A stretch of DNA of 64,000 bases. Source: Eubacteriales bacterium. Lineage in GTDB: Bacteria > Bacillota > Clostridia > Lachnospirales > Lachnospiraceae. Location: the NCBI GenBank assembly GCA_030524175.1, contig JAUNHC010000008.1:105324-169323 (forward strand). Direction: 5' to 3'. The stretch's first letter is position 1. Each line of letters starts with the position of its first letter. The position numbers were made by a program, and so were the translations under genes. Positions 1 through 64,000 of this stretch are shown in pieces. The notes under the pieces are model-generated. The model saw only the letters and a list, made by a program, of their open reading frames with translations. It had not been told where the DNA came from and searched no databases.

Positions 1-11
1 GGGCACAGTGA

Positions 12-830
12 TCACTTGGGCTGACACACAGGACAATAGTAAACAGAGCCGCCTAAATAAGCTTCCTTGGTTATCATACCGCCGCACACAGGGCAGCCTG
101 CCTTCCATGTATTTTTAGACAACTGTGTTTTATATCCTCCGGGATTTCCAAAAAGATCCTTTTCCGTGTCACGTCCGCCTTGGTCAGTCATCTCCCGGAG
201 TACAGAAATTGTACATTCTAAAAGCTGTTCTCTCTCATCCTGGCTTAAACTTTCCAGTTTACTTTTGGGATTTATATGAGCCTTAAACAGAATATCCTGT
301 ATCACCCCATTGCCGATTCCAGGAAATCGCTGTTCTGTAGCCAGAAGGGCTTTTATGCTAAGTGTGGGCTTGCTTTTCCCGATCATTGTCCAATAATATT
401 CTTTAAATCCATCTGAAAAGGGTGAAACAAAACCTTTGCTTTTATCATAATATTCATTATCGTAATCCTGATCATGAAGTATGATCCCTCCATACATAGC
501 CACCGTAAAAACCAGAGCTGTCCCATCCTCAAAGCTGATCATAAGCTGATAATTTTTCGGTACTTTCTCTTCAGGCATCAGTCTTACATTTACTCCGTCA
601 TTAAAACAAAGCCTCTTCCCTCCCTCAAAGGATATTTCACAAAAAATCCCAAAGCCAGCAGCCCCGGCAATGGTTTTCCCCTTTAGACCATCTTCATATT
701 CCCCTGGTTCTCCGTTATACCAACAAAACTTATGTACTTTCGTGGGCGGATAAACATGACTGACGATTTTCCCTGTAACATTCTGTTCAAGCTGACTGCT
801 CAAAGCCAATACTTCCGGTAATTCAAGCAT
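12..830 (-). CDS. Fpg/Nei-family DNA glycosylase-like protein, catalytic residues not conserved
   Basis: This 272-residue protein has the architecture of formamidopyrimidine-DNA glycosylase / endonuclease VIII, enzymes that excise oxidised bases. The N-terminus reads MLELPEV, a helix-two-turn-helix segment lies near residues 165-185 (PGIGNGVIQDILFKAHIN), and a C-terminal zinc finger has two CPVC pairs near residues 245-270. The start is supported by AAAGGAGG just upstream. In active Fpg/Nei the residue after the initiator Met is the proline nucleophile; here it is Leu. The conserved Fpg Lys57 position aligns with GAAGFGIF and holds no Lys, and the zinc-finger Arg (GRS) is GGS. It therefore belongs to a divergent branch that may bind damaged DNA or use other chemistry. 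Family membership is confident; activity is uncertain. Confidence 0.8.
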   Translation of the reverse strand: MLELPEVLALSSQLEQNVTGKIVSHVYPPTKVHKFCWYNGEPGEYEDGLKGKTIAGAAGFGIFCEISFEGGKRLCFNDGVNVRLMPEEKVPKNYQLMISFEDGTALVFTVAMYGGIILHDQDYDNEYYDKSKGFVSPFSDGFKEYYWTMIGKSKPTLSIKALLATEQRFPGIGNGVIQDILFKAHINPKSKLESLSQDEREQLLECTISVLREMTDQGGRDTEKDLFGNPGGYKTQLSKNTWKAGCPVCGGMITKEAYLGGSVYYCPVCQPK

Positions 831-893
831 GTGGTTCCTCCTTTTCCGTTTCTGTTCGCGCCGTGACCAATTACCCTTTTCCGTCTCTTATCT

Positions 894-1394
894 CTATCCG
901 TTAAAGTTTCCTGCCAATGAATCAGATGCTAATTTATCAAGCTGCTCCCCTGCAATGCGGTATACGGTCCATTCACTCATCTGCCTGGCCCCCATGGATA
1001 AATAAAAATCAATACTGGGTTGATTCCAGTCAAGACATGACCATTCCAGCCTCCCGCAGCCCCGCTCCTTAGCCGTTTCTGCCAGCTTCATAAACAGTGC
1101 CTTGCCATATCCTTTTCCCCTGTATTCCGGTTTCACATACAAATCTTCCAGATAAATCCCTGCTCTCCCCAAGAAAGTGGAGAAATTATGGAAGAATAAA
1201 GCAAAACCAACTTCACAGTTATCCTTAACAGCAAATAAAACTTCTGCTTTTTTCTCGTCAAAAATCCATTGCTCCAACAATTCCTCTGTGGCAACTACTT
1301 CATCCAGCATATGTTCATATTCTGCCAGTTCCTTAATAAAATTTAAAATAACCTTTACATCTCCCCGCTCTGCATAGCGAAATAATAACTCCAT
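894..1394 (-). CDS. GNAT family N-acetyltransferase
   Basis: A 166-residue acetyltransferase of the GCN5-related fold that would move an acetyl group from acetyl-CoA to an amine. The acetyl-CoA loop is visible as YRGKGYGKALF near residues 90-100, followed by the C-terminal core with WNQPSIDFYLSMGA, typical of the spermidine/diamine acetyltransferase-like subgroup. The start is placed at the Met of MELLFRY because GGAGG stands eight bases before it; an in-frame Met further upstream lacks such a site. It is one of several GNAT genes in the first 11 kb. The substrate cannot be told from sequence; a polyamine or small amine is an inference from the subgroup pattern. Confidence 0.85.
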   Translation of the reverse strand: MELLFRYAERGDVKVILNFIKELAEYEHMLDEVVATEELLEQWIFDEKKAEVLFAVKDNCEVGFALFFHNFSTFLGRAGIYLEDLYVKPEYRGKGYGKALFMKLAETAKERGCGRLEWSCLDWNQPSIDFYLSMGARQMSEWTVYRIAGEQLDKLASDSLAGNFNG

Positions 1395-1516
1395 GTTTTT
1401 TTCCTCCATCTTTACTATTAAAATTCCGGACGGCAGCCACAAGATGACGCATACGCATGCAGAATCTCATGGATATCCCACCGGCTGACCCGTATGTACA
1501 AACAGGCCGACAGACT

Positions 1517-2230
1517 TCATGCCTCACTGCCCATCTGTGTCTTAGAAGAAATAAGCCTGGACCGGCCTTCTGCTTTCACCAGATTCTCCAATTCCTTTAG
1601 GGCATCCTTCCCAATCCAAACCTGAGCTTTATTTCCGCTGTCCAACAGTTCATGTGCAAGAAGAATTGCTTTTTCATTATAGTTAAAATCCCGTTTTCCA
1701 ATTTCACGAAGAGCCCAGGAAATAGCTTTTTTAACATGCTCCCGCTCATCCTGTGAATATTTGGAAATCAGCTCCAAATAATCATCCAGCACCTCATCTG
1801 AAATTTCCTTCTCATGAATGGCGGCTGAAGCCATCAAGGTAAAAGCAGCCCGCTTTTCATAAGTTTTGGGGGAGACTATCCATTTTGTGATCAAATCGTT
1901 GTAACCCTTTATTTTTACCAGGAGATTTTTACATAAATGATCACACAAGTCCCAGGAAATCACATCACCCATAAGAGCCCCTGCCTCTTCTAAAGATGTC
2001 TGTTTTTTATCAAACAACAGCACTGCCAATAGTCTTGCCTCATGATAGCCTGTCTCCCAAAGTTCATGAGCAAGAATATTAGATTTTCCTATACTTTTCG
2101 CCAGTTTTCTCACATCTCCCGTGGAAACACCAATACTACACTCCTCCGGTATTCCCATTTTAACTACATTGGCTTTATATTTTTCAGAAGCCATCGACTG
2201 TAACTGGGAAATAATTTCTCTGCTTTCCAT
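1517..2230 (-). CDS. AlkD-like DNA alkylation repair protein
   Basis: A 237-residue all-helical protein resembling the AlkC/AlkD HEAT-repeat glycosylases that remove N3- and N7-alkylated purines. Recognisable segments are GVSTGDVRKLAKSIG near the N-terminus, HEARLLAVLLFD near residue 65, WDLCDHL near residue 95 and KKAISWALREIGKRD near residue 165, which match the DNA-facing helices of that family. GGGAGG precedes the start. Its neighbours include an Fpg/Nei-like protein and, further right, Tag, so this end of the window groups base-repair functions although they are not all in one transcript. No missing element was noticed. A general HEAT-repeat protein is the only serious alternative. Confidence 0.8.
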   Translation of the reverse strand: MESREIISQLQSMASEKYKANVVKMGIPEECSIGVSTGDVRKLAKSIGKSNILAHELWETGYHEARLLAVLLFDKKQTSLEEAGALMGDVISWDLCDHLCKNLLVKIKGYNDLITKWIVSPKTYEKRAAFTLMASAAIHEKEISDEVLDDYLELISKYSQDEREHVKKAISWALREIGKRDFNYNEKAILLAHELLDSGNKAQVWIGKDALKELENLVKAEGRSRLISSKTQMGSEA

Positions 2231-2255
2231 TCATATATCCTCCCGTCTTCACACC

Positions 2256-2657
2256 TTATCGATGTTGTATTGACATAGCAAAAGTTCCCTGAGCATATTC
2301 AAACCCTAAATGGTTATAAAATCCTACAAGCTGCTGATTTTCCGCAATTAAAATCAAATACAAGTAATCATTATACTTTTCCTTCACCAAATCCACAAGT
2401 ATCTTGGCGATACCACACTTTTGAAATTCAGGTTCCACCAACAGATAATGAATATACGCCGTCAGTTCACCATCATCAATAGCATTTATTAATCCAATCA
2501 ACCGCCCGTCAGCCCAGGCAGTAAACACTGTCTCGCAATTATTGAGCGCCTTGTATAACCGCTCAGGATAATTACCGGAAAGCCACCCTACCGATAAAAA
2601 CAATTCCTGCAATTGTTCCCGGGTGAATTCTCTTTCTGAAGAATATATAATTTTCAT
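2256..2657 (-). CDS. GNAT family N-acetyltransferase
   Basis: A 133-residue GNAT protein beginning MKIIYSSEREFTREQLQELF. It shows the family core: GLINAIDDGELTAYIHYLLVEPEFQKCGIAKILV near residues 55-90, where the usual Q/R-x-x-G-x-G/A acetyl-CoA loop reads QKCGIAK, then the closing YNHLGFEY segment. The start is set at the Met 11 residues inside the longest frame because TAGGGA lies just before it. It ends 25 bases before the AlkD-like gene and could be cotranscribed with it. The size and the N-terminal pattern resemble a group of small GNATs found widely in Firmicutes. Substrate unknown. Confidence 0.8.
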   Translation of the reverse strand: MKIIYSSEREFTREQLQELFLSVGWLSGNYPERLYKALNNCETVFTAWADGRLIGLINAIDDGELTAYIHYLLVEPEFQKCGIAKILVDLVKEKYNDYLYLILIAENQQLVGFYNHLGFEYAQGTFAMSIQHR

Positions 2658-2774
2658 GATTTCCCTACTTTTTCTGATATCCAAATACAAGTGATAAGGA
2701 CCCTTTATATAACCTGACTTTAGTTGACAATTTAGTCATTACGCTGAAAATTATTGCATTACAAGAAGGCATAG

Positions 2775-2878
2775 ATTTCAATTCACGAGATTCCATACGA
2801 ATCTCGACTAAGGGCAAACGCCGTATGTCCTTTGAGACAGCAAAATTTCAATCCACGAGATTCCATACGAATCTCGAC
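2775..2878 (-). CRISPR. Two-repeat CRISPR remnant, I-C-type repeat
   Basis: Two 34-base repeats at 2775-2808 and 2845-2878 differ by one base and enclose a 36-base spacer. Read on the minus strand each repeat starts GTCGAG and ends GTGGATTGAAAT, the 3' handle of type I-C repeats; the middle is a palindrome, GAGATTCGTATGGAATCTC. The minus-strand orientation puts the AT-rich leader on the high-coordinate side. The repeat with the mismatch (TTCAATTCAC) is the distal one, as expected at a trailer end. No cas gene is present in the window. Confidence 0.85.
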
Positions 2879-3042
2879 AGCAAAAATGCACAATTTATTC
2901 TCAATATTATATGTAATATCCCCAAATTTTTGTGCATTATTTATTTAGGAAATAATTAAGTAAGAATTCACTTATTTATAAATATAGTTTGTTTTACTGG
3001 TGCGAATCCACCTATAATTTTATGTTTACTTATGATTCGCAC
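2879..3042 (-). promoter_or_regulatory. CRISPR leader of the first array with conserved hairpin
   Basis: An AT-rich stretch directly upstream, in transcription sense, of the first array. It begins AGCAAAA next to the repeat, as the second array's leader does, and contains at 2999-3042 an imperfect hairpin with arms GGTGCGAATC and GATTCGCAC around a TTTTATGTTTACTT core. The same element occurs at 5335-5379 beside the second array. I recall a similar GTGCGAAC hairpin upstream of other I-C arrays; that link is from memory. Confidence 0.65.
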
Positions 3043-3319
3043 TTAATAGTTTTCAAACAAACTTTATTGACACTGATTATGATGAATAAATTCCAAAATA
3101 TATTATTATTTCAACACATCATTTCCATAAATTCTATCGTAGGAATATATTTATGAAAAGCCACTCTATACTCACTAAATCCCTAATATTGTCCCAAGAC
3201 AATAAACAACTGGAAGTATCTCATAAATATGGACTTCGATTTATATTAGGCAGCAAAAAAATAACTATATTTAACTTTTTAATATTCTCTACACACGGGA
3301 AATATCCAACGAATTTATA

Positions 3320-3606
3320 GTCTATTAACATTTTATCCAAACTTTGACGGAGTTCTGTCAAAAGAAAGTTCCAGCAATTTATATTCGTTCTCAATGATAT
3401 CAACCACCTCAAAGTCAAACTTCTTAGGAAATGTTTAACCAGTAGCCAAGACTTTTGCCTTTTACACCAAGCATACAAAAGCTAGACTTACCCTTTTCTT
3501 TAGCATCGGACAAACAATACTCCATCAACGATTTTCCGTAACCTTTTCATTAAGCGTTCTAAAAACATGTCCTTCATTTAGTCTGGATAGCCACTGCCGC
3601 TTTATT
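3320..3606 (-). pseudogene. Decayed YoaP-like GNAT acetyltransferase
   Basis: Minus-strand translation gives consecutive fragments of one GNAT protein spread over three frames. In order they read KRQWLSRLNEGHVFRTLNEK, then after a gap GYGKSLMEYCLSDAKEKGKS with the acetyl-CoA loop, then KRQKSWLLVKHF, then KKFDFEVVDIIENEYKLLEL. The order and spacing match the YoaP-type acetyltransferases. The part between the first two fragments (beta strands 2-4) is missing, and at least three frame changes and several stops are present, so it cannot make a protein. It lies directly downstream of the GNAT pair at 3607-4562. The region 3043-3319 beyond it is AT-rich with nothing recognisable. Confidence 0.65.
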
Positions 3607-4047
3607 TCAATCAGTTCCATGGTCCCCTGCTGTCACCCAAACTGACATGCCATGTCCGTCAAAATCATTTGGTCTTTTCAGGAATCCAAGATTCTCATAA
3701 AAACATTCTCTTTTCTTAGCAGAATTTAAAGCAAACATTATCCTGTCACCGGCTTGAGACGAATCAATAACTTTTTTCATTAAAGTTCTAACTATGCTCT
3801 CTCCGATTCCCTTTCGTTGATATTCTGGTAATACAATAATATCTGCTATATATGCAGTATATCCAAAATCAAATAACACTCTGCCCATACCTACTGCCTT
3901 TTCTCCATCTCGGGCCACGGTAATAAATGTAGAATGGTCTAATCCTCGTATTGCCTGCTGTTCTGTCAGCGCCTGCCAACCAACAGCGACTCTCAATTCA
4001 TTATATTCTATACCCGTCATGTCTTCGCCAAATATAATCTTATTCAC
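3607..4047 (-). CDS. GNAT family N-acetyltransferase
   Basis: A 146-residue GNAT protein. The central strands read GMGRVLFDFGYTAYIADIIV and the acetyl-CoA loop reads PEYQRKGIGESIV near residues 75-87; the end has ENLGFLKRPNDFDGHGMSVWV, a pattern common in GNATs of the YjcF/arylalkylamine-like subgroup. Its start overlaps the stop of the upstream GNAT gene by four bases (ATGA), so the two are probably translationally coupled. Substrate not recognisable. The pair sits between two CRISPR arrays and next to a decayed GNAT. Confidence 0.85.
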   Translation of the reverse strand: MNKIIFGEDMTGIEYNELRVAVGWQALTEQQAIRGLDHSTFITVARDGEKAVGMGRVLFDFGYTAYIADIIVLPEYQRKGIGESIVRTLMKKVIDSSQAGDRIMFALNSAKKRECFYENLGFLKRPNDFDGHGMSVWVTAGDHGTD

Positions 4048-4562
4048 AATCTTATCTCCTTATATTCTTCGGTTTTAATTGCCTTTTGCCAAAAAGGGGA
4101 ATCTGTTTGGCAATACTTTTTCATTACAAAATTAGTGAGTAAGATTCCTTCACGATCTACTTGTTGTTCTTTTATCATTTTATATCCACGCATTTCAAAA
4201 AAAGGACGAGCAGTAATCGAGGCATGAACTGTTATAGAAGACCCTAATGCTTGTTTTTCAAGCATGTTACAAATCTGGGTTCCAATGCCCTGTCCTTGGC
4301 AATCCTTATGAACATAAAGTCTGTCAATATAGCTATTAGCGGCATCAAAATCTCCAAAACCTGCAATCATCCCATTATTTTCAACGACGATACTATAATG
4401 CTGCAGAAATGAACGGTTCCAGTCTTTAAAATCTATTTTTCCAGAAGCCCAAACATCTACCTGTTTCTGACTGTAATCTCTTATATTAATTGTATGAACT
4501 GTTTCATAAAATAGCTTTGCTATTTGATTTAAGTCTTGTGGGTGATATCTTCTGATCATCAA
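4044..4562 (-). CDS. GNAT family N-acetyltransferase
   Basis: A 172-residue GNAT protein starting MMIRRYHPQDLNQIAKLFYETVHTINIRDYS, a pattern seen in acetyltransferases of the PhnO/YafP type. The acetyl-CoA loop is VHKDCQGQGIGTQI near residues 82-95 and the later core reads ITVHASITARPFFEMRGY. GAGGAAG precedes the start. It is the first gene of a two-gene unit with the GNAT at 3607-4047. Based on the YafP-like motifs it may act on a small toxic amine or analogue, but this is an inference; the substrate is unknown. Confidence 0.85.
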   Translation of the reverse strand: MMIRRYHPQDLNQIAKLFYETVHTINIRDYSQKQVDVWASGKIDFKDWNRSFLQHYSIVVENNGMIAGFGDFDAANSYIDRLYVHKDCQGQGIGTQICNMLEKQALGSSITVHASITARPFFEMRGYKMIKEQQVDREGILLTNFVMKKYCQTDSPFWQKAIKTEEYKEIRL

Positions 4563-4631
4563 TTTATTTCTTCCTCTCTCTATTCCTATAGAGTGGCATT
4601 TCCTGGTCGAATCATTACGTCATTTGAGCAA

Positions 4632-5207
4632 TTTTAATCTTCACCCATCTCTACACGCGTAAAGTGACACTGAGCCGCCGCATTTCCAATCTCAATGGAT
4701 GAATTCCACCCCACACTTTACTCGCATAAAGTAACCAGGATTTTACTGGGAGAGGAAATGATTAAAAAAATTTCAATTCACACTTTACCCGCGTAAAGTG
4801 ACCAATTACCACTCGCTGTGGTTTGACAACTGGTTATTTCAATCCACACTTTACTCGCGTAAAGTGACCCAGGTCATCATACATATAATCACGGATATAG
4901 CAATTTCAATCCACACTTTACTCGCGTAAAGTGACGCGATCCACACGCATCCTGTAAAAATTGTCCGGGATTTCAATCCACACTTTTACTCGCGTAAAGT
5001 GACCGGTTACAGAGATGGGTAAACATGAGAGCAATATTTATTTCAATCCACACTTTACTCGCGTAAAGTGACCCGGGCGGTTATTTTTGAGGCCAAGCAT
5101 ACAGATATTTCAATCCACACTTTACTCGCGTAAAGTGACACTACTACGATGCGCAGATCTATGTTGATACATACATTTCAATCCACACTTTACTCGCGTA
5201 AAGTGAC
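4632..5207 (-). CRISPR. Nine-repeat CRISPR array, I-C-type repeat, no cas genes nearby
   Basis: Repeats of 33 bases lie at about 4632-4668 and 4702-4735 (both degenerate), then 4770, 4836, 4903, 4970, 5040, 5107 and 5175. Spacers are 33-36 bases. On the minus strand the repeat reads GTCACTTTACGCGAG... ending GTGGATTGAAAT, again an I-C-type handle with a palindromic core (ACTTTACGCG/CGCGTAAAGT). Decay rises to the left, the expected trailer end, so transcription is leftward from a leader at 5208-5380. The repeat at 4970-5003 carries an extra T. No cas genes lie on either side. Confidence 0.95.
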
Positions 5208-5380
5208 AGCAAAATCATACAATAAAAGCCATTAATTTTTGTAAATCTATCACAAGTTTTTCTTTATTTTATCAAAATATCTGAAAAACATCAAGTAAAT
5301 CCCCTCAAATATCTCATATATATATCATTTATTTGGTGCGAATCTCCCGGGAGTTTTATGTTTACTTGGGGTTCGCACCA
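5208..5380 (-). promoter_or_regulatory. CRISPR leader of the second array with conserved hairpin
   Basis: An AT-rich leader beginning AGCAAAA immediately after the leader-proximal repeat. Its distal end holds a hairpin at 5335-5379 with near-perfect arms GGTGCGAATC and GGTTCGCACC around TTTTATGTTTACTT. The hairpin core is shared almost base for base with 2999-3042, although the two arrays' repeats differ and the intervening leader is diverged. Confidence 0.7.
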
Positions 5381-5485
5381 TTTCAATTTTAGTGATATGA
5401 CCTTGCCAGTTACGCTTTAATTATATAACTGGGGATTGGGAAATCAAAATGTATAGCTTGATATAGATTGTTTCCTTAGCTTTTC

Positions 5486-6271
5486 TTACAACAGCAGGTA
5501 GGTGGGCTGCATTTTCTCAAATGTACAGAAATGTGTAAAGCCCAATTCTTTTAGAGCACCGCTTACTTGGCGGATATGATCGCCCAGATGTTCTGCATCA
5601 TGGGTATCTGAGCCGATTGTAATGATTTTTCCGCCGAGCTTGTGGTAGCATTTAAGGATAGCTTTAGATGGCATTAAGTCGTTGAGACCGTACTTGAAGC
5701 TGGATGTATTTATTTCAATACCCTTTCCATCTGATATGACTTGGCGGAGTATTTTTTCTATAATATCCATTATATTGTTATCTGGATAATTCCCATAATC
5801 ATCGTATCGTTTGATCATATCCAAATGACCCAGAACTGAATAGTTTTTATACTTTTGTACTACATTGTAAATGGCTTCATAATATGCTCTGTGAAACTCT
5901 TCCTGGCTTTTGCCTTCCTGGAATTGATAGTTCCAGAACTCTTTGTTGTCCACTTGATGGTTACTGAGGATTATAAAATCAAAGGGCCAGGTTTCAAAAT
6001 CTTTTTGAAAAAGAGGAATGGTTTGGGACTGAACTCCAAATTCTATTCCCGTTTTCAGGGTAATTTTTCCTGCGTATTTTTTCTTGTATATTTCCACTGC
6101 TTTAAAATATGATGGATAATTACAGTTCAAGTCAGTTTTTATTCCGTAATCTACATGTTCTGTAAATGCAATTTCATCCAGGCCATTTTTGAGTCCCTGT
6201 AAAATCATATTCTCCATGAGACATTGGGAATCGTCACTGTAACAGGTATGAACATGATAATCTGCTAACAT
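5486..6271 (-). CDS. hisJ: PHP-domain histidinol-phosphatase
   Basis: A 261-residue PHP-family metal-dependent phosphatase. Metal-binding motifs are visible: DYHVHTCYSDDS at residues 3-15, EHVDYGI near residue 38, a GIEFGVQ strand near residue 78, LGHLDMIKRY near residue 150 and GSDTHDAEHLG near residue 222. This set and the length fit HisK/HisJ-type histidinol-phosphate phosphatase, which makes histidinol in histidine biosynthesis. GAGGAGAAG precedes the start. No other his gene is in the window, so a role as a different PHP phosphoesterase cannot be excluded. Confidence 0.8.
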   Translation of the reverse strand: MLADYHVHTCYSDDSQCLMENMILQGLKNGLDEIAFTEHVDYGIKTDLNCNYPSYFKAVEIYKKKYAGKITLKTGIEFGVQSQTIPLFQKDFETWPFDFIILSNHQVDNKEFWNYQFQEGKSQEEFHRAYYEAIYNVVQKYKNYSVLGHLDMIKRYDDYGNYPDNNIMDIIEKILRQVISDGKGIEINTSSFKYGLNDLMPSKAILKCYHKLGGKIITIGSDTHDAEHLGDHIRQVSGALKELGFTHFCTFEKMQPTYLLL

Positions 6272-6356
6272 TCTCTTCTCCTCTTCTTCATAATGTATTG
6301 GTTAACGGAGCCGTAAAATTTCCGAGAATCCTACAACTGCTAAGTTTATTCCATAT

Positions 6357-7709
6357 TTATAGGGTATCTGTGGTTAAATTATTAAGCCACTTATATCTTT
6401 TATAGTGGCGGTACACAGCAGGCAGTTTAATAAGCTCATCCAAATTCAGCAAAAAATATACAGCCATGACAGGAAGCTTAAAGGCAAAAGCAGCCAGCAT
6501 TCCTGCAGGTACGATAATCAGCCACATAGTAACCGTATCGCACAGCAGTCCGAATTTCGTATCACCTCCGGCACAAAAAATACCGGCGATCACTGTGGAA
6601 TTAATTGATTTCCCTACCAAATAATAAGAGCAAACATATAGCATGAGCCGAAGGTATTCCTGTGCCTGACTGCTTAAATTAGTAAACCGCATGATCACCG
6701 TACCGGATATGAGCAGAAGAAGTCCTGACACTATCCCTGCTGCCAAAGATACTCTGCACAGCCTTGCACCATACTCTTTGGCTTGTTTAAGATCTCCTTT
6801 TCCCAGTTCATTCCCCACAAGAATACCGCTCCCTGTGCCAATCCCCAGACACATACAGGCAATAATGTTTTTTACAATATTTGCAATGGAATTTGCCGCT
6901 ACCGCATCATTGCCAAGATGCCCCATAATAACGGAAAACATAGTGAATCCACATCCCCATACCAGTTCATTGGCTAAAACCGGAAATGTATAGCGGTAAA
7001 AGTCACATTTTAAACGTTTACTTCCGGACAATAATAGCTTCAGTCTGATCCGTACTCTATCTTTCTTCCTATTTTCTGCCAAGACCAAAAGCAATTCTAT
7101 CGCCCTGGAAATCACAGTAGCCACAGCTGCTCCGGCTATTCCCATCTTTGGAACCCCAAAAAGGCCAAAAATAAACACTGCATTCAGAACAATATTTATA
7201 ATCACAGCTGCTGAACCATATATTGTGCTGCGCAAGGTCCTCCCGCTGTTTTTCATAATACATAAATAAATCTGTGAAACGCCAGCAAACAAATAAGACC
7301 AGCTTACCTTCCGCAAATATTCTTCTCCAAGTCCGATCAGTGCGTTTTCATTTGTAAAAATCCTCATAAGTGATCCCGGTACCAGGGAAGCTGCAAAAAA
7401 GAATAAAAGAGAGACAAACATAGACATTTTAAGTGCTATTGCAAGCACCTGTTCCACTGACTTGCTGTCTCCTTTTCCCCAATACTGGGCAGCAAGTACA
7501 GTGGCCCCGATGGTAAGGGCAGCGTAAAAAAGATTCAGCACAAACTGTACCTGTGTTGCCAGCGAAACTGCCGACAAAGCTTCTTGGTTTAGCAGGCCAA
7601 GCATAAGTGCATCAGATGCACTTACCAAAGCAGAAAGCAGGTTCTGCATAGTTATAGGCAAAACCAATGCTAACAGCCTTTTATAAAATTTCATATTTTT
7701 ATTTTCCAT
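6357..7709 (-). CDS. MATE family multidrug efflux transporter
   Basis: A 450-residue integral membrane protein of the MATE/NorM family, cation-coupled exporters of drugs and cationic compounds. It has about twelve hydrophobic segments in two homologous halves: the first starts LALVLPITMQNLLSALVSASDALMLG and the second YTFPVLANELVWGCGFTMFSVIMG. Typical glycine-rich loops such as GTGSGILVGNELGKGD are present. AAAGGGG stands before the start. It is divergent from the AraC-family gene at 7952, which may control it. Length is normal for the family. Confidence 0.9.
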   Translation of the reverse strand: MENKNMKFYKRLLALVLPITMQNLLSALVSASDALMLGLLNQEALSAVSLATQVQFVLNLFYAALTIGATVLAAQYWGKGDSKSVEQVLAIALKMSMFVSLLFFFAASLVPGSLMRIFTNENALIGLGEEYLRKVSWSYLFAGVSQIYLCIMKNSGRTLRSTIYGSAAVIINIVLNAVFIFGLFGVPKMGIAGAAVATVISRAIELLLVLAENRKKDRVRIRLKLLLSGSKRLKCDFYRYTFPVLANELVWGCGFTMFSVIMGHLGNDAVAANSIANIVKNIIACMCLGIGTGSGILVGNELGKGDLKQAKEYGARLCRVSLAAGIVSGLLLLISGTVIMRFTNLSSQAQEYLRLMLYVCSYYLVGKSINSTVIAGIFCAGGDTKFGLLCDTVTMWLIIVPAGMLAAFAFKLPVMAVYFLLNLDELIKLPAVYRHYKRYKWLNNLTTDTL

Positions 7710-7951
7710 TTCTTCTGCCCCTTTACAAATTTTTCTGTTTCTTTAAAATTCATATCCCGTGTTCTCTGCACGTATCTGTGTTATAATAAAAACATCTTAA
7801 GAATATACCCCTGAAACTCTCCAGGATAATGGGATCATACACGTCTTGTGTTCGTGTTCATGGTGTAATCATAATGTCAGGCTGAAAGTTTCTCTAACAC
7901 AATAATTTAAATTTATTATAACAATCGTATTTTTTTAAAGGAGCTTATAAA

Positions 7952-8851
7952 ATGAAAATTGATATTCATGTGATGCAGGACGCTTCCGAGATTGTTCATT
8001 ATGATACTGTTGGGATTCCTTTATATATCAGAACCAGTGCTTTATGCAATTATCCCGGGATGCGCGCACTGTGTCACTGGCATGAGGATTTGGAGATGAT
8101 CCGTGTCCTGAACGGACGGATGAATTATCATATTAATGGAAAGAAAATTCTTTTGGAAGAAAATGAATGTCTTATGGTAAATTCCAGACAGATGCATTAT
8201 GGATATTCCCATAATCATGAAAATTGTACATTTACATGTATTCTATTTCATCCACAGCTTTTTACCGGAAGCATGGCTGTTTATGAAAAATATGTGAAAC
8301 CTTATACAGAAAATCCTGGCCTTGAATATTTGTATTTTTACATAAACCATCCTCTGCACAAAGAAATTCTGGGTCACCTTGATACAATTGCCAGTTTAAA
8401 ATCCATAGGCCTGCCCGGATATGAAATGGCAATTACCGGAAATATGAATCTTTTATGGTCAAAGCTTCTAAGCGAGGCTGTACTCACCCTCCCTGAGCAG
8501 AGAACTCAGGGTGCTACTGACCTTATGATCCAAAAAGACATGGTATCTTTTATTCATCAGCATTATGCGGAAAAAATCCTGCTCTCTGATATCGCCGCTG
8601 CAGGCAATGTGAGCCGAAGTAAATGCTGTATTATATTCAATCACTATTTACAGCAGACTCCCATTGATTTCCTCAATCATTACCGTCTGGAAGTTAGCTG
8701 TAACCTGCTCCGAAACACTGACCTTAATATCACGGACATTGCATTTTCCTGCGGTTTCAATCATTTAAGCTATTATTCTAAGATTTTTATGAATAGCTAT
8801 GGATACACCCCAAGCCAGTTCAGAAAATTATGCCTGAATAAAGACAAATAA
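7952..8851 (+). CDS. AraC family transcriptional regulator
   Basis: A 299-residue regulator with an N-terminal cupin-type sensing domain (residues ~40-120, containing CHWHEDLEMIRVLNGRMNYHING) and a C-terminal double helix-turn-helix (residues ~195-295) ending in the AraC signature IAFSCGFNHLSYYSKIFMNSYGYTPSQFRK. Such proteins bind a small ligand, often a sugar or drug, and act at nearby promoters. AAAGGAG precedes the start. It points away from the MATE exporter, whose start is 242 bases off, so that exporter is the natural candidate target. The ligand is unknown. Confidence 0.88.
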   Translation: MKIDIHVMQDASEIVHYDTVGIPLYIRTSALCNYPGMRALCHWHEDLEMIRVLNGRMNYHINGKKILLEENECLMVNSRQMHYGYSHNHENCTFTCILFHPQLFTGSMAVYEKYVKPYTENPGLEYLYFYINHPLHKEILGHLDTIASLKSIGLPGYEMAITGNMNLLWSKLLSEAVLTLPEQRTQGATDLMIQKDMVSFIHQHYAEKILLSDIAAAGNVSRSKCCIIFNHYLQQTPIDFLNHYRLEVSCNLLRNTDLNITDIAFSCGFNHLSYYSKIFMNSYGYTPSQFRKLCLNKDK

Positions 8852-8888
8852 CAGCAAAAACCTTGTAACTGCCAAAGTTTTTGCTGTT
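8850..8888. terminator. Bidirectional terminator between convergent genes
   Basis: A 12-base perfect inverted repeat, AACAGCAAAAAC and GTTTTTGCTGTT, with a 15-base loop and T/A runs inside the arms, lying between the AraC gene (plus) and the GNAT gene (minus). Confidence 0.7.
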
Positions 8889-8893
8889 ATACT

Positions 8894-9418
8894 TTATCTG
8901 TTTTCATACAACAACTTTTCAAATGCAATTTTTTCACTGCCTGCAAACCATACGGTTCCACAATATTGAAAGCCGTGTTTTTTAAGTATATGCTGCATAA
9001 TTGTATTATTCTTATCGGTATCAGCACGTATACTGTAGATTCCTTTTTTCTTGCATAATTCTTCTGTCAGACGGATAACAGATGCCGATAACCCGTTTCC
9101 CACATTTTTCTTGCCGGCTGCCAGCCGGTGGATGACTGCATAAGGAAGGCTGCTTTTCCACGCTCCCTTTAATTCTTTATAAGCTGGCTCACCGCCGAAA
9201 TCAATGCAAAGATATGCCAGCTTATGTATACCGTCAGTTATAAAATATCCACGGTTGTTCACTATATCTTGTCTGATATTTTCTATATCAGGATATCCTG
9301 TCTGCCATTGGTCTATCCCTTGGTCTTTTAAGTATTCCTTCCCATCATTTATCAGATTCATAGCAATATCAATATCCTGCATATGAACCGGCTGCAGATA
9401 ATATAAACTCATTTTCAT
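8894..9418 (-). CDS. GNAT family N-acetyltransferase
   Basis: A 174-residue GNAT protein. The N-terminal pattern DIDIAMNLINDGKEYLKDQGIDQWQTGYPD is characteristic of a group of Firmicutes GNATs that share DQWQxGYP. The acetyl-CoA region is AAGKKNVGNGLSASVIRL near residues 100-117, followed by SIRADTDKNNTIMQHILKKHGFQYCGTV. The start could be this Met or the next Met two codons on, since GGGAG lies very close. Monocistronic and convergent with the AraC gene. Substrate unknown. Confidence 0.82.
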   Translation of the reverse strand: MKMSLYYLQPVHMQDIDIAMNLINDGKEYLKDQGIDQWQTGYPDIENIRQDIVNNRGYFITDGIHKLAYLCIDFGGEPAYKELKGAWKSSLPYAVIHRLAAGKKNVGNGLSASVIRLTEELCKKKGIYSIRADTDKNNTIMQHILKKHGFQYCGTVWFAGSEKIAFEKLLYENR

Positions 9419-9576
9419 ATCTCCCTTCTTTTATATTATACCTGTCTATATTATACTTTTATAATATCACCGGGATATACTTATGTAAAAATGAAATATT
9501 AAAAGTTATACTTTAATTCTATTGAATAAATCAACTCATTAAAAAACAGCACTTCTCTCGTCTCACTGCATATCAC

Positions 9577-10179
9577 TCAGTTCTCGTTATCTCTTATTTT
9601 ATGTACCACAGGATATCTCCCAGCAATGTCCCCATACCGGAAACAGTTCACTGTATGGTCATTGATCACCCCGCATGCCTGAAGATGGGAATACACAGTG
9701 ATGGAACCTAAATACTTAAAACCTCTTTTTTTCAAATCCTTGCTTACAATATCTGACAGTCCGTTTCTGGACGGGCTGCCGTCTTTTTGATGTCCTTCGT
9801 AAAGGATCGTTTTTCCTTCTGAAAATGCCCACAGATACTCACTGAAGGTACCAAACTCTTGCCTAATGTTTATAAAACATCGGGCATTGTTGATCACTGC
9901 ATCAATCTTACGCCGGGATTTTATCATTCCTTCTGTCTCCAGTATCCGCCGAATATCTTCTTCTGTATAACAGGCAATCTTCTCAAACTGGAAATTGTCA
10001 AAGCACTGACGGAATATCTCTCTTTTTTGTATCATCATATTCCAGTTCAAACCGCACTGCATAACCTCCATCATGAGAAATTCAAATTGTTTCCTGTCAT
10101 CGTGAAGAGGTACTCCCCACTCCTCATCATGGTATTTCACCATTTTATCATTACACATACACCAGCCGCATCGTTCCAT
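9577..10179 (-). CDS. tag: DNA-3-methyladenine glycosylase I
   Basis: A 200-residue homologue of E. coli Tag, which excises 3-methyladenine from alkylated DNA. The hallmark start MERCGWCMCNDKMVKYHDEEWGVP is present, including zinc-binding Cys near residue 4 and the DEEWGVP motif; the central FEFLMMEVMQCGLNWNMMIQKRE helix and the C-terminal YSHLQACGVINDHTVNCFR, with the second zinc ligands, are intact. The start is placed at this Met because GAGG lies six bases before; an in-frame Met four codons upstream is less well placed. Length matches the family. Confidence 0.93.
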   Translation of the reverse strand: MERCGWCMCNDKMVKYHDEEWGVPLHDDRKQFEFLMMEVMQCGLNWNMMIQKREIFRQCFDNFQFEKIACYTEEDIRRILETEGMIKSRRKIDAVINNARCFINIRQEFGTFSEYLWAFSEGKTILYEGHQKDGSPSRNGLSDIVSKDLKKRGFKYLGSITVYSHLQACGVINDHTVNCFRYGDIAGRYPVVHKIRDNEN

Positions 10180-10281
10180 ATTTTTCCTCATTTCTTACCA
10201 GGCCTTTTTCGGAATCCTCTCTTTGGAAATCCTTCACTGTGCATCCCACGTTTATATTTAACCATAGTTTTTTCTTGGCAA

Positions 10282-10764
10282 TTACAAATCTAATCTCATA
10301 AAAACAGCTGTATTCATGGGATTGTCATTGTAACATTCAACTTCATAAAATCCAAAACGCTTGTACATATGTACGGCACTTTTTAAAAACGGGAACGTAT
10401 CCAGCAGCATATGTTTATATCCAATCTGGACTGCATCATCAATTATCTTTTGTATAAGCTGATTGCCGATATGTTTCCCACGGAACTCAGGCCTTACATA
10501 TAGCCGCTTCATCTCACAGGTTTCATTGTCCATTTTCCGCAGTCCGATACACCCTGCCGCTTTTCCATCCTCGTAGGCCAGATACAGCCTGCCCTGAGGC
10601 ACACCATATTTTTCCTCAAGATGTTCAATTTCCTTCTCATAATTCTGAAGCTTTAAATACTCTTCAAAGGAACTGTCATGTGAGATGAGCATTTCTGTAT
10701 ATTCTGCAAATAGCTGCCCAATCTCCTGCTTACAATTATATGCCGGTTTCAATTCCAAACTCAT
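10282..10764 (-). CDS. GNAT family N-acetyltransferase
   Basis: A 160-residue GNAT protein. The core reads GRLYLAYEDGKAAGCIGLRKMDNETCEMKRLYVRPEFRGKHIGNQL near residues 58-103, containing the acetyl-CoA loop RGKHIG, and ends with FLKSAVHMYKRFGFYEVECY. This CEMKRLYV pattern is typical of the ElaA-neighbour/YhhY-like small GNATs. AAGGAG precedes the start. It is 38 bases downstream of the SdpI-like gene and may be cotranscribed with it. Substrate unknown. Confidence 0.86.
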   Translation of the reverse strand: MSLELKPAYNCKQEIGQLFAEYTEMLISHDSSFEEYLKLQNYEKEIEHLEEKYGVPQGRLYLAYEDGKAAGCIGLRKMDNETCEMKRLYVRPEFRGKHIGNQLIQKIIDDAVQIGYKHMLLDTFPFLKSAVHMYKRFGFYEVECYNDNPMNTAVFMRLDL

Positions 10765-10802
10765 TGATCATTTACTCCTTCGTTTTCTATAGTGGCTGTA
10801 CT

Positions 10803-11168
10803 TTACTTCTTTCTTCCGTTTTTGTCAAACACTCTATTAAGCCTGATTTCCACTGGTATGATGGTTAAAGCCATGACTGCCAGCTGAGAAAAAGTTAAAA
10901 TGACAGCATATGTCTCAAATTCTGCGTTTTCCTTCACAGCAATCATAACTAAAACCGTGACTACTGTCAAACCCATGCCGAGAATCATCCATAATTTGCC
11001 TGCATATTTCTGCACATAATCCCAGGTATCTTTGTTTAGCCTTGACATAGCTGTCTTATATCCCAACAATCCATTTCTGTCCTGAGGAGGATGTTTTCTG
11101 TAAGACAATCCTATGACAGTCATTGAAACCGGAACCAGCAATGTACAGATAAATAAAAACAAATACAA
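10803..11168 (-). CDS. SdpI/YhfL-like small membrane protein
   Basis: A 121-residue protein with three or four membrane segments and the SdpI-family motif GLLGYKTAMSRLNKDTWDYVQKYAGKL (compare RNxxxGYRTxxSmkNedtWxxAn). In Bacillus, SdpI protects against the SdpC toxin; most family members have no known partner. No sdpC- or sdpR-like gene is beside it, so immunity is not implied. The start codon is TTG, nine bases after GGGAGG. It is preceded by a good promoter at 11234-11262. Confidence 0.75.
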   Translation of the reverse strand: MYLFLFICTLLVPVSMTVIGLSYRKHPPQDRNGLLGYKTAMSRLNKDTWDYVQKYAGKLWMILGMGLTVVTVLVMIAVKENAEFETYAVILTFSQLAVMALTIIPVEIRLNRVFDKNGRKK

Positions 11169-11233
11169 TGTTCACTGCCTCCCTATTCCTATTCTTAGAT
11201 TCTAACAGTCAGCATAAGCAATCTGTTAAATTT

Positions 11234-11262
11234 ATTGTATCACTGCCTCTTGCCTACTGCAA
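11234..11262 (-). promoter_or_regulatory. Sigma-A promoter for the SdpI-like gene
   Basis: On the minus strand TTGCAG and TACAAT are separated by 17 bases; the -10 box lies 66 bases before the TTG start at 11168. The rest of 11263-11407 contains nothing recognisable. Confidence 0.55.
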
Positions 11263-11406
11263 CCGGCCTCAGCTGTCTTTCAGGCTAATTAATCTGTCTT
11301 TTAAGTAAATAACAGTTATACAAGTTATAAACATTGACATCTAAAATGTTCTCCAGTGGAATTATCTTTTGAAAGTCCTTTTCTGGTATGCAAAAATTTT
11401 AGAGTG

Positions 11407-11447
11407 CAAAAATGACGCAGATAATGTTTCCACTACCTACGTCATTT
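11407..11447 (-). terminator. leuS terminator
   Basis: Inverted repeat AAATGACG/CGTCATTT with a TTTTTG run following on the minus strand, about 65 bases after the leuS stop. Confidence 0.65.
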
Positions 11448-11511
11448 CTTGCTGCATTTTTAATTTTAGCACTTACAGATACAGTATTCATTTGCGAAAT
11501 TTTGTCTCAAA

Positions 11512-13929
11512 TTATTTCTGTACAATGTTGATGATTTTCTTAGGAACATAAATTTCCTTTACAATGTTTCCGGTAAGTTTATCAGCTACAGCCTCTTTTC
11601 CTCTGGCGATGGCTTCTTCTTTGGAAATGTCGGCAGGTATGCTGATGACAACCTTTGTCTTTCCGTTTATCTGAACCGGAACTTCGATCTCATCATCCTT
11701 CATAGCTTCCTGGTCTGCTGCAGGCCAGGTGGTGTGGAATACAGAATCGCTGTTGCCCAGCTTCTCCCAAAGCTCCTCTGCAATGTGAGGGGCAAATGGT
11801 GCCAGGAGGACTACTGCTGTGCTGATGGTCTCTTTATCCACAGCTCCGCCTGATTTCTTAGCCAGGTCGATAAGCTTATTATTATATTCCATAAATCCGG
11901 AGATTACCGTATTCAGGCTGAAGCTCTCCAGTCGCTGAGTGATGTCATAGACCATCTTGTTACGGATTTTCACCATTTCTTTAGTGACCGGAACATCTTT
12001 TTCAATACTGTCTGCTGCCAGACCCCAGAAACGTTTGAGGAATCTGGAAACACCGTCGATTCCTCTGTCATCCCACTCTGCATCCAATTCCGGCGGTCCT
12101 ACGAACAGCTCATACATTCTCAGGGAATCACAGCCGTAATCACGTACTAAATCATCCGGTGACACTACATTGCCTTTTGATTTACTCATCTTGATTCCGT
12201 TTTTACCGGTGATCATTCCCTGATTGAACAGTTTTTTGAAAGGCTCATCAAAGTCTACTGCACCGATATCATACAAGAATTTTGTGTAGAAACGGGAGTA
12301 CAGAAGATGAAGTACTGCATGTTCCACACCGCCGATATACATATCTACAGGAAGGTATTTATCTGCCTTTTCCTTGGATACCAGCGCATCTTTGTTCTTA
12401 TTGTCCACGTAACGCAGGAAGTACCAGGAGGAACCTGCCCACTGAGGCATAGTGTTTGTCTCTCGTTTGGCAGGAGCACCGCAGCACGGACAGGTAGTGT
12501 TCACCCACTCATCAATACCTGCAAGCGGTGATTCTCCTGTACCGGTAGGCTGATAACTCTCCACCTCAGGAAGAGTCAGCGGCAGCTGATCTTCCGGTAC
12601 CGGAACAGCACCACAGCTTGGGCAGTGTATAATCGGAATAGGCTCGCCCCAGTAACGCTGACGGGAGAATACCCAGTCACGGAGCTTATAATTCACAGTT
12701 TTACGTCCAATACCCATTTTTTCAATGATTTCCGGTCCTTCTTTTTTCAGTACAGAGGATTCCATACCATTCCATTCACCGGAATTGATCATAGTTCCGG
12801 AAGCCTCGGTATATGCCTCTGTCATATTTTCAATTTCCTTGCCGTCCTTGGCAATTACCTGGATGATCGGAATATTAAACTTCGTTGCAAATTCAAAGTC
12901 ACGGTCATCATGGGCAGGTACGCACATGATAGCTCCTGTACCGTAATCTGCCAGTACATAATCAGAAAGCCAGATGGGCACCTTGGCTCCGTTTAATGGA
13001 TTGACAGCATAGGTTCCTGTAAATACACCTGTCTTCTCCTTATCCTGAAGACGGTCTACATTGGATTTCATAGAGGCATCAAAAATATATTTCTCTACTG
13101 CTTCCCTGGTCTCATCTGTGGCAAGGGATTTTGCCAATTCATGCTCCGGTGCAAGCACCATGAAGGTTGCACCGTGAAGAGTATCCGGTCTTGTAGTATA
13201 TACAGTGATTTTTTCTTCTCTGCCCTCAACCGGGAATTCTACTTCTGCACCATAGGATTTTCCGATCCAGTCGCTCTGCATTTTCTTAACCTTCTCAGGC
13301 CAGTCCAGTTTATCAAGATCATCTAAGAGACGGTCTGCATACTTGGTGATACGCAGCATCCACTGACGGAGATTCTTCTTTGTCACTGTGGCACCGCAGC
13401 GCTCACAGCAGCCGTTAACCACTTCCTCATTAGCAAGTCCTGTCTTACAGGAAGGACACCAGTTAATAGGAAATTCTTTTTCGTATGCCAGACCTTCTTT
13501 GAACATTTTTACAAAAATCCACTGGGTCCACTTATAGAAGTCAGGATCTGTAGTGTTCACTTCCATATCCCAGTCATATATAGCAGCGATATCATTAATC
13601 TGATTCTTAATATTCTTTACATTGTCCGCCGTGGAGATTGCCGGATGAACCCCCATCTTAATAGCGTAATTCTCTGCCGGGAGTCCGAACGCATCCCAAC
13701 CCATGGGATGAATCAGATAATATCCCTGGAGCATTTTGTAACGGCTCCATACATCAGAGATAACGTAGCCTCTCCAGTGTCCCACATGAAGTCCGTTTCC
13801 TGATGGATAGGGGAACATGTCCAGACAATAATATTTCGGTTTCTTTCCATCGTTGACGTTCACTGGATTCTTTTCCCAGTTTGTGCGCCATTTTGCTTCG
13901 ATTGCCTTATGATTATAAGGTGCAGCCAT
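11512..13929 (-). CDS. leuS: Leucyl-tRNA synthetase
   Basis: An 805-residue class Ia synthetase that charges tRNA-Leu. The HIGH-type motif is in PYPSGNGLHVGHWRGY near residues 41-56, the KMSKS loop is KMSKSKGNVV near residue 580, and a zinc-type Cys set (CPSCKTGLANEEVVNGCCERCG) is near residue 160. The editing domain occupies about residues 220-400 with the conserved TTRPDTLHGATFMVLAPEH start and GTGAIMCVPAHDDRD. Length is normal for Gram-positive LeuRS. AGGAGGAAT precedes the start. Expression is governed by the T-box leader at 14030-14285. Confidence 0.97.
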   Translation of the reverse strand: MAAPYNHKAIEAKWRTNWEKNPVNVNDGKKPKYYCLDMFPYPSGNGLHVGHWRGYVISDVWSRYKMLQGYYLIHPMGWDAFGLPAENYAIKMGVHPAISTADNVKNIKNQINDIAAIYDWDMEVNTTDPDFYKWTQWIFVKMFKEGLAYEKEFPINWCPSCKTGLANEEVVNGCCERCGATVTKKNLRQWMLRITKYADRLLDDLDKLDWPEKVKKMQSDWIGKSYGAEVEFPVEGREEKITVYTTRPDTLHGATFMVLAPEHELAKSLATDETREAVEKYIFDASMKSNVDRLQDKEKTGVFTGTYAVNPLNGAKVPIWLSDYVLADYGTGAIMCVPAHDDRDFEFATKFNIPIIQVIAKDGKEIENMTEAYTEASGTMINSGEWNGMESSVLKKEGPEIIEKMGIGRKTVNYKLRDWVFSRQRYWGEPIPIIHCPSCGAVPVPEDQLPLTLPEVESYQPTGTGESPLAGIDEWVNTTCPCCGAPAKRETNTMPQWAGSSWYFLRYVDNKNKDALVSKEKADKYLPVDMYIGGVEHAVLHLLYSRFYTKFLYDIGAVDFDEPFKKLFNQGMITGKNGIKMSKSKGNVVSPDDLVRDYGCDSLRMYELFVGPPELDAEWDDRGIDGVSRFLKRFWGLAADSIEKDVPVTKEMVKIRNKMVYDITQRLESFSLNTVISGFMEYNNKLIDLAKKSGGAVDKETISTAVVLLAPFAPHIAEELWEKLGNSDSVFHTTWPAADQEAMKDDEIEVPVQINGKTKVVISIPADISKEEAIARGKEAVADKLTGNIVKEIYVPKKIINIVQK

Positions 13930-14029
13930 AATTATTCCTCCTGAAATGTATTTGTTGGTAACTGTTCATGATTCTGAACAGTTACATTTACTGTAATAGT
14001 CTTGTGAAGGTATGCAGCACGAAATATAA

Positions 14030-14280
14030 AAGCCTTTCGTCCCTTGTCAGAGACGAAAGGCCGAAGCTTCCGTGGTACCACTCTAATTCACCGGATTTCC
14101 GGTGCACTCTTTGATTCTGTAACGGGAACTCCCGTCCGGCCCTACTTAAATGTTCAGCCCGGCTGCTCCGAGGCGAGTTCAACTCCCTGTGCATCTGCCT
14201 CACACCACCCGGCAGCTCTCTGGATACACAACAAAAATCTACTACTCCTCATCCATGCATTTCTCTGTAAACTACTTGCT
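14030..14280 (-). promoter_or_regulatory. T-box riboswitch controlling leuS (Leu specifier)
   Basis: The minus-strand leader contains the T-box sequence AGAGTGGTACCACGG at 14070-14084, a factor-independent terminator at 14028-14061 (GCCTTTCGTC/GACGAAAGGC plus TTTT), and upstream a large Stem I. In the specifier-loop position GTTGAACTCGCC carries the codon CTC at 14175-14177, a leucine codon, matching the downstream gene. Uncharged tRNA-Leu would pair with specifier and T-box bulge and allow readthrough. The 14062-13930 part continues to the leuS start. Confidence 0.93.
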
Positions 14281-14309
14281 ATTCTACCTACCATGGGACA
14301 TTTTGTCAA
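14281..14309 (-). promoter_or_regulatory. leuS promoter
   Basis: Minus-strand TTGACA and TAGAAT separated by exactly 17 bases, immediately before the T-box leader. Confidence 0.8.
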
Positions 14310-14357
14310 GTGGCAAAGATGAAAAACCGAAGCCTGTTTACATTTTGTATAAACGGC

Positions 14358-17000
14358 TTATTTTATGACTATCTTCCTGGGTTTCGTCCAATTACCAAAA
14401 TTTTTCTGGAATCCTTTCACATATGCATGACCTGTCAGATAGTAGGTGCCTGGTTTAATATTTTTAAAAACTATGTTTGCAGTGCTTTTGTTCTTCTGTA
14501 TGTAGCTGTAGTTAGAAGGGGTATAAGTACCGTTTTTATTTTTTGCATATTTTTTTGCAAGTACCCAGTCATATCCGTTGGCTCCTTTTGGAACTGCACT
14601 CTGCACAGTAAAATTTCTGCGTGATATTGTAGCCTTTTTTATCACAGGAGCTGTCTTTACCGGACTTTTTTTAATTGTTACAGAAATTAATTTTGACCAG
14701 CGGCTAAGAACTTTCACTCCCCCGGTTTTCCGGTAGCTGTGGATTCCCACATAATAACTGCCCTTGGTTACTCCGGATACGATGATCTTTTTGCTTGTCC
14801 CTGAATAACCGGTTTTCACCACCTTATAATCTACAGGCTCCGTGCCCTGGTAATCATTTGCCAACACCAGGTCAAATCCGTCCACCTTTTCCGGGGTACT
14901 GACATTTATCATAATATCACAGTTATTTACCGCGTATCCCGTTATATCAGGTGCCTGAGGAGTTACGTACTTCACATTGATCTCTTTTCCTTCTGACCAA
15001 TCACCGTACTCTTCAGATCCACCTTTATTTCTGTATCCCCGGCAATATAACATATATTTACCTTTGGAAATATATTTGAGAGTTGCCGATAATTTGTCAG
15101 TTTTCTTGACAGAAATAAAATTTTCTTTTTCCAGATCTTCTGCTGATTCCACAACCACAAACTGGTAGCCTTCTGCGCCCTCTGCTTTTCCTGCAAGGAC
15201 AGCATTTACATAATTTGTCACTGTCTCTGCTTTCTTAAATACAGGCCTGCCCATAGCCTGGTACCCGTTTACCTGTATTTCCATAGTGACAGAAGTATCA
15301 AGGTGATCTCCGTTTTCTCCCGACTTAATTACAAGTGTTCCCCGTACCTGGAAAGTCTGTGCTTCTTTATTCTCCGGATCATAGCTGCTCTCTTCCAAAT
15401 ACCAATTTACAGGAACCATGAAAGTAGTCTTCTTGTTCTCACCATATACCTTCAACTCTTCGGGAAGCCCAAGTGCTTTCTCGGTCTTCTCTGTGCCGTT
15501 TGGAAGGTTTTTGATGGGATCAAGGGGCAGGGCTCCTGCAAATAGTCTGCCGCCCACATTCACCCTGGTATCCAACAGGAAGGAATCTTCTTTTCCATTT
15601 TCATATTTCATCCAGATCCTGGTTGCTGTCATATAATTTCCTACAGGAAGCCCCTTCTCCGGTCTTACCGTGAACTCAGCCTCATCCCCCGGATTAAGGA
15701 TTTCTTTGGATATCTTACCCACACGGAAAGACTCACCGGGATCCAACTCAATCCTCATTTTCTCATCAGTAACATTCCTGATCGTCACCTTCTGGGCCTC
15801 AGGTACATCCTTCGCATTGACATAGATATCACCAAAATTAACAACATATGGGGTTATCTCTAAAGGAGCCTTTGGCTTTTCATAATGCATGGAAACTTCT
15901 ACCGGAAATTTACTGCCGTCATCCGTTTGGAAGTAAAAAACTTCCTTATCGTACGTACCATAGTAATGACGAGGTACCACATAGAAATACTCACTCTGTC
16001 CGGGCTTCAGTATACGAGACTCTTCTTCGTCGTCTGCGATATTTCTTTTTACGTAGTAATTTTCCATGTTATTCTCATTAACATTGACTTTGGTTTCCTT
16101 TGTACCGATGTTCGTCACCAAAACTTCACATCCAGAATCTGAATTCTCATCAAAAAAAGCTTTGTTGAATTCCACCTTGTCCGGTGAGCAGGATAGATCA
16201 TACTCTTTCGAAGAAGCAGGCAGTATCGTTACTTTCAGCTGAAGAGGAAATGTGAAGCCTTCCTGGGTTTCAAGTGTTATATTTTCCTCGTAGCTTCCCT
16301 GGGGCAGCCCATCTTCCACTGTAATCTCCAGCCAGATAGAGGAAGACGCTTCCAGTATCCCCCCTGACTGGTCACGCCATGAAAGCCGGAAATATTGACA
16401 CTCAGGTAAATCTTTAAAATGTACTGGTTTCTTCCCTTTATTGTAAAAAAGTGCCCCTTCACGTCCTCCGCTGACCCCATAAATCTCACCAAAATCCCCT
16501 GTAAAAAAATCAGAAAGTCCCACATCATAGTCCGGTATTAAATCAATGTTTTCTGCTATATGTAATTCTATTTTCCGGACACTCCTGGATTCTCCCACAG
16601 AAGCCTGCACATACAATATAAAATCCCCTGACTCCATAGGCGTTCCTGTCAGCATTCCCGACTCCGACAAAACAAGTCCTTTGGGTACAGTGCTTCCCTG
16701 TCCCATACTCCATGTGATCTCTCCGCTGCTTTCAGCCAGCAGCTGAAAAGAATAAGCTTCTCCGGCTTTTCCATAGGGAATTCTTTTCGTCTGGATCAAT
16801 GGCAAGTATTCTTCCTCTTCCGCTGAAAAACTCTCAGCAGGAAATTCAAGCGCCTCCTCAAACTCAGCTCCGTCTGAAAACAGTGTTTCCTCCGGTGCCT
16901 GGGTAAAATCTTCTGCCGCCCATGTTATGGTCTGACTGCCGCCAGCCATTGCAGCACACAGCAGCAATGCAGCTATTTTTTTGTAAAATTTCTTTTTCAT
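14358..17000 (-). CDS. Secreted multi-domain Ig-like surface protein (paralogue 1)
   Basis: An 880-residue exported protein. Residues 1-29 form a signal peptide (MKKKFYKKIAALLLCAAMAG... ending TITWAAE), then an acidic stretch, then a putative-Ig (He_PIG-like) domain with GKAGEAYSFQLLAESSGEITW and PKGLVLSESGMLTGTP near residues 75-120. Several beta-sandwich domains of the ASH/choice-of-anchor kind follow (e.g. VVNFGDIYVNAKDV). The last ~290 residues hold three related ~95-residue modules, each ending in a [V/I]KPGTYYxxxHxYxKG...W(S/T)K...V.K pattern. No LPXTG anchor is visible. It lies 17 bases after the paralogue at 17018 and is surely cotranscribed. A scaffold or adhesin role is inferred. 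Confidence 0.75.
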   Translation of the reverse strand: MKKKFYKKIAALLLCAAMAGGSQTITWAAEDFTQAPEETLFSDGAEFEEALEFPAESFSAEEEEYLPLIQTKRIPYGKAGEAYSFQLLAESSGEITWSMGQGSTVPKGLVLSESGMLTGTPMESGDFILYVQASVGESRSVRKIELHIAENIDLIPDYDVGLSDFFTGDFGEIYGVSGGREGALFYNKGKKPVHFKDLPECQYFRLSWRDQSGGILEASSSIWLEITVEDGLPQGSYEENITLETQEGFTFPLQLKVTILPASSKEYDLSCSPDKVEFNKAFFDENSDSGCEVLVTNIGTKETKVNVNENNMENYYVKRNIADDEEESRILKPGQSEYFYVVPRHYYGTYDKEVFYFQTDDGSKFPVEVSMHYEKPKAPLEITPYVVNFGDIYVNAKDVPEAQKVTIRNVTDEKMRIELDPGESFRVGKISKEILNPGDEAEFTVRPEKGLPVGNYMTATRIWMKYENGKEDSFLLDTRVNVGGRLFAGALPLDPIKNLPNGTEKTEKALGLPEELKVYGENKKTTFMVPVNWYLEESSYDPENKEAQTFQVRGTLVIKSGENGDHLDTSVTMEIQVNGYQAMGRPVFKKAETVTNYVNAVLAGKAEGAEGYQFVVVESAEDLEKENFISVKKTDKLSATLKYISKGKYMLYCRGYRNKGGSEEYGDWSEGKEINVKYVTPQAPDITGYAVNNCDIMINVSTPEKVDGFDLVLANDYQGTEPVDYKVVKTGYSGTSKKIIVSGVTKGSYYVGIHSYRKTGGVKVLSRWSKLISVTIKKSPVKTAPVIKKATISRRNFTVQSAVPKGANGYDWVLAKKYAKNKNGTYTPSNYSYIQKNKSTANIVFKNIKPGTYYLTGHAYVKGFQKNFGNWTKPRKIVIK

Positions 17001-17017
17001 CTTTTTCTCCTTTAGAA

Positions 17018-19789
17018 TTATTTAACCACAATTTTCTTAATATCCGACCATTTTGTAAAATTCTTGGTGTAACCCTTTAGATAGGCATGTCCTGTCACAT
17101 AATAGGTTCCGGGTTTAACATTTTTAAAAATAATTTTTGTACCGGTCTGATTTTTCATAATATATGAGTAATCCATGGTAAAGCCTGTATAATTCCCATC
17201 AGCATCTGTACTCACAGTCTTCACAAATACCCAGTCCGCACCTGTAGTTCCTTTTGGTCTGGACACATTTACAGTCACATTTCTCCCTTTTATACTGGTA
17301 TTCTTAATGACAGGGGCAGTATTTATTATTCCGTTTTTGACAGTAACCTTTATAAGCTTTGACCAAGGACTGAATACTTTACGGTTTTGCTGATAGATAT
17401 AGCTGTGGATCCCCACATAATAGGTCCCCTTGGCAGCACCTTTCAGTACGATCGTCTTGGAATCCCCGGAACAATTAATGGTCTTTACTGCGTAATCAGA
17501 GGGAGTGTTTCCTGTTTTCTTCCTCGCAAGAACAGCATCAAATCCGCCGACCTTCTCCGGTGTTTTTATGGTAAGGCGCACATCGCAGTTTTTAACCTCT
17601 GTCTTTGTGATGGAGGGAGCCTTGGCCGTCTTTACAGTCACAGTGACCGGGGTGCTCTGTGACCAAAGGCCATACACATTCTTCCCTTCTTCTTTTCGGT
17701 AAGGACGGCAGTAGAGAAAGTAACTGCCCTTCTGAATATACTGGATAACAGCGGATGTGGATGTACTGTTCACAGATTTCACAAAGCTGTTCTTCTCCAG
17801 GTCCGATTCCTTGGCAGTGAGGACAAATTGGTATCCCTCTGCGTCATTCACTCTGTCATATAAAGTAACATCGAGATAATTGCCTGTAACCTTCGCTGTT
17901 TCAATCTGAGGCTGTCCCAGAGGGTCGTAGGCTTTCACCTGCACTGAAATTTCAACTGTGGTGTCAAGATCCTTATTATTCTGCTCCTTTGGAATCTGCA
18001 GGTGTCCTTTGACTGTAAAATTCTGTTCCTCCTTGAGAGACGGATCATAGCTGCACTCTTCTGTATCCCATTCAACAGCCACATCGAACTGGGCCTCGCC
18101 CGCGCCGTTGACGCGCAGTGTTTCCGGCAGTTTTAATCCTACCGGACTTTTCTCTGCACCATTGGTAATACCCCCAACAGGTTCAATAGGCAGCGCACTC
18201 TCAAAATTATAACTGCTTACAGTAAACCTGGCCTCCGCATAAGCAAGGGAAGATTTTCCTTCTTCTGTCTCAGCCCGGACATTCACCCACCACATATGAC
18301 TGCCAACTTCCAGTCCTGAAGCTGGCTGCACAGTAAACTGCGCTGTTTCACCGGGAGCAAGGCTTGTCTTATCTATGCTTCCGATATCCAAATCTCTGCT
18401 GGAAAGCTGGGACAGCTTCACTGTATTGGTACTGATATTCTTCACAGTCAATGTTTGTTCCTGGGGTGCAGTGATATAATACGCATATGCAGAATCAAAG
18501 GTTACTGAAGAAGGTGATATCTCAATATAATTCTGGGGCTTATCCGGCTTTGTGATATTCTGTACAATAGGTACAGCGAATCTGCTGCCGTCGTCTGTAC
18601 ATACATAAAACTCCTCCTGATAACTGCCATATTCATGCTTGGGCGTAATACACAGAAGGATACTGTCTCCCGGTTTCAATATGCGGTGTACATCCTCTGC
18701 CTCTTCATCGTCAATTTCAGCAGTATGGTCGCTTACAAAATAATTTTCAAGCATGGAAGTATCTCTTGTTACTTTAGTGTCCATCTTTCCTGTATTGGCA
18801 ATCCGAACAAAAGTTTCGCCGTAAAGCTCATTGTCTTCCGAAAAAACATATTCATCCACCACAACCGTTTCCGGAACAACAGTCAAATGATAATCCGCTT
18901 CTGAACGGCTGCCTATTGTTGCTTTCAAAGTAAATTCACATCTGGCGCCCTCATACGATACTAACGTTATCTTTTCCTCATAGGTACCTCCGGGCAATCC
19001 TTCTTTGCTCTTGACAAAAAGTCTTAAACGTCCGTTTCTGCCAATTTCAACGCCCTGGTCGTTTATCGGGTCAAACTGGAAATATTCACACTGCGGAAGT
19101 TCTGATATATGTACAGCCTCTTTACCGCAGTTGGTGATAAGCAGAGTTTTTGAAACATATTCTCCCGGAAGTGCATATCCAAGATCTACAAGCCCCTCTT
19201 GTGCCTCAATCTCCATATCGTATGTGAGCCAAGGATCTGCCTTCTCAATAGTAAGCTCCAGTCTTCTCTCGGATTCCGCCTCCCCGTCTGCCGCTATTAC
19301 ATAGAAGCTGTTATCACCTTCCGTACGGGGAACTCCGGTAATGGCACCATCCTGAGTGAGAGTAAGGCCCTCTGGCAGAGTGTCTCCCCTTCCAAGTCTC
19401 CATCTGAGAGAATTTCCGGTTCTGCTGCTTCCTTCAAGCCGGGCTGAATAGTAGTCTCCCACTTTTCCATGGGGAAGGCTCAACGTACTGATATATGGCA
19501 CATAAGCACGCTGGTCCTCTGCCCCATAGATTTCCGCCGTACCAGGTTCTGTTCCGGACTCCTGCCCTGAGAAAGACACCTCTGTCTCTTCCATGTTTTC
19601 TGATCGATCATCTATTAAATTCTCCGCTGCCTCGTCAACACCGCTTTCAAAGTTTTCTTCACTGTTAGCTGACGGATATTCCTCTCCTGAACTAAATAAA
19701 TCTGATGCCAATACAGAAACAGGCATACTTGTTATCATTGCTGCGGCAACAGCAACCGCCGTCAGCTTCCTCCATATTTTCTTCTTCAT
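17018..19789 (-). CDS. Secreted multi-domain Ig-like surface protein (paralogue 2)
   Basis: A 923-residue exported protein with the same domain order as its downstream neighbour: signal peptide (MKKKIWRKLTAVAVAAAMIT...VLAS), an acidic linker, a He_PIG-like domain (GKVGDYYSARLEGSSRTGNSLRW, LPEGLTLTQDGAITGVP), beta-sandwich domains, and three C-terminal ~95-residue modules ending GTYYVTGHAYLKGYTKNFTKWSDIKKIVVK. The start is set at the Met beginning this signal peptide; a 28-residue extension to 19873 would spoil it and AAGG lies in front of the chosen Met. It is the first gene of a tandem duplicate pair. It lacks a sorting motif, so how it is retained on the cell is unknown. Confidence 0.75.
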   Translation of the reverse strand: MKKKIWRKLTAVAVAAAMITSMPVSVLASDLFSSGEEYPSANSEENFESGVDEAAENLIDDRSENMEETEVSFSGQESGTEPGTAEIYGAEDQRAYVPYISTLSLPHGKVGDYYSARLEGSSRTGNSLRWRLGRGDTLPEGLTLTQDGAITGVPRTEGDNSFYVIAADGEAESERRLELTIEKADPWLTYDMEIEAQEGLVDLGYALPGEYVSKTLLITNCGKEAVHISELPQCEYFQFDPINDQGVEIGRNGRLRLFVKSKEGLPGGTYEEKITLVSYEGARCEFTLKATIGSRSEADYHLTVVPETVVVDEYVFSEDNELYGETFVRIANTGKMDTKVTRDTSMLENYFVSDHTAEIDDEEAEDVHRILKPGDSILLCITPKHEYGSYQEEFYVCTDDGSRFAVPIVQNITKPDKPQNYIEISPSSVTFDSAYAYYITAPQEQTLTVKNISTNTVKLSQLSSRDLDIGSIDKTSLAPGETAQFTVQPASGLEVGSHMWWVNVRAETEEGKSSLAYAEARFTVSSYNFESALPIEPVGGITNGAEKSPVGLKLPETLRVNGAGEAQFDVAVEWDTEECSYDPSLKEEQNFTVKGHLQIPKEQNNKDLDTTVEISVQVKAYDPLGQPQIETAKVTGNYLDVTLYDRVNDAEGYQFVLTAKESDLEKNSFVKSVNSTSTSAVIQYIQKGSYFLYCRPYRKEEGKNVYGLWSQSTPVTVTVKTAKAPSITKTEVKNCDVRLTIKTPEKVGGFDAVLARKKTGNTPSDYAVKTINCSGDSKTIVLKGAAKGTYYVGIHSYIYQQNRKVFSPWSKLIKVTVKNGIINTAPVIKNTSIKGRNVTVNVSRPKGTTGADWVFVKTVSTDADGNYTGFTMDYSYIMKNQTGTKIIFKNVKPGTYYVTGHAYLKGYTKNFTKWSDIKKIVVK

Positions 19790-19871
19790 ACTCAACCTTC
19801 CCTTCTTCATACGCTTCCTGAACTTTACCATACAGTTCACTGACACCAGGATTCCTATGGTACCTCTTTTC

Positions 19872-19898
19872 ATTATACTACTATAATGCGTTTGTCAC
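19872..19898 (-). promoter_or_regulatory. Possible promoter of the paired surface-protein operon
   Basis: Minus-strand TATAAT preceded by GTGACA with 15-base spacing, about 80 bases before the start codon. The spacing is short, so the -35 assignment is weak. Confidence 0.35.
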
Positions 19899-20084
19899 AC
19901 GTTTTATTGCATAATACTGGCATATTTTGTCGAAAATTTTAGAATGATTTTTCTTTTCTTATATCTCAATTTATCCTATAATGAAATTGCAACAACTTTC
20001 ATGCTCCAGCTTAATCTCTGCCTGCTTTCTTTCAGGCGCTAATCTGGAACGGTTATCTAAATATATCTAAAGGGGAACTATCTT

Positions 20085-21059
20085 ATGAAAAACCACACTT
20101 CTAAAAATTCTATACTGCAATCTTCTGATAACTTTTCTTTCTCGCAAAATGTAACCTCACCCAATCAAAATACCATCGAAATGTTTGAAAAAATGCAGTC
20201 AGAAATGACTGGCCCTCTGCCATATGGTTTTACTAACGACTATATGTTCCGGGCTGTATTCCAAAAGAATCATATTGCACTTAAGGATCTGCTCTGTGCT
20301 ATACTCAATCTTTCTTCAGAAGATATCATTTCTTTGGAAATTACCAACCCCATCATACTAGGCGAAACCATTGATGATAAGTCTTGTATTCTTGATATTC
20401 GTATACTTCTTAATAAAAACCGAAATATTAATATCGAAATGCAAATCGGTAATCTTTTCAATTGGCCCAAACGTTCCACCTTCTATACCTGTCGTATGTA
20501 TACAGATTTGCATAAAGGAGATGATTACATAAAAACACTTCCCTGTATTCATGTAGGTTTCGTCAATGAGTCACCTTTCCCAGATTATCATGAATTTCTA
20601 AGTAAGTATCAATTAATAAATTGTGAAAATGGGCATATTTTCTCTGGTGACATCACCATAATTATGATAGACTTAAGTCAGATAGAACAAACAGGGCAGG
20701 AGATCAGAAACACAGAGCTTTACCGCTGGGCAAAGCTTTTGTGTGCCACAGAATGGAAGGAGGTTCTGGATATGGCTAAACAGTCCGAGGCTATGCAGGA
20801 GGCAGTAGTTACCCTCAGCGAACTTACAGAAGAAGAAAAAATAAAATTGCAGTGCGAAGCCAGAATTATATATCAAGGTGATATGCACAGCGCATTTTTG
20901 AGTGGTGAAGCAAAAGGTGAAGCAAAAGCGTCAAAAAATATTAGTCTCTTGTTTCAATTACTGCTCCGTGACAATAGGTTGGATGATTTGCACAAGGCAA
21001 CAAAGGATCTGGAATTTCAGCGTAGGCTGATGGAAGAGTATAAAATTGTGCAATTATAA
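20085..21059 (+). CDS. Rpn family recombination-promoting nuclease (PD-(D/E)XK)
   Basis: A 324-residue protein of the Rpn/YhgA-like group, PD-(D/E)XK nucleases once labelled putative transposases. The N-terminal domain starts with the family hallmark LPYGFTNDYMFRAVFQKN near residue 45; the catalytic region is CILDIRILLNKNRNINIEMQI near residues 105-125, providing the D and the E-x-Q, then RSTFYTCRMYTDL. The C-terminal ~70 residues form a variable tail with repeated GEAKGEAKAS and LLFQLLLRDNRLDDL. AAAGGGG precedes the start. It sits alone, opposite in strand to the surface proteins around it, and has a paralogue at 57271-58224. Confidence 0.85.
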   Translation: MKNHTSKNSILQSSDNFSFSQNVTSPNQNTIEMFEKMQSEMTGPLPYGFTNDYMFRAVFQKNHIALKDLLCAILNLSSEDIISLEITNPIILGETIDDKSCILDIRILLNKNRNINIEMQIGNLFNWPKRSTFYTCRMYTDLHKGDDYIKTLPCIHVGFVNESPFPDYHEFLSKYQLINCENGHIFSGDITIIMIDLSQIEQTGQEIRNTELYRWAKLLCATEWKEVLDMAKQSEAMQEAVVTLSELTEEEKIKLQCEARIIYQGDMHSAFLSGEAKGEAKASKNISLLFQLLLRDNRLDDLHKATKDLEFQRRLMEEYKIVQL

Positions 21060-21082
21060 AATTTAACATGATTATTAAGTAT

Positions 21083-21120
21083 AGGGAAAGACCGGACAGT
21101 AAACCGCCCGGTCTTTCCTT
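21083..21120. terminator. Bidirectional terminator
   Basis: AAGACCGG...CCGGTCTTTCCTT stem-loop between the convergent Rpn gene and the large surface-protein gene; inverted-repeat arms AGGAAAGACCGG-type of 12 bases. Confidence 0.75.
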
Positions 21121-21153
21121 ATAAACCTTATGTATTTCTCAGCATCTTTTCTC

Positions 21154-24100
21154 TTATTTTACCGTGATCTTTCTGCTGGCAGACCAGGGACTGAACACCT
21201 TAATATTTGTTTTCTTGGCCCGGGTGTAGGAATGAAGGGCAGCGTACACTGTCCCCGGTTTTACATTGCGGAAGGTCACTGTCTTAAGGGTACTGTTCCT
21301 GTTTTTCTGTACATCAGTACCGTAATCCACCGGACGTTTCTCACCGTTTACCTTTTTGACACTTCTGCCAAGGATCACGTCAAAGCCCTTTGCCCCCTCC
21401 GGTACAGATACGGTCACAACAACTACGCCTTTTTTCGGATTGGCAGTGCTGATGACTGCAGGAGCTTCCGGTGTATAGTCGGAAACTGTAAACTCATAAG
21501 CCTTTGACCACTGGCTGAACACCTTCTTCCCGTCACTGCCTCGCAGCCAGGAATGGCAGTAAGCATAGTAGGTATCCTGCTGCACGTAAAACATGGACGT
21601 GTTTGTGAGGAGCACATTTTTGTTTACCCGGGTGTAATCCTTGTCTTTGATGCAGTTGGGGTTCGGGCTGATAACATAATCATATCCGGCCGCCCCGGCT
21701 GTCCTTTCATTCAGGGAGATGTCCACTCTGTTCCCCCTTACCTGAACAGTCTTGATCTTCGGTTTTGCCGGGCGCACATAGGTACCGTCCGGATTCCTCA
21801 CAGAGCCGTCCTGCACAGTCACTGTCCCGTCCTTGTTCACCACAGCCACATTGCCATCACTGTCCGGTTTCAATTCGGTCTTATCCTTATCGTTCAAGAT
21901 GACGGTACCGTCCGGAAGGATAACCACCCCGTCAGGTGTCACAAAACTCCCGTCCGGCTTGGCCACAGTTCCATCCGGATAATCCTCGGGTACTTTCTTT
22001 AAGAAAGAAACCGATATGGTATGTCCTGCGGTCACTCTCTCAAACTTATAAAAATCTCCCGTTTGAACCTTCTTGCCGTCCACCAGCACCTCTGCCGCCT
22101 CATATCCTTCCTCCGGCGTGAAAGTAAAGGTCTGGTCAGTGTACTCTCTTACCGATATACTGCCGGAAGGTGTGATGGTGCCATGTTCCCCTGCACTTGC
22201 AGTAATAGTATAGTAGGAGACATTGGAAGCTACAGCCCACTTTGCATACAGTGTCATATCCCGGCTCACAGGAGTGGATGTGATATCAAAATCAGAACCA
22301 TTCTCTGCAGACCAGCCAGCCAGATAGTATCCGGGTCTGGCGGGGGATACAGACGGAGGTGTCACTTTGTTCCCGGGATACACCTTAACCGTTGTATTTG
22401 TCCCTGTGCCTCCATTTACATCAAAGATTACCGTACAGCCTGCCGCAAGCCACACTTCAGTCGAAGCGTTCAGCATTGCACCGTCCTGTACCTCCAGCTT
22501 CTCAGCCTCCCGGGGGATGAAGGCAGACCAGCTTCTCGTCTCCTTATTGGGTTCATAATAAGTCCAGTCAGAAAAGGTTGGCCATGCACCATTTTTCTCC
22601 ACCATCATATCCGCATTGATCCGCAATACTGCGTCCTCCGATGCAGTCCTTACATTTTGGGCCGCAATAGCAGCATACCCTGTTTTTCCCTTGGCATAGA
22701 TTTCGCCGCCAGTGATACTCAGCATCCCCCTGGACCGAATTGCTATGTTATCTATGCTTATAGCTTCTATTTTACCGCCGCTGACCTTCATATCACCGTT
22801 GGCCTGTAAGGCACGATAGAAACCATTGGCTTTTATGTCCGGAGTCCCGATGATTTCCAGCCTGCTTTTCGTAAATATTGCGGAATCATTGGGACTTAGC
22901 GCTTGTATCCTGCCGTCTTTGATTGTCATATCTCCATCTGACTGCAGGGCGCAAAAGCCCTGAGCTTCAGCCTCTATCTCTGTTTCCCCGCTGATCTCCA
23001 GCCTGCCTTTTGTATATATTGCTGAATCATTGGTACTTAGCGCCTTTATCTTGCCTCCTTTTATCGTCATATCTCCATGCGACTGCAGGGCGCAAAACTT
23101 GTAGGCATTGGCTTCTATCTCTGTTTTCCCACTGATGGTCAGAGTTCCTTTTGTAAAGACAGCACTGTCAATTGTTGAAACAGCCTTTATTTTGCTATCC
23201 TCAATATCAATACCTGTTTCGCCATATAATGGCGGATAACAACTCCTTACATCAATATCACAGCCATTTTTGACTGTCAGTTTTCCCAGGCTGTTAATCG
23301 AATTAAATTCATTATCCACCCCCAAAACAGCGTCTATGTGTGCCCCGTCAAGCATTACTGAACTATTGCCTATGATTGCCGTAAAGTTTTTTTCTGTACC
23401 CAACAGATCGTAGTTCAAATCACTCTGTCGTACAGCAATGTCCAATCCTACAATTCCAAAGGTTGGCTGAAAACTTGGTTCCTTTACTCTTATAAATATC
23501 TTAGAATCATTCTTTATTTCAATAGATGCTCCGCCATTTCCCATGCCCATATTATAGTCTGTTATATCCAGCATCGTATTGGAAATAATTACTTTTCCGG
23601 TCTGCTGGGCGAAAACGCCGCTGAAAAAATTTGTACCTTCCTGGGTATCCGCTGCATGATTCTTCATTATAATGGAAGTATCCTGTATGATAATATTGGC
23701 ATTCACAGTATGAATACCAATAAATTCCTTGATCAGATTTTTTCCGCCACTCTCTATGGTCAGACTTCCAGGTCCTTTTATAGTCAGGTTACACTGAGCC
23801 ATTATTGCATCCCGTGAAGAATCACCCGTTACGCCAATATGATTGTCTCCTTCCAGCACAATGGTACAGTCTGTCATGGTATTCAGCCATATAAACGGAT
23901 AGGTATATACCCCGGAAATGGGGGACTCATAGTGTCTGTCAATTCTGGCATTCTTCAGCGTCAGAACATTCGTGCCTGGATCAAAAGATGCTGTTCCGTT
24001 GCCGCATGTTATTGTATGGTCCGCGTCCTGGAGAAGATCCACATTGTTCACCCATATCCCCTCGTATATTGGTATTGTAACTTCCAATTCCGAAGAAACT

Positions 24101-25827
24101 GCTTTTTCATAATAGGTGCCTTCTGATACTGAAGCAAAAAAGTAATAGGTTTTTCCTGATTCCAGGCCGGTAAATACAGGACTGGCCTGCCAGTTTGCCA
24201 CTGTCTGGCTGTCTTTGGTCAAGCTATAACCATATTGAATCCTCCCGTCATTTTCGCCTTTTGAAAGTACCGCAGTATTCAATGTCACATCCGTCCCGTT
24301 CATTGAGGGAGAACCTGACAGGGAAATCGTACGCTCCGCCTTTTTAATAGTAAGAAGCTGGCTGGCCGTATTTGAAAGCAGACCTGTACCGCCGCTGTAC
24401 TCTGCCCAAATAGTATAATTTCCTGGTTTCCACATTGGACCGGTTAGATTAATCTGGCTGCTGACAGCAATACCTTGTGATACCGACTGTGTGTCAAGTC
24501 TATTTGTGCCGGATTTAAATACCACTGTTCCTGCAGACGCCTCCGTATTCTGTACTGAATCCCAGATACTGGCATGAATAGTGATAACATCACCATAAAT
24601 CGCCTCTGTAATTGGGTTCGAGATGCTGTTTTTAATAGTCACATCCACAACCACTGATTTATTTAAGGCTCCCTGTCCTGATAGGTTCACTGATACATGA
24701 CCGCTGTAATCATTAATCACACCGCTATTGACAATTTCACCGCTGCCGATGATCTGACCTTTATTTTCTATATTTCCATTATTAGTCACTGACTTTCCGT
24801 CCGGAATATTCAGTATGGAATTTTCCGGAACAGTCATTGTACTGCCAGCAGGGATGATAAATGAGACCGGAGCCGATACAGTTCCATATACAGTTCCCTT
24901 ATCTCCTTCAAAAATTACACCCTGTATCTTGCTTACAATCCCCTGAGGTCCTGCGATGCCTCCCGGCCCAATAAATCTGTTTCCGGACGAATGCGTAAAG
25001 ACTACCACATTTCCATTAAAAATAATACTCTGTACCCCTTCGTTTGAGCCTCCGCCAATGGCCGCACAGCCTCTGCTTGTAGCATCAACAAAAGCGCTTT
25101 CAGCAACCAATATATCACCGCTGTCTCCATTGGAACCCCCGCCGATTCCTGCCCCATTGAAACCTCCTGTTGCTGTAACTGTTGCATTACCTTTAATTGT
25201 GACAGTACCTCCTGACCCATTGGAACCGCCGCCAATTCCTGCGCTATTGGTACCTCCTGTTGCTGTAACTCTCGCATTGCCTTCAATTGTAATTGTACCT
25301 CCCGTTCCATTGGAGCCGCCTCCAATTCCTGCCCCATTTGTACTGCCTGCCGCAATCAATTCCCCTTCTCCACTGATCGTCAGCATAGAAGCTGTATTAA
25401 TCTGAAGACCCGCATAAGAAACACTACTACTGCTGTCCAGAGTATTTCTGGTGTTCTCAGCTAACGTAAGATTTACAGTTGCATTGTCCACTTGAAAAGC
25501 ACATTTATTTACACGAATTTCCACCCCGTTGAGGGTAATATTATGTGCCCCGCCCTTAACCTTTATGGTATACGTAGTTGTACTTCCAGTGATAACATAA
25601 CCAGCTGAATTTGGCACATTAACCTCATTTCCTTCTTTATCAAAACCGGATATCATATTGTCATCTATTTCAATATTTCCTTTGCTGATATCAAGTTCTG
25701 ACTGGCTGCTGTCTCCCAACAGCAATTCGCTGTTGTCCTGAAAATCAAGACTGGAATCATCTGAAGAATTATCACTTTGAAAAATATCCCCGCCGGAATT
25801 ATCCAGAGAATTATCACTTTGAAACAC
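21154..25827 (-). CDS. Large secreted repeat protein, main frame (signal peptide in another frame)
   Basis: This frame gives 1557 residues without an export signal. It joins the signal-peptide frame at 25848-26051 if the G run at 25871-25880 is 11 or 8 long instead of 10, giving about 1632 residues. From the N-terminus: a low-complexity Ser/Asp-rich stretch with repeated QSDNSxD; tandem beta-helix-like repeats (GAGIGGGSNG...VTATGG, three copies) near residues 165-240; a carbohydrate-binding/pectin-lyase-like middle with four ~40-residue repeats containing CALQSxGDMTIKxG near 22700-23180; an InlB-B/Flg_new repeat (YYLAGWSAENGSDFD...LYAKWA); a PDG-rich linker; and two copies of the C-terminal module also found in the proteins at 14358 and 17018. 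A surface adhesin or glycan-binding role is inferred. Confidence 0.75.
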   Translation of the reverse strand: MFQSDNSLDNSGGDIFQSDNSSDDSSLDFQDNSELLLGDSSQSELDISKGNIEIDDNMISGFDKEGNEVNVPNSAGYVITGSTTTYTIKVKGGAHNITLNGVEIRVNKCAFQVDNATVNLTLAENTRNTLDSSSSVSYAGLQINTASMLTISGEGELIAAGSTNGAGIGGGSNGTGGTITIEGNARVTATGGTNSAGIGGGSNGSGGTVTIKGNATVTATGGFNGAGIGGGSNGDSGDILVAESAFVDATSRGCAAIGGGSNEGVQSIIFNGNVVVFTHSSGNRFIGPGGIAGPQGIVSKIQGVIFEGDKGTVYGTVSAPVSFIIPAGSTMTVPENSILNIPDGKSVTNNGNIENKGQIIGSGEIVNSGVINDYSGHVSVNLSGQGALNKSVVVDVTIKNSISNPITEAIYGDVITIHASIWDSVQNTEASAGTVVFKSGTNRLDTQSVSQGIAVSSQINLTGPMWKPGNYTIWAEYSGGTGLLSNTASQLLTIKKAERTISLSGSPSMNGTDVTLNTAVLSKGENDGRIQYGYSLTKDSQTVANWQASPVFTGLESGKTYYFFASVSEGTYYEKAVSSELEVTIPIYEGIWVNNVDLLQDADHTITCGNGTASFDPGTNVLTLKNARIDRHYESPISGVYTYPFIWLNTMTDCTIVLEGDNHIGVTGDSSRDAIMAQCNLTIKGPGSLTIESGGKNLIKEFIGIHTVNANIIIQDTSIIMKNHAADTQEGTNFFSGVFAQQTGKVIISNTMLDITDYNMGMGNGGASIEIKNDSKIFIRVKEPSFQPTFGIVGLDIAVRQSDLNYDLLGTEKNFTAIIGNSSVMLDGAHIDAVLGVDNEFNSINSLGKLTVKNGCDIDVRSCYPPLYGETGIDIEDSKIKAVSTIDSAVFTKGTLTISGKTEIEANAYKFCALQSHGDMTIKGGKIKALSTNDSAIYTKGRLEISGETEIEAEAQGFCALQSDGDMTIKDGRIQALSPNDSAIFTKSRLEIIGTPDIKANGFYRALQANGDMKVSGGKIEAISIDNIAIRSRGMLSITGGEIYAKGKTGYAAIAAQNVRTASEDAVLRINADMMVEKNGAWPTFSDWTYYEPNKETRSWSAFIPREAEKLEVQDGAMLNASTEVWLAAGCTVIFDVNGGTGTNTTVKVYPGNKVTPPSVSPARPGYYLAGWSAENGSDFDITSTPVSRDMTLYAKWAVASNVSYYTITASAGEHGTITPSGSISVREYTDQTFTFTPEEGYEAAEVLVDGKKVQTGDFYKFERVTAGHTISVSFLKKVPEDYPDGTVAKPDGSFVTPDGVVILPDGTVILNDKDKTELKPDSDGNVAVVNKDGTVTVQDGSVRNPDGTYVRPAKPKIKTVQVRGNRVDISLNERTAGAAGYDYVISPNPNCIKDKDYTRVNKNVLLTNTSMFYVQQDTYYAYCHSWLRGSDGKKVFSQWSKAYEFTVSDYTPEAPAVISTANPKKGVVVVTVSVPEGAKGFDVILGRSVKKVNGEKRPVDYGTDVQKNRNSTLKTVTFRNVKPGTVYAALHSYTRAKKTNIKVFSPWSASRKITVK

Positions 25828-25847
25828 AGGTTCTTGATCCTCTGATA

Positions 25848-26051
25848 CTACAGCGTCATCTCCAAAAATACCCCCCCCCCTTGCTGGCCGGGGATATTGT
25901 CATTTACTTGCGCCTCTCCGTCTGTAAATGCTGTTACTCCTCCATCAATAACAGAATCCTCTGCTGCCATTATGGCAGAGGGAAACTGTGTCAGGGCTAA
26001 TACAGCGCAGAGCAATGATACTACTAATCTTTTTGCTAACTTATTTTGCAT
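25848..26051 (-). CDS. Signal-peptide exon-like fragment of the large secreted protein
   Basis: The frame opens MQNKLAKRLVVSLLCAVLAL...SAIMAAEDS, a clear signal peptide with AxA-type cleavage, behind AAGGAGG. It runs through the G tract as QQGGGVFLEMTL and stops. The downstream frame carries the remaining protein. With one more G the reading continues as QQGGGGIFGDDAVVSEDQEPVFQSD into the large frame. In the state sequenced the gene is off, making only a ~67-residue product. Confidence 0.8.
   Translation of the reverse strand: MQNKLAKRLVVSLLCAVLALTQFPSAIMAAEDSVIDGGVTAFTDGEAQVNDNIPGQQGGGVFLEMTL
25871..25880 (-). repeat. G(10) homopolymer at the frame junction
   Basis: Ten consecutive Cs on the plus strand (G on the coding strand), 57 codons into the gene. 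Lengths 10 and 9 lead to early stops; 8 and 11 join the frames. This is the classic layout of a slipped-strand phase-variation tract, or a homopolymer sequencing error. Confidence 0.9.
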
Positions 26052-26311
26052 ACTTTTCCTCCTTGGAAATCCTAAATAATTTCAGAAAAGGACAAAAGAA
26101 ATCCCCTGCCTTCCCCGGGTTTACTTTCAACAAGCAGTACCCATAATCTTTGTTACAGTACACATAATAGATTCATCCTCAACTGCAGGCAGGCATTAGG
26201 CCTGTTACATTTTACACCTCCTTCTTCTTTTCAGGCATGAACAAATCCGTTCATATGCCCGTAAACGACAACAGCGAATGGCCTCAAGGCCATTCGCTGT
26301 TAACTCCTATA
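26052..26311 (-). promoter_or_regulatory. Long structured 5' leader of the phase-variable protein
   Basis: About 260 bases separate the promoter from the start codon. The transcript would begin about nine bases before a perfect 14-base-pair hairpin with a 4-base loop (AACAGCGAATGGCC at 26270-26283 against 26288-26301), then a GGCATGAAC/GTTCATATGCC hairpin at 26234-26259, then GAAGGAGG followed by ATGTAA, a start codon directly followed by stop. The remainder matches no riboswitch class I know. Confidence 0.5.
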
Positions 26312-26317
26312 TATTTC

Positions 26318-26346
26318 ATTATATTTGTTAAGTACCGGGTTGTCAA
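26318..26346 (-). promoter_or_regulatory. Strong promoter of the phase-variable surface gene
   Basis: Minus-strand TTGACA and TATAAT, both consensus, with 17-base spacing. Confidence 0.8.
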
Positions 26347-26390
26347 TAAATAACATTTTTCACATGAATTTTCCCTCGAATTTTCTGTTG

Positions 26391-27389
26391 CTAAGATATG
26401 TGTGACACTGCCAGGGCAATCCCCCGCCCCTTGTCTCCTACCGCACAGTAAAAATGATATACAATCCCTTCATGTTTGAGTACAAAGGGTTTATGGGCAT
26501 AAATCCTGTCATAGCCTTCAGATGGAAATATCAGCGGCTGGCCATCCCATTTCGTCCAGTTTACCAAGTCCTCCGAACATGCAAATGTATCATAAGCAGT
26601 ACCGCCCTGAGCAATAAAATAATGCATGACCCATAAGCTGCCGAAACGGATTATCTGTGGATCACCTGCTATATTGGATATATCTGATCTCTCATTTTCT
26701 ATAACAGCACCTTTTCCATATCTTTTCCAATGGATCATATCTTCACTCACAGCAATTCCAATCCGTTCAATCCAAAGTCCCTTCTGTTTTGCGTTATAAT
26801 ACATGACAAATGGTGCATCCAAGTGTTTTCCTTCATCGTAAATGACTGTACTTTTATATAAAGTTTCCCTTTCAAAATCTCTTATATCTGAATCATTGGT
26901 ACTTAAAACAGGATTGTCCAGCCGTTTCCAGCTTCCCGGCTCCATAGTCTCTGAGAATGCCAATCCGATGTTTAAAGGGTCTGGTTCATAGCCAGGCAAT
27001 GCTCCGCCTATATAAGTCATCCAATATTTATTATCATATTTTCTGACTCTGCAGTCTCCTCCCCATTGTGTATCTATAAGGCAAATCCCTCCGTCTGCCT
27101 GACAGCAGTCCCATCCTGCAGTTCTTTTGGAAAGCAGCTTTCCTTCTGTTTCCCAGTGGATCAAGTTTTCACTTCGTGCGATCCAGGTTTCATATCCTTC
27201 TCGTATCTGTCCCGGAATATGTTTTGCATATACCATCTTCCATTGTCCGTCCGATGTGCGGAACACGTTGGGACAATCGATATTACAGCCTTCTTCAGAA
27301 AGAACCATCCCAATTTTATATGGGGTTTTCATCTCCTCATAAACCCTCTGCATTTTATCTTGTCCAATACTTCCTCCTGCCTCCATCAT
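26391..27389 (-). CDS. Five-bladed beta-propeller glycosidase (GH43/GH32-like)
   Basis: A 332-residue cytoplasmic protein with no signal peptide. Repeated blades show the GH43/GH32 superfamily style: CPNVFRTSDGQWKMVYAKH, RSENLIHWETEGKLL, GGDCRVRKYDNKYWMTYIGG, VSEDMIHWKRYGKGAV, CSEDLVNWTKWDGQPLIF, HKPFVLKHEGIVYHFYCAVG. An Asp in blade one and Glu residues in later blades are plausible catalytic groups, but the exact family is not certain. Its ATG overlaps the stop of the GH78 gene by four bases (ATGA), so it works with that rhamnosidase, presumably on the sugar left after rhamnose removal. It is the last gene of the operon. Confidence 0.7.
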   Translation of the reverse strand: MMEAGGSIGQDKMQRVYEEMKTPYKIGMVLSEEGCNIDCPNVFRTSDGQWKMVYAKHIPGQIREGYETWIARSENLIHWETEGKLLSKRTAGWDCCQADGGICLIDTQWGGDCRVRKYDNKYWMTYIGGALPGYEPDPLNIGLAFSETMEPGSWKRLDNPVLSTNDSDIRDFERETLYKSTVIYDEGKHLDAPFVMYYNAKQKGLWIERIGIAVSEDMIHWKRYGKGAVIENERSDISNIAGDPQIIRFGSLWVMHYFIAQGGTAYDTFACSEDLVNWTKWDGQPLIFPSEGYDRIYAHKPFVLKHEGIVYHFYCAVGDKGRGIALAVSHIS

Positions 27390-29653
27390 TCTCCACCCCT
27401 TCTCATAATCAAGAAATCATAGCACCCTTCTTTCAACTCTTTTTCATTTTCCCCGTCTTCCATAAAGACGCCTTCATCTGTAATTTTAAGCTGCACATTT
27501 ATTTTTTCCGGTACTGATATCCTGTAGTGAATCTTCCCTTCTTTTTCCTCCCATTCCGTGATGATCTTTCCTGTTTTACATTTTTGCCACGCTTTCATCC
27601 AACTTAAGGTTTCCGGAAAATACGGCGATATCAAAAATTCATCCCCAGTTCTGCCCTCATGTATATTCTGAAAGCCTGCAATGCCGCTGTAAAACCATTC
27701 CTCAGCCGCCCCCAGCATAAAATGATTTTGAGAACTGCTTGGGTTTTGAGGGTCATTGCCGTTCCATTCCTCACACAAGGTTGTGGCCCCATTCATCACC
27801 TGATACCCATAACTGGGGGCATCTGTCTGAAGCATCATTTTCTCCATTACAGAGTTTTTACCATATTTTATCAACGTCCGCACTAAAAACGGATATCCCA
27901 CATCTCCTCCTGTACTATGGTAATTTCTTCTTTCAATGTCCTGTATCAGATTGTTGCACACGTCTTTTTCATATTTTTTATCTGTCAGTCCCAAAAACAG
28001 TGCCATAGCATTTGCAGTTTGGCTCCCGGTAACATATCTTTTTGCCTGATTGTCAAAAAACTCTCTGTTAAAAGCTTTTTTTATCTTCTCAGACTGGTTA
28101 TGATATTTCAATTCATCTTCAGGTTTTTCCAGGATCCTTGCGATTTGTTCCATGATCATAAGATCATAGTAGTAGATTGCCGTGGCAGTCACCGGCACTG
28201 GTGTATTCTGGACAAAAGGCGGATTAATACCAAAATCACACCAGTCTCCAAGTCCATGATGTATAATGGAATACGTGCTTTTCCCCTCAAGGTATACAAT
28301 ATATTTTTTCATCATGTCATAATATTCATCTAATATGCATTGATTTCCGTATAACCGGTACAAATACCAGGGAGCCAGTATACACGCACTTCCCCATTCC
28401 GGTGAATCACGAAAACCAGTGTGATTGCCCGACTTGCTGAAATCTATGTATTCCGGTACTATGTCAGGAATCAGTCCTTCCAAAGTCTGTGCATCTTTCA
28501 TATCATCGAATACCTTCAGAAACAAATCATATAAATCATAATTATAAAGAATACCCGGGCCGATCAGATGTATCTGCTCCAGCCATCCCAGCTTTTCTCT
28601 GTGGGGACAGTCTGTAAAAATGCTTTTTGTGTTACACAGGATCGCTCTTGTGATAATACGGTGGATCCTATTCCATAAATCATTGGAACAGACAAACTCT
28701 CCGTTTTTTTCTAATTTAGGGTAAATCATTTTTCCCCATATACCGGCAATATCCGGGCTTTTGCCTGTGAGTAACTCTACTTTAATATACCTAAAGCCAT
28801 AATAAGTAAAACGCGGCTCCCATTCCTCTGTCATTTCTCCTGAAAATGTATATTGGTAGTAATGGGGGTCTCCTGTAAACTGTTGTGAAAGCACCCCTTC
28901 TTTACCGTACATTTCATATGGGGTGATACGGATTGTCGTGTTTTTTTCGCCATTTGCCTTTATATGTACCCAACCGGAAATATTTTCTCCTATATCATAG
29001 ATAACTGTATTACCGCTCTCCATTATTTTTCTTGCTTTTTTGATTTCCTGTACAATGAGGGGTGGATTTTTTCTTTTGCATAATTGCCCTTTAGGGCCTT
29101 CAATGAGTACAGCCGGCTTCCACAGATTTGTTTGTTTCATTTTGTGTGTATCCCAGCCTGGTATTTCAAGATTTTTATCATAATCCTCTCCTCCGTACGT
29201 ACAGGAAAAGGTAATCGGCCCGAGAGCTGCTGTAAAGGACTGGTCACTGCCTATGATTTCCCTGGTTCCGTCCTTATAAAGCAGTATTATCTGTAAAATA
29301 GTGCCTATTTCCCCGAAACATCTTTTAAATTTTGTATATCTTCCTCCCTCTACATGGTACATCCCATTTCCCAGCATAACTCCTATTACATTTTCACCGG
29401 TTTTTAAATAGTTCTGTAACTCATATTCCCCAAAGCACACTCTTTTGTCATAATCCGTCCATGCAGGTTCCAGAACCTCATCCCCTATTCTCCTCCCATT
29501 ACACCGGGCTTCATACTGTCCCACACCACATATATAAAGTTTAGCTTCCTGTACTTCTTTGTGAATAAAAAAGCTTTTTCGAAAAACAGGCATTCTTTTA
29601 CTGTTCCCAAAAGGTGAACCTATCCATTTTCCGGTCCAGTTAATTTTTTCCAT
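27386..29653 (-). CDS. Alpha-L-rhamnosidase, GH78
   Basis: A 755-residue intracellular glycoside hydrolase that releases terminal alpha-L-rhamnose. The order is an N-terminal beta-sandwich (MEKINWTGKWIGSPFG..., with YEARCNGRRIGDEVLEPAWTDY), a second sandwich (YGFRYIKVEL near residue 325), an (alpha/alpha)6 barrel with the family signature FTDCPHREKLGWLEQIH near residues 400-416 carrying acid/base residues, and a C-terminal sandwich. The barrel's PSYGYQVMNGATTLCEEWNG segment is also typical. The start is set two bases after the permease stop, using AAAGGA inside the permease end; a longer frame upstream overlaps that gene. No signal peptide, so the substrate is imported. Confidence 0.9.
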   Translation of the reverse strand: MEKINWTGKWIGSPFGNSKRMPVFRKSFFIHKEVQEAKLYICGVGQYEARCNGRRIGDEVLEPAWTDYDKRVCFGEYELQNYLKTGENVIGVMLGNGMYHVEGGRYTKFKRCFGEIGTILQIILLYKDGTREIIGSDQSFTAALGPITFSCTYGGEDYDKNLEIPGWDTHKMKQTNLWKPAVLIEGPKGQLCKRKNPPLIVQEIKKARKIMESGNTVIYDIGENISGWVHIKANGEKNTTIRITPYEMYGKEGVLSQQFTGDPHYYQYTFSGEMTEEWEPRFTYYGFRYIKVELLTGKSPDIAGIWGKMIYPKLEKNGEFVCSNDLWNRIHRIITRAILCNTKSIFTDCPHREKLGWLEQIHLIGPGILYNYDLYDLFLKVFDDMKDAQTLEGLIPDIVPEYIDFSKSGNHTGFRDSPEWGSACILAPWYLYRLYGNQCILDEYYDMMKKYIVYLEGKSTYSIIHHGLGDWCDFGINPPFVQNTPVPVTATAIYYYDLMIMEQIARILEKPEDELKYHNQSEKIKKAFNREFFDNQAKRYVTGSQTANAMALFLGLTDKKYEKDVCNNLIQDIERRNYHSTGGDVGYPFLVRTLIKYGKNSVMEKMMLQTDAPSYGYQVMNGATTLCEEWNGNDPQNPSSSQNHFMLGAAEEWFYSGIAGFQNIHEGRTGDEFLISPYFPETLSWMKAWQKCKTGKIITEWEEKEGKIHYRISVPEKINVQLKITDEGVFMEDGENEKELKEGCYDFLIMRRGGE

Positions 29654-29655
29654 TG

Positions 29656-30471
29656 TTATCCTTTCACTGCGCCAGAAGTCATACCCTCTACGATATATTT
29701 CTGTGCAAATAAATAAACGATCAAAATAGGAACTGCCGTTATGATACAATCGGCAAAAACATAATTCCATTTGCTGTAATACTGTCCATAAAAATTGTAC
29801 ACAGTAAGAGGAAGTGTCCATTTTTTAGGAGTATTGAGGAGATACAGCGGCAATTGAAAATCATTCCACACACTCATGGCAAGAATTACAATACTCGTGG
29901 CTGTCACCGGTTTTAACAAAGGAAAAATTATTTTAAAGAACAAACAGGATTGTGACGCCCCGTCCATAAACCCTGATTCATCCAACTCCCTTGGGATTCC
30001 TTTGATAAAACTGCAAAACAGGAAAAAATTAAAGGGAAGATTAACAGCAATGTAAACCATGATCAAGCCTATAAATGTCCCATTCAAATGTAACACCTTC
30101 AGGACTGCATAAGTTGTGATAATCTGCAGGGGAGCTATCATACCGATAAGAAAATAATTGTAAATACCCTTGCTCCCTTTCGTATCCTTTCGAACAATGA
30201 CAAATGCAGCCATTGCAGCTAAGAGAACGCCAAATACGGTTGTAAATCCCGTGAGTATCAGGCTGTTTATAAATGCCCTTACCACATTTCCATTTTGAAT
30301 AACAAATGAAAAGTTCCCAAATTCCCATTGTTTTGGAAGGGTGAAATCAAAAGCTGCAGCCCCCACAGAATCCTTAAATGCTCCGAACACCATAATGAGC
30401 AGCGGACTTATCATCAGCATGGTAAAGAGAATCATACAAATTTCCGGAATTAAATACTTTCTATGTTTCAT
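29656..30471 (-). CDS. Carbohydrate ABC transporter permease, MalG type
   Basis: A 271-residue inner-membrane component of a CUT1 sugar importer with six hydrophobic segments and the EAA loop IPRELDESGFMDGASQSCLFFKIIFPLLKP near residues 165-195. It opens MKHRKYLIPEICMILFTML; this start overlaps the last base of the upstream permease stop (TAATG), so the pair is coupled. No ATPase gene accompanies the system; CUT1 importers of Firmicutes commonly use a shared MsmK-type ATPase encoded elsewhere. Context makes a rhamnose-containing oligosaccharide the likely cargo. Confidence 0.88.
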   Translation of the reverse strand: MKHRKYLIPEICMILFTMLMISPLLIMVFGAFKDSVGAAAFDFTLPKQWEFGNFSFVIQNGNVVRAFINSLILTGFTTVFGVLLAAMAAFVIVRKDTKGSKGIYNYFLIGMIAPLQIITTYAVLKVLHLNGTFIGLIMVYIAVNLPFNFFLFCSFIKGIPRELDESGFMDGASQSCLFFKIIFPLLKPVTATSIVILAMSVWNDFQLPLYLLNTPKKWTLPLTVYNFYGQYYSKWNYVFADCIITAVPILIVYLFAQKYIVEGMTSGAVKG

Positions 30472-31340
30472 TATGCTTCCACCTCCCGCTTCACAAGCTG
30501 GCGGTTGATCAAAAGTGTAATAATACACACAGTCACTGTCAGCACAAGGCTCATAGCGCTTGACTTTCCTAAAAATCCTGCTGAAAATGATTTATACACA
30601 TAGGTTCCGAGTACCTGTGTGGCATACCCTGGTCCCCCGTTTGTAAGTACATACACCTTGTCAAAAACTTTAAGTCCGCCAATAAGATTTGTAATAATCG
30701 TAATCGTAAATGAGGGGGCCAGCAGCGGAACCGTAATCTTCCAAAATCTCTGGAAAGACGAGGCGCCGTCTATTTGGGCTGCCTCCAGATAGTCTCTGGA
30801 GATTCCTTGTAAACCTGCTATGAATAACATCATTGTAAATCCTGACCATTGCCAGATTTCTGTAGCTATTACACACCATAGAGCAGTTTTTTCATTTCCA
30901 AGCCAAATAAGATTTCCGGAATATCCAAGCAGCCCCAGTATTTTGTCCCACATTCCTCCCATCTCAAAAAATGCAGTAAATACAAGACCGATCACCACCG
31001 TACTCAAAACTGCCGGCATATACAGCAGACTGCGGAGGATATTTCTTGTCTTAAAGGGCTTTGTGAGAATCAGCGCCAGCATCAGACCTGCGGCAACCTT
31101 AAAGACAGTAGTGACTACTGCAAAAATCAAAGTGTTTTTTATTGCAAGCAAAAAGAACTGGTCCGAAAAAATAGATACAAAGTTCTCCAAACCATTAAAT
31201 GAAAAATGGTATAAATCTCTGATATTCCAATTTGTAAATGCAGTTATAAAACACAAGATCATAGGTAATACGAATAAACCTGTATATATAACAACCGCCG
31301 GCACAGCAAGCGAATAACTATAATTGCCTTTTTTCTTCAT
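30471..31340 (-). CDS. Carbohydrate ABC transporter permease, MalF type
   Basis: A permease of about 289 residues with six membrane segments, starting MKKKGNYSYSLAVPAVVIYTGLFVLPMIL. The cytoplasmic EAA loop is GISRDYLEAAQIDGASSFQRFWKITVPLL near residues 180-210. The start is placed at this Met, five codons inside the longest frame. It precedes the MalG-type permease with a one-base overlap and follows the binding-protein gene by about 100 bases. It forms the membrane channel of the rhamnoside importer together with its neighbour. Confidence 0.88.
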   Translation of the reverse strand: MKKKGNYSYSLAVPAVVIYTGLFVLPMILCFITAFTNWNIRDLYHFSFNGLENFVSIFSDQFFLLAIKNTLIFAVVTTVFKVAAGLMLALILTKPFKTRNILRSLLYMPAVLSTVVIGLVFTAFFEMGGMWDKILGLLGYSGNLIWLGNEKTALWCVIATEIWQWSGFTMMLFIAGLQGISRDYLEAAQIDGASSFQRFWKITVPLLAPSFTITIITNLIGGLKVFDKVYVLTNGGPGYATQVLGTYVYKSFSAGFLGKSSAMSLVLTVTVCIITLLINRQLVKREVEA

Positions 31341-31438
31341 GGTATCCCTCCCCAAGCTGTCTCACCTATTTAAGATACATAGGCCGCTATGATGTCCACG
31401 GGGCTGCTGCATACTCCGCAACAGCCCCGTGTAATTTT

Positions 31439-32746
31439 TCAGAATCCCTCACATCCAAGATTCTTTCCATATTCCAGCATACCGTTATCAATTTGTCCTA
31501 TTACGTTATCTAAATCTTCTCCTAATGCCAGCTGTGCATATGCCGGGAATATAATATCATCATTAAGGGAACCAAAATTTGACAGAATATCTCCCACCTG
31601 TACTACATAATTTCCAGTATTCAAATAGGTATCATACATCTCCTGAAGGACAGCATTGATATTGTCACTTGCCACATCCTTAAACGGGGAATTAACAGAA
31701 TTGGCATTCAAATATAAGGACAGGAATTCCGGCTGGGAAATCTTATTAAGAAAATCCTTTGCATTTTCCGTATCCGGCGCATCCTTTGGTATTACCAGGC
31801 CATATACATATTGAGCCGTCATAATTTTTTCCACGTCGTTATAGGGAAGGGGGAACATTCCTATATTTGCATCAGGCCAGTTTGTAAGAATATCATTTAC
31901 TGCATATTCTCCTGAAAGTATCATTGCAGCCTGTCCGTTTGCCACTTCTTCCTTAGAAGTATCATATGTTCCCACACTGAAATCCTCATTTATATATCCC
32001 TCTGAAAACAGCTTCTGAAAATCTGCCAATGCCTGTTTAAACTCTTCCACATCCGAAAATTTCTGCTCATTTTTGTTTAACTTCTCATATACACTGTCAC
32101 AATTTTCATTTAATGCATTGGCAAAATAAATCATGGGGCCTATCTGACTGGTCCACGTATCCTTAAAAGACAAATACAAAGGTGTAATATCCTTCTCTGC
32201 ATTTTTCACAGTCTCCAACGCTTTTAAAAACGCTTCATAAGTCTGAGGCACTTCTATCCCCAAATCACTGAATACGTCCTTGTTGTATATCACACCCATA
32301 ACTCCCGAAAATCCCGTAATAGGCATGCTGTACACTTTTTCGTCATCAGCTTTTAAAATTCCGCTGTCCAGGGACAGACGTTCCATCCAAGGCTGGTCAT
32401 CCAGAGGAAGAAGTGTAGATTCAGCATCATAAGTCGTATATGCTCCCGGCACATTGACATGGATAATATCCGGCGCTTCACCTGTAGAAATCCTCACCTG
32501 AGAAAGATTGGTGAACTGCGCATCCGGTATAACTTCATACTCCACATCAATATCATATTTCTCCTTCATTTTCTCCTTAATAGCTAAATGCGCGTCTTCC
32601 TTGTAGCTGGACTGAGCCAGCATGAAGCTAATGGAATATCCGCCCTTTTCCTCAGTCTCTGCCGCCACGGAAGTACCTGTCATCCCCAAAATAAGCATAC
32701 CCGCTGCTGACATTGCCATTGCACGTTTCCACAAATTCCTTTTCAT
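31439..32746 (-). CDS. Sugar ABC transporter substrate-binding protein lacking a lipobox
   Basis: A 435-residue extracellular binding protein of the CUT1 family. The N-terminus MKRNLWKRAMAMSAAGMLIL...TSVAAE is a signal peptide with an AxA-type site but has no Cys, whereas most Gram-positive binding proteins are lipoproteins. The mature part shows the family pattern PDIIHVNVPGAYTTYDAESTLLPLDDQPW, INEDFSVGTYDTSKEEVANGQAAMILSGEY and a PDTENAKDFLNKISQPE hinge region. It heads the importer operon, downstream of yesN. AAGGAGG precedes the start. Without the lipid it would need another means of staying at the membrane. Confidence 0.85.
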   Translation of the reverse strand: MKRNLWKRAMAMSAAGMLILGMTGTSVAAETEEKGGYSISFMLAQSSYKEDAHLAIKEKMKEKYDIDVEYEVIPDAQFTNLSQVRISTGEAPDIIHVNVPGAYTTYDAESTLLPLDDQPWMERLSLDSGILKADDEKVYSMPITGFSGVMGVIYNKDVFSDLGIEVPQTYEAFLKALETVKNAEKDITPLYLSFKDTWTSQIGPMIYFANALNENCDSVYEKLNKNEQKFSDVEEFKQALADFQKLFSEGYINEDFSVGTYDTSKEEVANGQAAMILSGEYAVNDILTNWPDANIGMFPLPYNDVEKIMTAQYVYGLVIPKDAPDTENAKDFLNKISQPEFLSLYLNANSVNSPFKDVASDNINAVLQEMYDTYLNTGNYVVQVGDILSNFGSLNDDIIFPAYAQLALGEDLDNVIGQIDNGMLEYGKNLGCEGF

Positions 32747-32837
32747 AAATATGACCTCCTTTTTTCTCTTGGTAGCTCTATTATAGAAAATTCATGTCCT
32801 TTTCTAAATGTAAAAATTATACTTGGGGATGAACAAT

Positions 32838-34343
32838 TTAAACCTGTTTTTTATTATACTGAGAAGGCCATACTCCTGTTTTCTTCTTAAACACCTTTGA
32901 GAAATAGTATTGATCCGGATATCCCACCATCGCCGCCACTTCTTTAAGAAGCATGTCTGGATTCTGTCTCATTATCTGTTTTGCCTCTGCTATTTTCAAC
33001 TGGACCAAATAGTCCCCCATTGTTATTCCATAAGTTTCTTTGAAAATCCTCCCCAGATAAGCAGTGGCAAAGCCGAACTTTCTGGCAATTTTTTCATTGG
33101 TGAGCTGAGTTCTTCTGTTTTCCTCTATAAACTGTTTCACCTGTACCAATACCGGATGGCGGACCTTAATTTTAATATTTTCGCTTATCTCAGAAAAAAT
33201 GCTGTTAACCTCTTTCTCTATTTCGCTGATATCATAATGATCAGAAACCATCACCGGTATTTGAATCTGTTCCTGTTCCTCCAGCGGAAGTCTGTAAAAC
33301 TCACATCCATATGACACCAAACGTTCCAGATAGCGTACAAATTTTGTCTGACGTATAGGATGTAACTTACATAATTCAAAAAATTTCTTCTTGCGCTGTT
33401 CAACAAGTTCACTGTCTGTACCTGAACAAGCCTCACAAAACAGCAGGAGACTGTCTTTGATTTCTTTGTCATATATGAACTCCTGACTGCCCTGTTCTAA
33501 AAATTGTGAATTACCAAATAGTATTCTGTTATGTAATTCTTTTCGTAACTGCATATGGGCAGTACCTATGGAAGACAGATCAACTCCTGTTGTCCTGCAT
33601 ATCATGGTTAGAGTCATGTCTGTATTTTGAAAAGCAGTATTATAAATTTGATGCATTAAATTCTTTTTTTCCTCATTATTAATTGTATCATCCTCATAAA
33701 TTAATATATGTTCCACTGAGGTAACTCCAGGTATCTGCCAAAAGGTTCCGTGATAACCCAGTTGGCGCAGCAGTTGTTCCACCTGTTGGTCCATATTCAG
33801 TTTTCCCCATAAAAGAGAGCCGGGAAACATATTTTCATCCTCCGCTGCCGGAAGACTTCCAAAACACATGATTCCGACCATACAATTGCCGGACTGTATT
33901 TCTGCATTTATAATCCTGTTTTTATCATATAGCTTTCCTAAAAGATGCTCTCTGTTTTTAATCTTTAATTCCACTATAGATTCCTTTAATTTTTCCAGGA
34001 TATCTTTAAGCTTTTCTTCAGATATAGGTTTCAACAGATAATCCGTTACATTCAGCCTGACAGCTCTCCTTGCATAGTCAAACTCCTGGTATCCTGACAA
34101 AATAACAAATTCTGCACCTTCATTTATTTTCCTGGCTTCCTGTATAAATGTGAGTCCGTCCATTACCGGCATTTTAATATCCGTAAAAATTACATCCGGC
34201 ATTTTTTTCCGAAGTATTTCCAATCCTTCTCTGCCGTTTCTTGCTGTTCCCACAATTTCCATTTCACAATCCATACCGGTTATCATTTTTTCCAGCATCC
34301 TTGCAATAGGAGGCTCATCCTCTACAATCATCACCTTTATCAT
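32838..34343 (-). CDS. YesN-type response regulator with AraC output domain
   Basis: A 501-residue regulator. The receiver domain (residues 1-125) has the acidic pair VEDE, phospho-acceptor Asp in FTDIKMPVMDG at about residue 55, and Lys in LLKPI near 107. A long linker follows, and the C-terminus (residues ~395-500) is an AraC-type double helix-turn-helix ending EVAAMVGYPDQYYFSKVFKKKTGVWPSQYNKK. The start is two bases after the kinase stop. With the adjacent kinase it forms a YesM/YesN pair; in Firmicutes these pairs control neighbouring glycan importers, here most likely the rhamnoside genes downstream. Confidence 0.92.
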   Translation of the reverse strand: MIKVMIVEDEPPIARMLEKMITGMDCEMEIVGTARNGREGLEILRKKMPDVIFTDIKMPVMDGLTFIQEARKINEGAEFVILSGYQEFDYARRAVRLNVTDYLLKPISEEKLKDILEKLKESIVELKIKNREHLLGKLYDKNRIINAEIQSGNCMVGIMCFGSLPAAEDENMFPGSLLWGKLNMDQQVEQLLRQLGYHGTFWQIPGVTSVEHILIYEDDTINNEEKKNLMHQIYNTAFQNTDMTLTMICRTTGVDLSSIGTAHMQLRKELHNRILFGNSQFLEQGSQEFIYDKEIKDSLLLFCEACSGTDSELVEQRKKKFFELCKLHPIRQTKFVRYLERLVSYGCEFYRLPLEEQEQIQIPVMVSDHYDISEIEKEVNSIFSEISENIKIKVRHPVLVQVKQFIEENRRTQLTNEKIARKFGFATAYLGRIFKETYGITMGDYLVQLKIAEAKQIMRQNPDMLLKEVAAMVGYPDQYYFSKVFKKKTGVWPSQYNKKQV

Positions 34344-34345
34344 TT

Positions 34346-36130
34346 CTATATCCTTTCTATGGGTCCACTGATCATAACCTCTGCCCCATGGTTCTCATTA
34401 TTCTGTATCTCATATGAAAAATCTTCTTTGTAGTAAAGATACAACCGCATGATCGTATTTCTCAATCCAATTCCTGTTACTTTTTCTATGTTTTTAGGAT
34501 TTCTTTCCCAAAGTTCTGCCATTTCCTGAATTTCCTCCTTTTGGGCTTCGGTAAATCCCGTTCCATTGTCTTTCACCCGCACTTCCCAGCGTCCGTCCCG
34601 GGAAACAACCTTTACACTAACATTCCATACGCCCTCTTTATCAGCAAAACCATGTTTAAAACAATTTTCTATCAGCGGCTGAATAATAAGTTTCGGCACC
34701 TGTACATAATGGATATCCGCAGAAATATCAAAGGTAACTTCCAGCATATCCTCATATCTTGCTTTCATCAGCTCACAGTAATTCTGCGCATATTCAATCT
34801 CCTGCGCGAGGGGCACATTTCTGTCCTGATAGGAAGAAGAATAACGGAGCATATGGGATATCCGGTCACACAGCATAGGTATCTGACAGCTTTTATCGTC
34901 ATAAACTGCCGCTTTTATTACAGATAAAATGTTATACAGAAAATGGGGATCCATCTGTGACTGCAAAATGCGGAGATTTATTTTGGTTTCATTTTCAATG
35001 GCCTGGTTTAACTGAAGAAACATAACAGAAAAAGCTTGGTTCAATTCTTTGATGACATCCAATTCTTCCTCTTCTTCAAGTACCACAGACAGATTGCTCA
35101 TTCTCACATTTTTCAATGAATGTGTCAGCTCAACTAATGGGGCTGTGAGTTTCTTTGAAATTATAAAAATAAGAAGAACTGTTCCAAATACCACAATAAT
35201 GATCATCCCCAAAACAATTGCCAGAAATCGTGATAAACCAAAGACCAAATCCGGACTGTTCTGCTCAAGCACAACATACCATGCATAATCTTCAGTCCTG
35301 CACATAGCCGTATTGTCAGACAGAAATACACGTTCCTTGCTGTTCTTCAGTTCTTCAAAACCTTTTTCAAAAACAGATCGATCTTTATTCCTGGATTTAT
35401 CATTGGAATATACATAACCGTATTTTTCGTTAAAAATAGTAATGTGGTAAATATCACTGCTTTCAAAATCAGCAAAATCAAATACTTCCTCCAGATATGT
35501 CTGTATCTCAGCAATTCCGGAAATCTTACCTGTAACACTGTTTTTCAGCGGCCGGTACAGCGACAGAATTTCTTCTTCCCCACCATTCCAGGTATCTTTA
35601 TGGACCACAAACTCCTTCTTAGCATCTTTTAGCTTCATTTCATCCATAACTTCTGTGTATTTCCGGGAAACCTGGGAGGGTCTTGTCTTATTGCCTGACT
35701 CATAATACTTACCGTAACTGACATAATCACCATACTGATTAAACAAAGAAATTCTGCCCACAGTTAATCTTGGACCATTGATGTTCAAAAGAATATTTTG
35801 GATATTTATTTTCTCAGTGACATGGTATTCAAAATGATTTTTTTCATCATGTTCGTTAATTGCTTCAAAAGCTTTCAGGATATCATTCTCTCCTATAACC
35901 TGAAAGGAAATCATGTCCATATTTGATAAAGACATATCCAGCTGGCTGCTTATCCGTTCAGCCATAGCAGAGCGGCTGTTTTCTAAGTTCTTGGTTTCAT
36001 TCTTTACAAGAAATAAAAAAAGCATAATTATAATAAAAGTTAAAATTCCCATCATCAGAAAATAACAGCCAAATATTTTTCTTTGTATTCTTGACAGAAA
36101 AAATCTTTTGTTTCGTTTCATAAAAGCCAT
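34346..36130 (-). CDS. YesM-type sensor histidine kinase
   Basis: A 594-residue membrane kinase. One transmembrane segment lies at residues ~19-42, an extracellular sensing domain follows to ~285, then a second segment near 290-315, a HAMP region, the His_kinase motif LRILQSQMDPHFLYNILSVIKA near residue 395 with the phospho-acceptor His, and a HATPase_c domain with QPLIENCFKHGFADKEG and KDNGTGF. It phosphorylates the YesN-type partner encoded two bases downstream. The ligand is probably an extracellular oligosaccharide, given the GH106, importer and GH78 neighbours. Confidence 0.92.
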   Translation of the reverse strand: MAFMKRNKRFFLSRIQRKIFGCYFLMMGILTFIIIMLFLFLVKNETKNLENSRSAMAERISSQLDMSLSNMDMISFQVIGENDILKAFEAINEHDEKNHFEYHVTEKINIQNILLNINGPRLTVGRISLFNQYGDYVSYGKYYESGNKTRPSQVSRKYTEVMDEMKLKDAKKEFVVHKDTWNGGEEEILSLYRPLKNSVTGKISGIAEIQTYLEEVFDFADFESSDIYHITIFNEKYGYVYSNDKSRNKDRSVFEKGFEELKNSKERVFLSDNTAMCRTEDYAWYVVLEQNSPDLVFGLSRFLAIVLGMIIIVVFGTVLLIFIISKKLTAPLVELTHSLKNVRMSNLSVVLEEEEELDVIKELNQAFSVMFLQLNQAIENETKINLRILQSQMDPHFLYNILSVIKAAVYDDKSCQIPMLCDRISHMLRYSSSYQDRNVPLAQEIEYAQNYCELMKARYEDMLEVTFDISADIHYVQVPKLIIQPLIENCFKHGFADKEGVWNVSVKVVSRDGRWEVRVKDNGTGFTEAQKEEIQEMAELWERNPKNIEKVTGIGLRNTIMRLYLYYKEDFSYEIQNNENHGAEVMISGPIERI

Positions 36131-36231
36131 CCCTCCTCTATATGTATTTTAAAATTATATCATATTAACGTGTTATTTTGATATAATTTGATTTTTCTAT
36201 ATAATAAGCAAAATTTCCAAATAATTACAGC

Positions 36232-36261
36232 AAAAAGGGAAAGCTTCTGCACTTTCCCTTT
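36232..36261 (-). terminator. Terminator after the GH106-like gene
   Basis: AAAGGGAAAG / CTTTCCCTTT stem with an 8-base loop and a TTTTT run on the minus strand, about 30 bases after the stop at 36290. Confidence 0.75.
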
Positions 36262-36289
36262 CAGCTATTTCCTATTCAATTAATATTCC

Positions 36290-39238
36290 TTATCTTATCT
36301 CTACAGACACACTTCCTGCAAGTCCTGTATCCACCAATTCTTCCAGGGCTGCATCCTGATGCACTGCATTATATTTTCTTGGTGTCACCTGGATTTCTAC
36401 AGTATTGTCACCTTCTGATGCAGCATCGGTAATGTCAATTTCGTATGGAGCATAAAGAATATCTCCTACCTCTGTTCCGTTGACTTTAATTCTTGCCGCT
36501 GTGTACACTTCTGAAAGAGTAAGCACTGCTTTCTTACCTTCTAAAGCCTCAAGCTTTACTGTACCTGTATAAATTCCTGTCTCATCGGAGTTTTTCAGTT
36601 CACCGCCCTGGAACTCATCAGAATTCCATTTGCCAAGAATGTTGTCAGAATATGTTTTCTCTCCTACCTGAAGAGAATTTATATCCACTTCCCTTATCTC
36701 TGCGGCTTCGGTCTGATCAAGTGTGGAGGGTATGCCCTCTGACACTGCTGTCTCATTCAAGGAAACACCTTCCTTTTCACATAACAGGGCAATTGCCATA
36801 CTGTTGACACCGTCCCCGCTCATTCCTCCAAGGGAATCAATACTTGCATCCATAGTGAAGGATACAGTGCCGTCTTCTGCCTTTTCTGCGTTGTAAATCT
36901 TTCCTGTGGTCTGATCCAGGAAATAGCAGTTTCCATACTCGTCTGCCACATCCACTGTGATCGTATTTTCCTCTGTACTGATGTTTCGGATATATACAAG
37001 CTCTGCACCATCATCAAGAGTTCTGCGGATAAAGCGTACATTTTCGTTAGTCTCATAAGAGACCTCCGGAGTTGTCTTCTCATCCAGGAGCTTTGCAAAT
37101 TCTTCTGTGTTTTCAGCCATCGTTCCGCCGTTGTCAAGGATTGCCTGGGAAGCCGCTGCCACCTTTGCATCTTCTTCTGCATAGTTGCCGTCCTGGTATC
37201 CCGGCTGAGCCTGTGGTGCTGCACCGTAGAAAATAATATTTGCCCCTGCTTCAGCCAGCGCCTGCAGTTTCTCCATTGTAGCCCCAGGTACCTTGTCTGA
37301 TTCCACTACTAAGGCATCATAGACCATAGTTCCGCCGTTAGCCTGTATCTGACCGTCAGCCGCCTGGGTATCCTCAGCCGTAATACTGTCATCATTGACA
37401 GCTTCCCATGAAATACCATTGTGATTCATGGTTTTCACTGCATCTGTCTCAGAAAGACTGCCGTTAAACGGCATATAATAAGCAACATCCCTGCTGGCCT
37501 TGCCCTGCTGCATCAAATAATTCACACGTGCTGCATAGTCATTCATCTCTCCGAAATATTCCGACAAAGTATTACGCTCAGACATATTGATTCCGATATC
37601 CGGGAACGGAGCCCATCCTATCTCACCGTATTCCTCGCTGTCCACGCCGTAGCCGTACATCAGTCCATGGTAGAAGAAATTGTTGACTCCGCTGGTGGCC
37701 ATAATATCATAACCTATTTTCACCTGTTCCAGGCTGTTGGCCAATGGTGTGCGTCCTAATGTATACTGTTCACAGGTGACAAGATTTTTCCCGTATAAAT
37801 GAGCCCCGGAGGAAGCTCTGATCAAATCAAACTCATTCGCCTGTTCTGCTTCCGGAATATCTATATACCGGGCTGAGCCAATGGTGTCAATAGGAGGATT
37901 GTACGCTTCTTGACGATAAAGAAGGCCTCTTTTATTAGAGCCTTTCTGGAACGCCTCCATCCCCTCCTGGAATTTCTTATTTACCAATGTATTATAATCA
38001 TAAGAAATCCTTGCTTTTTCTCCCTCATCCAATGTATAGGAAAGATATGTATCCGATGTACCAAGGCCCATATAGTATGGGGCTGCACTGTACTGCTTAT
38101 ACACTGTAGGCAGATATTTGCTGAAATCATAACCAAGCCCGTTATTTTCGCTGTCCTTGGCAAGAGCTTCCATTCCCTCGGTATAGTAGATATCAGAGTA
38201 GAATTCATAGCTGTCGTTAAACAGAGCTCTGACATTTGTATGACTTTCCAGAATTGCAGAAAGATTCTCATTACCCAGCCAGTCATTTAGATAACCTGCA
38301 ACCTTTTCTGCATCCATATGGTCCACGGTGTACCAGTCCTTAGGTGCACTGTCGATGGCCTTTCCACCCGAAGGCAGATAGTACATTGCAACTATTTCAT
38401 AATTTTTATCATCTGCAAGTTTACCCTGCAGCTCCTCGCTTAAAACAAGATTTCCATCCTGTATCTGAGCATCTCCTGCCTCGATAAAAAAGCTGTTATC
38501 CGGGTTAAGTACCACCTGGGTATCATAGGATTTCATTACATTTCCTTCTTCGTCATAGACATCCTCGTAGGAAGGTTTTGGACCGAAAAGTCCCTCTCCC
38601 TCAACGAAATCCGTGCCTTTTTCTCCAGTGAGCTCAGCTACCAGAATCCCTTGAAGCTTTACACTTTCATCCTTCCATTCGCCCTTTGCACTATCTCCCA
38701 CATAGAAGCAGCTTCTCTCTGCCCCAGGAACTGCAATGGCTTCTTTTGCCTGTGCACCGCTTACTGTTGTCCGCCCAAGTGCCATATTTCCCATTGACTC
38801 TTCATAAGTGACATCCTGACTGTTTGCATTCCAGCCTGAACCCATGTTCAGATCAACAGTTATTCCTTTTTCTTCGCAATAGGAAACTGCAATATCTAAA
38901 AGTTTATAGAACTCTGGTGTATAAATGGAAAGTACACGTTCCTCATCCCCTTCCAAGACAACAGACACATCAAAGGGATTGATCTCCACATAACCGAATC
39001 CCTTATCTGAAAGATAATCTATCTCTTTTTTCAGGGTTTCCTCGTCTACTGCACCTCCCGGCCACCACCAGCGCACTCCCGGACGGTACTGTATACCTGG
39101 GTCTGCGAATTCATCTGTGTCAAAGGCTGATACAGCAAGTTCCTCTGTCCCCGCCCCTTCTGCCGCCAGCACCGGCATAGTCATATTGCTGAATACCATT
39201 GCTCCCGCCAGGATTACAGCTATCTTTCTCTGCTTCAT
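36290..39238 (-). CDS. Secreted GH106-like alpha-L-rhamnosidase
   Basis: A 982-residue exported enzyme. Residues 1-30 form a signal peptide (MKQRKIAVILAGAMVFSNMTMPVLAAE). The start of the mature domain, PGVRWWWPGGAVDEETLKKEIDYLSDKGFGYVEINPF, is the hallmark of GH106, a TIM-barrel rhamnosidase family found in rhamnogalacturonan degraders; the C-terminal ~120 residues form a GH2-type sugar-binding sandwich (GIYTGTVKLEALEGKKAVLTL...VKVNGTEVGDILYAPYEIDI). The start at this Met fits GGAGAGG and the signal peptide; an 8-residue extension is possible. It would cut rhamnosides outside the cell, supplying fragments to the importer. It lies upstream of yesM with its own promoter. Confidence 0.82.
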   Translation of the reverse strand: MKQRKIAVILAGAMVFSNMTMPVLAAEGAGTEELAVSAFDTDEFADPGIQYRPGVRWWWPGGAVDEETLKKEIDYLSDKGFGYVEINPFDVSVVLEGDEERVLSIYTPEFYKLLDIAVSYCEEKGITVDLNMGSGWNANSQDVTYEESMGNMALGRTTVSGAQAKEAIAVPGAERSCFYVGDSAKGEWKDESVKLQGILVAELTGEKGTDFVEGEGLFGPKPSYEDVYDEEGNVMKSYDTQVVLNPDNSFFIEAGDAQIQDGNLVLSEELQGKLADDKNYEIVAMYYLPSGGKAIDSAPKDWYTVDHMDAEKVAGYLNDWLGNENLSAILESHTNVRALFNDSYEFYSDIYYTEGMEALAKDSENNGLGYDFSKYLPTVYKQYSAAPYYMGLGTSDTYLSYTLDEGEKARISYDYNTLVNKKFQEGMEAFQKGSNKRGLLYRQEAYNPPIDTIGSARYIDIPEAEQANEFDLIRASSGAHLYGKNLVTCEQYTLGRTPLANSLEQVKIGYDIMATSGVNNFFYHGLMYGYGVDSEEYGEIGWAPFPDIGINMSERNTLSEYFGEMNDYAARVNYLMQQGKASRDVAYYMPFNGSLSETDAVKTMNHNGISWEAVNDDSITAEDTQAADGQIQANGGTMVYDALVVESDKVPGATMEKLQALAEAGANIIFYGAAPQAQPGYQDGNYAEEDAKVAAASQAILDNGGTMAENTEEFAKLLDEKTTPEVSYETNENVRFIRRTLDDGAELVYIRNISTEENTITVDVADEYGNCYFLDQTTGKIYNAEKAEDGTVSFTMDASIDSLGGMSGDGVNSMAIALLCEKEGVSLNETAVSEGIPSTLDQTEAAEIREVDINSLQVGEKTYSDNILGKWNSDEFQGGELKNSDETGIYTGTVKLEALEGKKAVLTLSEVYTAARIKVNGTEVGDILYAPYEIDITDAASEGDNTVEIQVTPRKYNAVHQDAALEELVDTGLAGSVSVEIR

Positions 39239-39287
39239 TGAATCCTCTCCTTCTCTTATCATTTATTATTCTTGCAGAACTTGTTTG

Positions 39288-39314
39288 ATTATAGCAAATA
39301 TCCTGTCTTGTAAA
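39288..39314 (-). promoter_or_regulatory. GH106-like gene promoter
   Basis: Minus-strand TATAAT with a TTTACA box at 15-base spacing, about 50 bases before the start. The short spacing suggests activator dependence. Confidence 0.45.
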
Positions 39315-39346
39315 TGGAATTTTTTTGGCTTCGTTGCATAATAGAT

Positions 39347-39375
39347 TTGACATTAGTGTGTGAATTTTATATAAT
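39347..39375 (+). promoter_or_regulatory. Promoter of the divergent AraC regulator
   Basis: TTGACA and TATAAT, both consensus, with 17-base spacing, 30 bases before the ATG at 39405. Confidence 0.8.
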
Positions 39376-39404
39376 ATGCCTAAAAAATACAGGCAGGTAC
39401 CATT

Positions 39405-40475
39405 ATGTTTATACCAACTGCTGATGATGAAAGCTGTATAGAAGAGACTCTTCAGTCGCTTTCTCAATTTAATTCTATGGAAAAAGTCTTCCGGGATCAT
39501 TACCGGCTGAATCATTGTCTTGATACCTTCACGGAAGAAGAACGATCAGCCATTGAAAAACAATATGAACGGTTTGCCGAAGGAGTGTTTCATATGAGCA
39601 CTTCTGTTCCTTATGCAGTATTACCGGACACAAAGGAACCATTTTTCAAAAACGGCCCCATACATCTCATGAAGCATGCACGGTACATACCGAGTCATAA
39701 ACACATCCACAGCTTCTTTGAATTTTTTTATGTGCTGAAAGGAAAATGTACTCATGTATGTGGTTCTAAGCGATATCCCTTAACTGCAGGTGATTTCTGC
39801 TTATGGCAGTTTGATATCCCCCATTATATCCATTCTGATTCCGACGATTGTCTGGCTATCAACATATTGATCCAGAAACCGGCTTTTCAGGCTTATTTTT
39901 TCGGAGTTTTATCGGAACAGAATCTGCTGAATGCATATTTTAACAAGATTCTCTATGGAAACGGCGACTCCCCTATGATCGTCTTTCATACAGGGGATGA
40001 CAGAAAATTTCTGCTGTTGATCTGCTCTATGTATCAAGAATATGAAAAAAAGCCCCTTCACTGGCAGACTATGCTCACCAGCTACTTGAGCTTTCTCTTT
40101 GTATATCTTCTGCGGGAACATCAAGGTCACCTTTCTTCCTCTGAAAAAACATTTGAATATGACTCCTCCCTGGAGATATTCCAGTATATCCAGGAGCATT
40201 ACGACACAGTTACCCTGGATGACCTTTGCAGGAAATTCAACTATACCTCTGCTTATTTAAGCCGTCTGATCAAGAAGAAAAGCGGAATGACCTTTACCCA
40301 GATCGTGACCCGGCAGAGGATTGAACACGGGGCCTGGCTTCTTATCCACACGGACCGTACCATAGGACAGATTGCCAGAGAAGTCCATTGCTCCGACACC
40401 AGCCATTTCTGCCGCCTGTTCTTAAAATTCTACGGTATGTCACCGGGCGCTTACAGAAATAAAAACCGGGAATAA
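39405..40475 (+). CDS. AraC family transcriptional regulator with cupin domain
   Basis: A 356-residue regulator. An N-terminal helical extension (residues 1-80) is followed by an AraC-type cupin (HKHIHSFFEFFYVLKGKCTHVCGSKRYPLTAGDFCLWQFDIPHYIHS near residues 95-145) and a C-terminal double helix-turn-helix (residues ~250-353) with DDLCRKFNYTSAYLSRLIKKKSGMTF and a closing IAREVHCSDTSHFCRLFLKFYGMSPGAYR. It is transcribed away from the GH106-like gene from a strong promoter, with 166 bases between the start codons, and probably controls it. The ligand is likely rhamnose or a rhamnoside, by context only. Confidence 0.88.
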   Translation: MFIPTADDESCIEETLQSLSQFNSMEKVFRDHYRLNHCLDTFTEEERSAIEKQYERFAEGVFHMSTSVPYAVLPDTKEPFFKNGPIHLMKHARYIPSHKHIHSFFEFFYVLKGKCTHVCGSKRYPLTAGDFCLWQFDIPHYIHSDSDDCLAINILIQKPAFQAYFFGVLSEQNLLNAYFNKILYGNGDSPMIVFHTGDDRKFLLLICSMYQEYEKKPLHWQTMLTSYLSFLFVYLLREHQGHLSSSEKTFEYDSSLEIFQYIQEHYDTVTLDDLCRKFNYTSAYLSRLIKKKSGMTFTQIVTRQRIEHGAWLLIHTDRTIGQIAREVHCSDTSHFCRLFLKFYGMSPGAYRNKNRE

Positions 40476-40487
40476 AGCAGCCTAAAA

Positions 40488-41246
40488 TCAGAGTTTTGTA
40501 CGGACCTGCCGTATTCCTTCTAAAATTATATCTCTTGCTTTCCTGGCTCCGGCAGCATCCATTTCCGGTACTCCTTCCAGGGGATAAGCCATGCCCATGT
40601 TTTTATATTTCACTGCTCCCATTGTGTGGTAGGGCAGGACTTCAAGCCCTTTCAAATTCCGCAGTTTTCCAATGATATGTCCCAGCAGCAGCAATTGGCT
40701 TTCTCCGTCTGTGATCCCAGGTACCACCACGTGGCGGATGATCACAGGAATCCTTGCCAGTTCCAGCGCGCGGGCGAATTCCAGCACATGATCCTGCTTC
40801 TGTCCTGTAAGCTTTTCATGGCCTTTTGGTTCACTGTGTTTCATATCCAGCAGCACCAGGTCTGTTACCTGAAACAACTTTTGGAACTCTTCTCCGCGGC
40901 TGGGGCGATAGACAATGCCGGAAGTATCCAGGCAGGTATGGATCCCCCTCTTTTTCGCTTTTCTGAATAATTCTGTGAGAAAAGAAAGCTGAAGAAGGGG
41001 TTCTCCTCCTGTTGCGGTAATACCGCCGCCTTTATAAAATTCTTTGTTTCTCTCATATTCACTCAACAGTTGGTCTGCTGTCATCTCTGTCCCGCCCTTT
41101 AATTCCCAGGTATCAGGATTATGACAATATTGGCAGCGGAGAGGACAGCCCTGAAAAAAAATAACAAAACGAACTCCGGGACCGTCAACGGTCCCGAAGC
41201 TCTCTGTGGAATGGATATGTCCTTTACAAACCTTACATTCCTCCAT
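40488..41246 (-). CDS. pflA: Pyruvate formate-lyase activating enzyme
   Basis: A 252-residue radical-SAM protein that installs the glycyl radical on pyruvate formate-lyase. The iron-sulfur motif CPLRCQYC is near residues 34-41, preceded by HSTESFGTVDGPGVRFVIFFQGC, a PflA signature; GGGITATGGEPLLQ follows near residue 74. The start is five bases after the stop of the glycyl-radical subunit gene, making it the last gene of the pflB-grcA-pflA operon. Length matches the family. Its substrate here would be the small 80-residue protein rather than a full-length PFL. Confidence 0.95.
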   Translation of the reverse strand: MEECKVCKGHIHSTESFGTVDGPGVRFVIFFQGCPLRCQYCHNPDTWELKGGTEMTADQLLSEYERNKEFYKGGGITATGGEPLLQLSFLTELFRKAKKRGIHTCLDTSGIVYRPSRGEEFQKLFQVTDLVLLDMKHSEPKGHEKLTGQKQDHVLEFARALELARIPVIIRHVVVPGITDGESQLLLLGHIIGKLRNLKGLEVLPYHTMGAVKYKNMGMAYPLEGVPEMDAAGARKARDIILEGIRQVRTKL

Positions 41247-41251
41247 ATGAT

Positions 41252-41494
41252 TTACATTCCCTCATGGAAAGTTCTGGAAATAACTTCATCCTGCTGTTCT
41301 TTTGTCAGCTTACTGAAGTTTACTGCATATCCGGAAACACGGACTGTAAGCTGAGGATATTTCTCAGGATGAGCCTGTGCATCCAGAAGGGTATCTTTTG
41401 TAAATACATTAACATTTAAATGATGGCCGCCTTTTTCCGCATAACCATCAAGTAAATTTACTAAGTTGTCAATCTGAGCATCACTGATATTCAT
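41252..41494 (-). CDS. grcA: Stand-alone glycyl-radical subunit of pyruvate formate-lyase
   Basis: An 80-residue protein equal to the C-terminal glycyl-radical domain of PFL. It contains [39 protein letters not shown], in which the Gly of RVSGYAV carries the radical, and ends with the usual [22 protein letters not shown] lies eight bases before the ATG, and 73 bases separate it from the upstream large subunit. The E. coli homologue GrcA (YfiD) is a spare part that rescues damaged PFL; here the upstream PFL lacks the domain, so this protein must be an essential partner. Confidence 0.93.
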
Positions 41495-41567
41495 GGTATT
41501 GTCCTCCTTGTGTAAAAATGATCATCGTGTATTCTGGCCTTCATGAAACCGGTCTATGAACTAAAAA

Positions 41568-43658
41568 TCAGATTTCTTCTTCCCTGTCCTCTGCGTAATT
41601 AGGTTCATTGCAGGCACAGTCCGGTGCAAGTTCAAAACTGATATCATCGAAGAGAATGGCATCATCTTTACCTAAAGCTCCGGGAATGATAGAAAAGGTA
41701 TTTGAGATTCCGTCCTGCGCATCCTCAAAGGGAAGCTTGGAAACTGAGCTTAGAGAAGCAACTGCTCCGTGGCTGTCTCTGTGATGCATTGGGTTTGCAC
41801 CCGGCGCAAATGCCTGTCCTGCTTTTCTTCCGTCCGGCGTGGAGCCTGTGGCTTTGCCGTAAACCACGTTGGAAGTGATCGTCAGGATAGAAGTCGTGGG
41901 GATACCGCCCCGGTAGGTATGATTCCCTTTAATGTAGTGCATGAATTCATGGACTATATCATAGGCAATATTGTCAACGCGGTCATCATCGTTACCGTAT
42001 TTCGGGAACTCTCCTTCCACCTCATAATCAACCACTATTCCGTTTTCATCCCGGATGGTTTTTACTTTTGCGTATTTGATGGCAGATAAGGAATCCGCAA
42101 CTACGGATAGTCCGGCGATACCTGTTGCAAACCATCTTGTCACCTTTTTGTCGTGAAGAGCCATCTGTACACGCTCATAGGAATATTTATCATGCATGTA
42201 ATGGATTACATTTAAAGTATTTACGTATACACAGGCCAGCCACTTCATCATATCTTTAAATTTGTCCATCACTTCATCGTAATCAAGATACTCGGAAGTG
42301 ACAGGACGGTATTTCGGTCCTACCTGCTTCTTGGAAACTTCATCCACACCTCCGTTGATGGCGTAGAGCAGACATTTCGCTAGATTGGCACGGGCACCGA
42401 AGAACTGCATTTCCTTCCCAACCCTCATAGAGGATACACAGCAGGCAATGGCATAGTCATCACCATGAGTCACCCGCATAAGATCATCATTCTCATACTG
42501 AATGGAGGAAGACATGATGGAGGTCTTTGCACAGAAACGCTTGAAATTATTGGGAAGTCTGGTAGACCACAGTACAGTCAGGTTTGGCTCCGGCGCTGTT
42601 CCAAGATTTTGTAAAGTATGCAGATAACGGTAGGACATCTTCGTCACCATGGAACGACCGTCAATCCCCATACCGGCGATGGATTCTGTCACCCATGTGG
42701 GATCTCCGGAAAACAGGGAATTATATTCCGGTGTTCTTGCAAACTTCACAAGACGAAGCTTCATGATAAAATGATCTACAAACTCCTGAATCTGTTTTTC
42801 TGTAAATGTGCCGTTTTCCAGGTCACGTTCTGCATAGATATCAATAAATGTGGAAGTACGTCCCAGTGACATGGCTGCACCGTTCTGTTCTTTTATAGCT
42901 GCCAGATATCCGAAGTAGAGCCACTGGATCGCCTCCTGAACATTTGCTGCGGGACGGGAAATATCATATCCGTAAATCTTCCCAAGCTCTTTCAGCTCTT
43001 TTAAGGCTTTGATCTGCTCGGACAGCTCCTCACGTTCTCTTGTCACGTCAGAATACATAATAGTTCTGGTGGTATCCTTCTGTGTTTGTTTATCTTCAAT
43101 GAGACGGTCTACACCATAAAGGGCAACCCGCCTGTAATCGCCAATGATACGTCCGCGTCCGTAAGCATCCGGGAGACCGGTAATAATATGGCTGGAACGG
43201 CAGGCACGCATTTCCGGTGTATACACATCGAACACACCGTCATTATGGGTTTTTCTATGCTTCATGAAGAAATCCACCACCTGGGGGTCCACATGATAAC
43301 CATTGTCCTCACAGGCTTTCATTGCCATACGGATTCCCCCATAAGGCTGTAAAGAACGCTTGAAGGGTTTATCAGTCTGGAAACCTACGATTTTTTCTTT
43401 GTCTCTATTCAAATATCCAGGTCCGTGTGAGGTGATGGTTGAAATGATCTTGGTGTCCATATCAAGGACGCCGCCTTTTTTTAATTCCTCCTCAGTAAGT
43501 CCCATGACCTGTGACCATAATTCTTTCGTCGCTTCTGTAGGACCTTCAAGGAATGATTCATCTCCCTCATACGGTGTATAATTCTTCTGGATGAAGTCAC
43601 GAACATTAATTTCTTTCTCCCAAATGCCCTCTTTAAATGAAGTCCATTCCTGCCTCAT
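41568..43658 (-). CDS. pflB: Pyruvate formate-lyase large subunit without glycyl-radical domain
   Basis: A 696-residue formate C-acetyltransferase that converts pyruvate and CoA to acetyl-CoA and formate. The paired catalytic Cys lie in [22 protein letters not shown] near residues 410-430; the N-terminal [26 protein letters not shown] and the [24 protein letters not shown] segments are typical. E. coli PFL is about 760 residues; this one ends at [22 protein letters not shown], before the HHLNVNV...RVSGYAV glycyl-radical segment, which is encoded next as a separate gene. The stop is clean and a strong ribosome site follows, so this is a designed split, not a chance frameshift. It heads the operon. 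Confidence 0.93.
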
Positions 43659-43707
43659 AAATTTCCTCCTTTATATTGTTAGCGTTATCTAATCACTTCA
43701 TGGCTAC

Positions 43708-43736
43708 AATATATCGTATCGTTAAAAATTAGTCAA
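43708..43736 (-). promoter_or_regulatory. pfl operon promoter between inverted repeats
   Basis: Minus-strand TTGACT and TATATT with 17-base spacing, 50 bases before pflB. The promoter is bracketed by an inverted repeat ACAATATAT (43706-43714) and ATATATTGT (43740-43748), a likely operator. A second repeat, CCTTGTAT/ATACAAGG, lies at 43774-43808. The stretch 43809-43989 shows nothing recognisable. Confidence 0.65.
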
Positions 43737-43989
43737 GCCATATATTGTACTTCTTTAAAAACACGCCCGTTTTCCTTGTATAAAATTAGATACAAAGAAA
43801 ATACAAGGATTCAATTCTATTATTTTCCATTATTCATAAAATATTCGCACAATTCCCAGAAAAACTTAAGGAAATATTTAACAATCTTTTTTCAAAACCA
43901 CATTCATTTAGTGAACAGATACCCGAATTTCCACTGTTTTTAAGATGAATCCCTGAACAAAATGGAATGATTTCCTGATATACAAAACA

Positions 43990-44044
43990 ACTCCCTTCCG
44001 GACAGACAAGTTTTTGTATTTTACTTGCCTTCCGGGAAGGGAGT
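43990..44044 (-). terminator. Terminator after the M60 peptidase gene
   Basis: A long stem, ACTCCCTTCC...GGAAGGGAGT with inner ACTTG/CAAGT pairing, followed by TGTTTTG on the minus strand, about 120 bases beyond the stop at 44167. The 44045-44166 gap holds nothing clear. Confidence 0.55.
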
Positions 44045-44166
44045 ATTCTGATTTCCTAACTGTCTGCTGAGACAGCTTTATATTTTGACTATATTAAGTA
44101 TGGGACAAAAGACATTACGTCCTCATATGCCTACGGATTCCGTCTCGCTTAGGCGCTCCTGAACAT

Positions 44167-47100
44167 CTAAAAATCCGTAAACATTCCTTCCAATTCCCAT
44201 TCAGACTGCGTCAGATCTCCTGAATCAAACATATCTTCAGAAGGATGTTCTACTGCCTCGGGAAGAATCTCCGGCTGTGTCTGGGAAGAGTTATTTTCCT
44301 CTTCCTGTACTCCTCCGTCTCCGCCGTATACATCAGTATCACCTTCCTGCATATTTTCATCCGGAAGCTGAACAGTATCCTCAGATTCTACAAATCTCAC
44401 AGGTTCTTTTCCTTTTTCGTAAACCTGACCTGTTTCCTCAATGTGATAACGCATAACCGCTATAGTCTGGTCAATTTCTTCCTGGGTTGCCTGGCTCTCC
44501 AGGATAAATTTCTTATCCTCCATGGCAAGTTTCACATTCATGAGCCTTGTCTCTCTGTGATTCAGGGCCGGGTCCACATAATCAAGACTTGTCATTTTCT
44601 CTGCAAAAGCGAAAATATCTTCAAGCTCACTTGTATCGGTGAGCAGCTTCAGCTGTTCAATCCCTTCTTTGAGGGCAGCTACAGTAAGATCTGTCTCCTC
44701 CTGGGATGCATTCTTTCTTTCATATACTTCCTGCGCCTGCATCAGCACGCCCGCAAATACCTCCCAGCTTTCTGCTGTATATTTCTCTTGTTCCAGTTCC
44801 TGTGCCTGGCTGATAAGCTGGAAGAGATCATCTTTTTCTGCTTCTTTTACAGCGGTGAGGAACTTGGCATCAGCCCAGTTGGCATGATCGTTGCCATTTC
44901 CGTTTCCTGCTGCGGTCACTACAAGCTTCAGTTCTTTTGCATTGGAAACATCCACACAGAACTGTACTGCCGGAGTTCCTTTTCTCATAACAGGTGTCTC
45001 CCCGGCCAGCACTCCGTCCACATAAATCTCGAAGGTGACAGAAGATACTGCGTTGCCTGCTGTATTGTCAACGCCTGCATCACTTGTAAAGTAATAGTAA
45101 TCCTTATCTGTCAGATCATAAACTACTTCTGAGTAAGCATGTACCCCAAGTCCTTTCTCGTAAGTTCTTACTCCATCATCTCCTGCCAGTGTGATTGCTT
45201 TGCCGTTTAAGGAACGGTCCTTCTGTATCTTGCCCCAGCCAACCTTGGCACTCTTCCAGTCTGTATCGCTGGCATAAACAAAATCATTGACCACTACAAT
45301 TTTTCTGGCAACACTTGTAGTATTTCCATCGGAATCTGTAACAGAATAGATGATGTCAAAGCTTCCTGTCCTGCCTTCCTGGAAATTAGTGTCATAAGAA
45401 ACTGCACCTGTGAGGTCACCGTCCTCCACATCCTCAGCAGTAACCTGGCTGATCACTGCCCCCAGATCAACACTTTCCGGATTCAGGAAGGTTGCATTGC
45501 GTGCATGGATAACCGGTACACTATTGCTCGTAGCCACTCTTGCACCGCCCCACACTGTGTGATCGCTGCCGTTAGCTCCGTTGCTGTCTGTAATAAGCTC
45601 CAGCGTATTTACATTTCTCATATCAAGCTTTACATATTCTGCGTCTGTGTCAGCCTTCATGACTCCGCTTTCGTAGACAACAACTCCGTCAGCAGCTACA
45701 CGGAATTTTGCATTGGCTGCTTTCGCACCCTTTACAGCCTGGTCAATACCTACATAAGACTCAAAATATGTATACTTACCCTGGAGATCATATATTACAG
45801 AAGAGGACGCATGTGTTCCCAGTCCCTTGGAGAAGGTCACCGGAACCTGATTCCGCAGTAATGTAATAGTTCCTCCCTTTATGGATTTATCCTTCATAAA
45901 GCTGCCATAACCCACAGATGCACTTGTCTCCTGTAAATCTGAGAGATAAGTAAATCCGCTTACTACTTCGATATCCACAGCAAGCTGTGCCGTATTTCCT
46001 TCTTCATCTGCCACTTGGTAAACAACCTGATACATCCCTCTTGCTGATGTGTCTACATTATTTTCCGCAACAGTGATATTTGCCGTGATATCTGTTCCGT
46101 CATAGCTGTTTGCTCTTACCAGATCCATAGGCTGGAATACACCTCGAAGGGGTACCATAGTACTGCCTGTCACCTGAATAGACGGACGTCTGAAATTTAT
46201 TTCTTTTGCCTCACTTACTTCAGAGGCATTAAGACGGAGATCATAAGCTCTCACTGTATAAATATGTGCCTGCCCGTCATCCGTATATGTACCGGTGAAT
46301 GATTTACCGGAAGTAAAGCCAAGTACCTTGCCGTCCTCCATCACCTCATAACCAAGAAGTGCCTGGTCTGCACTTTCATCTATAGAAAGAGTGACAGTGA
46401 AATTGCTGCCGTTTTTTGTGATATTTGTAATTTGAGGAATATAATTCTGCCCAAATGTACTTACTCTGTCCTTTGTGGCTTTTGTCCACAGATACCATGG
46501 CTTTATATTTTCTGAAGCCTTCGGAATATTTAAAGAAGCCAGGGCCTGGTCAATATTTTCATTTCTCTCCACAAATTTGTAACGTTCAAAATGCTCAATA
46601 ACATCCATTCCTACAGCATAGCAGGATACTACTGCCATACGTTCCTTTTTCGTAAGGCCTGCATCCTTAAGCAGATTCTCACGGTAAGCACTCTGATAGT
46701 TTCTCCAGTAATCCTCATTCAGAAGATATAGCTGCCAGAACATAGCTAATTCATTATTTCCGCTGACCAAATCAGCATAATCATCAGATGCCTGGTTTTT
46801 AAATATATTTCCGTATTTTACACGATCACTTTCATTCTGCATATCTACTGCAATGCGGTTGGCCCACATATTGTTGGTAACCTCTGCAATACAGCCCTCA
46901 CGGGTATCCAGCTGATGTCCCAGTTCATGGCTGTACAGCCATCCGGTCAGCTCTCCCCGGAAAAAGGTATTGATACTGCCCTGCTGTACTCCCACATGGT
47001 CTCCTGCCGCATAACCTGCCGCAAAAGGCTGCATCAAGCGTACATTAGCCCTGGAATTATATCTTGAATGTATAAATTCTCTGTCATCTATTCCTGCAAA

Positions 47101-48447
47101 ATCCAAAAGCTGTTCCTGGCGCAGATCATGAAAATCCAGTACAGCCTGAGGAGTTTTTCCATTTTTGAAGAAAGTGGCAGCAGATTTCATATTTCCGTTC
47201 AAAAGAATTTTATCACTGCACAACTCCACAACATCCACTGTTGTTTCCGGATAGGCTTCCAGCTTCTGCTTATATTCCTGCAAAAATTCCAGGAAAGCCT
47301 GTTCATTGTCTCCTTCCCGGAACAGAGGATATTTCTCAGCTCCTTCTATACGGATCCTTGGGGCCGCTCCCTGTTCTTCAGGCGTATAGGGATTCAGAAT
47401 ATAGATGGCACCGCCAGGGATTGCTTTATAACTCCATGAATCTTTAAAGATTTTTGGTACTGTAAATATATTTTCTCCCTGGTGGAGTTTCTTCGTTCTG
47501 TACCAGTCAGAAAATTTCCCTACCTGCTGAGTAAATATAACAGAAGGCAGCGGTGCTCCTTCCTCCACATCTACGTAAATCTTCACCTGGTCTCCGGATA
47601 AAGCAGCATAGCCAGTAGGAAGCATATCTGTAGAATAACCTCCGGTACGCAGCACTTTCGTGGAATGTTCCCTTGTAGCGCCTCTCTGCTCTACAGTAAA
47701 AACTTCACTTACGTAATCTACTTCACCTCTCTGGATATCCAATGCCTTCTGTACCTTCTCTTCCAAATCAGGATCAGGGTGAGCTTTCGCTCTGTCCAGC
47801 ATTTCCTCCAGTACTTCCACGTTCTGATACTCCGGCTTCAAAGCTGTCATGGTCCCGTCGCTGAAAATCTGCGCAACCTCCTTGGGAAGTAAATCCGGAT
47901 AGTAAAACATCATTTCTGCACCTGCAGCCCAATTCTGATTTGCCTTATCAAACACAAATTTCAGACGCTGGAAGGACGTTGGTTCAAATTCTATTGTTGC
48001 CGCACCTGAAGCGACTGCCGCACTTCCGTGTGTCACAAGTTCAAAATCATCACCTGATCCACTGTCTGAAGCATAAACTGAATATTCTGTTGGGAACCCC
48101 TTATTTGCCGCACCGTTTTTTCTTGGATAGTAAACAATACTTCCAAGTTCTACTGACTCATCAAAGGTAAACACCACCTCATTTTTAAATGTAGTGCTGT
48201 TAGGTTTCCCTGTCTCCCAGTGTGTTGACGTATTTCCGTCAATCAGATATTTCAGTTCACTGGCACCATATTTACCTCCGTTATTCTTCACATTCTCAAT
48301 GTGGTCGCCGGACAGCTTAAACATTGCGTCATAAGCTCCACTGAAATCTGAATCTGCCGCCTGTACAGGCTTGGCAGCTCCCAGAAATATTCCGCCTGCC
48401 AGAAGTGCAGACAAACATAACATGGGAATCACTTTTCTGTTTCTCAT
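44167..48447 (-). CDS. Secreted M60-family metallopeptidase with NPCBM and Ig-like domains
   Basis: A 1426-residue exported zinc protease of the M60/enhancin group, enzymes known to cut mucin-type O-glycoproteins. Signal peptide at 1-30 (MRNRKVIPMLCLSALLAGGIFLG); an F5/8-type-C-like domain at ~35-175 (DGNTSTHWETGKPN); the M60 core with zinc motif HELGH at ~507-511 and the further Glu at ~522 (HELGHQLDTREGCIAEVTNN); then Ig-like (DUF5011-type) and NPCBM domains alternating, with VTFSKGLGTHASSSVIYDL near 880 and YEKGLGVHAYSEVVYDL near 1105; a FIVAR-like helical domain near 1220-1300; and an acidic tail. The start fits the signal peptide and AGGAGG. No sorting signal. Controlled by the riboswitch upstream. 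Confidence 0.9.
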   Translation of the reverse strand: MRNRKVIPMLCLSALLAGGIFLGAAKPVQAADSDFSGAYDAMFKLSGDHIENVKNNGGKYGASELKYLIDGNTSTHWETGKPNSTTFKNEVVFTFDESVELGSIVYYPRKNGAANKGFPTEYSVYASDSGSGDDFELVTHGSAAVASGAATIEFEPTSFQRLKFVFDKANQNWAAGAEMMFYYPDLLPKEVAQIFSDGTMTALKPEYQNVEVLEEMLDRAKAHPDPDLEEKVQKALDIQRGEVDYVSEVFTVEQRGATREHSTKVLRTGGYSTDMLPTGYAALSGDQVKIYVDVEEGAPLPSVIFTQQVGKFSDWYRTKKLHQGENIFTVPKIFKDSWSYKAIPGGAIYILNPYTPEEQGAAPRIRIEGAEKYPLFREGDNEQAFLEFLQEYKQKLEAYPETTVDVVELCSDKILLNGNMKSAATFFKNGKTPQAVLDFHDLRQEQLLDFAGIDDREFIHSRYNSRANVRLMQPFAAGYAAGDHVGVQQGSINTFFRGELTGWLYSHELGHQLDTREGCIAEVTNNMWANRIAVDMQNESDRVKYGNIFKNQASDDYADLVSGNNELAMFWQLYLLNEDYWRNYQSAYRENLLKDAGLTKKERMAVVSCYAVGMDVIEHFERYKFVERNENIDQALASLNIPKASENIKPWYLWTKATKDRVSTFGQNYIPQITNITKNGSNFTVTLSIDESADQALLGYEVMEDGKVLGFTSGKSFTGTYTDDGQAHIYTVRAYDLRLNASEVSEAKEINFRRPSIQVTGSTMVPLRGVFQPMDLVRANSYDGTDITANITVAENNVDTSARGMYQVVYQVADEEGNTAQLAVDIEVVSGFTYLSDLQETSASVGYGSFMKDKSIKGGTITLLRNQVPVTFSKGLGTHASSSVIYDLQGKYTYFESYVGIDQAVKGAKAANAKFRVAADGVVVYESGVMKADTDAEYVKLDMRNVNTLELITDSNGANGSDHTVWGGARVATSNSVPVIHARNATFLNPESVDLGAVISQVTAEDVEDGDLTGAVSYDTNFQEGRTGSFDIIYSVTDSDGNTTSVARKIVVVNDFVYASDTDWKSAKVGWGKIQKDRSLNGKAITLAGDDGVRTYEKGLGVHAYSEVVYDLTDKDYYYFTSDAGVDNTAGNAVSSVTFEIYVDGVLAGETPVMRKGTPAVQFCVDVSNAKELKLVVTAAGNGNGNDHANWADAKFLTAVKEAEKDDLFQLISQAQELEQEKYTAESWEVFAGVLMQAQEVYERKNASQEETDLTVAALKEGIEQLKLLTDTSELEDIFAFAEKMTSLDYVDPALNHRETRLMNVKLAMEDKKFILESQATQEEIDQTIAVMRYHIEETGQVYEKGKEPVRFVESEDTVQLPDENMQEGDTDVYGGDGGVQEEENNSSQTQPEILPEAVEHPSEDMFDSGDLTQSEWELEGMFTDF

Positions 48448-48530
48448 AACTTTTCCTCCTTCTGTTCCGCTGCAAATGCAGCCTGATATTTCCGATTCCA
48501 GGACGGCCAAATAGAACACGCTCTACTATA

Positions 48531-48583
48531 TAAAAAGACTGCATACAGTTCTGTAAAAAAACACAGAAAACCAGTATGCAGTC
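48531..48583 (-). terminator. Attenuator in front of the M60 gene
   Basis: A stem with perfect 10-base arms GACTGCATAC/GTATGCAGTC, inner pairing through TTCTGT/ACAGAA, and TTTTTATAT after it on the minus strand. It sits 48 bases after the riboswitch and 84 bases before the start codon, the usual place for the expression platform. Confidence 0.8.
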
Positions 48584-48628
48584 ACTCTACACAAGCAGAA
48601 TCCAAAAGCCAGCTTCCGTGCTGGCAGA

Positions 48629-48703
48629 TGGGCAACCGGCTGTCATACCTTAATGGCTATAGACCCTGTGGCTTTGCGTCCTTATCTTTTGATAAGTTTG
48701 CTG
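48629..48703 (-). promoter_or_regulatory. GEMM-I (cyclic-di-GMP-I class) riboswitch
   Basis: The minus strand reads GCAAAC, a TTATC/GATAA hairpin with an AAAA loop, GGACGCAAAGCCACAGGG, then a second arm and GCAGCCGGTTGCC-like closing (ACAGCCGGTTGCC). These are the fixed bases of the GEMM-I aptamer: the closing GGTTGCC pairs with the opening GCAAAC. Members bind cyclic di-GMP; a subset binds 3',3'-cGAMP. A terminator follows, so the ligand would switch transcription of the M60 metallopeptidase gene. Whether it turns on or off is not evident from reading alone. Confidence 0.88.
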
Positions 48704-48734
48704 AATATATTTATCTTACCGAATCGGCATTTAA

Positions 48735-48764
48735 ATCATACCATAATAATCCAGTATTTAGCAA
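48735..48764 (-). promoter_or_regulatory. Promoter of the riboswitch-M60 transcript
   Basis: Minus-strand TTGCTA, 18 bases, then TGGTATGAT, an extended -10 box; about 30 bases before the aptamer. Confidence 0.6.
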
Positions 48765-48908
48765 GTACTTTTTACCATTCTGTACCCCTTCGCATTGGTA
48801 TAAGAATAAAGTCTCCTCTCGCTCACATCATCCTGCACATATACTGGATCCACAGCGGCTAACCCTGAATAGAAATACAGAACAAAATGGATTACTTTAC
48901 TAGTATAC

Positions 48909-48949
48909 AAAAAGCTGCAGTGACAACATATTTCTATGCACACTGCAGC
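48909..48949 (-). terminator. Terminator after the 48972 gene
   Basis: GCTGCAGTG/CACTGCAGC stem with a T run on the minus strand. Confidence 0.8.
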
Positions 48950-48971
48950 ATCCTTTTTGTTTTTCTTTAAA

Positions 48972-50681
48972 TTATTCTGAAACCTCTCCGTTGTCTTCTG
49001 CGGGCTGGTCTTCTGCGGGCTGGCCATCTTCCACAGCCTGGGTACTTTCTCCTTCCGGCTCCACGCTGCCTTCAGCGTTGCCGGCATCACCCTCCACAGA
49101 AATAACGGTGCAGGCGGGCTCACTTTCATTATAAGCGATTGTGATTTCATCGCCTACATCATACTTTACAATTCCCAGGAAATCTGTTATCGGCACATCG
49201 AATATTAAATCTTCCTGGCCCTCAAGCACAATGTAATAATGAGTATTTCCGTCAATAACACCCTGGGCCATCCGCTTGATGGCACCGGTTGTTTTCTTGC
49301 TGTTCTCGTCTGCCATTGCGGCATTGCTGCCCTTGATCATCTTCACATAAGTTTTCTCGCAGGAGGACACAGTATCGCCGATAGCCACATTCTGGTATTT
49401 CTGGATATTCACCATGGCATATTTCTTCACCAGACCTGCATTATCCTTCAGCGCCAGGAAATATGTTGGCTCTCCGGATATGTTCAAAAGCAGGGGGAAG
49501 GTAGCACGATAACCAAGGTTCTGTACCTGGCCTTCCGCTGAATCCATTGCGGAATATTCCTCAGCTCCGGGAATCTCATAATACTTTGTTTCTCTTGTCC
49601 TCTGGTTCATGAGGACGAAACCTACGTTAGAGCGGTCACCGCTCACTGAGGTGACACCTGTATATACCCAGACATCATCATCAATAGCCAGATAATTATA
49701 ACCCTGGGTAGTCTTAAGACACCCCTTCTGTCCCAGTACACTATTAAGGAAACCATTTTTCAGCGTACCATGATAATCATAAAGCTGTACCAGCAGATCA
49801 GCAGGATACACCCGGTCCACCCATGTGGGGCAATCCTCCACGGCATAGTCCTCACATTCTCCGGTCACTGCATTACAGAGCACAACCCTGCCGATGGTCT
49901 GTCCGCCGAACAAGCCGATATTATATTTCTTCACAGGACAAATCCAATAAGGAACCCCGTCATCATCCACCTCAAAGCTAAGCTGGTCAAAAATATACGT
50001 AGGATATTTAAAACGGAGGTGGCGGTAAATATAACGGTTAAAATATTCGGACTCTGAATATTTGATGCCTTCATTAAGCTTCACCAGCTCTGTATTCTGT
50101 GTGGCCATATCAATCGTGATGTAAGCCGGGATTCCCTCACGCATATTGGTGATCCACTTGATCGGACTTGCATATACAAGAGGAGTCACCCGCACCGGAC
50201 GCCCCTTATAATTAATCTGGGAATACAGAGGACTTACCTCAAACTGGGATACCATATCCACCATACTTCCCATTTTTCTGTTACCAAGAAGTTCTGCAGA
50301 ATCCTTATCCAGAAGGGGAATCTGGTCATAGCTGATCTGCTGGATGTCATCTGTGAAATTACTTGTCTCCGGCTCGATCAGCTTCTGATACTTCTGTGCA
50401 TTGATAATAGGAGAAGACAGTACGCTCCCCACTGCATAGATCACGATCACAAGCCCCACTGCCCCGATACCGATCTTCATAACCTTATTCTGTTTGATCT
50501 CGGCCACTGTACGGACTCTGCGCACACCGTAAACGGCCAGGACCAGGACCATAACAGCCAGGATAAACATCCAGAAACCACTGGAATGGATATTAATAGG
50601 CGGAATCGTCACATAGTAATAAATCCCGGCCAAAATAATGGCCGCTAAAACTGCAAAAAGTTTCCCTCTTTTTTTGAACAT
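48972..50681 (-). CDS. Membrane-anchored protein of unknown function
   Basis: I do not recognise this 569-residue protein. It has three hydrophobic segments near the N-terminus (residues ~8-26, ~34-52 and ~72-92), the last ending at YAVGSVLSSPIINAQKY, and then a ~400-residue soluble region with beta-rich character including VTPLVYASPIKWITNMREGIPAYITIDM, FSFEVDDDG-like DQLSFEVDDDGVPYWICPV and DDVWVYTGVTSVSGDRSNVGFVLMNQRT. The last ~40 residues are Glu/Pro/Gln-rich. A strong AGAAGGAG site precedes it and its own terminator follows, so it is a single-gene unit. The soluble region probably faces outside. Similar proteins exist in related gut bacteria, from memory. Confidence 0.7.
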   Translation of the reverse strand: MFKKRGKLFAVLAAIILAGIYYYVTIPPINIHSSGFWMFILAVMVLVLAVYGVRRVRTVAEIKQNKVMKIGIGAVGLVIVIYAVGSVLSSPIINAQKYQKLIEPETSNFTDDIQQISYDQIPLLDKDSAELLGNRKMGSMVDMVSQFEVSPLYSQINYKGRPVRVTPLVYASPIKWITNMREGIPAYITIDMATQNTELVKLNEGIKYSESEYFNRYIYRHLRFKYPTYIFDQLSFEVDDDGVPYWICPVKKYNIGLFGGQTIGRVVLCNAVTGECEDYAVEDCPTWVDRVYPADLLVQLYDYHGTLKNGFLNSVLGQKGCLKTTQGYNYLAIDDDVWVYTGVTSVSGDRSNVGFVLMNQRTRETKYYEIPGAEEYSAMDSAEGQVQNLGYRATFPLLLNISGEPTYFLALKDNAGLVKKYAMVNIQKYQNVAIGDTVSSCEKTYVKMIKGSNAAMADENSKKTTGAIKRMAQGVIDGNTHYYIVLEGQEDLIFDVPITDFLGIVKYDVGDEITIAYNESEPACTVISVEGDAGNAEGSVEPEGESTQAVEDGQPAEDQPAEDNGEVSE

Positions 50682-50823
50682 ACTTTTCTCCTTCTAATAA
50701 ATGTCAAAATGCCCTGCCGGTATCACACATTCACTCCAACACCAGCATTTACTGCACATTATAACCCATTTCTCTATAAAAAGCATTAAAAATCTGAAAT
50801 CTTTATAAAATCTAAATCTTGAA

Positions 50824-51012
50824 CTATTCCAGAAATCTCTCCTTTTCTAATTCTTCCCACTCTTTTTCTTCATCTGCTTCTTGTACTTGTTCATCCCCTG
50901 TTCCCGAAAGAGCTTCAAGCATCTTAGCTATCTCATTTTGGACTGCGGGACCTGAACCCAAGGACAGACACACCATTAAAGTGAGAAATAATTTATATAT
51001 CCTTTCTTTCAT
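50824..51012 (-). CDS. Small secreted or membrane hypothetical protein
   Basis: A 62-residue frame opening MKERIYKLFLTLMVCLSLGS, which looks like a signal peptide, followed by a very acidic C-terminus (EADEEKEWEELEKERFLE). GGAGG lies nine bases before the ATG. The gene lies 157 bases downstream of the small membrane protein at 51170 and may share its transcript. No function is recognised. It could be a short secreted peptide; a chance frame remains possible. Confidence 0.45.
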   Translation of the reverse strand: MKERIYKLFLTLMVCLSLGSGPAVQNEIAKMLEALSGTGDEQVQEADEEKEWEELEKERFLE

Positions 51013-51169
51013 TCATATTCCTCCAATTCAATCTTTGCTTTATTTCATTTTCGCAATAAGTATGTGGCTTAAACTTGCTGCTATTTGCATACAAAAAGTA
51101 AGCCATTGTCTATTCTGAAAATGACTGATAACCACCAATATATTTGCAATGATTTGAATAGGAGTTGAC

Positions 51170-51583
51170 TTAATTATCCAGACGTACCTTGTGATTAATC
51201 AATGTCCATCCATCAGGCAATAATATAAATAAGATCAAAAAGAGAAAAAGAAAAACTACAATAAGAAAAGGAAGCTGGCTGATTCCTTCTGAAATAGCTG
51301 CAATTATGGGTGTTGAACATATATTCTTATTCTCAGCATCATTAAAAGATTTACTTTTGTTCAAAAATGAATCCACAAAACAAGCACTATTATCACCATC
51401 CCCACCAGCAACAATACTTTCTGAAATTGACCATGTCTCACTTACGCTTGTCTCATCAAATAATTCAGTACAATTATAAGAACCGCAAAAGAACACATTC
51501 ATAGTTAAGCACATAGCAAAAAGAAGCATCCCCAAAGAAACCATAACACGAGATAAATGATTTTTCTTACTATTTAATTCCAT
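51170..51583 (-). CDS. Small two-segment membrane protein, hypothetical
   Basis: A 137-residue protein from the Met of MELNSKKNHLSRVMVSLG, which follows AAGGGG. One membrane segment lies at residues ~13-30 (VMVSLGMLLFAMCLTMNVFF) and another at ~100-125 (LPFLIVVFLFLFLILFILLP). Between them is a ~70-residue Ser/Asp/Asn-rich extracellular-type loop with four Cys, e.g. FFCGSYNCTEL and GDNSACFVDSF. No family is recognised. A longer frame to 51625 is possible but has a poorer start. Confidence 0.5.
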   Translation of the reverse strand: MELNSKKNHLSRVMVSLGMLLFAMCLTMNVFFCGSYNCTELFDETSVSETWSISESIVAGGDGDNSACFVDSFLNKSKSFNDAENKNICSTPIIAAISEGISQLPFLIVVFLFLFLILFILLPDGWTLINHKVRLDN

Positions 51584-51599
51584 CACAATCCCCTTCTTA

Positions 51600-51844
51600 G
51601 CTACCGCTACAACCAATATGATCAACTTAACCTAAACTTCTTCTAATTCCATATCCTGAGAAATCCCAAAAATCCCATCTCTCACTCCAAGTATAACATC
51701 TCCTCCTACAGTTTTCCACCCAAATAAAAAATCCCAACCATCCTATATTTCCAACGCTCACAAAAACTCACGCCTCCTCATACAACCTACCGCCTGAAAC
51801 CGCCCCTGCCGCAGCCTTTCTCGGAAGCGTCCCCACACCACGCC
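51600..51844. other. Intergenic stretch without recognised elements
   Basis: Between the small membrane protein and the EF-G-like gene's terminator. It includes Pro/His-type low-complexity codons on the minus strand but no gene, repeat or site I can support. Confidence 0.5.
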
Positions 51845-51884
51845 AAAAAGCAGAGACCCCCTGTCCCTCCAGAGTGTCTCTGCT
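51845..51884 (-). terminator. Terminator of the EF-G-like gene
   Basis: AGCAGAGAC/GTCTCTGCT stem followed by TTTTT on the minus strand, about 30 bases after the stop. Confidence 0.8.
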
Positions 51885-51910
51885 CATAAATCATTCCCTG
51901 CGAATCAATA

Positions 51911-54001
51911 TTAATCCTCTGTATTATCCAGCTTACTTGCGCGGGCCTCAATTTCCTTAGCCTGGATATCGCTTGGAGCCTGCTCATAACGTGCGAACTC
52001 GAAAGAGAAGTCTCCGCTTCCGCCTGTCATAGAACGAAGGTCTGTAGAATATCCGTAAATCTCAAGCATCGGAATATCAGCTTCAATGACTGTATTTCCT
52101 TCATGGTCAGGATTCATCCCAAGGACACGGCCGCGTCTCTTGTTCAGATCACCCATAACATCACCGGTGTATTTATCCGGCACAGTTACCTTCATGGATA
52201 CGATCGGCTCCAGAAGCACCGGAGATGCATCCATAAAGCCTTTCTTAAATGCAAGGATGGTTGCCATTTTAAATGCCATCTCTGAGGAATCTACCGGATG
52301 GTAAGAACCATCATACAGAATTCCCTTGACTCCAACTACCGGATATGCTGCCAGCGGTCCCTTCTGAACACATTCCTGAAGGCCTTTTTCAACAGCCGGG
52401 AAATAATTCTTGGGAACAGCACCGCCTACAACCACCTGTTCAAATATGTATGGTGTCTCTAAATCACCTGACGGCTCAAAACGCATCTTAACGTGTCCAT
52501 ACTGGCCATGGCCGCCGGACTGTTTCTTATGCTTGCCTTCCACATCAGAATTCTTCCTGATGGTCTCACGGAACGGTACTTTCGGTTTGGTAAGCTCGAT
52601 ATCTACTTTATAACGCTCTTTCAATTTATTTACTACAATGTCAAGATGCTGATCGCCCATTCCGTAAAGGAGACTCTGACGGTTAGCGCCGTCGTTCACT
52701 GAGCGGAGTGTCTTATCCTCACTCATCATCTTGGAAAGTGCCTGGGAAATCTTATCCTCATCACCTTTCTTCACTGCCTTATATCTCTTATAAGTATAAG
52801 GTGTGGAGATAACAGCCTTCGGATAAAGTATAGGCATTGCCTTGGTAGCCAGGCTGTCCCCTGTCTGAACACTGTTTAACTTGGCAATGGCGCCGATATC
52901 TCCTGCGTGAAGCTCAGGAACCTCAATAGGCTTGGAGCCTTCCAGGATATAAAGCTTATTCAGACGTTCCTCTTCTCCTTTTTCCACATTCAGAAGAGTG
53001 TCGTCAGATTTAATAACACCCGAGCATACTTTAATAAGAGAATATTTGCCCAGGAACGGGTCTACGATCGTTTTCCAAACATAGGCTGATTTCGCTTTTG
53101 CAAAATCATAATTAGCTTCGAAAATCTCGTTTGTCTTCTGTGCAATACCATTGCAGGAACGTTTGTCCGGGCTTGGGAAATATCCGCAGATATCATCAAG
53201 CAGATTGGACACACCCCGAAGGTTCACAGGTGAACCCATACATACAGGTACAATGCTGGCCTCCTGCACATTCATTGCAAGTGCAGCGGAAACCTCTGTC
53301 ACTGAGAATTCATCCCCTTCAAAATAACGGTCCATAAATTCCTCGCTTGTCTCTGCCACGGATTCCATAAGGATATCATGATACTTCTCAAGATACTCAT
53401 TCAGATATTCCGGAATTTCACATTCTTCCTTCTTGCCTTTATCTATATATTTCCTTCCTGCCTGTTTCACAACATTTACGTAACCTACGAATTTACCATC
53501 CTCACGGATCGGGAAATGCAAAGGTGCGATCCTCTTGCCGTACAGTTCAGTCAGTTCTTCTACAACCTTACGATAGCTGACGTCATCCACATCCATATCA
53601 GTCACGAAAATCATGCGCGGAAGTTTATATTTCTCACATATATTCCATGCCTTCTGTGTTCCCACCTGAACACCAGCTTTACCGGAAACAACAATAATCG
53701 CCGCATCTGCCGCGCTTACAGCCTCTTCAACTTCACCTACAAAGTCGAAATATCCGGGAGTGTCCAGAACATTGATCTTTACCTTATCCCAAGGTACCGG
53801 GATCAATGTGGTAGAGATGGAAAAATGTCTCTTTATTTCTTCTTTGTCATAATCGCTGACTGTATTACCGTCCTCAACTCTGCCAAGGCGGTTTGTCATA
53901 CCTGCTAAATAGGCCATTGCCTCTGCCAAAGTTGTCTTGCCAGCTCCACCATGACCTAATAGGACTACATTTCGTATTCGGTCAGTTCTAAAAACGTCCA
54001 T
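51911..54001 (-). CDS. Elongation factor G-like translational GTPase (EF-G2 type)
   Basis: A 696-residue GTPase with all five EF-G domains. The G1 loop is GHGGAGKTTLAEAM at residues 16-29, where canonical EF-G has GHIDAGKTT; G3 is DTPGYFDFVGEVEEA, and the NKxD-type G4 is VTDMDVDD, also altered. Domain II and the C-terminal domains (VGVKGILYDGSYHPVDSSEMAFKMA, VLLEPIVSMKVTVPDKYTGDVMGDLNKRRGRVLGMNP) are normal. These features mark the EF-G2/FusB-like paralogue group seen in Clostridia, not the main fusA of the str operon. AGGGAGG precedes the start and a good promoter lies upstream. Its exact role is not settled in the family. Confidence 0.88.
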   Translation of the reverse strand: MDVFRTDRIRNVVLLGHGGAGKTTLAEAMAYLAGMTNRLGRVEDGNTVSDYDKEEIKRHFSISTTLIPVPWDKVKINVLDTPGYFDFVGEVEEAVSAADAAIIVVSGKAGVQVGTQKAWNICEKYKLPRMIFVTDMDVDDVSYRKVVEELTELYGKRIAPLHFPIREDGKFVGYVNVVKQAGRKYIDKGKKEECEIPEYLNEYLEKYHDILMESVAETSEEFMDRYFEGDEFSVTEVSAALAMNVQEASIVPVCMGSPVNLRGVSNLLDDICGYFPSPDKRSCNGIAQKTNEIFEANYDFAKAKSAYVWKTIVDPFLGKYSLIKVCSGVIKSDDTLLNVEKGEEERLNKLYILEGSKPIEVPELHAGDIGAIAKLNSVQTGDSLATKAMPILYPKAVISTPYTYKRYKAVKKGDEDKISQALSKMMSEDKTLRSVNDGANRQSLLYGMGDQHLDIVVNKLKERYKVDIELTKPKVPFRETIRKNSDVEGKHKKQSGGHGQYGHVKMRFEPSGDLETPYIFEQVVVGGAVPKNYFPAVEKGLQECVQKGPLAAYPVVGVKGILYDGSYHPVDSSEMAFKMATILAFKKGFMDASPVLLEPIVSMKVTVPDKYTGDVMGDLNKRRGRVLGMNPDHEGNTVIEADIPMLEIYGYSTDLRSMTGGSGDFSFEFARYEQAPSDIQAKEIEARASKLDNTED

Positions 54002-54035
54002 ATGTAATACCTCCCTGTTTGTCTTGTATGTTCAT

Positions 54036-54064
54036 ATTCTACTAAAATTCCAGAACACTTTCAA
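54036..54064 (-). promoter_or_regulatory. Promoter of the EF-G-like gene
   Basis: Minus-strand TTGAAA and TAGAAT with 17-base spacing, 35 bases before the start codon. Confidence 0.65.
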
Positions 54065-54133
54065 GTATTTTATATAATTTTAACAAGTTTTTTTCATAAA
54101 ATTCTTTAATATTTTTGTTATTTTCACCGAGAA

Positions 54134-54162
54134 TTGACATTTTCCCCGGTTTCTCTTACAAT
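54134..54162 (+). promoter_or_regulatory. tyrA-aroA promoter
   Basis: TTGACA and TACAAT with 17-base spacing, followed by a ~125-base leader. Confidence 0.8.
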
Positions 54163-54191
54163 AGTAGGTGACTTTTACTATAATGAAGATA

Positions 54192-54254
54192 AGAAGTAAG
54201 CAGCAAAAAATGGAGCCGTTCTTGTTCCGGTGCCCTTTTGATCCTTACTTCTAG
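54192..54254 (+). promoter_or_regulatory. Leader hairpin and Phe-rich leader peptide before tyrA
   Basis: An inverted repeat AGAAGTAAG (54192-54200) / CTTACTTCT (54244-54252) with further inner pairing encloses the frame at 54210-54254, which encodes MEPFLFRCPFDPYF and stop: four Phe and one Tyr in fourteen residues. This layout suggests translation-coupled attenuation by aromatic amino acids. No clear ribosome site lies before the ATG and no T run follows the stem, so the mechanism is uncertain. Confidence 0.4.
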
Positions 54255-54287
54255 ATGAATCGTAACTGGAAAGGATGCATACCTATC

Positions 54288-55379
54288 ATGAAAACCATCG
54301 GTTTTATCGGTCTTGGGCTTATCGGCGGTTCCATTGCCAAAGCCATCCGGAAGCACCACCCGGACTATCATATCCTGGCCTATGACCAGAAGCGTGAAAC
54401 TCTGGCCGCCGCTGTCTCTGCCAACATCATTGACGGCGTATGCGAAGCGAAGGACGAGCGCTTCCGTACCTGCGACTATATTTTTCTCTGTGCCCCTGTG
54501 GAATTTAATATACAGTATCTGGAATACTTAAAGACAGTCGTCGGCAGCCAGTGTATTGTCACAGACGTAGGCAGTGTCAAAGGCATCATTCACAAGGAAG
54601 TGGAGAAGCTTGGCATGGAAGACAGCTTTATCGGCGGTCATCCCATGGCCGGCTCAGAAAAAACCGGGTTCGAACACGCAAACGACCGGTTGATTGAGAA
54701 TGCTTATTACATTGTGACTCCCGGCGGTGAAATCCCTCTGGATAAGCTGACTGAGTTCACAGAGTTTATAGCTTCTCTGGGTGCTATCCCCATGGTTCTC
54801 ACAGCGGAAGAGCATGATTTTATCACAGCAGGTGTAAGCCATCTTCCCCATATTATTGCGTCCGCCCTGGTAAATCTGGTCAATATGCTGGATAATGATT
54901 TAGAATATATGAAGACCATTGCAGCCGGAGGTTTCCGGGATATCACCCGCATTGCATCTTCCTCCCCTGTTATGTGGCAGCAGATCTGCCTAGAAAATCA
55001 GGAAAACATATCCAATGTTCTGGATGATTTCATCCGTATGCTGATCCAGATCCGCTGCTCTGTTGACAACAGGGAGGCTGAAAATCTCTACCAGATGTTC
55101 GCAAGCTCCAGGGATTACAGGGATTCTATTGATGTGGTTGACAACGGTCCCATCCGCAAGGCTTATGTCCTTTATCTTGACATTGCCGATGAAGCAGGAG
55201 GGATCGCCACAATTGCAACAATCCTGGCAATGGACAAGATCAGCATAAAGAATATAGGTATTATCCATAACCGTGAATTTGAAGAGGGTGTGCTTAAAAT
55301 CGAATTTTATGAAGAAGACGCCATGGAACGGGGAGCTGCCCTTCTGAAAAAGAGAAATTATATAGTTTATGAACGGTAG
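54288..55379 (+). CDS. tyrA: Prephenate dehydrogenase with ACT domain
   Basis: A 363-residue enzyme that oxidises and decarboxylates prephenate to 4-hydroxyphenylpyruvate for tyrosine synthesis. The Rossmann motif GFIGLGLIGGSIAKAIRKH starts at residue 4; catalytic-core segments include GGHPMAGSEKTGFEHA near 122 and THAVSHLPH-type GVSHLPHIIASAL near 185. The C-terminal ~75 residues form an ACT domain (YLDIADEAGGIATIATILAMDKISIKNIGI), the usual site of tyrosine feedback. The start is the Met of MKTIGFIG after GGAAAGGA; an 11-residue extension is unlikely. aroA follows after 11 bases. Confidence 0.93.
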   Translation: MKTIGFIGLGLIGGSIAKAIRKHHPDYHILAYDQKRETLAAAVSANIIDGVCEAKDERFRTCDYIFLCAPVEFNIQYLEYLKTVVGSQCIVTDVGSVKGIIHKEVEKLGMEDSFIGGHPMAGSEKTGFEHANDRLIENAYYIVTPGGEIPLDKLTEFTEFIASLGAIPMVLTAEEHDFITAGVSHLPHIIASALVNLVNMLDNDLEYMKTIAAGGFRDITRIASSSPVMWQQICLENQENISNVLDDFIRMLIQIRCSVDNREAENLYQMFASSRDYRDSIDVVDNGPIRKAYVLYLDIADEAGGIATIATILAMDKISIKNIGIIHNREFEEGVLKIEFYEEDAMERGAALLKKRNYIVYER

Positions 55380-55390
55380 GTATTTGATAT

Positions 55391-56665
55391 ATGGAAATTA
55401 AAAAACAAAAAAATCTGCGGGGAGAACTTTCTGTCCCAGGAGATAAATCTATCTCTCACCGGGCTGTTATGTTCGGCTCTCTTGCGGACGGCACTACAAG
55501 GATCACCAATTTCCTTGAAGGGGCTGATTGTCTTTCAACAATCTCCTGCTTTCGGAAAATGGGCATTCATATCGAAAAAACAGAAAAGGAGATCCTTGTA
55601 CACGGCAACGGGCTTCACGGTCTCAGCGCTCCCAGGGAAACTCTGGATGTAGGGAACAGCGGCACCACCACCCGGCTGATATCCGGAATTCTGGCCGGAC
55701 AGAAATTCGTATCCGAGATAACCGGAGATGCTTCTATCCAGTCACGGCCCATGAAGCGTATCATCACACCTCTTCAGGCCATGGGTGCAGATATCATAAG
55801 CATTAAGGAAAATGGCTGTGCCCCTCTTCGTATTTCAGGAAAGCCTCTTCAGGCAATCCACTATAATTCACCTGTGGCATCTGCCCAGGTGAAATCCTGC
55901 GTGCTTCTGGCAGGACTTTATGCAGACGGTGTGACCAGTGTGACTGAACCAGTGCTTTCCAGAAACCATACAGAGTTAATGCTGAACTGCTTCGGCGCCA
56001 AAGTGGAATCTGCCGGAACCACTGTCTCAGTATATCCTGACCCGGTTCTCAGAGCAGCTGAGATCAACGTGCCGGGGGATATCTCTTCCGCTGCCTACTT
56101 TATTGCAGCAGGACTGCTCACCCCAGGCAGCGAGATCCTTCTTAAGAATGTGGGCACAAATCCCACAAGAGACGGTTTACTGCGTGTCTGCCGGGATATG
56201 GGAGCAGATATCACCCTTCTCAATGAAAATACAAATGGTGAGCCAACTGCAGACCTTCTTATCCGGTCAGGCAGACTTCACGGAACTACTGTAGGAGGGG
56301 AGATCATACCATCACTTATTGATGAGATCCCCATGATCGCCGTGATGGCCGCTTTTGCAGAAGGGACCACCATAATCAAAGACGCACAGGAATTAAAGGT
56401 TAAAGAATCTGACCGCATACAGGTTGTGACAGACAATCTGAAACGCATGGGCGCAGACATTGAAGCCACCGGGGACGGTATGATCATCCGGGGAGGCCGG
56501 CCTCTTCACGGTGCCTGCATCGATTCACATCTGGACCACCGCATTGCCATGTCCTTCGCTGTGGCAGGTACTGTCTGCGAAGGACCTCTTACCATCAAAG
56601 GCGGCCAGTGTGTGGATATCTCCTATCCCGGTTTTTATCATGACCTTTATAAGCTTGGCAATTAG
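55391..56665 (+). CDS. aroA: 3-phosphoshikimate 1-carboxyvinyltransferase (EPSP synthase)
   Basis: A 424-residue shikimate-pathway enzyme that joins shikimate-3-phosphate and phosphoenolpyruvate. Signature segments are LSVPGDKSISHRAVMFGSLADG at residues ~14-36, the LDVGNSGTTTRLISGILAG loop near 85-105, SRPMKRIITPLQ near 120, and KESDRIQ with LDHRIAMSFAVAG near 335 and 385. Class II-type pattern. Length is normal. It is 11 bases downstream of tyrA in one transcript, so the leader probably sets the level of both. Confidence 0.96.
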   Translation: MEIKKQKNLRGELSVPGDKSISHRAVMFGSLADGTTRITNFLEGADCLSTISCFRKMGIHIEKTEKEILVHGNGLHGLSAPRETLDVGNSGTTTRLISGILAGQKFVSEITGDASIQSRPMKRIITPLQAMGADIISIKENGCAPLRISGKPLQAIHYNSPVASAQVKSCVLLAGLYADGVTSVTEPVLSRNHTELMLNCFGAKVESAGTTVSVYPDPVLRAAEINVPGDISSAAYFIAAGLLTPGSEILLKNVGTNPTRDGLLRVCRDMGADITLLNENTNGEPTADLLIRSGRLHGTTVGGEIIPSLIDEIPMIAVMAAFAEGTTIIKDAQELKVKESDRIQVVTDNLKRMGADIEATGDGMIIRGGRPLHGACIDSHLDHRIAMSFAVAGTVCEGPLTIKGGQCVDISYPGFYHDLYKLGN

Positions 56666-56720
56666 GCCTTCCAGACCCATGAACAGAATGATTTGTCGGG
56701 AAACAGACAGTTCAAATCAA

Positions 56721-56929
56721 TGATGTCGGGGTCAAAAGGGGGCCGGGGCAGGCGCTGTCCTCTCCAGACAGACTTGCGGAAGCGCGCCTGAAAATCCAGT
56801 GCTTACGAAGACTTAGGCGCGAAGGCTCTCCTGAGCGTCTTAGTCGCAGTTAGTACTTAGTTGAAGGGAAGCGAGTGTCTGCCTGAAGAGGACAGCGTCT
56901 GCCCCGGTTCCCTTTTGGCCCCGACATCA
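56721..56929. repeat. Long imperfect inverted repeat, highly structured element
   Basis: Two 43-base arms, 56721-56763 and 56887-56929, differ at only four positions (arms begin TGATGTCGGGG and contain CCGGGGCA and GCGCTGTCCTCT). The 123-base centre pairs further: CAGACAGAC near the left arm with GTGTCTGCCTG near the right, and an inner hairpin AGACTTAGGCGC/GCGTCTTAG. It could fold end to end as one ~210-base cruciform. No coding frame explains it. Candidates are a MITE-like element, a terminator/processing element, or an RNA. Confidence 0.75.
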
Positions 56930-56943
56930 ATCAATAGAAAAAC

Positions 56944-57001
56944 AGGAATATCCCGTGGAAAACCATGTGCTAAAAGGCAGCTAATTCCACGGGATATTCC
57001 T
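56944..57001. repeat. Perfect 17-base inverted repeat
   Basis: AGGAATATCCCGTGGAA and its exact complement at 56985-57001 flank a 24-base loop, 15 bases after the long element. A GGAATATCCCG copy recurs at the end of the Rpn gene near 58190. A further hairpin, ATTCGCC-TGC-GGCGAAT, is at 57092-57111. The remaining stretch to 57270 is AT-rich. Confidence 0.85.
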
Positions 57002-57270
57002 ATTCTATTTTTATCTATACTTCTGGCACGAACATCTGTGCATTTACTGCACTGACTGTACGAAAAACCTGACTGTCGCAGAGTATCCACCCATTCGCCG
57101 CAGGCGAATTTCAATGGCAGATAAAAATTTATAGTTTTTTAATGATCATAAAAAGCAATATAAGGTAAAATAAAGCTAAGTTCTATAAATGCACTTCATT
57201 TGCAGTTCCGTTTCAATCCGGAACTGAACTCTCATTTCTTAAAATCCATTTCTTAACCAAAGGAGGTTCT

Positions 57271-58224
57271 ATGAATACATATCTTTTTACAGATTTTTCT
57301 TTGACTCCCGGCCTGGACAGCAAATACGACGCCATTCTCAAGCCAGCCACCGGCCCGCTCCCTTACCGACTCACCAATGACTACCTGTTTAAGGCGCTTT
57401 TCCAGAAAAGCCCGGCTGCGCTGCGCGGACTCATCTGCGCCTTACTGGACTTGCAGCCGGAAAGTATCGTTTCCTGTGAGATACTTAACCCGATCATTTT
57501 GGGTGATCAGATTGATGAAAAGGACTGCATTCTGGATATTCGTCTGGTACTCAACTCCAATTTGAAGCTGAATATAGAACTTCAGATCGACAACATGAAA
57601 AACTGGCCGCAGCGTTCCGTCTACTATACCAGCAGAATGTACACCGAATTAGCACCTGGCCAGGATTATAAAGAAGCTCTTCCGTGCATCCATATCGGTA
57701 TCCTCAATGAATCACCCTTTGATGACCACTCTGTATTTCTGAGCAAGTATTATCTTACCGATATATCTTCAGGTCATATTTACACTAGCGATTTTTCCAT
57801 CATCATGTTAAACTTAAGTGAGATAGATCATGCAACAGAAGCTCAGAAACAATCCGACCTATATCAATGGGCGAAGCTTTTTCTCGCCACTGAATACGAG
57901 GAGGTGAAGGAGATGTCAAAAAATTCCCCGGTACTTAAGGAAGCTGGTGTTTACATCAGAGAATTAACCTCAGACGAAGAACTCAAGCTCCGTCTCGAAG
58001 CCAGAGAAAAATACTATGCGGATAGAAAAGCTATTTTTTCCAGCGGCTACGACACAGGCTACGGCTCAGGTTTTGACTCAGCGCTTGAGAAAATGAATCG
58101 TCTTACAGGCCATCTGCTCTCAGATAATCGTCTGGAAGATTTAAAACGCTGTACCTCTGACCCGGATTTCTTACAAAAATTATTTCAGGAATATGGAATA
58201 TCCCGCAGTTCTTCAGAGAAATAG
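57271..58224 (+). CDS. Rpn family recombination-promoting nuclease, paralogue
   Basis: A 317-residue PD-(D/E)XK nuclease of the Rpn group, clearly paralogous to 20085-21059. The hallmark LPYRLTNDYLFKALFQKS is near residue 30 and the catalytic region is CILDIRLVLNSNLKLNIELQID near residues 85-106, then RSVYYTSRMYTEL. The C-terminal tail differs from the paralogue (SSGYDTGYGSGFDSALEKMNRLTGHLLSDNRLEDLKRC), as is usual for these proteins. AAAGGAGG precedes the start. It stands just after the inverted repeats, suggesting mobility or recombination activity at this site. Confidence 0.87.
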   Translation: MNTYLFTDFSLTPGLDSKYDAILKPATGPLPYRLTNDYLFKALFQKSPAALRGLICALLDLQPESIVSCEILNPIILGDQIDEKDCILDIRLVLNSNLKLNIELQIDNMKNWPQRSVYYTSRMYTELAPGQDYKEALPCIHIGILNESPFDDHSVFLSKYYLTDISSGHIYTSDFSIIMLNLSEIDHATEAQKQSDLYQWAKLFLATEYEEVKEMSKNSPVLKEAGVYIRELTSDEELKLRLEAREKYYADRKAIFSSGYDTGYGSGFDSALEKMNRLTGHLLSDNRLEDLKRCTSDPDFLQKLFQEYGISRSSSEK

Positions 58225-58263
58225 CATTTCGCATTTCTGTACAAAAGATAAAGTAGAACTTAT

Positions 58264-58300
58264 GGGGCAAATCGGTTTCCTGCCGATCTGCCCCTTTTTT
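58264..58300 (+). terminator. Terminator after the second Rpn gene
   Basis: GGGGCAAATCGG/CCGATCTGCCCC stem followed by TTTTTT. Confidence 0.85.
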
Positions 58301-58374
58301 CGGCCCTTCTGCATTCCTGGGCATAAAGCATCTATGACATAAGCTGTCATCTTAGAGCACGTTTTCTTTTATAT

Positions 58375-58845
58375 TTATCCTGTTATCACGGTTACTTTAT
58401 CGCCTGTGTAGGACATGGAAACAGTTTTGCTTACATTGCCTGCGATATCCTTTAGCCGTACTTTATAATTCAGAGTTCCTTCATACTCTGCATGTAATGC
58501 CGGGATTACCTGAACACCGTTTTTGTCCGTGATGACCCCCTCTACCACCCAGCCGTTTCCGTAATTCAAACACACTCTGGAGTAAAGCTCCCCTGTTACC
58601 TTTATTATGGAACCATCAGTGTTCTGTTTCGTGACTGAAGGGGCCTTCGGTGCTGTCTTGTCCTGAACCTGGCGGATGGTGATGGTACTTCTTTTATTGC
58701 CCAGCTTTTCATAAAAATACAGGTATCTTGTATCGCCTGGTATTTTTATATTAATATTCTGATAGCCGTTCTTTGTGTAAACCTTCTGGGCCAGGATTTT
58801 TGCTTTGTCATCCTTAACGATATTTGCATTAAAAAAATCCCCCCG
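58375..58845 (-). pseudogene. 5'-truncated remnant of a secreted Ig-like protein
   Basis: An open frame of about 155 codons runs from a stop at ~58845 to the stop at 58375 without an early start codon. It reads KAKILAQKVYTKNGYQNINI, RYLYFYEKLGNKRSTITIRQ, APKAPSVTKQNTDGSIIKVTGELYSRVCLNYGNG and NYKVRLKDIAGNVSKTVSMSYTG, the last being the end of a bacterial Ig-like domain. The 5' end is fused into the barstar gene's terminator, so the rest of the gene has been lost. The parent was a large surface protein, possibly of the kind at 14-26 kb. Confidence 0.65.
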
Positions 58846-58860
58846 GAATTTTCATCTTCC
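58815..58860 (-). terminator. barstar gene terminator
   Basis: TCCCCTCGGAA/TTCCGGGGGGA stem followed by TTTTTTT on the minus strand. Confidence 0.85.
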
Positions 58861-58885
58861 GAGGGGAATTCTGTTCTTTTGATAC

Positions 58886-59161
58886 TTATCTCTCCATGCA
58901 TTCAATTTCCAGATATTCATTCTCATCTGCCGCGTCTGTCATAACTTCCACCATACGCTCCAGCATATCCAGCATTGTATCGTCTTCCACACCGGAAAGA
59001 TCGATAACGATCCTGGTATCATCACTGATGTCCGTCAGCACATCATATAATGCAGATAAATTTCTCCCATAATACGCAGGAAACTCCAGTTCCTTCGCAA
59101 GAAACTCATGCACTTCTTCCGGACTTTCGAAATCTCTTCCGTTTAAGTATACCTGCAGCAT
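58886..59161 (-). CDS. Barstar family ribonuclease inhibitor
   Basis: A 91-residue barstar homologue, MLQVYLNGRDFESPEEVHEFLAKEL..., with the family's FPAYYGRNLSALYDVLTDI helix. Aligned to barstar of B. amyloliquefaciens, Asp39 is kept (ALYD) while Asp35 is Ser (NLSAL) and Glu32 is Arg. These residues face barnase. The start at this Met fits GGGAGATGG; a 17-residue extension is unlikely. The only barnase homologue in the window is the lipoprotein at 61740-62345, encoded 2.6 kb away in another transcript. It would protect the cytoplasm from that nuclease, a role inferred from the family. Confidence 0.88.
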   Translation of the reverse strand: MLQVYLNGRDFESPEEVHEFLAKELEFPAYYGRNLSALYDVLTDISDDTRIVIDLSGVEDDTMLDMLERMVEVMTDAADENEYLEIECMER

Positions 59162-59380
59162 GTTTCCATCTCCCTTCCGTATAATATTTCCATTAACGGG
59201 TACCTTAACCATAAATACCTTTTGACCCCTGCATCCTTGAATGTAACCTAGTCACATACTTATCTTGACTTTTATAGTATAATTTCAGCAATGAGTAAAC
59301 TGCTTACTGCCAGGTATCATTACTGGTTTTTTTGAGTATATCACACTACTATTAGTTTTACCAGAGAGGAGTGTTCTTTT

Positions 59381-60370
59381 ATGAAAATTCTATTTTACGG
59401 AACTAAAAATTATGACGAACAGTTTTTTGAAAAGCTGCTTCCCGGATTTCCGGGGATCCATATGAAATTCATTGAGGCCAATATACATGAGGAAACCGCA
59501 TCTCTTGCAAAAGGATATGATGCGATCTGTGCCTTTGTGAATGCTGATTTGGGGACTCCTGTCATTGAGGAGCTGAACCGGCAGGGGGTACGGCTGATTC
59601 TTATGCGCTGTGCAGGTTACAACAATGTTGACCTTGATACGGCCCACAAATACGGTATTAAGGTATTGCGTGTACCCGGATATTCACCTGAGGCTGTGGC
59701 AGAACACGCCATGGCACTTGTACTTACAGCAAACCGGCATACCCATAAGGCTTACATCAAATGCCGGGAGAACAACTTCGCTTTAAACGGCCTCATGGGC
59801 GTAAACCTACACGGAAAAACAGCCGGGATCATAGGAACCGGAAAAATCGGCCAGGCAATGGCACGAATCTGCAGAGGCTTCGGCATGAATGTCATTGCCT
59901 ATGATCTGTATCCCAACAAGAATCTGGATTTCCTGGAATACGTATCCCTTGACAAGCTTCTGGCCTCCAGTGACCTCATAAGTCTCCATTGTCCTCTGAC
60001 AGAAGAGACCCGGCACATGATTAATGAAGCCTCCATTGCAAAGATGAAGGACGGTGTTATTTTAGTAAATACTTCCCGCGGCGGTCTGATCAAAACAGAA
60101 GATCTCATAACAGGGATCCGTGACCATAAATTTTTTGCAGTTGCCCTGGATGTGTATGAAGAAGAGACAGATTTTGTTTTTGAAGATATGTCAGAACGCA
60201 TTCTACAAAGCTCTACCATACAGAGGCTTCTGTCCTTCCCCAATGTGACTATGACCTCTCACCAGGGATTTTTCACTGAGGAAGCACTCTCAAATATTGC
60301 TGAGACAACTTTGGAGAATGCATGGGCCTTTATGCATAATGAAGAATTGAAAAATGAAGTTTTATCATAA
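59381..60370 (+). CDS. ldhA: D-lactate dehydrogenase (2-hydroxyacid dehydrogenase)
   Basis: A 329-residue NAD-dependent enzyme reducing pyruvate to D-lactate, the same length as E. coli LdhA. The substrate-binding RCAGYNNVDLDTAHKYGIKV segment is near 75, the Rossmann motif KTAGIIGTGKIGQAMARI near 145, VNTSRGGLIKTEDLI with the catalytic Arg region near 230, and the catalytic His in TSHQGFFTEEALSNIAETT near 295. AGAGAGGAG precedes the start. It is a single-gene unit between barstar and the convergent MFS gene and provides an alternative pyruvate sink beside PFL. Confidence 0.92.
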   Translation: MKILFYGTKNYDEQFFEKLLPGFPGIHMKFIEANIHEETASLAKGYDAICAFVNADLGTPVIEELNRQGVRLILMRCAGYNNVDLDTAHKYGIKVLRVPGYSPEAVAEHAMALVLTANRHTHKAYIKCRENNFALNGLMGVNLHGKTAGIIGTGKIGQAMARICRGFGMNVIAYDLYPNKNLDFLEYVSLDKLLASSDLISLHCPLTEETRHMINEASIAKMKDGVILVNTSRGGLIKTEDLITGIRDHKFFAVALDVYEEETDFVFEDMSERILQSSTIQRLLSFPNVTMTSHQGFFTEEALSNIAETTLENAWAFMHNEELKNEVLS

Positions 60371-60430
60371 GCTATTGGGAAAAAGGGACTTTCCCGGAAT
60401 AAAACAAAACAGATCACTTTCTTAATATCT

Positions 60431-60479
60431 AAAAACAGCGAAGCGGACATTTTATCTCCGCTTCGCTGTCTGCTTTTTA
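60431..60479. terminator. Bidirectional terminator between ldhA and the MFS gene
   Basis: Perfect arms ACAGCGAAGCGGA (60435-60447) and TCCGCTTCGCTGT (60457-60469) with T runs on both outer sides. Confidence 0.9.
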
Positions 60480-60501
60480 TATTATAAACTGTCTCTCGAT
60501 T

Positions 60502-61701
60502 TCAGGACGGCTGGGAGGCAGCTTCTGTACTGCTCTTTTTGTGCAGCATATTCACTGACAGCATCAATACCACAGGGAATACAATAGCTGCCAAAAGCCC
60601 TGCCTTTAAATTGCCGCCGAACACACCGGAGATACCTCCTACTACAGACGGCCCCCCGGAGCAGCCCACATCCCCTGCCAAAGCCAGCAGGGCAAACATG
60701 GCTGTCCCCCCTGAGGGACAATAATCTGCCGCAAGGCTGAACACTCCCGGCCACATGATACCTACAGAAAGGCCGCAAAGTCCGCAGCCTATAAGAGATA
60801 TGACAGGATGGGGGGCAAACACTGCCAGCAGATAACTTCCTGCACAAAGGATACTGCTAAAAATAATAAAAGAACGCAGAGGGATTTTCTCCCCTTTTAT
60901 TCCGTAAAAGGTTCGTGAAACTCCCATGAGCACAGCAAACATGCATGGTCCCAGCAAATCTCCCATTGTCTTGGAAACGGAAAGACCGCTCTCTGCAAAA
61001 TAGGAGGCCCACTGGCTCATGGCCTGCTCTGCTGCCCCGGAGCAGATCATAAGCAGGAAAAACAGCCAGAAGAGCTTCATCCTGAACAATTTTCTCATAG
61101 GAAGAGCCTTATTCTCCTCCACCAATACCCGGATGGGCGCACCTGCATAGACAAAGATATTGACAAATGGTATCAATGCCCACAAGGCTGTGAGGATTCT
61201 CCAGTTACCGATCCCTGCCAGGAGAAAAAAGGCTGTGGAACCAAGCACTACCATCACATGTCCCCAACAGTAAAAAGAATGAAGTAGACTCATTGCGGAA
61301 GACTTTTCGTCCATGGGAAGGGCCTGTACAATAGGACTTACCAGAACTTCGATAAGTCCGCCGCCTACTGCATAAACCGTGATCGCCGCCAGAAGCCCGA
61401 AATAGGGATTGTCTGTAAGACCGGGAAAAATCCCAAGTCCCACCAGCCCCACGGCACTCAGCAGATGAGCAGCCAGGATAGATACCTTGTAGCCTATTTT
61501 TTCCACATATTTTGCCGCAAGAATATCCACCAGCATCTGTACTGCAAAATTATAGGTCACAAGAAAACCTATCTGCGCCACAGTAATCTTAAATTCCTTC
61601 TGGAATGTGACAAACAATAATGGTGCCAGGTTATTCACAATAGCCTGCGTCACATATCCCAGATAACTTGCATATAAAGTTCGTTTGTATTTACTTTCCA
61701 T
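60502..61701 (-). CDS. MFS transporter
   Basis: A 399-residue transporter with about twelve membrane helices, starting MESKYKRTLYASYLGYVTQAIVNNLAPLLFVTF. The loop after helix 2 reads DILAAKYVEKIGYK and a central loop is basic, as in sugar or drug transporters of the major facilitator superfamily; the pattern near helix 5 (YCWGHVMVVLGSTAFFLLAGIGNWR) resembles FucP/YfkF-type sugar permeases. It is the last gene of a leftward operon after nfo, the flavoprotein and barnase. Substrate not determined. Confidence 0.88.
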   Translation of the reverse strand: MESKYKRTLYASYLGYVTQAIVNNLAPLLFVTFQKEFKITVAQIGFLVTYNFAVQMLVDILAAKYVEKIGYKVSILAAHLLSAVGLVGLGIFPGLTDNPYFGLLAAITVYAVGGGLIEVLVSPIVQALPMDEKSSAMSLLHSFYCWGHVMVVLGSTAFFLLAGIGNWRILTALWALIPFVNIFVYAGAPIRVLVEENKALPMRKLFRMKLFWLFFLLMICSGAAEQAMSQWASYFAESGLSVSKTMGDLLGPCMFAVLMGVSRTFYGIKGEKIPLRSFIIFSSILCAGSYLLAVFAPHPVISLIGCGLCGLSVGIMWPGVFSLAADYCPSGGTAMFALLALAGDVGCSGGPSVVGGISGVFGGNLKAGLLAAIVFPVVLMLSVNMLHKKSSTEAASQPS

Positions 61702-61739
61702 ATTTTCTTTCCATACTCCCCGTCCTCCCGGCGCCCTAC

Positions 61740-62345
61740 TTAATACAGCTGCTGGAAAGTCTTATAATGATCGCCTGTATAGAACACCAGGCCGTCGTTG
61801 GAATAAATGATTCTCTTATCGTTGCGGAAACCGCCTTCATAATCAATGTCACACTCCTGATAAGTGCGCCCTTCTTCTTCCGGCAGCATTTTGTCATAAT
61901 TTCCGAATTTGTCACCGCCGATACTCTTCCCCGGCGCAACCTCATCCAGATTCCCTTCATTACTCTTCCATCCAAGCTTCTGTGCCTCACTCTTGGTAAT
62001 GTAATTGGAAGGCAGATGTCCATAATTATGAATATACGCAGCCACATCCGCCATGCTGGTATAGGTGCCGTCCTCTTTCACACTGGCAGTGGTTTCGTCA
62101 TCCTCGCCGTCCTCCTGGATCTCCCCCAGTTTGTCCAGCTCCTCTTCCTCAAGCTGAGTCATCTCCTCATCTTCAACGCTGCCGTCATTCAATGCATCTA
62201 ATTCTTCCCCCTCCAATGGTCTGAGGTCATCTTCAAAAACCTCTTTATCATCAATGGAAGGCTCTGCCTCTTTGCTCTGACAGCCTGCAAAGGCAAGAAC
62301 AAAAAGCAATAAAAATGTTGTGAGGAAAATTTTAAATTTTTTCAT
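61740..62345 (-). CDS. Lipoprotein barnase-type ribonuclease with acidic linker
   Basis: A 201-residue protein. Residues 1-21 form a lipoprotein signal with lipobox LAFAGC; residues ~25-95 are strongly acidic, with a repeated L-E-x-E-E-L-D-x-L motif; residues ~95-201 align without gaps to barnase. The catalytic Glu73 (YQECD), Arg83 and Arg87 (GFRNDKRIIYS) and His102 (GDHYKTF) are all conserved, with the YITKSEAQKLGW and VAPGKSIGGD motifs. Barnase Arg59, which contacts the inhibitor, is Tyr here (FGNYDK). It should be an active ribonuclease tethered outside the membrane. AAAGGAG precedes the start. The likely inhibitor is at 58886-59161. The acidic linker might shield the basic active site; that is a guess. 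Confidence 0.92.
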   Translation of the reverse strand: MKKFKIFLTTFLLLFVLAFAGCQSKEAEPSIDDKEVFEDDLRPLEGEELDALNDGSVEDEEMTQLEEEELDKLGEIQEDGEDDETTASVKEDGTYTSMADVAAYIHNYGHLPSNYITKSEAQKLGWKSNEGNLDEVAPGKSIGGDKFGNYDKMLPEEEGRTYQECDIDYEGGFRNDKRIIYSNDGLVFYTGDHYKTFQQLY

Positions 62346-62385
62346 GGTAAGTCTCCTTTCGTGGTGACTCTCTTCTCCCCCTGTA

Positions 62386-62934
62386 TCAGGCTTCTTTTAT
62401 AGCCCTGGCAAGGGAACGGACCTCTTCAAGTACATTCTCCTGCTCTTTCACAGGTGTCTTGTCTGTATGGTCCACATACACAGTCCCCTTACTCACACAG
62501 CTTAACTGCTCCAGAAGCATCTGTGCCGTGCCCTCCCCTTTATCCCTGGGGCCGAAGCTTCCGGCAGTAAGAAGGATTCCTCCTGTTTTCTTCTTGGGAA
62601 CAGGCTCCTCCTTTCTGATATATCTGGCGCTGAAATAGGTCTGCAGTCGGCTTAAAACTGCCAGGAGCATACCTGTTATCTCCCCGAAATAGATTGGCGA
62701 TGCAATGACCACATGATCGCACTCTTCAATATACTGAAAAATCTCCTGCATATCGTCCTTTACTGCACAGCCTTTATTTTTGAAACACCAGCGGCAGTCC
62801 ACACAGGGACGTATCCCGTCAAAATATGCATTCACAATTTTTATCTCTCCGCCCAGTTCAGCACACAAAGTGTTAACCATTTCCATAGTGTCTCCCTTTT
62901 TTCTGGGAGAACCGTTAAAAATCAATGTCTTCAT
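62386..62934 (-). CDS. Flavodoxin-fold NAD(P)H-dependent FMN reductase
   Basis: A 182-residue flavoprotein. MKTLIFNGSPRKKGDTMEMVNTL is the FMN-phosphate loop, CVDCRWCFKNKGCAVKDDMQEIF a Cys-rich segment typical of the iron-sulfur-flavoprotein/NADPH-FMN-reductase group, and ASPIYFGEITGMLLAVLSRLQTYFSARY the second flavin-binding loop. The Cys set suggests possible cluster or redox-disulfide use. It starts three bases after nfo and precedes the barnase gene, so it is in the same operon. Exact electron partner unknown. Confidence 0.88.
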   Translation of the reverse strand: MKTLIFNGSPRKKGDTMEMVNTLCAELGGEIKIVNAYFDGIRPCVDCRWCFKNKGCAVKDDMQEIFQYIEECDHVVIASPIYFGEITGMLLAVLSRLQTYFSARYIRKEEPVPKKKTGGILLTAGSFGPRDKGEGTAQMLLEQLSCVSKGTVYVDHTDKTPVKEQENVLEEVRSLARAIKEA

Positions 62935-62937
62935 CTT

Positions 62938-63771
62938 TTATTCCCCGTATTTCTCTCTCATAAGGGCAATCTCTTTGGACCATCCCTCGTCATCGTTTGG
63001 TGTTTCCAGAATAAACGGCAGTCCCTTAAGGGCAGGATGGCACACAACCGCTGCAAGAGCGTCAAGACCTATCTGGCCTTCCCCGATTTTTGCATGGCGG
63101 TCCTTATGGCTTCCCAGACCATTCATACTGTCATTGAGGTGAACCGCCTTTAGATTGCACAGACCGATCACCTTGTCAAATTCATTCAGGACACCGTCCA
63201 GGTCATTGACAATATCATACCCACCGTCCCAAACATGGCAGGTGTCAAGGCAGACTCCCAATTTATGCTTCTTCTCCACCAAGTCCATAATGCTGCGGAC
63301 TTCCCCGAAGGTGGCACCCACCTCTGAGCCTTTTCCTGACATGGTCTCCAGAAGTACCGTAGTGGACTGCTCCTCAGTGAGCACATGGTTTAAAATCTCA
63401 GCAATTTTGGCGATTCCGGCTTCTGCACCTTGTCCCACATGGCTTCCCGGGTGGAAATTATAATAATTTCCCGGAGTCATCTCAAGCCGTCTCAAATCAT
63501 CGGCCATTGTCTCCCTGGCAAAATCCCGGAGATTTTCTTTAGCCGCACAGGCATTGAGAGTATAGGGTGCATGGGCCACAAAAGGGCCGAATTTATACTG
63601 CTCTGCTATTTTCAGAAATTCTTCCACGTCGGCAGGGTCAATGGCTTTCGCCTTTCCGCCCCGGGGGTTCCTTGTAAAAAAAGCGAAGGTGCTGCCTCCG
63701 TTAGCTGCCATCTGGCGTCCCATTGCCGCATATCCCTTGGAAGATGTGGTATGGTTTCCGATATATAACAT
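62938..63771 (-). CDS. nfo: Endonuclease IV (AP endonuclease)
   Basis: A 277-residue TIM-barrel repair enzyme that cleaves DNA at abasic sites. Trinuclear zinc motifs are visible: FVAHAPYTLNACA near residue 64, NYYNFHPGSHVGQG near 105, LLETMSGKGSEVGATFGEVRSI near 145, GVCLDTCHVWDGGYD near 175, VHLNDSMNGLGSHKDRHAKIGEGQIG near 210 and LPFILETPNDDEGW near 250. Length is normal. GAGAGGAAT precedes the start. It is the first gene of the four-gene operon ending with the MFS transporter, and complements the glycosylases at the left end of the window. Confidence 0.95.
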   Translation of the reverse strand: MLYIGNHTTSSKGYAAMGRQMAANGGSTFAFFTRNPRGGKAKAIDPADVEEFLKIAEQYKFGPFVAHAPYTLNACAAKENLRDFARETMADDLRRLEMTPGNYYNFHPGSHVGQGAEAGIAKIAEILNHVLTEEQSTTVLLETMSGKGSEVGATFGEVRSIMDLVEKKHKLGVCLDTCHVWDGGYDIVNDLDGVLNEFDKVIGLCNLKAVHLNDSMNGLGSHKDRHAKIGEGQIGLDALAAVVCHPALKGLPFILETPNDDEGWSKEIALMREKYGE

Positions 63772-63906
63772 ATTTCATTCCTCTCTTTTTTACGAAGTGT
63801 GCTTATTATACCAAAAAACATCTGTGATGAAAAGAGTTACTTATTGACGAAACTATAAAAAATCCATATACTTTTAAGAAGAATACGAGGGAGGTTAATC
63901 AACATT

Positions 63907-63966
63907 ATGAAAGAACGAGAGAAATTCTCATCACGGCTTGGATTCATTCCCGTCTTTAAGTTTTAG
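63907..63966 (+). pseudogene. Truncated start of a sodium:neurotransmitter-symporter-type gene
   Basis: Behind GGGAGG an ATG opens MKEREKFSSRLGFI, the N-terminal signature of bacterial NSS-family transporters (which continue ...GCAIGLGNVWRFP). Here it instead runs PVFKF and stops after 19 residues. The breakpoint after GFI suggests a deletion or insertion whose far side is outside the window. Confidence 0.5.
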
Positions 63967-64000
63967 CACCATAATTCTTTAAGAGTTCTAACCATCTCCT

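Follow-up and report, generated by a model that had tools for sequence, protein, structure and literature searches.

Is a run of ten Gs that sets the signal peptide and the body of a large, apparently exported protein in different reading frames a genetic switch, an error of the assembled sequence, a sign of gene decay, or a site of recoding? The gene in question lies in a 64-kb stretch of DNA (hereafter, the window) from a draft genome (G000) that is 5.95 Mb in length, comprises 119 contigs and likely derives from a gut Firmicute. As judged from sequence, the run is probably a contingency locus subject to slipped-strand phase variation, and one locus of a set.

Structure of the interrupted gene

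The gene is encoded on the minus strand of the window. From its predicted promoter onward, its parts are as follows:

26318..26346, minus strand: predicted sigma-70-type promoter, TTGACA-17-TATAAT, matching 12 of 12 consensus bases, approximately 270 nt 5' of the start codon
26270..26301, minus strand: perfect palindrome with 15-nt arms and a 2-nt loop, just past the predicted transcription start
26058..26064, minus strand: Shine-Dalgarno sequence AAGGAGG, read from the sequence
25848..26051, minus strand: upstream ORF by translation, 57 codons plus the tract, with a stop within 8 codons
25965..26051, minus strand: signal peptide MQNKLAKRLVVSLLCAVLALTQFPSAIMA, assigned by eye
25871..25880, minus strand: G10 tract, the proposed slippage switch, from the sequence and run counts
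21154..25869, minus strand: body of the predicted exported protein, an ORF of 1571 codons that G10 places in a different frame from the signal peptide

An ATG at 26051-26049 opens the 57 codons (MQNKLAKRLVVSLLCAVLALTQFPSAIMAAEDSVIDGGVTAFTDGEAQVNDNIPGQQ) that lead into the tract, and the upstream frame closes beyond it at a TAG (25850-25848). The preliminary description of this DNA had placed ten Gs 57 codons past the ATG, and exactly ten are found there, at 25871-25880. Beyond them, the downstream frame runs from 25869 without a stop for 1571 codons, its stop codon ending at 21154. From the frames as read, that description was also right that eight or eleven Gs would join the two parts into a protein of about 1632 residues, whereas nine or ten lead to a stop. 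In the downstream ORF, a GTG at 25827 is the earliest start codon in frame, and we saw neither a ribosome site nor a signal peptide there.

In the region scanned for promoters, two sites with nine or more matches were detected, versus 1.3 in shuffled sequence. The palindrome is contained in a 128-bp leader element (26170-26297) with one further copy in the genome, at 78% identity (C46:14761-14886, L002), approximately 2.8 kb upstream of a paralog of the gene on contig C46. The locus shares two features with slipped-strand contingency loci: a long simple repeat occupies the 5' part of the coding sequence, where insertions or deletions shift the frame (G10 after codon 57), and the gene is otherwise intact and equipped with expression signals, which we recognized by consensus.

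In the mechanism we propose, slipped-strand mispairing during replication would add or remove Gs at the tract. In some cells, the signal peptide would then share a frame with the 1.57-kilo-residue body and the protein would be exported; in other cells, corresponding to the assembled state, translation would end within about eight codons of the tract. We infer that tract length changes within the population, reversibly and under selection, and that the cell surface is where the protein works, in contact with host or glycans.

An invertible segment was an additional candidate. A 16-nt inverted repeat (25722-25737 / 26267-26282, 94% complementary, 529 nt apart) encloses the leader, the signal peptide and the tract; one of its arms is coding and nothing else favors inversion, and we rejected this candidate. 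The repeat is either due to chance or an old invertible segment. A scan of viral contigs found the window locus in none of them.

Within the body, sequence searches detected two domains and a shared C-terminal region:

22690..23181, minus strand: Cthe_2159-type carbohydrate-binding match, PF14262 (Pfam, E 1.2e-14)
22240..22434, minus strand: Listeria-Bacteroides repeat, PF09479 (Pfam, E 5.5e-11)
21157..21843, minus strand: C-terminal region common to a protein family in G000 and related genomes (sequence search)

A beta-helix repeat also matched in Pfam, under the cut-off. The protein has no NCBIfam match and no sequence relative in the PDB at E 0.01, and by eye its C terminus (ending ...FSPWSASRKITVK) shows no LPXTG, the motif of the Bifidobacterium breve type of sortase-dependent pilin. 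Some part of it is matched at E 0.001 in 26 of 60 genomes of the genus, its own included, most often the last 230-270 residues. At E 1e-20, the first 896 residues of the body are matched in only two of 64 genomes, G000 and its relative G053. A role as an adhesin is something we can only infer from predicted export together with the carbohydrate-binding-like (PF14262) and repeat (PF09479) domains.

Length and position of G tracts

Within the window, the G10 tract is the sole G/C run longer than 6. Matches to G7 number four, versus a mean of 8.2 in shuffles of the window; a run of such length is not rare by composition alone. The departure from chance lies in the length spectrum and the genomic position of the tracts. 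G000 contains 43 G/C runs of 7 or more, 20 of 8 or more and 15 of 9 or more (exact lengths: 23 runs of 7, five of 8, six of 9, six of 10, three of 11, none longer). A steady decay from the 23 runs of 7, calculated with two measured ratios, predicts 0.2-1.9 runs of 9 or more, compared with the 15 seen. The long tracts are therefore an unusual length class and not the tail of a decaying distribution, with an absolute count that is below a dinucleotide null. This null expects about 30 runs of 9 or more, and we therefore rejected the idea that G tracts are over-represented in absolute number; for runs of 7 or more, it gives 477 versus the 43 present, making it a poor null for either side, and the case rests on the shape of the spectrum and on position.

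Position was scored by a mechanical rule with thresholds of our own, under which a tract splits a gene if an upstream frame with a start ends soon past it and another frame continues for at least 100 codons beyond. The rule misjudges some tracts, among them L206 and L183; at the latter, in genome G028, the start of the regulator itself seems to lie past the tract. By this rule, six of the 15 tracts of 9 or more in G000 split a frame, versus 6 of 138 G/C runs of exactly 5 in the same fetched DNA (Fisher 2e-4; 16 control runs near an end were dropped), and, as a point against a switch, none of the 15 was classed as in frame within a long gene. When G000 was pooled with the related genomes G053, G028, G021 and G044, 21 of 82 tracts of 9 or more split a frame, versus 16 of 312 exact-5 runs from the same loci (Fisher 4e-7; 59 control runs near an end dropped). 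The coding strand is the G strand in 18 of the 21 splits, versus 8 of 16 control splits (8 G, 8 C). Thirteen more tracts of 9 or more are in frame on the G strand, all in G053, G028, G021 or G044. Slipped-strand phase variation, which the preliminary description had put forward for this one gene, is supported by these comparisons and would be wider than it. No other reading is as well supported, given that the tract belongs to a set and that some relatives show the pattern of G000 again.

The same counts weigh on the strongest competing explanation, an error of homopolymer sequencing or assembly, in which the true tract would have another length and the gene would always be read through. Suspicion is warranted for a tract of ten in a 119-contig draft that is the single genome of its species in this comparison. 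However, an error would need to recur at many loci, given 18 coding-strand splits versus 13 read-throughs, as classed by the rule, among 82 tracts in five assemblies, and tracts of 9 or more are also present in G001, G044 and G052, assemblies with no more than two contigs each. Moreover, 21 of the 31 A/T runs of 7-8 in the window sit within long ORFs without cutting them, in a comparison where the long ORFs were picked as open and genes already in short pieces are absent from the list. We consider such an error unlikely.

Copies of the gene and of its tract

G053 has a full, uninterrupted ortholog of the window gene, 1650 residues long when counted from the first ATG and free of any G tract. 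The absence of a tract there, which weighs against the switch, indicates that the tract is lineage-specific. Alignment of the body to this ortholog covers 1562 codons at 58% identity, in keeping with the earlier statement that the gene has no other defect. Identity at codon positions 1/2/3 is 71/76/42% over the aligned codons, a pattern that points to constraint on the protein across that divergence; the comparison spans the whole separation of G000 and G053, and not only the time since the tract arose. Decay, in which the frame would be lost and never regained, does occur in this protein family: the paralog on contig C46 (L042:6690-6800) has a G9 tract and a second frameshift without a homopolymer, which makes it look like a real pseudogene. 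In the window gene, by contrast, 1571 codons contain no other defect, and the promoter-like site, ribosome site and signal peptide have all been kept, so that decay is highly improbable here.

Further copies were compared for the length and phase of their tracts. In G021, a pair of paralogs whose leaders are very similar by eye, with identical bases on both sides of the tract, has G9 in frame in one copy versus G7 out of frame in the other; in the G9 copy, signal peptide and body share one frame of 1216 codons. Three tracts are orthologous by DNA between G000 and G053. At the tract of a type IV prepilin (L038/L148), the lengths are G10 and G11 and the adjoining bases are equal, a true indel. 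Two candidate length differences, L046/L138 and L049/L151, were ruled out by alignment, which places a substitution at the tract edge without a net indel. The orthologs L046 (G000) and L138 (G053), with flanks that are 84.5% identical, keep the same out-of-frame phase in two species, as would fixed recoding, that is, transcriptional slippage or ribosomal frameshifting at the G run that yields some full-length protein and leaves the locus leaky instead of off; we find this explanation very hard to credit, since other tracts are found both in and out of frame and the same phase in two copies is not improbable by chance.

Tracts also lie near related regulators. L183, a LytTR-type regulator of G028, is 51-55% identical to relatives found in G000, G053 and G021, and all four have an upstream tract (9, 9, 10 and 9 in G028, G000, G053 and G021, respectively), at differing distances. 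Separately, an inverted repeat whose arm includes a TATAAT-like box was noted by eye before both G-tract paralogs of G021 (L111, approximately 1750-1793 and 12412-12454).

The wider set of tracts and its known counterparts

Apart from the window gene, tracts of 9 or more in G000 were assigned to the following positions, with domains from Pfam and signal peptides read by eye:

L042: splits the gene of an LRR protein with a signal peptide
L043: splits the gene of a large exported protein soon past the signal peptide; no Pfam match
L046: splits the gene of a large exported protein soon past the signal peptide
L048: splits an acyltransferase 3 gene
L052: splits the gene of a 7TM sensor histidine kinase
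L037: 6 nt 5' of the ATG of a MerR regulator
L038: 33 nt 5' of a type IV prepilin
L049: upstream of a LytTR-type regulator, assigned by similarity to L036 and L126
L051: between a GHKL-kinase-like gene and another, assigned by similarity to L036 and L126
L044: approximately 330 nt 5' of a gene with a signal peptide
L047: at the end of a cytidylyltransferase gene
L050: at the end of the gene of a GGDEF protein

Counting the window gene, 13 of the 15 tracts were assigned, all but L035 and L045. The splits in G000 thus fall on four exported proteins (the window gene included), one acyltransferase and one histidine kinase. One of the five runs of 8 also splits a gene, that of a LytTR response regulator (L036). 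Over all genomes with tracts, the genes concerned, among them glycosyltransferases, acyltransferases, FdtA, a D12 DNA methyltransferase, solute-binding lipoproteins and regulators, are of kinds that are typical of contingency loci. By eye, the prepilin tract (L038:5039-5048, L148:4076-4086) could form a stem with a C-rich stretch upstream; as one side of a stem, its length could change the structure of the 5' leader. No Rfam family was found at the tracts of six fetched loci, the prepilin tract included, the only matches being two S4-Clostridia leaders in L049 and L151, more than 3.5 kb away.

G053 carries 32 tracts of 9 or more (ten of 9, seven of 10, nine of 11, four of 12 and two of 13). 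Pfam scans of the neighboring ORF, for 14 of the 32, connect tracts, whether inside a gene, at its end or between genes, with glycosyltransferases, FdtA, acyl- and hexapeptide transferases, a D12 DNA methyltransferase, an HD response regulator and a GHKL domain. A G9 tract (L137:4140-4148) splits the gene of the D12 adenine DNA methyltransferase, and it is possible that the methylome of G053 is phase-variable through it. All 12 of the runs of 8 or more in the G028 genome are of 9 or more; other genomes of the genus lack this pattern, G039 having one such tract among 84 runs of 7 or more and G032 none among 28. Across the family, at least one tract of 9 or more is present in 96 of 150 genomes surveyed, and ten or more in 11 (G000 included); most genomes of the genus and the family have few. 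The 126 tracts of 9 or more that G209, one of the 11, carries in 1.6 Mb may be a matter of composition.

A genome of another genus, G170, has 31 tracts, of which 21 were classified and one at a contig end was dropped. On the G strand, seven are in frame and five split a gene; L206, in frame by the rule, is actually a lipoprotein gene with its signal out of frame. The excess of splits is weak in this genome (5 of 21 versus at most 11 of 75 controls). Five of the 21 tracts lie behind the lipobox region, as read by eye, of solute-binding proteins (L203, L204, L206, L211 and L220). Run lengths in the fetched DNA are ten of 6, one of 7, none of 8, 16 of 9, five of 10 and, at a contig end, one of 23; since this DNA was selected around tracts of 9 or more, we give the gap at length 8 no weight.

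Mismatch repair genes were searched in seven genomes. All seven have mutS over the cut-off, in one frame in six and in pieces at contig ends in G032, and mutL is in one frame in six, being split only in G000 (L198, C71:20000-26500). There, the break falls in the linker between two domains, at a site with no A/T run of 7 or more and no G/C run of 6 or more. The presence of mutS and mutL in relatives means that the tracts need not be very unstable. If the mutL split is real, the G000 strain would be a mutator with faster slippage; tracts are also found in genomes with intact mutL.

The closest known case appears to be a switch at sortase-pilus loci of B. breve, in which slippage at G tracts was shown by maximum-depth sequencing and pilus-like structures were seen once the frames were joined (PMC9187656). 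In both instances, the organism is a gut commensal (likely so here) and a G tract separates two ORFs, one with a Sec signal and the other encoding the exported body. As described in that report, however, B. breve is an Actinobacterium with two pilus loci that have LPXTG and sortase (PMC9187656), whereas the genome here is Clostridia-like, we saw no C-terminal LPXTG, the tracts are spread over many unrelated gene classes and slippage is proposed.

In scale, the set resembles the phasome of Campylobacter, for which 18 to 39 potential phase-variable genes are reported among C. jejuni strains, with many loci per genome, surface glycan genes, a minority of intergenic loci and high locus turnover (PMC8355987). 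The Campylobacter tracts are mainly G9 and G10 (PMC8355987), inside the range found here, and G000 and G053, with 15 and 32 tracts of 9 or more, likewise each carry G tracts of about 9-11 at numerous surface and glycan genes. C. jejuni is described as lacking functional mismatch repair (PMC8355987); in the seven genomes searched here, mutS and mutL were detected, with mutL split in G000. As in Helicobacter canadensis (PMC2823697), promoter, 5'-coding and 3'-coding positions of tracts are all present, those at ORF ends including L047, L050, L128, L134, L139 (4190) and L144 (both). In that species, which also has C-terminal switching, length variation was shown in sequencing reads (PMC2823697); the nearest counterparts here are the G7/G9 paralog pair and the G10/G11 ortholog pair, both at loci other than the window gene. 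A survey of 99 prokaryotes found too many poly(A)/(T) runs and, beyond 2 bases, generally too few poly(G)/(C) runs, and treats homopolymers close to the 5' end of a gene as switches (PMC2831843), an arrangement like that of the window gene. In Clostridioides difficile, pdcB and pdcC switch by invertible promoters (PMC11868660). Among the matches listed in open-licence papers, judged by title and the start of the abstract, there was no report of G-tract phase variation in Lachnospiraceae or related gut Clostridia. The mechanism is known from Campylobacter and Bifidobacterium; here it would act at a set of loci, in a group for which these matches gave no report.

A broader proposal, on which we are evenly divided, is that several lineages of one gut Clostridia family have a G-tract phasome. 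A dozen or more switches of 9-11 Gs per genome would randomly toggle the expression of exported proteins, sugar-coat enzymes, solute-binding lipoproteins, a DNA methyltransferase, a type IV pilin and LytTR-type regulators, with a frameshifted mutL raising the rate in the window's strain. If true, cells would come to differ by frameshift in glycan uptake, phage and immune targets, adhesion and signaling, much as cells of Campylobacter and Neisseria do, and working genes may have been entered in genome annotations as pseudogenes or as two separate genes.

Two regulatory elements elsewhere in the window were also noted. A c-di-GMP-I riboswitch lies at 48628-48712 (minus strand), upstream of a large ORF (44167-48519), and a T-box leader at 14046-14264 (minus strand) precedes an ORF (11512-13929) that we take to encode leucyl-tRNA synthetase.
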